NCBI GenBank assembly: GCA_013140605.1
Contig: JABFSL010000124.1
Span: forward strand, 1 to 33,701
Source of the DNA: Anaerolineales bacterium
Lineage (GTDB): Bacteria; Chloroflexota; Anaerolineae; Anaerolineales; Villigracilaceae
Direction of reading: 5' to 3'
Length of the DNA stretch: 33,701 nt
The first letter of the stretch is position 1; every line of letters begins with the position of its first letter. Below, one piece after another: positions 1-33,701 of the stretch. Below the pieces are notes generated by a model. That model searched no databases. It was given only the letters and a program-made list of their open reading frames with translations, and was not told the DNA's origin. The position numbers and the translations under genes were made by a program.

Positions 1-24
1 AAATGGGACTTCCGAATTCAGCAT

Positions 25-47
25 TGATTATATATAATATATAATCA
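25..47 (+). promoter_or_regulatory. Perfect 23-bp palindrome over the GntR gene start (candidate autoregulatory operator)
   Basis: The sequence reads tgattatatat, one central A, then atatataatca: two perfectly complementary 11-bp arms. Two TATAAT hexamers (33-38 and 40-45) lie inside it, and the last base is the A of the ATG at 47. GntR/FCD regulators are dimers that usually bind short palindromes near their own promoter, so this is a natural operator candidate. No convincing -35 hexamer is visible, and the very AT-rich composition makes a chance palindrome more likely than usual. Confidence 0.55.
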
Positions 48-790
48 TGTCATTAATAGCGGAAAAAGAACTTACCCACAAACCTCTAAAAGAAGAGATC
101 TTCGACGCGCTGCACCGCCAGATCATCGCTGGAAAATACACATCAGGCGATTGGCTCCGCCAGGAAGACATTGCCAGCCAGATGGGCGTAAGCATGACCC
201 CCGTGCGTGAAGCGCTTGACCTCCTCGTGGCGGCTGGGCTGGCAGAACGTGTGCCGTATCGCGGTGTGCGAGTACGGGAAATGTCCACTCAGGATATCGT
301 GGAAGCCTACGGCCTGAGACTGGTTCTCGAAGCGCTGACAGCTCGCGAAGCGGCGCTGCATATTACGCCTGAGCAGATCGCGAGTCTCGAAAAAATAATG
401 GATGAGATGAAGAAGCATGTCAAATTACACGAGATGCCCCAGGAACGCCAATTAAGTCGTGAGTTCCATACGTTGATCGCTGAAGCATCTGGGAATAATC
501 TTCTGATCAAGATGTATGCGGTTGTGACAAACGCTTTCCCCGATTGGATGTTGTACGAAGCGGTGTTTCGAAATCCAGAAATACTGGCGGGCAGTGTGGC
601 ACAGACATATGAGGAGCACTCGGCGATCATGGATGCGCTCATGCGAGGCGATGCCGATAAAGCCGCCCAAACATCCATTGAACACGTTCTGGATTCAGGC
701 AAATGGCTGGAGGAATATCTTGGCATTCCAGCGGAATTATTGAGAGAAAAAGAACAGCAAGTGAATCACTTACTAAAGAAACCAAAATAG
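47..790 (+). CDS. GntR family transcriptional regulator, FCD domain
   Basis: This is a 247-residue DNA-binding regulator of the FadR/FCD type. The N-terminal winged helix-turn-helix spans about residues 13-77, with the typical GntR wording LRQEDIASQMGVS followed by TPVREAL. The C-terminal all-helical FCD ligand-binding domain spans about 85-225. His141, His191 and His213 sit where FCD proteins usually have metal ligands, so a carboxylate-type effector held through a metal is plausible. The ATG at 47 is the first possible start because an in-frame TAA lies at 35-37. No Shine-Dalgarno precedes it, and the upstream TATAAT would place the transcript start almost on the ATG, so translation may be leaderless. 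The corrinoid protein gene follows after 9 bp, so it probably controls the downstream methyltransferase operon. Confidence 0.9.
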   Translation: MSLIAEKELTHKPLKEEIFDALHRQIIAGKYTSGDWLRQEDIASQMGVSMTPVREALDLLVAAGLAERVPYRGVRVREMSTQDIVEAYGLRLVLEALTAREAALHITPEQIASLEKIMDEMKKHVKLHEMPQERQLSREFHTLIAEASGNNLLIKMYAVVTNAFPDWMLYEAVFRNPEILAGSVAQTYEEHSAIMDALMRGDADKAAQTSIEHVLDSGKWLEEYLGIPAELLREKEQQVNHLLKKPK

Positions 791-799
791 GAGGCACTT

Positions 800-1456
800 A
801 TGTCGGAAGAACTTTATAAGGAAATGGCCCAAAGCATTATTGATGGTGATTCGGATATCGCCATTGAGCTTGCGAAAAGATCCATCGAATTGAATATGCA
901 CCCGTTGGAGACCATCACCAAGGGATTCGTGATCGGCGTGAATTACATCGGCGATCAATTTGGGTTGGGCGAAGCCTTCCTGCCTGAACTGGTGATGGCG
1001 GGCGAGGCGATGAAGGCCGCCGTTGCCGTGCTGGAACCTGAACTGCTCAAACTTGGTGAAGCGCGCGAAATGCTGGGGAAAGTGGTTCTTGCCACTGTCG
1101 AAGGTGACATTCATGAGATCGGCAAAACCCTCGTCGGTACGATGTTGAGCGCCTCCGGCTTTGAAGTCGTTGACCTCGGCGTGGATCAGCCCTCAGAGAA
1201 GATCATCGGCAAGGCACTTGAAATCAACGCAGATATTATTGGCATGAGCGCATTATTGACCACCACCATGGTACGTCAACGTGAAGTGATCGAAGAACTG
1301 GACAAGGAAGGCTTGCGACCGCGCATTAAAGTAATGGTTGGCGGCGCGCCGATCACACGCGACTGGGTCACGAAGATCAAAGCCGATGGTTATTCAGAGG
1401 ATGCGATTGGCGCTGTAAAGATCGCAAAAGACCTGGTCGGCAAAGGCGATCAATAA
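800..1456 (+). CDS. Corrinoid (B12-binding) methyl-carrier protein, MttC/MtbC type
   Basis: This 218-residue protein is the methyl shuttle between an MttB-type methyltransferase and a methyl-THF methyltransferase. The N-terminal helical cap domain spans about residues 1-90. The Rossmann-like cobalamin domain spans 92-215 and carries the diagnostic D103-x-H105-x-x-G108 motif, where the His is the lower axial cobalt ligand. S150-A-L152 and GG181-182 are the other nucleotide-tail contacts of the family. The length is normal for stand-alone corrinoid proteins. A strong AGGAGG lies upstream of the ATG. It sits between the regulator and the first MttB-family gene. No corrinoid reactivation ATPase (RamA-type) is visible in the window, so that function must be elsewhere. 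Confidence 0.95.
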   Translation: MSEELYKEMAQSIIDGDSDIAIELAKRSIELNMHPLETITKGFVIGVNYIGDQFGLGEAFLPELVMAGEAMKAAVAVLEPELLKLGEAREMLGKVVLATVEGDIHEIGKTLVGTMLSASGFEVVDLGVDQPSEKIIGKALEINADIIGMSALLTTTMVRQREVIEELDKEGLRPRIKVMVGGAPITRDWVTKIKADGYSEDAIGAVKIAKDLVGKGDQ

Positions 1457-1522
1457 TTAAAATCCTGTAATGCAGATGCTGGCGGGGATTGAAGTCAACG
1501 ACGAACAAAGCCGTGCCATGAT

Positions 1523-1590
1523 GTTGAAGGTTGAAAGTTGCATGTTATTCGCACAATGAACATGTGACCTGCAACCTTCAACCTTTTTAC
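1523..1590. repeat. Long inverted repeat between corrinoid and MttB genes (GTTGAAGG family)
   Basis: The left arm aaggttgaaagttgca (1527-1542) pairs with tgcaaccttcaacctt (1570-1585), 15 of 16 bases. An inner catgt/acatg stem extends the fold, and a short T-run follows. It could act as a partial terminator or an RNA-stabilising hairpin inside the operon. The GTTGAAGGTTGAA core recurs inside the SDR gene at 22075, which suggests a dispersed repeat family. Nothing else is recognisable between 1457 and 1632. Confidence 0.6.
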
Positions 1591-1632
1591 TCTCTCTCGC
1601 CAAAGAGAAGCTGGATCCATTAGAGGTGTCTT

Positions 1633-3108
1633 ATGCAACCCAAACTCACACTGCTAAGCGATGAGATTATTGCCCGTATTTTGTCAGAAGCGTATGAGCT
1701 TTTGATAAAACCTGGCATCAAAGTCCAGAATGCTGGGGCGCGGGAATTGCTGGCCGCAGCGGGCGCGACCATTGACTCTAAAACTGACGTTGCGCAGATT
1801 CCCGCCTCTCTCGTTCACAAGGCGCTGGAAACTGTGCCGCGCGATTTTTATCTATACGATTACGATGGCAATCCCAGCGTGCATTACGGCGGTGACAACG
1901 TCCACTTTGACCCGGGCTCATCGGGCATCACCATGCTCAACCCTGAAACGCTTGAGCACGACACCACCGAAACCGAACATCTGATTCGCCTGCTGAAAGT
2001 TGCGGAACAACTTCCGCAATATGATGCGCAATCCACAGCGGTCATTTGCCATGATGTACCCAAAGAGATTCAAGACTCGTATCGTTTGTATCTCGTTTTG
2101 CTCCATTCAAAAAAGCCGATCGTCACAGGCGCGTTCACGAATAAGACCGTGCAAGAGATGATCGACATGCTTTCAGTCTTTGCGGGTTCAGCACAAGCCG
2201 CGAGCGAAAAACCACGCGCCATCTTTGACGTGTGCCCTGCTCCGCCGCTGATTTGGAGCAACTTCGGCGCTGGAAATTTAATTGCGCTCGCGCGCGCAGG
2301 TGTCCCTGCGGAAATTGTTTCCGTGCCGCTTTCAGGAGCGGCCGCCCCTGTGACCATGCTTGGGACGGTCACCCAGCACACGGCGGAGTGTTTTGCGGGT
2401 ATCGTCATTCATCAGCTCGCCAAGGCTGGCTCACCCATCGTTTGGGGCGGCGCGGCGGCGATCTTCGACATGCGCAAAGGCGCAACTCCGATGGGCGCAG
2501 TCGAAACTGCCATGCTTGATTGTTCGTACGCACAGGTCGCAAAAACGCTCAACATGCCCACGCACACTTATCTCGGCGCGACCGATTCAAAACTTGTAGA
2601 CGCGCAAGCTGGGCTCGAAAGCGGAATCTCGGCTATGGTCGGCGCGTTGAGCGGCATCAACATGATCTCCGGCTCGGGCATGTTGGACTTCCTCGCCTGT
2701 CACAGTGCGGAAAAACTCGTACTCGATGCAGAAGGAATTGCAATGGCAAAACGCATGATCGGCGGCGTGAAGCTGCATACCGACACACTCGCCACTGGTT
2801 TCTACGATGACAAGATCAATTTCAAAGGCGGCGACTTTCTTAAACAGAAGGCCACCATGCAGCTCTTCCGCGAGGAACAACATTTGCCAAGTTCTGTCAT
2901 TGACCGCGACTCGACACGCGCATGGAAAGCGGCTGGTTCATTGGATGCCTTTGGCAGATGCAAAATCCGCGTGACTGAATTGCTCGCATCATACAAGCGA
3001 CCTGAAATTGATCCTGCCCAGGAACGCAGACTCTACGCCTTTATGCTTGATCTCACTAAAAAGACCGGCGTCGACATTTTGCCCTTGCTTGAACATTATC
3101 AACCCTAA
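1633..3108 (+). CDS. MttB-family (COG5598) corrinoid-dependent methyltransferase, copy 1, non-pyrrolysine
   Basis: This 491-residue protein belongs to the trimethylamine methyltransferase superfamily, whose members move a methyl group from a quaternary or tertiary amine to a corrinoid protein. Family wording is visible across the whole length, including the Ala/Gly-rich barrel segments around residues 230-250 (PVTMLGTVTQHTAE) and 270-300 (WGGAAAIFDM, PMGAVETAMLD). The frame has no internal TAG, so it is one of the non-pyrrolysine members, some of which are known to act on glycine betaine, proline betaine, carnitine or butyrobetaine. The substrate cannot be read from the sequence. GAGGTG precedes the ATG. 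The corrinoid partner lies directly upstream, and a second diverged family member lies at 5083. Confidence 0.92.
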   Translation: MQPKLTLLSDEIIARILSEAYELLIKPGIKVQNAGARELLAAAGATIDSKTDVAQIPASLVHKALETVPRDFYLYDYDGNPSVHYGGDNVHFDPGSSGITMLNPETLEHDTTETEHLIRLLKVAEQLPQYDAQSTAVICHDVPKEIQDSYRLYLVLLHSKKPIVTGAFTNKTVQEMIDMLSVFAGSAQAASEKPRAIFDVCPAPPLIWSNFGAGNLIALARAGVPAEIVSVPLSGAAAPVTMLGTVTQHTAECFAGIVIHQLAKAGSPIVWGGAAAIFDMRKGATPMGAVETAMLDCSYAQVAKTLNMPTHTYLGATDSKLVDAQAGLESGISAMVGALSGINMISGSGMLDFLACHSAEKLVLDAEGIAMAKRMIGGVKLHTDTLATGFYDDKINFKGGDFLKQKATMQLFREEQHLPSSVIDRDSTRAWKAAGSLDAFGRCKIRVTELLASYKRPEIDPAQERRLYAFMLDLTKKTGVDILPLLEHYQP

Positions 3109-3114
3109 AATATC

Positions 3115-4983
3115 ATGCTTGATCTCACCCAACTTTTGCGCGTCCCGCATATAGACAATGATTTAAAGTTCGCCATCTCCCCCGACGGGCAGAGATTGGT
3201 TTTTGCATGGAATAAAACGGGGAGATGGGAATTGTGGCAAACGTCATTGCGAGGGCGACAGCCCGAAGCAATCTCCAACTTAACAAGAGATTGCTCACCT
3301 GCACTGGCGTGCGGCGCAAGTGTCGTCGGGGAAAGCACCCTCCTCGCAATGACATTGGACGAAGGTGCAAAATTCTCTCCGAAATTTTCTCCCGATGGCA
3401 CTCAACTTGCATACGCTTTGGATATTGACGGAAGTGAGTCGTATCACATTGTTGTTCACGATCTAAGCACCAATATCTCGACTGACCTCACGCCTCAAAT
3501 CGCATACGCGCATCAGCCAAATTTCTCATGGTCACCCGATGGCAAAGTGCTGGCTGTGCTTTCAGACAAGCACGGACAATTTGCCCTGCACCTGCTCCAT
3601 GTTGACGGTACTCCAGGCCGAATGATAAAGAATGTGTTCCGTCCGTGTTGGGACGTAGTCTGGTCACCCGATGGGCTGTGGATAGCAATCGAAGCAGAGT
3701 CAACTGCCAGTGATAGAAGTATTTATGTGATGCCGATCAATCGGCCGCGCAAAACGGGGAAAGGCAAAGCGACTAAAGTCGCTACTACGAAAATAGAATT
3801 GAACGCGCAGAATCCTGCATGGTCGCCTGATTCAAAATTCCTGGCGTTCTCTGGCGAAAACGGTGAATGGCATGACATTGGATTATTCAATGTGGAGACT
3901 CAGGAAATCACATGGGTCAACGAATCCGCTGGTGATGACAGTCAGCCCGCATGGTCGCGAAGCGGAAATATTATCGGGTGGGTACATTCTGAGGGAGCAC
4001 GGACCAGCTTTCAGTTTAAAGAAAGAGGCGCTGTCGTTAAGGAGAAAAAAGTTGAGGATGGGGTGCATTACTTTCCGCAGTTCATAGATGACAGCGTTGT
4101 AATTCTGTACGAAGATCCAAAGCATCCGTGCGATTTGTGGAAAATAAATCTTGAAGATGATTCGATGGAGCAATTAACAAATTCATTGCCCGAAGAAATA
4201 CGGAATGCGGAATTCATTCCGCCCGAAGAAGTATTTTACACAATCAAAGATGGGACGCAAATTCCCGCATTATTGTATCGCGCAAAAAACAGCACGCGGG
4301 CGGTGATCAATATCCACGGCGGACCCAACTGGTTGTTCCAGTTTTTATGGTATCCGATCATGAGCTATATGGCCTCGCGCGGCTGGACAGTGCTTGCGCC
4401 AAATTACCGCGGCTCGACGGGCTATGGCAAAAAATGGCAAAACTCCAGCCGCTACGACATGGGCGGCGTGGACACCGACGATTGCGCGGCGGGCGTGAAA
4501 TATTTAATTGAAAATGGGCTGGCAGAAAAAGATAAAATCGGCATCACTGGCAGAAGTCATGGCGGCTATCTGACGATGACTTGCATGACGATGTATCCAG
4601 AATTATTTGCCGTGGGTTCGGCGGTTGTGCCATTCTTGAATTGGTTGAAGTCACATAAAAATTCGCGCGAAGATTTGCAGCATTGGAATATCGAAAACAT
4701 GGGCGACCCCGAAGACAACCGCGAGTTATGGATTGCGCGTTCGCCGTATTTCTTTTTGGACAAAGTCAGCGCACCTGTGCAAATGATCTGCGGCGGAAAT
4801 GATCCGCGCTGTCCCGCATCTGACTCAATTGATGCGCGTGATAAACTTGTCGAACTTGGAAAAGAAGTTGAGTTGTTGTTGTATGAAGATGAAGGTCATG
4901 CGTTTTTGGATGTTGAAAATGTGATCGATTCAGAAGTGAAGCGTGTGGAGTTTCTGGCGAACGTGCTGGAGAAAACTATTTAA
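3115..4983 (+). CDS. S9 family (prolyl oligopeptidase type) serine peptidase
   Basis: This 622-residue peptidase has an N-terminal WD40-like beta-propeller (about 15-340, repeated SPDG/SPDSK blades) and a C-terminal alpha/beta hydrolase (about 370-620). The expected triad is visible: Ser481 in GRSHGG, Asp563 in GGNDPRC and His595 in DEGHAF. No signal peptide is seen, so it is probably cytoplasmic and acts on short peptides or acylated amino acids. It starts 6 bp after the methyltransferase stop without a clear Shine-Dalgarno, consistent with coupled translation. Two palindromic repeats are embedded in frame in the propeller (3243-3353 and 3767-3788), inflating surface loops. A peptidase inside a methyltransferase operon suggests it frees the methylated substrate from a conjugate; this is inference. 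Confidence 0.93.
   Translation: MLDLTQLLRVPHIDNDLKFAISPDGQRLVFAWNKTGRWELWQTSLRGRQPEAISNLTRDCSPALACGASVVGESTLLAMTLDEGAKFSPKFSPDGTQLAYALDIDGSESYHIVVHDLSTNISTDLTPQIAYAHQPNFSWSPDGKVLAVLSDKHGQFALHLLHVDGTPGRMIKNVFRPCWDVVWSPDGLWIAIEAESTASDRSIYVMPINRPRKTGKGKATKVATTKIELNAQNPAWSPDSKFLAFSGENGEWHDIGLFNVETQEITWVNESAGDDSQPAWSRSGNIIGWVHSEGARTSFQFKERGAVVKEKKVEDGVHYFPQFIDDSVVILYEDPKHPCDLWKINLEDDSMEQLTNSLPEEIRNAEFIPPEEVFYTIKDGTQIPALLYRAKNSTRAVINIHGGPNWLFQFLWYPIMSYMASRGWTVLAPNYRGSTGYGKKWQNSSRYDMGGVDTDDCAAGVKYLIENGLAEKDKIGITGRSHGGYLTMTCMTMYPELFAVGSAVVPFLNWLKSHKNSREDLQHWNIENMGDPEDNRELWIARSPYFFLDKVSAPVQMICGGNDPRCPASDSIDARDKLVELGKEVELLLYEDEGHAFLDVENVIDSEVKRVEFLANVLEKTI
3243..3353. repeat. In-frame 111-bp palindromic element inside the S9 peptidase gene
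   Basis: The ends are a perfect 12-bp inverted repeat, gtcattgcgagg (3243-3254) and cctcgcaatgac (3342-3353). An inner pair, gcaatctc and gagattgc, is nested within. The length is exactly 37 codons and the frame stays open. The ATTGCGAGG...GAAGCAATCTC wording resembles a dispersed palindrome common in bacterial intergenic regions. The encoded segment (Cys/Ala/Ser-rich) does not look like beta-propeller sequence. The true element borders are uncertain. Confidence 0.6.
3767..3788. repeat. In-frame 22-bp copy of the GTAGTAGCGACTT repeat inside the S9 peptidase gene
   Basis: Read on the minus strand this is the GTAGTAGCGACTT palindrome. It matches the intergenic copy at 28771-28792 at 21 of 22 bases. 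Its core gcgact-aa-agtcgc (3769-3782) is self-complementary. It encodes a Lys/Thr-rich loop (KATKVATTK) between propeller blades. The shared sequence between a coding and a non-coding site is what marks it as a mobile or dispersed repeat. Confidence 0.6.
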
Positions 4984-5053
4984 CCACGAAGGGCACGAAG
5001 GCGCACTAAGGAAAACCTTTCAAACCTTTGTGACTCTTTGTTTACTTTGTGGT
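4982..5053. repeat. Imperfect inverted repeat, CACGAAGG/CACAAAGG family, copy 1
   Basis: The segment begins with aaccacgaagggcacgaag at the peptidase stop codon and ends with the near-complementary tttgtttactttgtggt. It fills most of the gap before the second MttB-family gene. Related elements lie at 7761-7838 and 19219-19317. It can fold into a long hairpin in the operon mRNA, so a role in RNA stability is possible, but no T-run supports a plain terminator. Confidence 0.6.
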
Positions 5054-5082
5054 GAAAATTCTTTATTAAAAGTGGAGCGCAA

Positions 5083-6501
5083 ATGGAGCCATTGAAATTT
5101 CTTAGCGACGAAGATGTAAAAGCAATGCACGAAGCCACACTTCATATCATGAGCGAAGTGGGGCTTATTTGGACTCATAAATCCAGCCTCGATATTTTGC
5201 TCGGTGCAGGCTGTACGATAAAAAACAACCGCGTTTGCATGCCGCGAGATTTGGTTGAAGACTGCATTGCCAAAGCCAACAAACGCCCCGTTATTCGCGG
5301 GCGCAATGGACAAGTCAATGAGTTGGGCGGCGGCAATTTATATTTTCACAACCTCGGCGGCGCGCGCGATGTCTTCGATGCAAAAACAGGTACTCGCCGA
5401 ATCGCAACCGATCAGGATGTGATCAACGCGACTCGCGTGCTGGACGCGCTCCCGAACTGTCACACGGTCACACCGTTCTTCACACCGCAGGATGTGCCCG
5501 GCGAATTAATGTCGCTGTTCATGTATCGTCATTCAATTCCGCACACGGTCAAGCCTTTGCAGGGACCTGGCATTCAATTTGCCGAGGAAGTAAAGTATGC
5601 GGTGGAAATGGCGCACGTAATCGGCACACCCGCTAATGAACTCACGCTCTCCCTCTCCCCCGTCAGCCCGTTAACCATCCACGATCCTGCCGCGGCCGCA
5701 ATTGTTGAAATGGCGAAGGCGGGCGTGATCTGCGCCAACCTACCCGCTCCCACTGGCGGAGCAACTTCACCGATGACGATCACAGGCAGTCTTGTTCAGC
5801 AAAGCGCAGAAACTTTGGCTTTACTTGTTCTGGCGCAAATCGTTAACCCTGGGTGTGGTATTGTGTATTGCGGACGACTTGGGATGTTGGAACCGCGCAC
5901 TGGATTAATTTGGGGCGGAGTGGAACTTGGCATGTCATCCGCCGCCACGGTTCAGCTCGGACATTATTATGGATTCAGCGTTAATGTGTATGGGTTTTCA
6001 ACGAATGCACATACCCTTGACGCCCAAAACGCCTTCGAGCGCGGACTGAACGCCTCCATCCCAGCCTTGGCTGGCGCGGATGAACTCTCAGGTATCGGCG
6101 AAATGGAAGCAGGCGTGATGGGTTCGTATGCTCAAATGGTTTTGGATAATGAACTTGTTGGCAGTGTCATGCGTTTGCGAAAGGGTCTCTCGGCTGATTC
6201 AGCGCACCTTGCAGTGGACATCATCGAAAATGTCATGAATGGAACACGCAACTTTTTAGGCCAACGGCATACGTTGAATCACTTGAAAGCTGGCGAAATC
6301 GCATTGACCAAACTTGCAGAACGCAACTCATGGGAAACATGGGAAGATAAACTGGACCGCAAGCAAATGGCAGACTATGCCGCGAACGAAGCTGAAAGAA
6401 TTCTGCGCGAACACCAAGTCCCGCCGCTGGAGCCGCAACAGGAGAAGGAACTTGATAGAATTATGGCGGCGGCTGAAAAAGAAATGGTGAGGAAGAAGTA
6501 G
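5083..6501 (+). CDS. MttB-family (COG5598) corrinoid-dependent methyltransferase, copy 2, non-pyrrolysine
   Basis: This 472-residue member of the trimethylamine methyltransferase superfamily aligns by eye with the protein at 1633 in overall layout. Both have a helical N-terminus, Gly/Ala-rich barrel strands (PTGGATSPMTITGSLVQQSAE around 225-245) and a C-terminal helical tail rich in Glu/Lys. The two are clearly diverged, so they are more likely to handle different methylated substrates, or sequential demethylations, than to be recent duplicates. There is no in-frame TAG, so no pyrrolysine. GGAG precedes the ATG by about 7 bp. Only one corrinoid protein is visible for the two enzymes, so they probably share it. 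The final residues are strongly charged. Confidence 0.92.
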   Translation: MEPLKFLSDEDVKAMHEATLHIMSEVGLIWTHKSSLDILLGAGCTIKNNRVCMPRDLVEDCIAKANKRPVIRGRNGQVNELGGGNLYFHNLGGARDVFDAKTGTRRIATDQDVINATRVLDALPNCHTVTPFFTPQDVPGELMSLFMYRHSIPHTVKPLQGPGIQFAEEVKYAVEMAHVIGTPANELTLSLSPVSPLTIHDPAAAAIVEMAKAGVICANLPAPTGGATSPMTITGSLVQQSAETLALLVLAQIVNPGCGIVYCGRLGMLEPRTGLIWGGVELGMSSAATVQLGHYYGFSVNVYGFSTNAHTLDAQNAFERGLNASIPALAGADELSGIGEMEAGVMGSYAQMVLDNELVGSVMRLRKGLSADSAHLAVDIIENVMNGTRNFLGQRHTLNHLKAGEIALTKLAERNSWETWEDKLDRKQMADYAANEAERILREHQVPPLEPQQEKELDRIMAAAEKEMVRKK

Positions 6502-6513
6502 GCAGGTAAACAC

Positions 6514-6563
6514 GTATACAAGTAAACAGGTGTGGTTACGTATGTACGTGTTTACTTGTATAC
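6514..6563. repeat. Perfect 15-bp inverted repeat between copy-2 methyltransferase and amidohydrolase
   Basis: gtatacaagtaaaca (6514-6528) and tgtttacttgtatac (6549-6563) are exact complements around a 20-bp loop. A looser relative of the TTTACTTG wording occurs at about 21567-21600. It could be an operator-like site or an RNA hairpin; there is no T-run for a standard terminator. Confidence 0.6.
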
Positions 6564-6594
6564 ATTTCACACAAAAAGCTTTAGGAGAATAGAC

Positions 6595-7752
6595 ATGCTA
6601 AAACAGGCACATGCAATTTCTGAAGAACTGATCGAATGGCGGCGTGATTTTCACATGCACCCCGAAACTGGATTCGATGTTTACCGCACGGCGGGTATCG
6701 TGGCGGATGAGTTGGAGAAAATGGGATACAGAGTCAAGCGCGGAGTTGGAAAGACTGGCGTTGTAGCTGACATCGGCGAAGGCGGCAGGATGGTCGCGAT
6801 CCGCGCGGATATGGATGCGCTGCCTCTGCAAGAGTTGAATGACTCAGAGTTCAAGTCACAGGTGGATGGGAAGATGCACGCCTGCGGACATGACTCGCAT
6901 ACGGCAATGGCTTTGGGTGCGGCGCAACTGCTGGCCAAGGAAAAACTCAATGGCCGCGTTCGTTTCCTGTTCCAGCCCAGCGAAGAATCTGCGGATGAGG
7001 AAGGCAAGAGCGGTGCGGTCCGAATGTCGGAGGAAGGCGCAATGGAAGGCGTGGATTATGTGATTGCGCAGCACGTGGACCCGGGCCAGCCGCTCGGGAC
7101 GATCGCCATCAGTTCGGGACCAGCTTCCGGTGGAGTCGATTCGTGGTTTGGAGTCATCCAAGGCAAAGGCGGGCATGGCGCTTATCCGCATCATACGGTT
7201 GACCCGTTCTATTTACTCGCGCATGTGATCTTCGCATTGAATGCGTTGATCTCACGCAGGCTTGACCCGTTCGCGCCAGCGGTCGTGAGTATTGGCTCGA
7301 TCAATGGCGGGTTCACTGAAAATGTGATTCCAGACAGCATCAAGATCACAGGCACGCTGCGATTCACCACGCCCGAAGTGCAAAAACAAATCCATGATGA
7401 GATCAAGCGCGCTTTTGACACTGCCAAAGCGCTTGGCGGTGATTATGATTTAAAAATCGAGATCGGCGCGCCTCCAATGATCAACGACGAGAAAGTGACG
7501 GAAATGATCGAAGCCGTTGGCAGGGATTTTCTTGGCGGGGAGAATGTGCATGAGCTTCACAAGTCATTGGGTGCGGAGGATTTTGGTTCCTTCATGGAAC
7601 ACGCGCCGGGAGCGATGTACATGATCGGCGCGATGAAACAAGGCCACGAAGAGTATCCATTCCATCATCCGAAGTTCGATATTGACGAGCGCACTTTCCC
7701 AATTGGCACGGCGATTTTGGCGGAAACTGCTTTGAGGTTTTTGAAACAGTAA
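6595..7752 (+). CDS. M20D family metallo-amidohydrolase (N-acyl amino acid / hippurate hydrolase type)
   Basis: This 385-residue hydrolase cleaves amide bonds of N-acylated amino acids. Visible motifs are RRDFHMHPE (16-24), ADMDALP (71-77), the metal-binding HACGHD (95-100, Cys97 as the M20D-type ligand), catalytic QPSEE (127-131) and AQH (158-160). The dimerisation domain follows at about 180-295, with GGHGAYPHH. The start chosen is the ATG at 6595, preceded by TAGGAG; an upstream in-frame ATG at 6532 would lie within the inverted repeat region and has no ribosome site. Position between methyltransferase genes suggests it releases a methylated amino acid from an acyl conjugate for demethylation. 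That substrate link is inference. Confidence 0.93.
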   Translation: MLKQAHAISEELIEWRRDFHMHPETGFDVYRTAGIVADELEKMGYRVKRGVGKTGVVADIGEGGRMVAIRADMDALPLQELNDSEFKSQVDGKMHACGHDSHTAMALGAAQLLAKEKLNGRVRFLFQPSEESADEEGKSGAVRMSEEGAMEGVDYVIAQHVDPGQPLGTIAISSGPASGGVDSWFGVIQGKGGHGAYPHHTVDPFYLLAHVIFALNALISRRLDPFAPAVVSIGSINGGFTENVIPDSIKITGTLRFTTPEVQKQIHDEIKRAFDTAKALGGDYDLKIEIGAPPMINDEKVTEMIEAVGRDFLGGENVHELHKSLGAEDFGSFMEHAPGAMYMIGAMKQGHEEYPFHHPKFDIDERTFPIGTAILAETALRFLKQ

Positions 7753-7760
7753 AACATTTA

Positions 7761-7838
7761 AAACACAAAGGACACGAAGTACACAAAGGTGAAAAAAGCC
7801 CTAGGTCTTCCTTCGTGACCTTTGAGTCCTTTGTGTTT
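7761..7838. repeat. Inverted repeat, ACACAAAGGACACGAAG family, copy 2
   Basis: Perfect 11-bp ends, aaacacaaagg (7761-7771) and cctttgtgttt (7828-7838), enclose further partly paired CACGAAG/TTCGTG blocks. The left arm (7761-7789) matches the reverse complement of 19288-19316 at 28 of 29 bases, so this is a true dispersed repeat and not a chance hairpin. It fills the gap before the last gene of the operon. Confidence 0.75.
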
Positions 7839-7860
7839 AATTTTTAAGTCGGAGGGCATA

Positions 7861-8730
7861 ATGCACACCATATTGAAATCAGAAAAAAAAGAAGTCATCA
7901 TCGGCATTGACAAGCCATTTGTCATCATCGGAGAAAAGCTGAACCCAACGGGTATGAAAAAGCTGGGACAGGCTCTGGTGGATGGCAACATGGAATATGT
8001 CATTCAACTGGCGCAGAGACAGGTGGCCTGGGGCGCGGATGTGCTGGATGTGAATGTGGGGCATCCGCAAATTGAAGAGGTGACGATGATGCCGATCGTT
8101 GTCGAAGCGGTTAAGAACGCCGTGGATGTTCCGCTGTGCATCGACTCGAACGACCCGAAGATTTTGGCGGCGGGACTCAATGCGGCGATTGGCAAGCCGC
8201 TCGTGAACTCTGTCAACGGGGAGGAAAAACAATTGAGCGCTGTCCTCCCGATCGTTAAAGAAAGAGGCGCGGCTGTCATCGGGTTGACCATCGGCGAAGA
8301 TGGAATCCCAGCCACAGCGGAGGAACGTCTGGCAGTGGCGGGGCATATTATCGAACGCGCCGCAAAGATGGGAATTCCGATTGAAGATATTATTATCGAT
8401 CCGCTGGTGATGACCGTGGGACATAACAGCCTGGCCGCGACAGTGACGCTCAGGACGATTGAGTTGATCCGAAAAGAATATGGCGTGAACATGAGCCTCG
8501 GCGCGAGCAATGTTTCGTTCGGACTGCCCGACCGCCATTCTGTGAACAGCGCGTTCCTTTCGCTGGCAATTCAAGCGGGTGTGACGTGCTCGATCACAGA
8601 CCCGATCAAGCTGGGAAGTTCGATCCGCGCCACTGACCTGCTGCTGGGCAAGGACGCGAATTCGATGCGCTATCTGAAATATTTCCGCGCGACTGAGAAA
8701 TTGCGGGAAGCAGAGGCGGCGGCGAAATAG
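7861..8730 (+). CDS. Methyltetrahydrofolate:corrinoid methyltransferase (DHPS-like, MtgA type)
   Basis: This 289-residue TIM-barrel protein of the pterin-binding family exchanges a methyl group between a corrinoid protein and tetrahydrofolate. Visible family motifs are GEKLNPTG (24-31), the pterin-site D63-V-N65-VGHP, CIDSNDP (93-99) with Asp95, and GASNVSFGLP near residue 220. The ATG at 7861 follows CGGAGGGC; an upstream in-frame start lies in the repeat and is less likely. It completes the set of MttB-type methyltransferase, corrinoid protein and MeTr, as known for glycine betaine demethylation in anaerobes. The methyl group would therefore enter the folate (Wood-Ljungdahl type) pool. A terminator follows the stop. 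Confidence 0.93.
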   Translation: MHTILKSEKKEVIIGIDKPFVIIGEKLNPTGMKKLGQALVDGNMEYVIQLAQRQVAWGADVLDVNVGHPQIEEVTMMPIVVEAVKNAVDVPLCIDSNDPKILAAGLNAAIGKPLVNSVNGEEKQLSAVLPIVKERGAAVIGLTIGEDGIPATAEERLAVAGHIIERAAKMGIPIEDIIIDPLVMTVGHNSLAATVTLRTIELIRKEYGVNMSLGASNVSFGLPDRHSVNSAFLSLAIQAGVTCSITDPIKLGSSIRATDLLLGKDANSMRYLKYFRATEKLREAEAAAK

Positions 8731-8747
8731 GTAATTTGGGATTGGGC

Positions 8748-8779
8748 AAAGACCTCGGAGTTAAACTCCGAGGTCTTTT
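8748..8779 (+). terminator. Rho-independent terminator of the methyltransferase operon
   Basis: aaagacctcggag (8748-8760) and ctccgaggtcttt (8766-8778) form a perfect 13-bp stem with a TTAAA loop, ending in a T-run. It lies 17 bp after the stop of the methyl-THF methyltransferase and separates the operon from the cassette array. Confidence 0.9.
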
Positions 8780-8832
8780 AGAAATAAAATGCAGGTTTGC
8801 GGATTGTTGTTCCTTTTTTTAGTTGGGTGCTT

Positions 8833-8838
8833 TATAAT
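8833..8838 (+). promoter_or_regulatory. Candidate promoter -10 box in front of the cassette array
   Basis: TATAAT lies downstream of the operon terminator and upstream of the first cassette gene. No good -35 is seen at 16-18 bp (TTGTTC ends about 20 bp upstream). Some promoter is needed here to express the cassettes, since the terminator isolates them, but this one is weak evidence. Confidence 0.35.
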
Positions 8839-8852
8839 TTGCATATAGTCTG

Positions 8853-8926
8853 TTATACAAGTTTGCGCCGTAAAACACCCCGCACAGGGTGTTTTACAAC
8901 AAATCTTGCTGAATACATAGTTGGGC
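8853..8926 (+). other. Left-end recombination site (attI-like or degenerate attC)
   Basis: The core GTTGGGC at 8920-8926 fits the GTTRRRY crossover consensus and matches the right end of the attC at 9498-9625 exactly. Upstream lies a perfect 11-bp hairpin, gtaaaacaccc (8870-8880) and gggtgttttac (8887-8897), flanked by CAAG/CTTG. The partner box is poor: GTTATAC at 8853 pairs at only 5 of 7 positions, counting wobbles. Another GTTRRRY-like core, GTTGGGT, is at 8822-8828. The site is in the right place to be the left edge of cassette 1, 36 bp before its gene. Confidence 0.4.
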
Positions 8927-8961
8927 GGCTCGAATTACCTAATAGATGATTGAAATCCGCA

Positions 8962-9486
8962 ATGCCTAGACCGACACTCTATATAATGTGTGGACTTCCT
9001 TTCTCGGGAAAAACCACTTTGGCTCATATTCTTGCGGACCAATGTGGTTGCGTACATCTTGACCTGGATTCCCTTGCCAACCAAAAAGGTCTCACCCCTG
9101 AAGAAGGAATAGATGATAATCAGTGGGGTCTGCTGTTCAATGAAGCTCACCAGCATTTAGCCGCTCTACTGTCTTCAGGAAAATCGGTGGTGTTCGATGC
9201 TGTGAATCATGATCGGGTAGGGCGAGACCGCTTGCGCGCCATCTCTCGGCAAAATGGCAGCTCTGTTTATGTAATCTACATCAAGCTCACAATTCAGGAA
9301 CTCGAACAACGTCGCCGCGTGAATCTAGACAACCGTAAACGACCAAATGTCCGAGAGCAAGACTTTGTGGAACTTGCCAGAGATTTTGAGGTTCCAACTA
9401 TGGAGGAGAATCTCCTGGTATATGATGGAGTACGACCCATATCGGAATGGATCAATGACCATATTTCGAAGACGATTCAGCCCTAG
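8962..9486 (+). CDS. Cassette 1: P-loop ATP-binding kinase-like protein (AAA_33 / zeta-toxin-like)
   Basis: This 174-residue protein has Walker A GLPFSGKT at residues 11-18, right after a hydrophobic strand, then HLDLDSL, where kinases of this fold bind substrate. VVFDAVNHDR (about 76-85) and an Arg-rich lid segment (RRRVNLDNRKRP, about 117-128) follow. This layout is seen in small nucleotide or sugar kinases and in zeta-type toxins. The substrate is unknown. The ATG at 8962 is preferred because homology-like sequence begins there; a TTG at 8950 is also in frame. The gene lies 36 bp from the GTTGGGC core and 11 bp before the attC, the tight fit of a gene cassette. Confidence 0.8.
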   Translation: MPRPTLYIMCGLPFSGKTTLAHILADQCGCVHLDLDSLANQKGLTPEEGIDDNQWGLLFNEAHQHLAALLSSGKSVVFDAVNHDRVGRDRLRAISRQNGSSVYVIYIKLTIQELEQRRRVNLDNRKRPNVREQDFVELARDFEVPTMEENLLVYDGVRPISEWINDHISKTIQP

Positions 9487-9497
9487 TTACAAAGACC

Positions 9498-9625
9498 GCC
9501 CAACACAGCGTGCATCCGACTGGTGGGAGTCTGCGCGTTTTTGAGCACTTTGCGTGGCTTGAAGTTGATTCCGGCAAAATGGCGTTGTCTCGTCCCCCGC
9601 CAGCGGGTAACGCAAACCGTTGGGC
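9498..9625 (+). other. attC recombination site 1 (integron cassette)
   Basis: The outer boxes GCCCAAC (9498-9504) and GTTGGGC (9619-9625) fit the RYYYAAC/GTTRRRY consensus and pair perfectly. The inner boxes GCGT near 9509 and ACGC near 9610 pair next, separated by short unpaired spacers. Further in, ctggtggga pairs with tcccccgccag allowing wobbles. At 128 bp it is a large but normal attC. Its left end (AACAnAGCGTGnA) is shared with the sites at 10156 and 10923. Confidence 0.85.
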
Positions 9626-9675
9626 GCTGGCTGAACCACTAAGTAATAAAGTAATATCTTGCAAAGGAAGTAAAT

Positions 9676-9771
9676 GTGTCCAATAAAAAGTGTCCGCATT
9701 GCGGTATATGTAGTATAGGTTCTGCATTATGTTGTGATATTGCGGGCACAACTTTGAAAAAGGGAATGTAG
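9676..9771 (+). CDS. Cassette 2: Cys-rich mini-protein (31 aa), zinc-knuckle-like
   Basis: A GTG-initiated frame of 31 codons reads MSNKKCPHCGIC and later ALCC. The closely spaced cysteines (CPHC, then CxxxxxxxCC) resemble half of a zinc ribbon. GGAAG lies about 7 bp upstream. Its TAG at 9769-9771 directly abuts the ATG of the next gene, suggesting translational coupling. Such a short frame could be chance, but the Cys pattern and its exact fit between the attC and the next gene argue for it. No function can be given. Confidence 0.4.
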   Translation: MSNKKCPHCGICSIGSALCCDIAGTTLKKGM

Positions 9772-10062
9772 ATGAGTCCTACAAATAAGAAGGGTTTATT
9801 GCCGCAGTGGTATTACTGGGTGTTTGTGCCTTTCTCTGCGCTGGTCTATACCGTGTTCTGCTGGTGGTTTGCACTGGAAGCTTGGGGCTACCGTGGTGAA
9901 ACAAAGCCGTGGTGGTTTGATACAGCCTTTATTCTGGCGATACCAGGTATGTCATTCCCGCCTTACATTGGCACGCTATTATGGGGCGGACTTATGGGAT
10001 TTGGAATCATCAAACTGGCTCAATGGATTTGGAAAGTGCGCCACCGCCTTTTGGATGAATAG
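9772..10062 (+). CDS. Cassette 2: small Trp-rich membrane protein (96 aa)
   Basis: This protein has two to three hydrophobic segments, at about residues 13-36 and 50-82. The Trp/Tyr-rich WYYWVFVPF and WWFALEAW segments are in the first half and a short basic tail (KVRHRLL) ends it. A GGGA lies just upstream of the ATG. The gene sits alone with the mini-ORF between attC sites 1 and 2. It is not recognised; cassette genes are often of this small orphan membrane type. Confidence 0.65.
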   Translation: MSPTNKKGLLPQWYYWVFVPFSALVYTVFCWWFALEAWGYRGETKPWWFDTAFILAIPGMSFPPYIGTLLWGGLMGFGIIKLAQWIWKVRHRLLDE

Positions 10063-10155
10063 GTTTAATCATCTAAAATGATTAGGGTAAACTAAATAGG
10101 TCATTGTCAAAAAATAATAGTGAACATCACATTGCCAAAGAGTCGCAAAATTCGC

Positions 10156-10284
10156 GTCCAACAAAGCGTGCACCTGACGCTGGGGATTCTGGCGCGATTC
10201 CAAGCATTTTTCTGGCTTCGAGTTTTTCCTGCTCCCAAGCATTGTCCACGCCCACCCACTGTCCACTAGTGCAAAGCGTTGGGA
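10156..10284 (+). other. attC recombination site 2 (integron cassette)
   Basis: GTCCAAC (10156-10162) and GTTGGGA (10278-10284) are the outer boxes; they pair except at the last position or by wobble, and GTTGGGA departs from GTTRRRY only in its final base. AGCGTGCACCTGACGCTGGGG after the left box closely follows the other two sites. The TAGTGCAAAGC before the right box corresponds to TAACGCAAACC in site 1. The length is 129 bp, nearly the same as site 1. Confidence 0.8.
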
Positions 10285-10310
10285 AGAAGGAACGCATAGG
10301 AAATTAACGG

Positions 10311-10826
10311 ATGATATTACCAAAGAAGCGCGACCCTAGGTTCATCACTGTGCGTCGCGGCGGTACCCTTCAAGACACCGATCATCATCTGCTTGCGATA
10401 TGGGCAGCCGATTGCGCACAGCATGTATTGCACCTATTTGAGGAAATGCAACCCAACGACGAGCGTCCGCGTCGAGCCATCGAATCAGCACGCGCTTGGA
10501 CGCAAGGTGAGATTACGATGTCCCAATCCCGAACGGCAGGTGGTCACGCGATGGCGGCAGCCAGGGATCTGAGCGGAGCGGTGCGCCATGCCGCATATGC
10601 TGCTGGTCAGGCGGCAGTGGTCGCTCATGTGGCAGCTCACGAATTGGGCGCGGCCGCCTACGCGATCAAAGCCGCACGCGAGGCAACGCTTGACGGTCAG
10701 GCTGAAGAAGCTGGTCACCTTGAGTGCGCATGGCAACGTGCACAACTTCCGAGTAAAATCCGTGATCTCGTGCTTGACGACCAGAAGCTACGCAACGAAA
10801 TCTGTTGGTTCGTATTCAATTGCTAA
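10311..10826 (+). CDS. Cassette 3: Imm5-like putative immunity protein
   Basis: This 171-residue protein begins with RFITVRRGGTL (12-22) and HLLAIWAADCAQHVL (29-43), then RPRRAIESARAW and a GEITM turn, followed by a long Ala/His-rich helical part (AAYAAGQAAVVAHVAAHELGAA). This is the pattern of the Imm5-type immunity proteins linked to polymorphic toxins. Such proteins neutralise a partner toxin in the cytoplasm. No toxin gene is next to it; it is alone between attC sites 2 and 3, so it may be an orphan immunity gene acquired as a cassette. The start lies 27 bp after the left attC, typical for a cassette. Confidence 0.8.
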   Translation: MILPKKRDPRFITVRRGGTLQDTDHHLLAIWAADCAQHVLHLFEEMQPNDERPRRAIESARAWTQGEITMSQSRTAGGHAMAAARDLSGAVRHAAYAAGQAAVVAHVAAHELGAAAYAIKAAREATLDGQAEEAGHLECAWQRAQLPSKIRDLVLDDQKLRNEICWFVFNC

Positions 10827-10922
10827 CTAGTTTGCTTGTACCGCTGCCCTAGTTAATACCTTTTGGTATTGCTATTTGAAATACAAGGTAAAAAACAAAA
10901 TCAAAAGTATTTTGCAAAATCT

Positions 10923-11036
10923 GCCCAACATAGCGTGAACTGGACGCTGGGGCGTTTCGCGTCAAGCAGTTTTCTGTTCCCAAACAGAGTCAACGCCCGC
11001 CCCAGCGCCATGCTCCGCTAACGCAAAGGATTAAGT
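10923..11036 (+). other. attC recombination site 3, right end degenerate
   Basis: GCCCAAC (10923-10929) is a perfect left box, followed by the shared AGCGTG block. CGCTGGGGCG and CGCCCCAGCG form a perfect 10-bp inner stem. The expected right box aligns with ATTAAGT at 11030-11036, after TAACGCAAAGG, and no longer matches GTTRRRY or pairs with the left box. The site is 114 bp and probably marks the decayed end of the array. Confidence 0.7.
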
Positions 11037-11065
11037 GCTAAACATTAAAGCACACAATAAAACAT

Positions 11066-12283
11066 ATGCTCAAAAAAACTTCATTCCCAGCAATTATTAT
11101 TTCCACATTCATAGCAACATCTTTTGGAATTATTTCAATTGGCCACATTCTTTCCAACAAGCCATTATTATTCCTAAATTATATGAAGTCTTACGGGTTG
11201 GATTATGCCGATTTTTTTAAGGCGTCAGAAAAAATTATCGATGGACAAAGCCCGTATGATATTTCTACCAATCGGTACGTCACCACGCCCATCCCTGCAA
11301 TTGCAAATACAATTTTTGTCCCTTTGGGTTTTAATAATGCTAGGATACTTTTCTATTTTCTAATCCCACTCTCCTTGGCATTTGGTTATCAATTAATAAC
11401 TTCGATGTTCGGATTTACGAAAATAGACAAAGACCTAATTTTAACGGCAGGGCTGATCGGCTTATTATTCGGTTACCCTTTTTACTTTCTTCTTCAACGT
11501 GAAAATATTGATGGATGGGTGTTTCTTTTTCTGTGCTTAGGCTTGTATTGGCTCCAAAATCCCAAAAAGGAGTGGGCTAGCGGCCTATTCTTCTCCCTGG
11601 CTATTGTCTTCAAGGTTTACCCTGTTTTAATAGTATTGCCAATTTTATTAAGCAAAAGGTGGCGTCTGTTTTTTTGGATTGGCCTGTGGTTAGTGTTATG
11701 GGGAGTAATTACGCTTTTTTGGTTTTCAGATTTTCAAACAGCTTTATCCTCGCGCTCACAATCTCTTTTTAGACTTGACGAGAACGGGAGTTTAGTGGCC
11801 ACGACAAGCTTAATTTCGATATTGATAAATTCTCTGGGGATATCAAGTGTGGATTTATTGGTCAATTTATCCCCTATAATAACCGTGCTTATATATGGCA
11901 TTTTACTCTCTCTTGTAATATTTGCAGACTACAAACTGGGCAAAGTGAATAATCTTGAGCTTTCTTCTTACACTATGTATTTGCCATTTATGATAGCGTT
12001 GCCTCTGCTTGTATATCATTATTCATTTATTCTTTGTCTGATTCTGATTCCAACAATGTGCCATTTGTGGGGAGTAAGTGAAACCAGAGCGCAAAGAAAA
12101 ACAATTTTTGTTATTTCAACAGGAATAGCACTGACACAGTGGCAGGCTATTGCGACATACAGCCTTACGGAAAACATGCTATCTCATGCAATTCCTGGAT
12201 TAGGATTATTATTAATCATGGCAGGTATCACATTTTTCAAAGTTTATACTCTTCGCCTGACACAGCGCGAAATGAACTCATAA
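11066..12283 (+). CDS. GT87-like (DUF2029) integral membrane glycosyltransferase
   Basis: This 405-residue protein has about ten hydrophobic segments spread along its length. A conserved-looking first loop is DYADFFKASEKIIDGQSPYD (46-65), where the GT87/GT-C fold places its catalytic acidic residues (Asp46, Asp49). Enzymes of this family use polyprenyl-phosphate mannose or arabinose as donor and act on the outer face of the membrane; the acceptor here is unknown. The gene is visibly richer in A/T than the surrounding operons and begins just 30 bp after the decayed attC, which suggests it came by transfer. No clear Shine-Dalgarno precedes the ATG. Confidence 0.75.
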   Translation: MLKKTSFPAIIISTFIATSFGIISIGHILSNKPLLFLNYMKSYGLDYADFFKASEKIIDGQSPYDISTNRYVTTPIPAIANTIFVPLGFNNARILFYFLIPLSLAFGYQLITSMFGFTKIDKDLILTAGLIGLLFGYPFYFLLQRENIDGWVFLFLCLGLYWLQNPKKEWASGLFFSLAIVFKVYPVLIVLPILLSKRWRLFFWIGLWLVLWGVITLFWFSDFQTALSSRSQSLFRLDENGSLVATTSLISILINSLGISSVDLLVNLSPIITVLIYGILLSLVIFADYKLGKVNNLELSSYTMYLPFMIALPLLVYHYSFILCLILIPTMCHLWGVSETRAQRKTIFVISTGIALTQWQAIATYSLTENMLSHAIPGLGLLLIMAGITFFKVYTLRLTQREMNS

Positions 12284-12303
12284 GACACAATAGGAATAAC
12301 CGA

Positions 12304-12669
12304 ATGCGAAAACACACAACCACAATTTTGAAGATTCCAGGGCTTGGAATTGCCCTCCTTCAATTGTTTGACATCTTTATTCACGCCGTCACTGACCAAT
12401 TGGAGATACTTCGGGTCACTTCAAATATTATCGTTCTCGTGTGGCTGGCAATTGCAGCAGCGGGAAAATTCAACGGGAAATTTTTACAGATAGCCATGGG
12501 GTCTGTCGGTGCGTATCTTATTCTCAATATTACTTTTCTCGCGCTTGAGGGTGTTAGAAATATGGAGCAAGGCGGGGAATTGCGGGTGACACTTTTCATG
12601 TTGATCTTCTTGACCACTGTCTTATCCATTTTGCTAATTTACATAAAGGGCAGACAGACATCAAATTAA
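12304..12669 (+). CDS. Small integral membrane protein, unknown function (121 aa)
   Basis: This protein has four predicted hydrophobic segments at about residues 11-28, 38-53, 60-77 and 91-113, with short charged loops and a basic C-terminus (KGRQTSN). The ATG at 12304 is chosen because upstream in-frame starts lie inside the preceding gene; the gap is 20 bp. It is AT-rich like its neighbour and probably co-transcribed with it. The layout resembles small four-helix membrane proteins of no known role. Confidence 0.6.
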   Translation: MRKHTTTILKIPGLGIALLQLFDIFIHAVTDQLEILRVTSNIIVLVWLAIAAAGKFNGKFLQIAMGSVGAYLILNITFLALEGVRNMEQGGELRVTLFMLIFLTTVLSILLIYIKGRQTSN

Positions 12670-12744
12670 CGGTAGCAGTTTCAAGGAATTACGATTAAAG
12701 TAACAAAGACAAACGGGGTCACGGCATGTAATAAAGTGATCAAA

Positions 12745-12785
12745 ACAGAAGAAGGCCGTAATAAAACGGCTCTTTCTGTTTTCTT
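12745..12785 (+). terminator. Likely terminator after the small membrane protein gene
   Basis: acagaagaaggccgt (12745-12759) pairs with acggctctttctgt (12766-12779), with one or two imperfections, across an AATAAA loop. A T-rich tail follows. It lies directly upstream of the ribosome site of the lipoprotein gene at 12805. Confidence 0.6.
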
Positions 12786-12804
12786 AATAGTAAGGAGTTC
12801 CAAG

Positions 12805-13881
12805 ATGAAAAAAACTTTATTGGTTCTGATAAGCATATCCCTTTTCGCCAGCGCCTGTGGACCTCAAGCTGCAGCGCCCGCAAATATCCCCATTCTGCCG
12901 ACCATAATTCCAAGTTCTACAAATACATTTGTCCCTGAGGTAACGCAGACTCTCACGCCTTTGCCAACAGCAACGGCAACACCGATCCCTCACCCGATGA
13001 GCATTATTGGTATGCGGGCGGGGAATTATCCAGGCAGTGAGATCACCATTGTCAAGGAACTGGACAGAGGATTAAATTATCGCCGCTATTACGCCTACTA
13101 TCTTTCAGAGGGATTGAAAATATACGCACTACTGACCATCCCCAACGGTGAAGCGCCCGAAGGTGGATTTCCTGCCATTGTTTTTAATCACGGTTATATT
13201 CCGCCCGACGTTTATAAAACAACCGAACGCTATATTGCTTATGTGGATGAAATCGCAAAGGCAGGATATGTTGTCTTCCGCATTGATTATCGCGGGCACG
13301 ATGCATCAGAAGGCGAAGCGACTGGCGCATATGGCAGCCCCGGCTATCAAATCGATGTTCTGAACGCGGTCGCATCCATCAAGCAGCTGCCTGAAGTCAA
13401 CCCCGAAAAGGTTGGCATGTGGGGTCACTCCATGGGCGGCTATCTCACACTGCGCACGATGGTCATTTCAGATGATGTAAAAGTCGGCGTGATCTGGGCG
13501 GGCGTGGTCGCTTCCTACACTGACCTGCTTTATAACTGGCGGCGCACGGGTTCCTTCACGCCGTCACCAAGTTCACGCGGGCGTGGCTGGCGCACAGGAT
13601 GGATCGAAACATACGGCGCACCCGCAGATAATCCTGCTTTTTGGGATTCGGTCTCGGCCAATTCTTATCTCGCCGATCTTTCTGGACCGTTGGAGCTGCA
13701 CCACGGAACCGCAGACGAGGATGTCCCTTTGGATTTTTCCATCCGTCTTGCAGAGCAGGCCCGCAACGCGGGGCAGATCGCCGACCTTTATACTTATGAA
13801 GGCGATAACCATAATATTTCAAAATATTTCTCAACGGCCATGCAGAGAACGATTGCCTTCTTTGACCTATATTTGAAATAA
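12805..13881 (+). CDS. Secreted lipoprotein alpha/beta hydrolase (S9/prolyl oligopeptidase-like)
   Basis: This 358-residue hydrolase begins with a lipoprotein signal (MKKTLLVLISISLFASAC; Cys18 would be lipidated, although the -3 residue is Ala). A Pro/Thr-rich linker (about 22-65) follows, typical of Chloroflexota surface proteins. The catalytic domain (about 95-358) shows HGY (oxyanion region), Ser209 in GHSMGGY, Asp304 in HGTADED and His336 in GDNHN. It probably hydrolyses peptides or esters outside the membrane. AAGGAG precedes the ATG at 12805; a longer in-frame start at 12736 would add 23 residues encoded in the terminator hairpin and spoil the signal peptide. It is monocistronic. Confidence 0.9.
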   Translation: MKKTLLVLISISLFASACGPQAAAPANIPILPTIIPSSTNTFVPEVTQTLTPLPTATATPIPHPMSIIGMRAGNYPGSEITIVKELDRGLNYRRYYAYYLSEGLKIYALLTIPNGEAPEGGFPAIVFNHGYIPPDVYKTTERYIAYVDEIAKAGYVVFRIDYRGHDASEGEATGAYGSPGYQIDVLNAVASIKQLPEVNPEKVGMWGHSMGGYLTLRTMVISDDVKVGVIWAGVVASYTDLLYNWRRTGSFTPSPSSRGRGWRTGWIETYGAPADNPAFWDSVSANSYLADLSGPLELHHGTADEDVPLDFSIRLAEQARNAGQIADLYTYEGDNHNISKYFSTAMQRTIAFFDLYLK

Positions 13882-13910
13882 ATTACCCGCATGCCCAATG
13901 ATTTCCATCA

Positions 13911-15749
13911 TCAGTCATGCAGGTAATATGGGACATCAATGATCACACGCTGGTAGCGCAAGTTGCGGCGATGATAAAGCAGCGCAGCTTTCAACATCCA
14001 TGCTGTTTGATTGTGTAATATGGTTTGCCACCAATGAGCAGGGACAAATTCAGGCAGCACCACGGTTGCCTGCTGGCCGTCATTGTGGTCAACGTCGGTC
14101 TTATCCAAAAATTCCAATAAAGGCTGGATCACGGAACGATAGGGTGAAGGCACAACCACCAACGGAATGTCTGGCCAGAAATGATTCCACTTTTCCTTCA
14201 TCTCATGCGAATCGCCGGGGCTTAACTCCACATATACACCGGTGACATCGTTTGATATTGCAAGAGCATATCGCACAGCGTCTACAACGCCACGATGGAC
14301 GCCTGAAACAGGGATTACCACTCTTAATTGAGTAAAGGGTCTTAAAGTCGGGGGCAGCCCGTGCATACTAAGTTGTTCACTTAAGTTTTGATAATGCTTG
14401 CGAATTCGCAGGAACATAACTACCAGCAACGGAATCACCACAATCGTAATCCATGCGCCATCTAAAAATTTTGTAATCCCTACTACGAGCAGAGTCACGC
14501 CAGTGGCCAAAGCGCCCACGGCATTAGCCAGCGTTTTTAACTGCCAATGACTGCCCCTTTCCCGCCACCAGTGCAGCACCATTCCGCTTTGCGAAAGGGT
14601 AAATGCCAAAAAAGCGCCGACTGCGAACAACGGCACCAGCAAATGTGTATCCCCTTGAAATAAAATGATCAATGCCGCTGTCGCGCCTGAGAGGATAAGA
14701 ATGCCGTTCACAAAAACCAAACGATCTCCCAGCCCGGTGAACTGACGGGGTAAAAATCCATCCTTTGCCAACAAGGCGGCGACACGCGGAAAATCTGCAA
14801 AACTTGTATTTGCCGCAACTGTTAGCACCAACATGGTCGAGACTTGAATAATAAAATAAAATCCGCCGTTTCCCATGATCCGCCGCGCCAGCGCAGAGAG
14901 AATCGTCTCCTGTGGCCCGGCAACTATGGCAAGGGATTGAGTCAGGCCAATACTGCCCAAAAACAAGATGCCCATGAGAAAAGCCATAATGATCAACGTC
15001 CTGCCCGCATTGTCAGATTCGGGAGATTTAAAAGCTGGAACACCATTACTGATCGCTTCAATTCCAGTTAACGCGGTACAGCCAGTGGCAAAGGCATGCA
15101 AGAGTAGAAAAAGGGTCACAGGTTGAGTTGCAACAGGGGCAACAACAGCCAATTCCCCCGGACCGTCCCTCCACAAAATAAAGAGACCGTAAGCCAGCAT
15201 CGGCAGATAAGTGAATAAAAATAAATATACAGGGATGGACATTAATGTGCCCGTCTCCCGCATTCCGCGCATATTAATGAGCGTGATCAACCCCAGCAGA
15301 ACCAACGCAACAACGACTCGATAAGGCCAAATAATGGGGAACGCCGAAGCAAACGCATCCACTCCTGCGGTTAAGCTCACGGCTGCCGTCAAAATGTAGT
15401 CGATCAGCAAGGCTCCAGCCGCAACCAAGCCAGGCAAGGTTCCCAAATTACTGCGCGCGACAATATAGGAACCACCGCCCGATGGATACGCATGGATCGT
15501 TTGGTAATACGATACCGCAGCAATCGAAAGCACCACAATAATGATCAAACCAATCGGCCATGCCATCGACAGCCCCGCGCTGCCTGCGATCAACAAACCT
15601 AAATAGATTTCCTGGTTTGCATAAGCAATGGACGACAAGGCGTCTGGCGAAAATGCGGCCAAGGCACGGATCTTATTCAGTTTTTCATCACGGAGTCGTT
15701 GTGTTGGAAGAGGCACACCTATCAGGAATTCTTTTAAATGAGTAAACAT
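13911..15749 (-). CDS. APC superfamily permease (amino acid / potassium transporter-like)
   Basis: This 612-residue transporter has about twelve membrane segments over residues 25-445. The first half carries ALSSIAYANQEI and SYYQTIHAYPSGGGSY, the TM1/TM2 wording of APC permeases of the KUP-like amino acid type. A soluble C-terminal domain of about 150 residues (RVVIPVSGVHRGVVDAVRYAL...) looks like a USP/regulatory fold. It imports amino acids or potassium across the cytoplasmic membrane; the ligand is not readable. The start at 15749 is set by AAGGAG seven bases upstream; a longer in-frame start at 15776 lacks one. It is monocistronic and convergent with the lipoprotein gene. Confidence 0.88.
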   Translation of the reverse strand: MFTHLKEFLIGVPLPTQRLRDEKLNKIRALAAFSPDALSSIAYANQEIYLGLLIAGSAGLSMAWPIGLIIIVVLSIAAVSYYQTIHAYPSGGGSYIVARSNLGTLPGLVAAGALLIDYILTAAVSLTAGVDAFASAFPIIWPYRVVVALVLLGLITLINMRGMRETGTLMSIPVYLFLFTYLPMLAYGLFILWRDGPGELAVVAPVATQPVTLFLLLHAFATGCTALTGIEAISNGVPAFKSPESDNAGRTLIIMAFLMGILFLGSIGLTQSLAIVAGPQETILSALARRIMGNGGFYFIIQVSTMLVLTVAANTSFADFPRVAALLAKDGFLPRQFTGLGDRLVFVNGILILSGATAALIILFQGDTHLLVPLFAVGAFLAFTLSQSGMVLHWWRERGSHWQLKTLANAVGALATGVTLLVVGITKFLDGAWITIVVIPLLVVMFLRIRKHYQNLSEQLSMHGLPPTLRPFTQLRVVIPVSGVHRGVVDAVRYALAISNDVTGVYVELSPGDSHEMKEKWNHFWPDIPLVVVPSPYRSVIQPLLEFLDKTDVDHNDGQQATVVLPEFVPAHWWQTILHNQTAWMLKAALLYHRRNLRYQRVIIDVPYYLHD

Positions 15750-15782
15750 ATAATCTCCTTCCACAGAGTATCGCATAATTTA

Positions 15783-15831
15783 GTAAACAAAAGTTTCGAT
15801 TTCACTTCATAATTTTCAACGAAAAGTTTAC
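15783..15831. promoter_or_regulatory. Inverted repeat upstream of the permease gene
   Basis: gtaaac (15783-15788) with following aagtttcg pairs imperfectly with cgaaaa and gtttac (15820-15831). It lies 34 bp upstream of the permease start and could be an operator or leader hairpin. The 133-bp leader shows no recognisable riboswitch. Confidence 0.3.
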
Positions 15832-15909
15832 TTAATTATGAGACAAGCGATAAGTATTGCTAATCACATAAAAATTCAAGAATACTTGCGTCATACTGAA
15901 AAGCAATTT

Positions 15910-17175
15910 TTATATAAGCATTACTTCCACAATCTCGCCAGCGGATAATCCTGTTGCGTCGGGATGAATTCGCAGAAGCCCATCGGCGGATGCGAGAGTA
16001 AAGATGAGATTTGATTTACCGAAGATGGGGTCGGCGGAAAGGCCCTCACCCTGCCCTCTCCCCTTGGGAGAGGGTAATAATTTCACAGGCCACCAATCTT
16101 CTCTGCCTGCTTGAGATGGAAGATTAACTGTCAATTTTGCCATCACGGTCGATTTGGGTTTTGGCAGCGCGCCCAATAATTTTTCGATGACTGGCACGAC
16201 GAATAAATATCCGTTCACCAATGCGCTGACAGGGTTACCGGGCAGGCCAATTACAGCTTTGCCGTAGCACACACCTAATATCGTTGGCTTGCCGGGGCGC
16301 GTGTTAATTCCATGCACCAGCACGCCAGGCTCGCCCAATGTGCGGATGACTTCGGCGGTCATGTCTCTTGTGGATGCGGATGAGCCTGCGGTGATGATGA
16401 TCACGTCACACTCAGAGAGCGCCTTCGCCGCCGCTTCTTGCAGGACCTGGAAGCTGTCACTAAAAATCCCATAGCGGATCGCTTCCCCGCCAGTTTTCTC
16501 GACGAGCGCGCCGAGTGTATATGAATTGATATCGCGTACCTGCCCATAACGAGGAGTTTGACTTGGGTCAATCACTTCATCGCCAGTGGAGAGAAGTCCA
16601 ACGCGCGGTTTCTTCGCCGCATGAATGGCTGTGAATCCCAAAGCCATCAATCCGCCAATTTCCGCGGGGCGGATCAGAGTCCCTTTTGGGATAACCAATT
16701 GTCCCTGAGCAACATCTTCCCCAATGCGGATTAGATTCTCGCCATCGGCTACAGATTTGAAGATTTCGATTTCAGAACGGGGCGACCCCGCCCCTACGAT
16801 GTGCTGTGTATATTCCAACATCACAACAGCGTCTGCGCCTTTGGGCAGCATACCGCCTGTGTGGATTAATGCGCATTGACCTGATTCAATTTCAAAGGAC
16901 GGCGAATCGCCCATTGGCACTTCGCCGATCAAATTTAGATACGCGGGGAGCGAGTCACTTGCACCAAATGTATCTTTTGCGCGGACGGCGTATCCGTCCA
17001 CGGTGGTGCGGGGAAAATCAGGCAATGGGTGCGGCGCGAATATGTCAGACGCGGTAAAGCGGCCCAAAGATGAGGTCACTGCAATTGATTCAGAATCAAT
17101 TATCGGCTTGGAAAGATGCGAGAGCAACAGCGTCCGCGCATCATCGGGAGGAAGGAGAGTCAAAAATTCAGGCAT
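15910..17175 (-). CDS. moeA: Molybdopterin molybdenumtransferase MoeA
   Basis: This 421-residue enzyme inserts molybdate into adenylylated molybdopterin in the last step of molybdenum cofactor synthesis. Visible motifs are DFPRTTVDGYAVRA (53-66), HTGGMLPKGADAVV (106-119), the MoCF domain (about 185-325) with STGDEV and ITAGSSASTRDMTAEV, and RPGKPTILG followed by GLPGNPVSAL. The length is slightly above the family norm because of two low-complexity loops encoded by palindromic repeats (about residues 126-133 and 367-378). It follows the UbiA-like gene with a 2-bp gap and is presumably co-transcribed with it. No molybdoenzyme is seen nearby. Confidence 0.95.
   Translation of the reverse strand: MPEFLTLLPPDDARTLLLSHLSKPIIDSESIAVTSSLGRFTASDIFAPHPLPDFPRTTVDGYAVRAKDTFGASDSLPAYLNLIGEVPMGDSPSFEIESGQCALIHTGGMLPKGADAVVMLEYTQHIVGAGSPRSEIEIFKSVADGENLIRIGEDVAQGQLVIPKGTLIRPAEIGGLMALGFTAIHAAKKPRVGLLSTGDEVIDPSQTPRYGQVRDINSYTLGALVEKTGGEAIRYGIFSDSFQVLQEAAAKALSECDVIIITAGSSASTRDMTAEVIRTLGEPGVLVHGINTRPGKPTILGVCYGKAVIGLPGNPVSALVNGYLFVVPVIEKLLGALPKPKSTVMAKLTVNLPSQAGREDWWPVKLLPSPKGRGQGEGLSADPIFGKSNLIFTLASADGLLRIHPDATGLSAGEIVEVMLI
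16043..16074. repeat. In-frame palindromic repeat inside moeA (CCCTCTCCC element)
   Basis: ccctctccc (16054-16062) and gggagaggg (16066-16074) form a perfect 9-bp hairpin, preceded by CCCTCACCCTG. The wording is that of a palindrome often found between genes in many bacteria. It encodes a Pro/Gly/Lys loop (LPSPKGRGQGEG) in the C-terminal MoeA domain, where the family normally has a short turn. Confidence 0.65.
16775..16800. repeat. In-frame palindromic repeat inside moeA (GTAGGGGCGGGGT element)
   Basis: ggggcg (16779-16784) and cgcccc (16789-16794) surround an ACCC loop; on the coding strand it reads GTAGGGGCGGGGTCGCCCC. It encodes VGAGSPRS between the EYTQ and EIEIFKSV strands, where other MoeA proteins have only a few residues. 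It resembles a second common intergenic palindrome. Confidence 0.5.
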
Positions 17176-17177
17176 AT

Positions 17178-18041
17178 CTATCTAATCCAGAAAGTCAAAG
17201 TGATGAAATAGGTTGTGAGCCCAAAGACCGCGAGGGCTGTGACGGTGAGCAAAGGCCAGTTCGGTTTGCCGCCGATTGAGACGTGGCGGAGGTGAAAGAT
17301 TTGCAGGATGGCGAATGGAAGCGCGAGGAAGGCAGGCCAGATCAGCGAGAAGGAGAAACCAAGCGAAGGCGCGGCTGCGAAGATGACATAAGCAAAGATG
17401 ATCAGACCGTGATGGAATGGGACGGCGCGTTCCCATGTCAGACTGCGGAGAAGTGTGGCGCGCTGGTATTTTTGGTCAGCAATAAATGTGGTGAAGTTGA
17501 TAATCAGAAAATAGGCAAGCGCAAGCGCTGTGAGCGGAATAATAATTATGATGAGCAGACGGTGATTCTCTTTCGCCTGCAAAAGAAATCCAATGGATGG
17601 AATGACATAAGCGATATGCGCCGCGAGAGCCAATTCCCCGAATCCGCGCTCAATAAGGCGGAATGGATGAACAGCGTAGAGAATTATCGTAACGAGAGAT
17701 GAAAGAAGAAAGAGGGAGGATTCAAGCACGAGGCTATTATTGATGTAAAGCAGAAAAGCCAGTACCGCATTGACCGTGAGCAGTCCGTAAGAAACATAAA
17801 GCAGGTTATTCCGAAGAGTCTCTTTTTGTTTGGGTGTTTCGTTATCAACAAGCGGCTCATTATGCGGACGAAACACTTCTGCCAGCAGGGACATGCTCAA
17901 TTGCGCAAAAAGAACGCCAGCCAGCCCAAGCCAGAATGCAAGAGCAGAAAAGGATTTCCCAAGGTAGGCAGGGATGCTCGAGCCGAGGAGATAGGTCAGC
18001 GCGGCGAGGAGGAGGTGGAGAGGGCGGGAGAGTTTTAGCAA
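17178..18041 (-). CDS. UbiA/MenA-like prenyltransferase family membrane protein, degenerate active site
   Basis: This 287-residue protein has about eight to nine membrane helices. The segment YAVHPFRLIERGFGEL (122-137) matches the YxxPPxxxxxRGxGE loop of MenA-type prenyltransferases, and the INF...D189 region plus LRSLTWERAV corresponds to the second Asp-rich loop. The first loop (about 47-67) keeps only scattered acids (Glu55, Asp66) and no NDxxD, so activity on a prenyl diphosphate is uncertain. It starts at a TTG (18041) without a strong ribosome site. Its neighbours are an aminotransferase upstream and moeA downstream, a mix that does not name a pathway. Confidence 0.7.
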   Translation of the reverse strand: MLKLSRPLHLLLAALTYLLGSSIPAYLGKSFSALAFWLGLAGVLFAQLSMSLLAEVFRPHNEPLVDNETPKQKETLRNNLLYVSYGLLTVNAVLAFLLYINNSLVLESSLFLLSSLVTIILYAVHPFRLIERGFGELALAAHIAYVIPSIGFLLQAKENHRLLIIIIIPLTALALAYFLIINFTTFIADQKYQRATLLRSLTWERAVPFHHGLIIFAYVIFAAAPSLGFSFSLIWPAFLALPFAILQIFHLRHVSIGGKPNWPLLTVTALAVFGLTTYFITLTFWIR

Positions 18042-18097
18042 TTTACGATTTCCGATTTTGGAAAGGATGAATTATGAAGGATGAAGAAATCATGTGG

Positions 18098-19207
18098 CTA
18101 GTTTTTTAAAAGATGTTCTTCCAATCTTTCCACGGCTTGTGGGAGGTTCTTCCTGCCAAGTCCCAATCGAAAATGATTATTGGATTCATCATACATCGTG
18201 CCAGGGAGAAGTAAAACTCCAGCCTTCTTGACAAGATCATCACAAAAGTCTTCGATGTCACCTTTGAGCAATTTGGGGAATCCCATTGAACCTGCCTGCG
18301 GACGAGTCCAAGTGAAGAGTGAAGAGTAACGAGTAAAGAGGTCATCAACAATATCGAGATTGTGTTTGATAATGCTGAGATTCCGCTCGGCAAGTTTTAC
18401 GCGGTGGCGCATGGCAACTTCCGCGAGAAATTCACTGGGCGCGGAGTTGCAGATGGTTGTGTAATCTTTGAGGGCGGCCATATTTTCGTACACTTTTCTA
18501 TTCTTCGTAGCAACCCAGCCAATTCGTAAACCAGCAAGTCCATAAGTTTTGGATGTGACACCGAGCGAAATAGCATGTTCGCCATAATCACAGGCGGCAG
18601 GCAGACGGGCCGCAGGGTCAAATTCTGATTCGCGGTAGACCTCGTCGGAAAAAAGCAGCAGGTTATTCTCCTGCGCGAATTTATTCAGCGCATCAAAATC
18701 CGCACGGGACATTAAATAACCTGTCGGGTTGTGCGGTGTGTTGATAACAATCCCTTTGGTATTGGGACGCACGAGTTTCTTTAATTCATCCAGATCCAGC
18801 GCCCAACCCAATTCTTCACGAGCCATCCACGGGCTGATGTCACAGCCGACAGAGCGAGCCGCTTCGGCAAGGGATTGGTAGCCAGGTGAATGAACGATGA
18901 CATGGTCGCCTTTTTTGAAGGCGGCGTACATGAACAAATAGATCGCCTCCCCTGCGCCAGTGTGGACAAGAATATCTTCAGGCTGGATGGTGGTGTAAAG
19001 ATTGCAAATCTCCTTGCGCAAGGCGGGGCTTCCCTGTGATTCGGTATATCCCAGCCACACGTTTTGGAGTTTCTCCGCTGCGCCAACTTCAAAGGCCAGC
19101 AAGTCCGCAATGGACATGGCTTCACAGTCTGAAGAGCAGAGCAGGAATTCGGTATTAAATTCGTATTTGGCAAAATAACGTTCGAGTTTGAATGGAGGAA
19201 GATGCAT
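18098..19207 (-). CDS. Class I/II PLP-dependent aminotransferase
   Basis: This 369-residue fold-type I aminotransferase shows HTGAGEAIYLF (phosphate and ring contacts, about 82-92), NTPHNPTGYL (about 153-162), the YR...SDEV region and the Schiff-base lysine in SLGVTSKTYGLAGLRIGW (Lys near residue 218), followed by the C-terminal domain. The substrate is unknown. The ATG at 19207 is chosen because family-like sequence (HLPPFKLERYFAKYEF) begins there; an in-frame start at 19234 lies in a repeat. A tandem GTGAAGAGTGAAGAG stretch codes for part of the C-terminal domain without changing expected length. It is the first gene of a three-gene minus-strand unit. Confidence 0.9.
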   Translation of the reverse strand: MHLPPFKLERYFAKYEFNTEFLLCSSDCEAMSIADLLAFEVGAAEKLQNVWLGYTESQGSPALRKEICNLYTTIQPEDILVHTGAGEAIYLFMYAAFKKGDHVIVHSPGYQSLAEAARSVGCDISPWMAREELGWALDLDELKKLVRPNTKGIVINTPHNPTGYLMSRADFDALNKFAQENNLLLFSDEVYRESEFDPAARLPAACDYGEHAISLGVTSKTYGLAGLRIGWVATKNRKVYENMAALKDYTTICNSAPSEFLAEVAMRHRVKLAERNLSIIKHNLDIVDDLFTRYSSLFTWTRPQAGSMGFPKLLKGDIEDFCDDLVKKAGVLLLPGTMYDESNNHFRLGLGRKNLPQAVERLEEHLLKN

Positions 19208-19218
19208 AGGAAACCTTT

Positions 19219-19317
19219 TAAACACGAAGGACACAAAGGGATCTAAGGTTTGTTGACTTGCTTACAAGAATACCCTTTTTAGATTTTCCTTTGTGTACAT
19301 CGTGTCCTTTGTGTTTA
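19219..19317. repeat. Inverted repeat, ACACAAAGGACACGAAG family, copy 3
   Basis: aacacgaaggacacaaagg (19221-19239) faces cctttgtgta...tcctttgtgttt (19288-19316). The right arm, reverse-complemented, matches 7761-7789 at 28 of 29 bases. It occupies the whole space between the DinB and aminotransferase genes, overlapping the DinB stop codon (19315-19317), so it forms the 3' end of the DinB transcript and may stabilise or terminate it. Confidence 0.75.
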
Positions 19318-19788
19318 ATTGTTTAAAGCTCTTTTCAGATCACGATAATGAACTTGATTATGGATATACAACATTTTCAACATTTCGCGAATGGTGGTTA
19401 TTTCAAGAAATGGGTGACGACCTGTGATCTCAAGTTCTTCACCTTTCAAACCAGACACCCATGCAACAGAATTGGCGCGCACAGATTTATATTGCTCAAG
19501 CAATTCGGCGGAAGTGAATTCTTTTGCCTTTTGCTGCTGCGCCTCATTGTAACGGTCAATTGAGAAATCATCAGCTACGCCTGCACCGCCCTGACGGATC
19601 AATTCAAACATTTTGATCAATCCGCGCTCAGAGGTGACGAAGTGCGCCAGCACATTACGGATCGTCCATGTTGTGCCTTCGGTGTAGACCTCAACACTCC
19701 ATTGTTCGTCTGTCAAACCAGAAAAAATACCAATAAATTTTTCACCTTCAGATTTCAGCTTTTCTGCAAGTTCTATAGTTTCCGACAT
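19315..19788 (-). CDS. DinB-like (DinB_2/DUF664) protein
   Basis: This 157-residue four-helix-bundle protein of the DinB superfamily shows the TDEQWSVEV, W.IRNVLAHFVTSERGL and IREMLKMLYIHNQVHYRDL signatures. His residues (in AHF and in HNQVH) are at the usual metal-binding places. Members include thiol-dependent S-transferases and many proteins of unknown role. The start at 19788 has AAGGAG seven bases upstream; a longer frame from 19875 runs into a palindromic repeat and is unlikely. A second DinB protein is encoded at 30983. Confidence 0.88.
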   Translation of the reverse strand: MSETIELAEKLKSEGEKFIGIFSGLTDEQWSVEVYTEGTTWTIRNVLAHFVTSERGLIKMFELIRQGGAGVADDFSIDRYNEAQQQKAKEFTSAELLEQYKSVRANSVAWVSGLKGEELEITGRHPFLEITTIREMLKMLYIHNQVHYRDLKRALNN

Positions 19789-19805
19789 GAGAGGCTCCTT
19801 GAATT

Positions 19806-19880
19806 GTTGGTTTCGACACCTGCACTTGCGCGCTGGTGCAAGTGTATGGCCTCGAAGAGCACTCGGCCTACTCAACCAAC
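19806..19880. repeat. 75-bp nested inverted repeat upstream of DinB
   Basis: gttggtt (19806-19812) pairs with aaccaac (19874-19880). Inside it cacttgc (19823-19829) pairs with gcaagtg (19838-19844), and GGCC blocks flank a second inner loop. The nested, cruciform-like layout looks like another dispersed palindromic element. It lies just upstream of the DinB ribosome site. Confidence 0.55.
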
Positions 19881-19893
19881 GGGGATATAAAAA

Positions 19894-21525
19894 CTATGGT
19901 TCGGGGAAACCCGCGTAATTAATGGATTTCTTTCCCGTTGTTGGATAGAAATATCTTTTCATCGAGGATATTTGCTCGATCAAACGCTCACTGTCTTCAA
20001 AACCTGCGCGCACATAATAATAATGCGTGTCGTACGGGCTGTCGCCAAAGATCGCGGCCAGCACATACCCATTTGCCTCAGCATAATCTTTCAGCAGAAT
20101 CGTCATACCAAACCATCTCTGCGCCAGATTCGCTTCGGTCAATTTGGGCGGAACCAACGGCGAATAATAATCATGGAACATAATAATATGCGGTTTGTAT
20201 TTATCAAGGTAGTCCACAGTAATACCGCCATTATGCGCAATAAACTGGTCATTCAATCCCCAGGTATCGATTGCTGTCCAGCCCGAATAATACGGCAACA
20301 GACCCGCTTCGGTGGTCGCGATCACATAGCCCTTGCCGCGATATTCCGCCAGCAATTTTCCCATGTCATAGCGGCCATCATCTTCATACGGGCGGTCGCA
20401 GCTTCGTTGATAGGATGTTAGAGAACAATTCTGTGCCCACGAATAATAAACCAGACTTCCGCACAAACCAATTAATGCGATGAAGTACACGCTTCTTTCT
20501 CTAACTGATAGTTGATTCAGCCACGAGAAATTTAATCCACGCACAAGCGGAGTCCACGACATGAGCGCGATTGGCACAAGGGCATATTGAAAACGCGCGC
20601 CATAATTCATTTCATCTGAGATCAAAATAAACGCCGAAGCGAAACCGAAAATGGGAATAAGATATGCAAGAGTTTGTCTTGTCGTTTCACGCAAACGAAA
20701 ACCAAGCAAGGCAATGATCGCAAACGGCAGACATAAACGCAATGTGTTCAAGAGAGAATTTTCAAACGAATCCCAATGCAGGCCGCTATCTCCCTTTTTA
20801 TAAAATGGGTTCGGTAACGGGTATCCAAAATAATCCCATCTCCACAGGAAATATGCGCCGCCTAATAAAAGAAAAACAACGCCAAAAATGGTAATGATCG
20901 AAATGGAATTCTTGAGTCCACGCATAACGATAACAGACAATAACATCAATGACGCGAGGATGACTCCCTCAGGGCGAATCAGTCCAGTGACGAGTCCGCT
21001 CAGGGCGAAGGCGAGGGAAAGCCAAAAGGGCTGGTCCTCTTTTTGAATCAGGAGCAGGCCCAGGGTCCAGGTGGAAGCGGCGGCAAGAGCAAAGAAAGGC
21101 GTCCCGAAGTAGGCAGAGACATAGGAGAGGCCCGTCCCAACGGCGAGATAAAGTCCGCTTAAAAAAGAAAAGGGAATGTTTGAATTGTTGATGCGGCGAT
21201 TTGTCCAATAGACAATGAGAACGGTGAGAAGATGTGAGGCAAAGCCAATCCCGCGCACAGATTGGCCAACAGTCAAACCAAGTTTTATTAATGCGGCAGA
21301 TGCTGCCATGAAAAGGAAATCGGTTGCGCCATCCACGGGGTGTTCGCCGATATTCCAAACAATGCCGTGGCCGCCCGCGAGGTTTTGAGCGTAACGCATG
21401 AGCATCGCGGCGTCTTCAAACGGCGGAATGGAAAAATCCACATGGCGTGAGGCGTAGTAAAACGTGGAAGCGAGGAGGAGGAGGGAGATGAGGAGGTCGA
21501 GGGGAAGTTTTTTGAGGGAGGTCAT
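19894..21525 (-). CDS. GT39/PMT-like multi-spanning glycosyltransferase (GT-C fold)
   Basis: This 543-residue membrane protein has about ten hydrophobic helices in residues 8-365 and a soluble C-terminal domain. The first outer loop carries PPFEDAAMLMRYAQNL, with the Glu37-Asp38 pair where GT-C enzymes keep their catalytic acid. It likely transfers a sugar from a polyprenyl phosphate to an extracytoplasmic acceptor. The C-terminal half contains recognisable GTC-tail wording (TTEAGLLPYYSG, DTWGLND) seen in similar bacterial proteins. It starts at the ATG at 21525. The 78 bp upstream (21526-21603) hold only simple repeat-like TTAC/GTG tracts. Confidence 0.78.
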   Translation of the reverse strand: MTSLKKLPLDLLISLLLLASTFYYASRHVDFSIPPFEDAAMLMRYAQNLAGGHGIVWNIGEHPVDGATDFLFMAASAALIKLGLTVGQSVRGIGFASHLLTVLIVYWTNRRINNSNIPFSFLSGLYLAVGTGLSYVSAYFGTPFFALAAASTWTLGLLLIQKEDQPFWLSLAFALSGLVTGLIRPEGVILASLMLLSVIVMRGLKNSISIITIFGVVFLLLGGAYFLWRWDYFGYPLPNPFYKKGDSGLHWDSFENSLLNTLRLCLPFAIIALLGFRLRETTRQTLAYLIPIFGFASAFILISDEMNYGARFQYALVPIALMSWTPLVRGLNFSWLNQLSVRERSVYFIALIGLCGSLVYYSWAQNCSLTSYQRSCDRPYEDDGRYDMGKLLAEYRGKGYVIATTEAGLLPYYSGWTAIDTWGLNDQFIAHNGGITVDYLDKYKPHIIMFHDYYSPLVPPKLTEANLAQRWFGMTILLKDYAEANGYVLAAIFGDSPYDTHYYYVRAGFEDSERLIEQISSMKRYFYPTTGKKSINYAGFPEP

Positions 21526-21603
21526 CAGGTATCAGTAATCAGTTGACAGTTGTGAGGTATATGTTGCGTGGTTACTTGTTTTCGTGTCTACGTGCTTACA
21601 TTT

Positions 21604-22329
21604 TTACAGCAACGAATATCCACCATCAACAACGATAGTCTGTCCAGTAATATACTCGTTATTGATTAGAAATTCGAGAGCGGATGCAATTTCTTCTGGT
21701 GCTGCGGCGCGCTTGAGAGGCAGGCGATTGACAAGTTTATCCCATTCCTCCTGAGTGACAAAATCCGATTGCAAGACCAAGCCTGGCGCAATGGCGTTGA
21801 CTCGGATGCCCGGGGCAAATGAGCGCGCAAGCAATTTGGTCAACGACTCTAACGCGGCTTTACTGACCGTATACGACGGATAGCGGCTCCATGCTTTTTG
21901 CGCACCTATATCGGTGATGTTGACGATAAGTCCGCCTGAGGTCATTCGTTTGGCAGCTTGTTGTGAAAGTAGAAAAGGCGCGCGCAGGTTAAGGTCGAGG
22001 GCGGAGTCCCAATCTTTCAATTCCAGTTCGCGCGGATTTCCAACAGGCATGATGGCGGCAGAGTTTACAAGCAAGTTGAAGGTTGAAGGTCGAAGGTCAG
22101 AATCGAGCATGGAAAATAGAGATTGGATTTCTTCAGGTTGAGCTAGGTCAGCTTTGAAGAGATGGACTTTGACACCGAGGGATTCAATTTCGTTTTTTGT
22201 TTTTTGCGCCTCTTCTTCAGCGGAGTGGTAATGCAGAAGTAGATCATAGCCCATGCGGGCAAGAGTCAGCGCAAAGGCTTTTCCAAGTCTGTGGGCGCCG
22301 CCAGTGACGAGGGCGAGAGGATTGTTCAT
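21604..22329 (-). CDS. SDR family oxidoreductase, pteridine-reductase-like
   Basis: This 241-residue Rossmann-fold NAD(P)H-dependent reductase has ALVTGGAHRLGKA (5-17, cofactor-binding), the HYHS segment typical of pteridine-reductase-like SDRs that prefer NADPH, LLVNSAA (NNAG equivalent), Tyr-x-x-x-Lys in YTVSKAAL, and C-terminal ITGQTIVVDGG. The start at 22329 is chosen because the fold begins there; a longer frame to 22368 would overlap the upstream LCP gene end. The segment before LLVN (SDLRPSTFN) is encoded by a GTTGAAGG repeat and is unlike usual SDR sequence. Confidence 0.88.
   Translation of the reverse strand: MNNPLALVTGGAHRLGKAFALTLARMGYDLLLHYHSAEEEAQKTKNEIESLGVKVHLFKADLAQPEEIQSLFSMLDSDLRPSTFNLLVNSAAIMPVGNPRELELKDWDSALDLNLRAPFLLSQQAAKRMTSGGLIVNITDIGAQKAWSRYPSYTVSKAALESLTKLLARSFAPGIRVNAIAPGLVLQSDFVTQEEWDKLVNRLPLKRAAAPEEIASALEFLINNEYITGQTIVVDGGYSLL
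22075..22099. repeat. GTTGAAGG repeat inside the SDR gene
   Basis: Three near-tandem units (gttgaag gttgaag gtcgaag) start here. The first 16 bases match the intergenic repeat at 1523 at 15 positions. The unit count and the short length make it weaker evidence for an inserted element than the other coding repeats. Confidence 0.4.
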
Positions 22330-22357
22330 AGGCTGAAATTGTAAACGGAAATTGCAT

Positions 22358-23254
22358 TTATTGCCCAAACATTTCCTTCAACAACGGGTTGATCGCATCC
22401 CAATTTGGGCCTAAAACTTGCGCCCCGCCCGAAGTTGTAAATGGACTCACCATATCAGGCGTGATCGTACGGCTGTCGATTCCAAACAAAGGCGCTCGAA
22501 CAAAGACAAAGATCAGGCGCGGCCATTGCCACAGCGGGATATTGGTGTCCACTGACTGTGCGAGAGAAAAAACAAACTGCGGTAATTTCGGCCAGGAGGA
22601 TGGTTCGAAGCCCTTGTTCAGCATGGCAAGCAACAGGATTTGAGTGCGCCGCATCCGCGAGAAGTCGCTGCTAGTGGCGCGGTCACGGACAAAAGTCAGC
22701 GCTTCGATCCCTGTCAAATTATGCCTGCCTGCAGGATATCCGCCCGAAGGCTGGTCAAGCTGGATCTCAACACCGCCCAAGGCATCCACTGCGGCCACCA
22801 CTCCGAACATGTGAATCACTCCATAATTCCGAACGGCTACACCAAAATTCTCGCGGATCGTTTGCATGGCCGCATCGCCGCCAGTCCCAGATTCATTTGC
22901 TTCGGCAAAGAAATAGGCGGTGTTAATGCGCTGTTCCCCAACATTCGGGATGGTCACCCATAAGTCACGCGGGATCGAAAGCATACCAACATAAGGTTTG
23001 AGCGGAACAATCGTGGTCAAAATGATCGTATCAGTTCTACCCAAAGCGCCGCGATCTGGAGAATCGTCTGTGCCAAGCAAAAGGATGTTTGTTCGAAAGG
23101 GCGCAAGAAAATAGATGGCGACCAGCAACAGGAAATACCAAAATCCTTTTTTGGCGCGAGAATATTTTCCCTTCTTGATTTTCGAAGAAGGTTGAATGGT
23201 AATTGGCTGAAATGATTCCAACGAACGTGTGCGTGTGGGTTGAGTTTCTTCCAT
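22358..23254 (-). CDS. LytR-CpsA-Psr (LCP) family cell-envelope ligase-like protein
   Basis: This 298-residue protein has a basic N-terminus, one membrane helix (about residues 36-53) and an extracytoplasmic LCP domain. Family motifs are LLGTDDSP (60-67), GRTDTIIL (72-79), SIPRDLWVTIPNVGEQRINTAY and the Arg-rich FVRDRATSSDFSRMRRTQ. LCP proteins move polyprenyl-linked glycopolymers to the cell wall or to surface proteins. Neighbouring membrane glycosyltransferase and glucan genes fit an envelope context, but its substrate is open. A terminator at 23278-23308 separates it from glgA-malQ upstream, so it has its own promoter. Confidence 0.9.
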   Translation of the reverse strand: MEETQPTRTRSLESFQPITIQPSSKIKKGKYSRAKKGFWYFLLLVAIYFLAPFRTNILLLGTDDSPDRGALGRTDTIILTTIVPLKPYVGMLSIPRDLWVTIPNVGEQRINTAYFFAEANESGTGGDAAMQTIRENFGVAVRNYGVIHMFGVVAAVDALGGVEIQLDQPSGGYPAGRHNLTGIEALTFVRDRATSSDFSRMRRTQILLLAMLNKGFEPSSWPKLPQFVFSLAQSVDTNIPLWQWPRLIFVFVRAPLFGIDSRTITPDMVSPFTTSGGAQVLGPNWDAINPLLKEMFGQ

Positions 23255-23277
23255 TTTTCTTTATCTTGCAATCATAA

Positions 23278-23308
23278 AACAAAACGGGACTGTTTTGGCA
23301 GTCCCGTT
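23278..23308 (-). terminator. Rho-independent terminator after malQ
   Basis: On the minus strand, aacgggactg and cagtcccgtt (23283-23292 and 23299-23308) form a perfect 10-bp stem around a 6-base loop, followed by TTTTGTTTT. It lies 10 bp after the malQ stop. Confidence 0.88.
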
Positions 23309-23318
23309 GTCATTTCAA

Positions 23319-24824
23319 TTAGCGTTTGAATAACCAGTTTAGCTCGCGGAGTTTACCTGCCAGGTCTTCACGCAAATCGCTTTCGGCGATGCGCCATTCC
23401 CAGTTCCCGCCCAACCGTGATGGAAAATTCATACGCGCAGAACCGTCGCAATTGAGTATATCCTGCATTGGCGTAATGGCAATATCTGCAACCGATCCCC
23501 ACACGGTGCGGATCAAATCCCAGGCAAAATCACTGCCATCAATCCGTAAATAGCGTTGGGCAAATTCACGCTCGTGAGGTTCGGCTGATTTAAACCAACC
23601 GAGCGCAGTGTCGTTATCATGCGTGCCTGTGTAGGCCACGCAATTGGTAACGTAATTATGAGGCAGGAATGGATTGTCTGGTCCTGAAAAGCCAAATTGC
23701 AAAACTTTCATACCGGGCAGGTTGAACGCATCAAGCAGTTCGGCCACATCTGGAGTGACGAGGCCAAGGTCTTCAGCGATGATGGGCAAGCCCGTCCCGC
23801 GTGTAATCAATCCATCACCGAGGAACTTGTCAACTGCGCGGAACAGGTCCTGACCCGGGCCTGTTACCCAACGACCGAATTCTGCTGTCTTGTGGTCGGC
23901 AGGGATTTCGTAATAGCCAGCGAATCCGCGAAAATGATCAAAGCGCAGAATGTCGAATATTTGCAGGGAGGAACGCACACGGGACTGCCACCAGGCATAG
24001 CCATCTTTTTTGTGCATTTCCCAGTTATAAAGCGGATTACCCCACAGCTGCCCTGTAGTGGAAAAGCTATCGGGCGGAACCCCAGCTACGACGGTTGGAT
24101 TGCCATGTTTATCCAAAAAGAATAACTCAGGATGAGACCAAACGTCTGACGAATCATATGCCACAAAAATGGGGATGTCACCAATGACCTGAATGCCGCG
24201 TTCATTTGCATAGGCGCGGAGTTTATCCCACTGGCGGAAGAAAATGAATTGATAGAAAGCGTAACGCATCACACTCTCGGCAAGTTCGTTTTGAGCTTTG
24301 CGCAGCGCGGTCTTCTTCCGTGAGCGTAATGGTTCGGGCCAGCCGCTCCACGCGCCGCCGCCATTGGATTCTTTCAACGCCATGAAGAGTGTGTAATCAT
24401 CGAGCCAGGACGCATTCTCAGCGCAGAAGTAGTCAAAGGCTGGGCGCAAATGCTCGGGGTGGGATCGGTAGTTGGAAAATGCCTTTTGCAAAAGATCAAG
24501 CTTGCGAGGAATGACCAGCCCAAAGTCCACGATTGAAGCGGGCAGGTCTTTCATCTCATCCAAATCAGTTTGCGATAGCAGGCCGTCGGCAAGCAGGTCA
24601 TCAGGGCTGATCAAATATGGGTTTCCCGCAAAAGCAGAAAAACATTGATACGGTGAATCGCCATACCCAGTCGGGCCAAGCGGAAGCATCTGCCAAAGTT
24701 TGCAGTCTGTGGAAACGAGCCAATCGACAAAACGATACGCCTGCGGGCCAAGATCGCCGATGCCGTAAAGCGAGGGCAGGCTGGACGGATGAAGGAGAAT
24801 TCCAGAGGAGCGTTTGAAGGTCAT
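23319..24824 (-). CDS. malQ: 4-alpha-glucanotransferase
   Basis: This 501-residue GH77 enzyme transfers stretches of alpha-1,4-glucan and takes part in glycogen or maltodextrin metabolism. It starts with RSSGILLHPSSLPSLYGIGDLG. The catalytic sequence shows RFDHFRGF (nucleophile Asp), IIAEDLG (acid/base Glu) and GTHDNDT. The length matches the short, DPE1/amylomaltase-like class. The ATG at 24824 is 4 bp from the glgA stop, so the two are translated as a unit; a longer frame would start inside glgA and is unlikely. Confidence 0.95.
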   Translation of the reverse strand: MTFKRSSGILLHPSSLPSLYGIGDLGPQAYRFVDWLVSTDCKLWQMLPLGPTGYGDSPYQCFSAFAGNPYLISPDDLLADGLLSQTDLDEMKDLPASIVDFGLVIPRKLDLLQKAFSNYRSHPEHLRPAFDYFCAENASWLDDYTLFMALKESNGGGAWSGWPEPLRSRKKTALRKAQNELAESVMRYAFYQFIFFRQWDKLRAYANERGIQVIGDIPIFVAYDSSDVWSHPELFFLDKHGNPTVVAGVPPDSFSTTGQLWGNPLYNWEMHKKDGYAWWQSRVRSSLQIFDILRFDHFRGFAGYYEIPADHKTAEFGRWVTGPGQDLFRAVDKFLGDGLITRGTGLPIIAEDLGLVTPDVAELLDAFNLPGMKVLQFGFSGPDNPFLPHNYVTNCVAYTGTHDNDTALGWFKSAEPHEREFAQRYLRIDGSDFAWDLIRTVWGSVADIAITPMQDILNCDGSARMNFPSRLGGNWEWRIAESDLREDLAGKLRELNWLFKR

Positions 24825-24828
24825 GGTT

Positions 24829-26253
24829 TTATGATTTGATGATGGATTGATAGAGTTCGAGATATTTTTTCGCGGAGTTTTCCCAGGAAAGATCCTGTGC
24901 CATTCCTGCGCGTTGAATGGTCTGCCATTTCTCGCGGTCTGCAAATACTTTGAACGCGGAGTTGATCGCGGCCATCAAGGACATGTGATGAGCCTTTTCA
25001 AAAACGAATCCTGTTTCGCCATGTTTAACTGTGTCATTCAAACCGCCAGCGGCGCGGACGATGGGTACGCATCCATAACGCATCGCGATCATTTGTGAAA
25101 GACCACAGGGTTCATAACGTGACGGCATGAGGAACATATCCGAGCCTGCGTAAATTTGGCGCGCGAGGCCCGCGTCATAACGAGTTTCAACTTTAATACG
25201 ATCAGGGAATAATGCCTGCAAATTCATGGCGGCTTCTTCGAGCTTCGGATCGCCAGTCCCCAAAATGACAGCCTGCCACTTGGAGCGCTTCAAACTTTTG
25301 AGCGCGGTAAACGCAAGGTCAACACCTTTTTGGACATCCATGCGCGTGACCATTGCGAGCAATGATGTTTCAGGTTCGCGCGGCAAACCGAGTCTTTCCT
25401 GAAGCAGTTTTTTATTCGCCGAACGCTTTCCAAGTGAGTCAATATCAAAATTGACACCCAGGGCAGAATCGTCAGCGGGGTTGAATGAAGCTGTATCCAA
25501 CCCATTCAAAATGCCGCTTACCGTCTGTGTGCGGGAACGTAAAAACTCATCCAGGCCACAGCCATATTCCTGTGTAAGTATTTCCCTGCCATAAGTGGGC
25601 GAAACAGCCACGATCGCATCGGACGCCCACATGCCCAAAGGCAGCGGCATCACGCGCGCCCAATCGGGCAGGTCCGTTTGAGCAAGTTTCAATCCGTAAC
25701 TTTCAATAATGGAGCTGGAATCTGGCCCCATGAACGGGAGGTTGTGTACTGTAATCACAGACGCAACATGACGAGCGCCTTCCTCCCAACGCTTTGTAAG
25801 TGAACCATATGCGCTCATCGCCGTGTGCCAATCATTTGCGTGGACAACATCAGGCTGCCAATTGATCTGCCTTGGCAATTCGAGCGCCGCCAGCGAAAAG
25901 AAAATATATTTTTCCGCATCCAGCTTTGCGTTGGAAGAATAGACCGAGCCATTGGCGCTGATGGGCTCACCACCAATAAAATAGACGGGCATGCCGTGCA
26001 GGATGGTTTCGGATGCTTCCACCTGGATCTCGGTGTCGCCATATTTTAACGAAAACATCCCCAAAGGCTTGAGGTTGTCTGCTTTTACCGCAGGATGGTG
26101 CGGTATAACGAGTCGAACATCCAGTTTAACATCGTCATTGGAAAGGGCGCGTAAAGCACGAGGCAGGGAGCCAGCCACATCACCCAGCCCCCCCACTTTT
26201 ATAAAAGGCTCTGCTTCTGCCGCAAGAAATAAAACGTTTATGGTTTTTGGCAT
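24829..26253 (-). CDS. glgA: Glycogen synthase (ADP-glucose type)
   Basis: This 474-residue GT5 enzyme transfers glucose from ADP-glucose to a growing alpha-1,4-glucan chain. The N-terminal K-x-GGLGDV loop (KVGGLGDVAGSLP, about 20-32) binds the nucleotide sugar. HANDWHT, MVTRMDVQKGVDL and SRYEPCGLSQMIAMRYG with catalytic Glu-x-x-x-Gly-x-x-Gln follow in order, and the length is typical. It is the first gene of a glgA-malQ pair: synthesis followed by glucan remodelling. No branching enzyme or ADP-glucose pyrophosphorylase is in the window. No strong Shine-Dalgarno is visible before the ATG. Confidence 0.95.
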   Translation of the reverse strand: MPKTINVLFLAAEAEPFIKVGGLGDVAGSLPRALRALSNDDVKLDVRLVIPHHPAVKADNLKPLGMFSLKYGDTEIQVEASETILHGMPVYFIGGEPISANGSVYSSNAKLDAEKYIFFSLAALELPRQINWQPDVVHANDWHTAMSAYGSLTKRWEEGARHVASVITVHNLPFMGPDSSSIIESYGLKLAQTDLPDWARVMPLPLGMWASDAIVAVSPTYGREILTQEYGCGLDEFLRSRTQTVSGILNGLDTASFNPADDSALGVNFDIDSLGKRSANKKLLQERLGLPREPETSLLAMVTRMDVQKGVDLAFTALKSLKRSKWQAVILGTGDPKLEEAAMNLQALFPDRIKVETRYDAGLARQIYAGSDMFLMPSRYEPCGLSQMIAMRYGCVPIVRAAGGLNDTVKHGETGFVFEKAHHMSLMAAINSAFKVFADREKWQTIQRAGMAQDLSWENSAKKYLELYQSIIKS

Positions 26254-26330
26254 AAGGATATTTTACTCGAAAACCTCCAAGGTCTTTGAAATCCTGGTGG
26301 CTTAGGTTGATAGCTAGGGTCATGTTATTT

Positions 26331-26372
26331 TAAAATCAAAACCACCTTCGTTTTTTTGAAGGTGGTTTTGAT
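26331..26372 (-). terminator. Terminator downstream of tRNA-His
   Basis: atcaaaaccaccttc (26335-26349) and gaaggtggttttgat (26358-26372) are perfect 15-bp complements around an 8-base loop. On the minus strand the hairpin follows the tRNA 3' end by about 21 bp and is trailed by TTTTAAAA. Confidence 0.8.
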
Positions 26373-26393
26373 TGTGGAAAAACACTTACTTTT

Positions 26394-26470
26394 TGGGGAG
26401 GATGACGGGGAACGATCCCGCAACATTCGCCTCCACAGGGCGACGCTCTGCCAATTGAGCTACATCCTCC
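26394..26470 (-). tRNA. tRNA-His (anticodon GTG), CCA encoded
   Basis: Read on the minus strand it folds as a full cloverleaf: G(-1) at 26470, acceptor GAGGATG pairing with CATCCTC, discriminator C73 opposite G(-1), D-arm GCTC/GAGC with GG in the loop, and anticodon stem TCGCC/GGCGA around CTGTGGA, so GTG reads His. The variable loop has five bases. The T-stem GCGGG/CCCGT closes a loop ATCGTTC, which departs from TTCRANY at positions 54 and 58. CCA is encoded. The G(-1):C73 pair confirms a histidine tRNA. hisS is two genes upstream on the same strand. Confidence 0.95.
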
Positions 26471-26537
26471 AAGATGACACGTACAGGCTCCATAGCGAGC
26501 AGTATTTTATCATAAAATTATTTTTTGTTCGAGAAAA

Positions 26538-27002
26538 TTAGCGCAACTTTAGTATTGCCAAAGTTTCATCCCCGACCATTTCTCCAGGCTCTACAAATCC
26601 CAGACTGGCATACAAAGCCTGTGCAACCTTATTATATGGCTCGTAACTAATACCGACCTCGCGAATACGTTCATCCGCGCGAAATAGTTCAAGCGTCTGT
26701 GTCATCGCGGCGCGCCCAAGGCCTTTACCTTGAAAACGCTCATCCACCATTAAACGCATGATGAATCCCTGATAACGGGAGTGCCCATAATTTAGACAAT
26801 ACATGATAAAGCCGACAGGTTCTCCATCTGCGTACACACCGAAAGGATAAAAATCCCAATGGCCTTCATTCTCAAACCCAAATTGCGACTGGGCGATTGA
26901 ATATACATTTGAGGCTACAAACTCCTGCTGATCTTCGCGGACTTGCAGCTTGGTCAACGCCCGCCAATTTTGGGCTGTCACTGGATGCAATTCAATAGAC
27001 AT
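26538..27002 (-). CDS. GNAT family N-acetyltransferase
   Basis: This 154-residue acetyl-CoA-dependent transferase has the motif A core IMRLMVDERFQGKGLGRAAMTQTLE (about 83-107, with the Q/RxxGxG/A loop that binds the pyrophosphate) and the C-terminal ALYASLGF strand. It resembles spermidine- or diamine-acetyltransferase-like GNATs (VGFIMYCLNYG), but the substrate is unproven. The ATG is 2 bp from the hisS stop (TAATCATG), so the two are translationally coupled. The tRNA-His gene lies 67 bp further downstream. Confidence 0.9.
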   Translation of the reverse strand: MSIELHPVTAQNWRALTKLQVREDQQEFVASNVYSIAQSQFGFENEGHWDFYPFGVYADGEPVGFIMYCLNYGHSRYQGFIMRLMVDERFQGKGLGRAAMTQTLELFRADERIREVGISYEPYNKVAQALYASLGFVEPGEMVGDETLAILKLR

Positions 27003-27004
27003 GA

Positions 27005-28276
27005 TTACTTGATGATCTTGCGGATGATATCCACAACCGCTTCGCGCTTAACTGTGACCTGCTCGCCATTAATCAGGTTTTTGACCGCCACCTGGGCATT
27101 CGCTGCCTCATCAGGACCAACCGTGAGAACCACGCGTACCTTCATCTTATCTGCAAATTTGAATTGCTTTTGCAGCTTGGCAGGTTCTGGAAAACATAAT
27201 ATATTCAATCCCGCACTGCGTAATTCCGCAGACAGGGAAAGTGATTCCTTCATCAAACTCTCATCGAAGACTGTCACCAAGATCGGCGCAGGGCTTGGAA
27301 TGAATTCAGGCAGGAGTCCCTTTTCCTGCAAAATGATCCCGATGACCACATCACCCATTGCGAAGCCAACGCCTGAAAGTGGCTGACCGCCAACATCCGC
27401 GAGAAGATTATCATAACGTCCGCCGCCCAAAATTGCGCGTTTCAATGAACCACTGGTGTCAAAGGCTTCAAAGACCGTGCCTGTATAATACAAGAGTCCG
27501 CGCATAATGTTCGGGTCAAATTTGACGTAGTCCTTCACACCCAATGCTTCAAGAGCGGCGAATAAGCGCACAAGTTCGTCACTCTTTTTCCATAAGTCAA
27601 AATTGCCGAGAATATCCTTCAAGCCATTAAGCTGCGCATCATTCAAGCCGAGTTCAAGCGCGTACGCATCCCATTTGGCAGGTTCCATCTTCGAGCGGCG
27701 GTCTACCAAATTGGAAACATCCAAACGCTTCTCTTGCGGAATGCTCAACACATCGAATTCAGACTCCATCAGCCGCCGATTATTCACATAAATGGTGGCC
27801 AGCTCAGGGCTGAGTCTGACCGAGCGCAGGAATGTCGCGGCAACCGCTATCAGCTCCGCATCCGCTTCTGGCGAGCTGACTCCCAGCATATCAATATTCC
27901 ACTGGAAGAACTCGCGGCTACGCCCCTTCTGCGGCGACTCATATCTCCAAAACGGGCCGAAGGACCACCAGCGCACGGGATAGATCAATTCGTTTTGTTT
28001 GGCCGCAATCATTCGCGCGAGGCTTGGCGTGAGTTCGGGACGCAACGTGACAAAGTCGCCACTGCGATCGGTGAAGGTAAAGGATTGTTTCTTGACAAGT
28101 TCCTCGCCAGATTTCGCCGCGTAAAGATCAATTGACTCAATAAACGGCGCGTCCCATTCCTGATAACCAAAAGCCTGAGATGCCCCGCGCACTTTTTCAT
28201 AGATGAAATTGCGCAATGCCATTTGTTCAGGATAAAATTCTCGTGTGCCTTTTACAGATTGTATTTTGCTCGCCAT
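27005..28276 (-). CDS. hisS: Histidine--tRNA ligase
   Basis: This 423-residue class II synthetase charges tRNA-His. It shows motif 1 near the start (GTREFYPEQMALRNFI), motif 2 with LRPELTPSLARM and FRYE-type FWRYESPQKGRSREFFQWNID, the HisA loop LLYYTGTVFE, and motif 3 in AILGGGRYDNL...VGFAMGDVV. The C-terminal 95 residues are the anticodon-binding domain. Length is typical. GGAG lies before the ATG. Its transcription runs toward the GNAT gene and tRNA-His, its own substrate tRNA, which is an informative arrangement. Confidence 0.96.
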   Translation of the reverse strand: MASKIQSVKGTREFYPEQMALRNFIYEKVRGASQAFGYQEWDAPFIESIDLYAAKSGEELVKKQSFTFTDRSGDFVTLRPELTPSLARMIAAKQNELIYPVRWWSFGPFWRYESPQKGRSREFFQWNIDMLGVSSPEADAELIAVAATFLRSVRLSPELATIYVNNRRLMESEFDVLSIPQEKRLDVSNLVDRRSKMEPAKWDAYALELGLNDAQLNGLKDILGNFDLWKKSDELVRLFAALEALGVKDYVKFDPNIMRGLLYYTGTVFEAFDTSGSLKRAILGGGRYDNLLADVGGQPLSGVGFAMGDVVIGIILQEKGLLPEFIPSPAPILVTVFDESLMKESLSLSAELRSAGLNILCFPEPAKLQKQFKFADKMKVRVVLTVGPDEAANAQVAVKNLINGEQVTVKREAVVDIIRKIIK

Positions 28277-28327
28277 GGTGACTCCAGTGCGCGAATTCTA
28301 TCATGAGTTTTCAAGGAGAAATAAAAA

Positions 28328-28708
28328 ATGAATGACTGCCGATTTTGCAATCGACTTGCTGATCGAACACAGACCGTTCTCGAAAATGATCTGTGTGTTT
28401 TTTTGCAAAAGGAAGAATCTGTTTTGATCGGTTCCGGTCTGATCATCCCGTGCGCACACCGCGAAACCGTCTTTGATCTCACCGCTGCGGAGTGGAACGC
28501 CCTCTACGATATGATCCACCAGGCAAAAACTCTGCTGGATCAAACATATCAACCCGATGGATATAACCTGGGATGGAATTGCGGCGCAACTGGCGGACAG
28601 CATGTATTTCATGCGCATCTTCATATCATCCCGCGCTACAAGGATGAACCTCATGCGGGCAAAGGAATCCGTTATTGGCTAAGCCAGGACGAAAATAAAC
28701 GGAAATGA
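28328..28708 (+). CDS. HIT family nucleotide-binding protein
   Basis: This 126-residue histidine triad hydrolase or transferase acts on dinucleotide or AMP-linked substrates. It has an N-terminal CRFCNRL Cys pair, GSGLIIPCAHRET and the triad HVFHAHLHIIPR (His-x-His-x-His, about residues 97-108). The size is standard for the Hint/Fhit branch. AAGGAG precedes the ATG. It is divergent from hisS, with a 51-bp intergenic region in which both promoters must overlap. A hairpin follows directly. Confidence 0.93.
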   Translation: MNDCRFCNRLADRTQTVLENDLCVFLQKEESVLIGSGLIIPCAHRETVFDLTAAEWNALYDMIHQAKTLLDQTYQPDGYNLGWNCGATGGQHVFHAHLHIIPRYKDEPHAGKGIRYWLSQDENKRK

Positions 28709-28709
28709 G

Positions 28710-28740
28710 AAATCAAAATTCAATCACTGAATTTTGATTT
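28710..28740. terminator. Hairpin after the HIT gene
   Basis: aaatcaaaattca (28710-28722) and tgaattttgattt (28728-28740) are perfect 13-bp complements with a five-base loop, starting 2 bp after the stop. It is AT-rich, so weaker as a terminator than GC-rich ones. Confidence 0.6.
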
Positions 28741-28748
28741 GATTTTGG

Positions 28749-28754
28749 TATAAT
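28749..28754 (+). promoter_or_regulatory. Candidate -10 box of the methyltransferase-cyclase operon
   Basis: TATAAT in TTTTGGTATAATCC follows the hairpin, about 85 bp before the methyltransferase ATG. No strong -35 lies at 17 bp. The repeat at 28771-28821 then falls in the untranslated leader. Confidence 0.5.
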
Positions 28755-28770
28755 CCAAAGAACATTATCA

Positions 28771-28821
28771 GTAGTAGCGACTTCAGTCGCTTATTAAATG
28801 GACGACTTAAGTCGTCACTAC
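28771..28821. repeat. GTAGTAGCGACTTCAGTCGC palindromic repeat in the leader of the methyltransferase operon
   Basis: gtagtagcgacttcagtcg and the facing cgacttaagtcgtcactac pair at most positions across a short loop. The left arm matches the coding repeat at 3767-3788 in reverse orientation at 21 of 22 bases. It would form a large 5' UTR hairpin just upstream of the ribosome site. Confidence 0.7.
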
Positions 28822-28838
28822 AAATCAAGGAGAGACAA

Positions 28839-29663
28839 ATGAAAATTGATTATCAGGAACCGAGCAAGGACCTGCTCATGCGCATTGACATCCACGAAAA
28901 ATATGGCGCAGCCAATATTGATGAGTGGACGAACGATCTGCTCAAGCCTCAGGCTGGCATGAAAATTCTCGATGTCGGCTGCGGCGCTGGCAAATTATCT
29001 TTTCTCTTTAACGAATACACAAAAGGCGGCGCAAAGATCACTGGCGGCGATTTTTCTGAAGAACTGCTCGACAAGGCACGCGAGAAAAACAAAAAGATCG
29101 GCGCGAATATAGATTTTCAATTTTTGGATTTCAACCAGCCGTTCAACTTCGCTGACAATACATTTGACTTGTGCACAAGCGCCTTTGCAATCTATTACGC
29201 ATCAGATCTGGACTTTACATTTGGTGAGGCTCATCGGGTGCTTCGTAGTCCCGATGCAGTTTCGGGAAATACTGGCGGACGGCTTTTCGTCTCCGGGCCA
29301 TTGCCCGAAAATAAGCAGATGTTTTACGACATCATCAAGGAAGCCACAGGCGCGGCCATTCCGCCCATGCCAGGTTCTTCGCGCTTCAAAGGCCATATCT
29401 TCAATACCATCAGCAAGATATTTGCCAAAACCGAGTTACACAAATTTGAAAATCATCTCACCTTCCCTGAAGTCGCGCCGTTCATTGACTATGTCCGCGC
29501 CTCACTAGGCGAAGACCGCAAACTGTGGACATCCATGTTCAACGGCGCCGATGAATACGAAGTCTTGATCGGCAAGATCGAAGCTGTGGCGAAGATGTGG
29601 TTTGAACGCGACGGCAAACTGGTCATGACCAAAGTTGTCGGCGGAATTCTCGCCACCAAATAA
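28839..29663 (+). CDS. Class I SAM-dependent methyltransferase
   Basis: This 274-residue methyltransferase has motif I ILDVGCGAGKLSF (about 45-57), acidic motif II GGDFSEELLDKA (about 73-84), DFNQPF, and the post-III strand RLFVSGP. The target is unknown. Between VLR and GGRLF, nine residues (SPDAVSGNT) are encoded by an embedded palindrome (29245-29271) where most relatives have Pro-Gly-Gly directly. AAGGAG precedes the ATG. It is first in an operon with the cyclase, PIG-L deacetylase and DinB genes, spaced by 3 to 14 bp. Confidence 0.9.
   Translation: MKIDYQEPSKDLLMRIDIHEKYGAANIDEWTNDLLKPQAGMKILDVGCGAGKLSFLFNEYTKGGAKITGGDFSEELLDKAREKNKKIGANIDFQFLDFNQPFNFADNTFDLCTSAFAIYYASDLDFTFGEAHRVLRSPDAVSGNTGGRLFVSGPLPENKQMFYDIIKEATGAAIPPMPGSSRFKGHIFNTISKIFAKTELHKFENHLTFPEVAPFIDYVRASLGEDRKLWTSMFNGADEYEVLIGKIEAVAKMWFERDGKLVMTKVVGGILATK
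29245..29271. repeat. In-frame 27-bp palindromic repeat inside the SAM methyltransferase gene
   Basis: tcccga (29249-29254) and tcggga (29262-29267) close a 7-base loop within TAGTCCCGATGC. The 27 bp are nine codons placed precisely in a surface loop between beta strands. The sequence resembles a short intergenic palindrome. Exact borders are inferred from the expected VLRPGGRLF wording. Confidence 0.55.
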
Positions 29664-29669
29664 TTAATC

Positions 29670-30332
29670 ATGCAAAAAAAACTGATAGACCTCAGCCACA
29701 CAGTTGAGCACGGGATGATCACCTACAAAGGCCTGCCCGCGCCGATCATTTGCGATTACCTTTCCAGGAAAGATTCTCGAAGCCATTACACGGAAGGAAC
29801 AGAATTCAACATTGGCAAGATCGAAATGGTCGCCAACACTGGAACCTACGTGGACAGTCCATTTCACCGCTTTGCCGATGGGATTGACCTGTCAGAGCTT
29901 CCGCTGGAGTCTCTGGTCAATCTCGAAGGCATCGTTGTCCGTGCGCAAAATCTGGGGCGGGCAATTTCAGCAAAAGCATTCAAGGATGTTGACGTAAAAG
30001 GCAAAGCTGTCCTTGTACACACGGACTGGGCGCGTCACTGGGGCGCAGACCAATACTTTGAAGGTCACACATTTCTGACCAAAGATGCCGCAGAATTTTT
30101 AGTGGAATCAGGCGCGGCCTTCGTTGGAATCGATACTTATAACATCGACGATACTATAGACGGCGCTCGTCCCGTTCACACAACACTTTTAGGGAATAAA
30201 ATCCCCATTTGCGAGCACATGTGTGGATTTGAGTTACTCCCAGATACTGGGTTTAGATTTCATGCAGCACCCGTCAAAGTAAAGGCGATGGGCACATTTC
30301 CTGTAAGAGCGTATGCGGTATTGGATAAATAA
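29670..30332 (+). CDS. Cyclase family protein (kynurenine formamidase-like metal hydrolase)
   Basis: This 220-residue metal-dependent amidohydrolase-like protein has the family signature NTGTYVDSPFHRFADG (about 52-67), the counterpart of HxGTHxDxPxH, and a later IDTYNID and HTTLLG with further ligand positions. The first His of the signature is Asn, a variant seen in one branch of the family. It may hydrolyse N-formyl or cyclic amide substrates; the substrate is unknown. It starts 6 bp after the methyltransferase stop and is followed after 3 bp by the PIG-L gene. Confidence 0.9.
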   Translation: MQKKLIDLSHTVEHGMITYKGLPAPIICDYLSRKDSRSHYTEGTEFNIGKIEMVANTGTYVDSPFHRFADGIDLSELPLESLVNLEGIVVRAQNLGRAISAKAFKDVDVKGKAVLVHTDWARHWGADQYFEGHTFLTKDAAEFLVESGAAFVGIDTYNIDDTIDGARPVHTTLLGNKIPICEHMCGFELLPDTGFRFHAAPVKVKAMGTFPVRAYAVLDK

Positions 30333-30335
30333 AAA

Positions 30336-30968
30336 ATGAATTTCTTTGGTAAAAGAGTCCTCTTTCTCGGCGCGCACCCTGATGATATTGAGATCGGATG
30401 CGGCGCTTTGATACATCACATTGTGAATCAAACAGAAATTTTGTGCGTCACGCTTTCAGATAATCAAAAAAATCCCGACCTGAAAAATGTAAAGGGCGAG
30501 CATCTCAAGTCCATGAAGGTGCTGGGAGTGCCGGAAGACAAGATCGTATTCGGCCCTTTTATCACGCGAGTCTTTCCCGATGCGCGGCAGGAAATTCTTG
30601 AGTACTTTCTGAGTTTGCGCAAAAACTTTCAACCTGATCTGATCTTTGTCCACTCGAAACAGGATGTGCATCAGGATCATCTCACAATGACTGATGAGGC
30701 TTTGCGCGCCTTTCGCGGGATCACTGTCTTGGGCTTTGACGTTGTGCGTTCCTCCTACGGATTCTTCCCGCACTTTTTAGTGGAAGTCACCGAAGAGGAT
30801 GTTAAGAAAAAGATCGAGGCCCTCTCGGAATATGAAACATATCGTGACAGGTATTACTTCAACAGCGAACTCACCCGCTCCATCATGTTAAGACACGGCG
30901 CGCTGGCGGAAATCCCTTTTGCTGAAGGGTTTGATATTTTGAGAATTGTAGGGAAGTTCGAAAGTTGA
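30336..30968 (+). CDS. PIG-L family deacetylase
   Basis: This 210-residue zinc-dependent N-deacetylase of LmbE type has LGAHPDDIEIGCG (11-23), with metal ligands His and Asp in AHPDD, and HSKQDVHQDH (about 106-115), the second zinc His. The family removes acetyl groups from GlcNAc conjugates such as GlcNAc-malate, GlcNAc-inositol or lipid-linked sugars, notably in bacillithiol and mycothiol synthesis. The start at 30336 lies 3 bp after the cyclase stop. Its stop overlaps a possible TTG start of the DinB gene, but that gene is better started at 30983. Confidence 0.92.
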   Translation: MNFFGKRVLFLGAHPDDIEIGCGALIHHIVNQTEILCVTLSDNQKNPDLKNVKGEHLKSMKVLGVPEDKIVFGPFITRVFPDARQEILEYFLSLRKNFQPDLIFVHSKQDVHQDHLTMTDEALRAFRGITVLGFDVVRSSYGFFPHFLVEVTEEDVKKKIEALSEYETYRDRYYFNSELTRSIMLRHGALAEIPFAEGFDILRIVGKFES

Positions 30969-30982
30969 GGAAAGAGGTCAAA

Positions 30983-31492
30983 ATGAAATTTACAGAGATG
31001 TATCAGGAAATGGTCAACAGCACGGAGATCATCCGCGCGTTGATCGCGAACGTTTCGCAGGAAGAGGCGCAGATCAAACCCACAGCTGAGGACTGGTCCA
31101 TTCTCGAAGTGATCAGCCACCTTCACGATGAGGAACGCGAAGACTTTCGTGAGCATCTGGACTTTATCCTTCATCGCCAGAATGAGAAGTGGCATCAAAT
31201 CGATCCGCAAGACTGGGTCACATCCAGAAGATATAACGAGCAAGACTTCATTGAAATGCAAATGAAGTTCTTTGAAGAGCGTAAAAAATCATTGGATTGG
31301 TTGATCGATCTATCTGATGCGGATTGGGATGTCACCTACACATCCGAATTTGGGTCTGTTCCAGCGGGCGAAATGTTCGTCTCGTGGGTCGCGCATGACA
31401 ATTTGCACATTCGCCAGCTGGTGGAATTAAAACGCCTTCATGTGGAGAAGATCACGCAGCCGTATGGGATTGGATACGCGGGAGACTGGTAA
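30983..31492 (+). CDS. DinB-like (DinB_2) protein
   Basis: This 169-residue helical-bundle protein has the typical EDWSILEVISHLHDEEREDFREHLD segment (about 37-61), containing the His-x-x-x-Glu metal site, and the C-terminal VSWVAHDNLHIRQLVELKRLH with His-x-x-x-His. It is related to, but clearly diverged from, the protein at 19315. The ATG at 30983 follows AGAGG. Its place after a PIG-L deacetylase recalls low-molecular-weight thiol systems, where DinB proteins act as thiol S-transferases; this is inference. A strong terminator follows. Confidence 0.9.
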   Translation: MKFTEMYQEMVNSTEIIRALIANVSQEEAQIKPTAEDWSILEVISHLHDEEREDFREHLDFILHRQNEKWHQIDPQDWVTSRRYNEQDFIEMQMKFFEERKKSLDWLIDLSDADWDVTYTSEFGSVPAGEMFVSWVAHDNLHIRQLVELKRLHVEKITQPYGIGYAGDW

Positions 31493-31498
31493 GAGTAT

Positions 31499-31530
31499 AA
31501 AAGCGGAGAGCAGAAAACTCTCCGCTTTTT
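31499..31530 (+). terminator. Rho-independent terminator after the DinB gene
   Basis: aaaagcggagag (31499-31510) and ctctccgctttt (31518-31529) form a perfect 12-bp stem with a 7-base loop and T-run. It closes the 28839-31492 operon. The 154 bp after it, up to 31684, are AT-rich and hold no gene I can support; they should contain the promoter of the next gene. Confidence 0.92.
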
Positions 31531-31684
31531 ATATCAGGATCTCAAATTACGAAATAAGGCACAAGGAATTATTACTCAAAAAACTATATGATAAAATCTT
31601 GAACAACAAGAAAAAACAAACTGCTATTATGGTCTGGCTTTATGATGGTTTTCTACTTTTATTAGTGCAAGGCTGAGGCTAAAA

Positions 31685-33701
31685 ATGACAAATGTATCCA
31701 TTGGCGGAGATGTAACAGACAGCGTCATGGTGTTTGGGAACGATAACTATGTTGTCAAGATCGGGGATGTTAATGGCGGCATTGTTAATATTATAAAACC
31801 GTCAGACAAGCCAGAATACACCGCACGCTCAAGCCCAGTCACGGTCAGGCCGCGCGCCTTTGCTTCCCTCCTTGATCGCGAAAAGGAATCTGATTCAATA
31901 GAAAAGGCAGTTCAATCTTCCGTTCCAGTTTCTGTTTGGGGGGAACAAGGTGTGGGGAAAACGGCCTTTATTCGTCATATGACGCACTCCCTCGACATTG
32001 CCAGTTTTACAAGCGGAATCATCTATCTCGACACATCCGGGCTTGAGTATGAAGATCTGCTTCAAGCTTTGTTCGATTCGTTTTTCGAAAGCGACACCTC
32101 GTACAAACCAACCACAGCGGAAATCATCCTTGCTCTTCAAAATATAAAAGCGCTCATTATTCTTGACGATTTGGAAGTTGGACAGGATGAGGCTACCGCC
32201 ATTTTGGATGCCGCTCCTAATTCCCTTTTTATACTTTCTTCAACAGAACGCAGTTTATGGGGGGAAGGTGAAGTAATTACACTGCAGGGACTGCCAGAAA
32301 ACGAGTCGATTAAATTATTCGAAAAGGAATTATCACGCGCGCTAAACGATCAGGAAAAAATAATCGCAGCAAAAATCTGCGCTTTGCTCAAAGGTCATCC
32401 ACTGTCAATTTTGCAGGCAGCCTCGCTTGCAAGAGACACAGGAAGCTCCATGGATGAACTGTTAGGCAAGCTGACAAACGAGACAATAAATGACGTATCC
32501 ATGACCTATATGGATATGGCAAAGCTTAGCGTTTCAGAGAAACAAATCCTTGCACTTCTTGCTGCGGCAGGCGGGAATATTATCTCACTGGAACATATAA
32601 AAGGTATTTTCAAAGACGGCAGTGGACAAAATGATATTCAAAGACTGATCACGCTTGGGCTGGTGCAAGCGCATAGCCCGCGCTTCAGTATCACGGACGC
32701 GTTGGTGGCTTCGGTCGCTGCGGCATGGGACCTTACTTCCTGGCAGGATGTCCTGCTAAATTACACGATCAACTGGCTGGGTCAGCAACCAGCTTCGGCG
32801 TTGGTGGAAGAATCGAGCGGGCTCCTGATCCACACACTCAAAACCGCGGGGGAGAGAAAAAAATGGCGCGAGGTAATCCAACTGGGCCACGCGCTTGAAA
32901 AATTCATGGTTCTTTTTAAGCGCTGGCAAACATGGTCTGATATTTTGAATTGGATACTGACAGCCGCCAAGGCGCTGAACGACAGCAAGACCCAAGCCTG
33001 GGCATTACATCAACTGGGAAGCCGCGCGCTTTATTTGGGATATGCCAGCGAGGCTAAAACGTTTTTATCGCAGGCGCTGAATATTCGTCAGGTAATTGGC
33101 GATAAAGCGGGTTTGGCGATCACCCAGCATAATATCAATACTTTAAACGGAATCATTGCTCCGCTAAAAGGAAACGCCTCTGGCTGTAAAAAATATTTAA
33201 CCTATGGCTGCGGCACAGCAATAGGTTTGACAATCCTGACTGTAATCGCATTGGCAGCAATTTTCTTCTGGCCGTTTTCTGGCAACAATGATGTTACACC
33301 TACTGAGCCGCCAGTGGTCAGTTCTCCCACTAGCACACCATCCCCAACACTTGTGTCGACAATTACTAAAACACCTACAGATATAGTTACCAGAACTTCG
33401 TCCCCCACGCTTACGCCCACGGCAACTCCGACACCGGTATTGCTCTATGATTTCGTGGAGCGTGCCGATGAGGCGTACTGGTTCAATGTTTTACAGAATT
33501 CTGATGGCGAGTTTCAAAGCGATCTCACTTTTTTCAGCGAGCCATTTTCTCCAAACCCGGAAACCTACCTTTCTGAATTTGGTAATAACTATGCGGGCTG
33601 GGATTTCAGTGTGCCATTAATGAACGGAAGAACCTATAAAAAGGTTTTATTAACTTATCCATATTATGAACGCTTGAAGGTATTTGGAGATTATGAAAAA
33701 G
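31685..33701 (+). CDS. Membrane-anchored STAND/NB-ARC-type NTPase, 3' end outside the window
   Basis: An open frame of 672 codons runs off the window. Residues 1-40 are Gly/Asn/Val-rich beta repeats (SIGGDV, GDVNGGIVNI). Walker A GEQGVGKTA is at 86-94, Walker B LIILDDLE at 157-164, an SSTERS sensor-like strand at 185-190 and the NB-ARC GHPL motif at 237-240. A winged-helix-like part and helical repeats (about 350-480) follow. One membrane helix is at about 508-530, then a Pro/Thr/Ser-rich linker (538-585) and an extracytoplasmic beta-rich start. STAND NTPases are oligomerising switches in signalling or defence. This topology puts the switch in the cytoplasm and a sensor or effector outside. 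The ATG has no strong ribosome site. Confidence 0.85.
   Translation, partial: MTNVSIGGDVTDSVMVFGNDNYVVKIGDVNGGIVNIIKPSDKPEYTARSSPVTVRPRAFASLLDREKESDSIEKAVQSSVPVSVWGEQGVGKTAFIRHMTHSLDIASFTSGIIYLDTSGLEYEDLLQALFDSFFESDTSYKPTTAEIILALQNIKALIILDDLEVGQDEATAILDAAPNSLFILSSTERSLWGEGEVITLQGLPENESIKLFEKELSRALNDQEKIIAAKICALLKGHPLSILQAASLARDTGSSMDELLGKLTNETINDVSMTYMDMAKLSVSEKQILALLAAAGGNIISLEHIKGIFKDGSGQNDIQRLITLGLVQAHSPRFSITDALVASVAAAWDLTSWQDVLLNYTINWLGQQPASALVEESSGLLIHTLKTAGERKKWREVIQLGHALEKFMVLFKRWQTWSDILNWILTAAKALNDSKTQAWALHQLGSRALYLGYASEAKTFLSQALNIRQVIGDKAGLAITQHNINTLNGIIAPLKGNASGCKKYLTYGCGTAIGLTILTVIALAAIFFWPFSGNNDVTPTEPPVVSSPTSTPSPTLVSTITKTPTDIVTRTSSPTLTPTATPTPVLLYDFVERADEAYWFNVLQNSDGEFQSDLTFFSEPFSPNPETYLSEFGNNYAGWDFSVPLMNGRTYKKVLLTYPYYERLKVFGDYEK

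Follow-up and report, generated by a model that had tools for sequence, protein, structure and literature searches.

The S9 family peptidase gene considered here raises the question of how a palindromic DNA repeat comes to be carried, in frame, inside the gene of an enzyme, and whether it arrived there once or many times. The gene lies in a 33,701-nucleotide stretch of Anaerolineales DNA (the window). We favor, with a probability of roughly three in four (0.77), an account in which a mobile palindrome became a loop of the peptidase in frame: landing is wide, selection keeps in-frame copies, and permissive loops are recolonised.

The palindromic element and its peptidase host

A preliminary description, made from the sequence, had placed a nested inverted repeat with perfect 12-bp ends at 3243-3353, and the repeat is real and lies there (Table 1). 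The outer arms, 3240-3254 and 3342-3356, are 93% complementary over 15 nt and perfect over 12 bp at 3243-3254/3342-3353; the inner arms (3267-3275/3287-3295) are perfect over 9 nt. For the 111-bp strand, taken as the whole head-to-head pair, the folding energy is -49.1 kcal/mol; 200 dinucleotide shuffles average -32.89 (sd 3.57; z -4.54), and none of them folds as well. As the same description held, the frame stays open over 37 codons: the ORF at 3115-4983 reads through the palindrome and encodes 622 aa. Rfam at gathering thresholds gave a tRNA as its sole match in the window.

Table 1. Features of the peptidase locus, in window coordinates
Feature	Position	Strand	Basis or remark
S9 family peptidase gene (622 aa), host of the insert	3115..4983	+	ORF, domain matches; best fold match 5l8s
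111-bp palindromic repeat (family A, CGTC-tagged REP-like head-to-head pair)	3243..3353	+	in frame, 37 codons
Left outer arm GTCATTGCGAGG	3243..3254	+	arm search
Right outer arm CCTCGCAATGAC	3342..3353	+	arm search
Inner arm, left AGCAATCTC	3267..3275	+	arm search
Inner arm, right GAGATTGCT	3287..3295	+	arm search
27-bp internal module CACCTGCACTGGCGTGCGGCGCAAGTG, 9 codons	3296..3322	+	present in other genomic copies too
Second length-variable peptidase stretch, ~residues 213-229	3750..3801	+	other inserts in some orthologs

The internal module is commoner in a 26-bp form among other genomic copies and is missing from several orthologous inserts, such as those of L012, L059, and L061. A frame filter on module length was considered; the coding copy has 27 bp and six of the seven other copies found have 26 bp, too few to claim one. 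A coding-friendly design was also rejected, the element's open frames (140 of 312) being not special beside 127.8 (sd 7.1, largest 148) in 100 shuffles.

The peptidase looks otherwise intact, as first described, with an open 622-aa frame, a Peptidase_S9 match (E 3.2e-49), and PD40 matches for the propeller. By profile and fold alike, the nearest solved structure is 5l8s, a cold-adapted acylaminoacyl peptidase (TM 0.82, query length). S481 (within a GRSHGG motif), D563, and H595, which we take to be the catalytic triad, are invariant across a 41-row alignment. The AlphaFold2 model has a mean pLDDT of 84.0, with residues 55-83 below 50, and the insert is predicted to be a floppy loop after strand 39-44, unstructured within an otherwise confident fold.

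The second variable stretch adjoins low-confidence residues 212-216 of the model. A suspected second palindrome at 3769-3789 (GCGACTAAAGTCGC) was rejected as a dispersed repeat: its match in the host genome (G000) is itself (n = 1), and G021 and G026 have none. At this second loop, about 120 aa past the main one, three orthologs from another clade (L090, L091, and L102) carry a CHSERSEES...AQGD-like translation, and inserts of this kind are presumably another common palindromic repeat. The peptidase gene is flanked by MttB-family methyltransferase genes (1633-3108 and 5083-6501), and a repeat-bearing gene elsewhere in the host genome (L132) encodes a RACo-type corrinoid activator.

A dispersed family in the host genome and its genus

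Copies elsewhere in the genome, to which the preliminary description had looked for support, are abundant. The ten-base end TCATTGCGAG occurs 119 times in the host genome (60 + 59) against 4 (2 + 2) for the reversed pattern, and BLAST of the element returned at least 45 matches at E<=0.001, with self and split pieces counted (best 40 of 155 candidates scored). Matches to the element were found in 41 of 61 genomes, comprising the whole genus (37/37, host included) and 4 of 24 in the rest of the order. Peptidase carriers with names are mostly Chloroflexi or Anaerolineales MAGs, and one is Candidatus Villigracilaceae.

Reading the window locus and 68 other stretches took in 100 of the 119 ends and gave 74 entries. 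A partner end lies within 160 bp (<=2 mismatches) in 54 of the 74, and head-to-head pairs predominate. Flanks were scored at 53 paired entries, or 52 places (L137 was entered twice). In all 53, G stands before the terminal TC; the base preceding it is C in 35 and T in 18, and the window copy has the tag CGTC. No target duplication was found at these entries beyond an ambiguous AT-like dinucleotide. As to the target site duplication of a MITE, the flanks show just a palindromic AT/AT-like signal, in 11 of 53 against 6.7 in shuffles (p 0.013 before correction for the many lengths tried). Nor was a link to Y1 transposases seen, with an exact TCATTGCGAG within ~1.5 kb at 0 of 7 Y1_Tnp loci.

At least 60 open codons on both sides were found for 8 of the 74 entries, a set that does not include the window peptidase, where only 45 codons are open upstream. 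Several candidate coding insertions were rejected. L131, L141 right, and L142 are bare ten-base matches within ordinary-looking genes; L148 has an unpaired end and a doubtful ORF; L151 lies ahead of a plausible N-terminus; and L136 sits before what we take to be the start of GlmS. Clear copies within genes occupy 3 of the 52 paired places: the window peptidase, a proline racemase (L111, PF05544), and the RACo-type activator (PF14574).

A second repeat, of ACCACGAAGGNCACGAAG type, has three matches in the window (4983-5000, 7762-7779, and 19221-19238; <=2 mismatches) against 0.00 expected, the first overlapping the final base of the peptidase gene. Of the window's further inverted repeats, that at 6498-6563 is imperfect, with arms of 31 nt, and that at 8748-8778 is a perfect hairpin of 15 bp.

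Changing occupants of the same loop

Among 57 distinct Anaerolineales orthologs, the same peptidase loop holds family A, B, D, or E, a short motif C, an AT-rich type F, or nothing recognised. Family A loops number 21, from 17 identified by pattern (L024 doubtful) and five interrupted or eroded loops identified by eye (L011, L014, L056, L081, and L096). Type B (CCCCCTCTCCC...GGGAGAGGGG) was recognised by eye in seven; D occurs in three, E in one, C with F in two, and a tandem-like F in 12. The B, D, and E inserts recur elsewhere in their respective genomes, and motif C has a few short matches elsewhere. Type F is a loose, low-complexity pattern that may be native sequence. In line with the insertion first described, the insert residues are absent from the most distant orthologs read (L038, L089, L101, and L104).

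Orthologs of the same genus often have a related palindrome at this position and others have unrelated repeats, so the site looks recurrently occupied, not hit once; the insert was probably not gained once. Alternating occupancy is common to all three clear coding cases of the host genome. By eye, the 15 loci of the proline racemase site comprise A in seven, B in four, a short 9-aa form in two, and two unread, and of the 30 RACo loci 10 carry A in intact or eroded form, four carry some other sequence, 10 are empty (12-13 aa), and six are unread. Dissimilar dispersed repeats at the same codons in dozens of related genomes speak for repeated occupation, and different repeats at one spot in relatives suggest a reusable landing place for palindromic DNA in proteins. 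With dozens of genomes in the genus, it becomes feasible to measure how often such loop insertions occur and where they come from.

In our picture, the 111-bp segment is a mobile palindrome that inserted, in frame, into an exposed connection of the first propeller blade and would be translated as a floppy loop of a presumably active peptidase. Such palindromes may land widely, with selection removing most that fall in genes (three clear cases at 52 places). Copies in frame in a few permissive loops would persist, erode, and give way to new arrivals, and these loops would thus act as recurrent landing places. The repeat may be moved in trans by a REP-type transposase or be copied by template switching.

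Under targeted or palindrome-driven replacement, a palindrome already in place would draw in others, for example through hairpin cleavage and repair or template switching, and the landing place would be a hot spot of mutation in addition to being tolerated. We hold this possible, at clearly less than even odds. It would explain why palindromes that are unrelated occupy identical codons, and why A contains a nested module at a matching internal point in two genes (L014 and L189). It would also fit the peptidase site, where 43 aa separate 'WEL' from 'GAKF' in the window copy, as opposed to 16-18 aa in the short forms and those of the outgroup. Since the element takes up 37 codons, about 10-12 native residues seem to have been replaced. 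The clean insertion of about 37 residues that the preliminary description anticipated thus fails against shorter peptidase orthologs, but RACo does show a clean insertion of this repeat family. There, set against 10 empty orthologs, 40 aa versus 12 corresponds to 84 bp, an 82-bp unit plus AT. This clean insertion weighs against targeted replacement, as does the lack of a long duplication or common target in the 53 paired entries. A tentative extension would have certain protein loops of Anaerolineales serve as long-lived docking sites, swapping unrelated palindromes by palindrome-for-palindrome replacement, beyond simple tolerance, and so permitting fast modular change of surface loops of conserved enzymes.

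A single ancient insertion, inherited and diverged so that present sequences are its decayed descendants, is an unlikely source of the pattern; the excerpted text of PMC3767692 raises a comparable possibility for RPE-4, RPE-6, and RPE-7. In its favor, type A is widespread in the genus and keeps one reading frame at its left end (SLR), and one insert is clearly common to some close relatives (L012/L059/L061; L033/L087). We placed the loop types on a quick LG+G4 tree of the 57 distinct orthologs, built with the loop removed. The first pattern labels, which left out the five eroded or interrupted A loops, require 23 changes (minimum 7; shuffled mean 32.8); the labels are clustered, and inheritance is therefore part of the story. 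In favor of repeated occupation, the conservative labels A, B, D, E, and 'other' require no fewer than 19 changes (minimum 4), and A set against all others requires 14; the four identified families by themselves require only 5 (minimum 3), which favors a single insertion. Most changes set A against loops without a proven repeat, and many of these could thus reflect loss or erosion instead of replacement.

Against a single insertion, B, D, and E are dispersed repeats of their own genomes and therefore not decayed A, and the proline racemase site holds both A and B. Sister species also differ in their inserts at starred branches (L084/L099, L015/L077, L021/L068, L034/L081, L014/L022, and L090/L091) and at branches with values of 88 and 90 (L017/L023 and L035/L036). 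In these pairs the flanks are 79-90% identical (300 nt downstream), while the inserts are 50-73% identical against 56-73% when shuffled. In seven of eight pairs of the same type, conservation is stronger in the insert than at third codon positions, with, for example, 81-89% against 67-70% in L012/L059/L061; L011/L056 is the only such pair with the faster insert (63% against 85%). This conservation speaks against pure neutrality and allows either constraint or homogenisation. Overall, the data favor repeated occupation of the peptidase site, with some shared inheritance.

Retention of the hairpin for an mRNA function, such as an element near codon 43 that acts on translation or stability, we regard as very improbable. 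Fold z values below -2 are found in 16 of 17 pattern-A inserts, two of three D, the single E, and two of five B, as such a function would favor, but none of the 12 type F orthologs has such a hairpin (mean z -0.51), and in the proline racemase and RACo genes the repeat lies >100 codons from the start. A chance palindrome or assembly artefact, conceivable for a host genome that is a MAG in 132 contigs, is refuted by the excess of dispersed copies over the reversed-pattern control and by the in-frame inserts that occupy this site in many genomes assembled separately, including one in a single contig (G021, L025).

Relation to known palindromic repeats

Literature searches by end sequence, coding palindromes, hot spots, and Anaerolineae yielded no recognised description of this element among the matches listed. 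A 2005 report by Ogata on protein-coding palindromes of Wolbachia is said, by its title, to concern in-frame palindromic repeats in genes.

The analogy to Rickettsia palindromic elements (RPEs) drawn in the preliminary description is right in kind, but the end tag best fits CGTC-tagged REPs. RPEs are reviewed by Delihas 2007. RPE-1 to RPE-7 are likewise palindromes of 100-150 bp that lie in frame within conserved proteins, and RPE-4, RPE-6, and RPE-7 have in common an ATGAC motif that, compared by eye, also stands at the end of the present element (PMC3767692, in excerpt). RPEs reside in a reduced intracellular genome, whereas the present host has a 3.9-Mb Chloroflexota genome, and the families that take turns at one site here have no similarity in sequence. 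In its excerpted text, the R. japonica paper (PMC3767692) does describe RPEs of different groups at a single locus of orthologs; of the two possibilities that it gives, a hot spot and common origin, it leans to the latter. Coding palindromes of Nematomorpha mitochondria (PMC6649704, in part) are also inverted repeats compatible with coding; there both arms supply conserved residues, whereas here the insert forms a variable loop.

CGTC-tagged REPs were defined by Di Nocera et al. 2013 (PMC3733652), whose available text identifies the intragenic repeats of R. conorii as RPE-4 and RPE-6. Its Table 1 gives a stem of 8-9 bp and a loop of 4-5 nt, and the portions available name five phyla, Chloroflexi not among them, and, like the survey of Y1_Tnp loci here, find no linked transposase. 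As here, these repeats have CGTC ends (TGTC too in our case), form head-to-head pairs, and are dispersed and mostly intergenic, with some copies in frame within genes of free-living species (PMC3733652, same portions). Internal modules, in contrast, are a feature of the Anaerolineales elements, and same-site occurrence, found once in those portions of PMC3733652 (Xanthomonas recB), extends here to many orthologs. By its end tag, the element best fits a CGTC-REP-like repeat, and the occupation of one site by several families is best seen as a new twist on coding palindromes.
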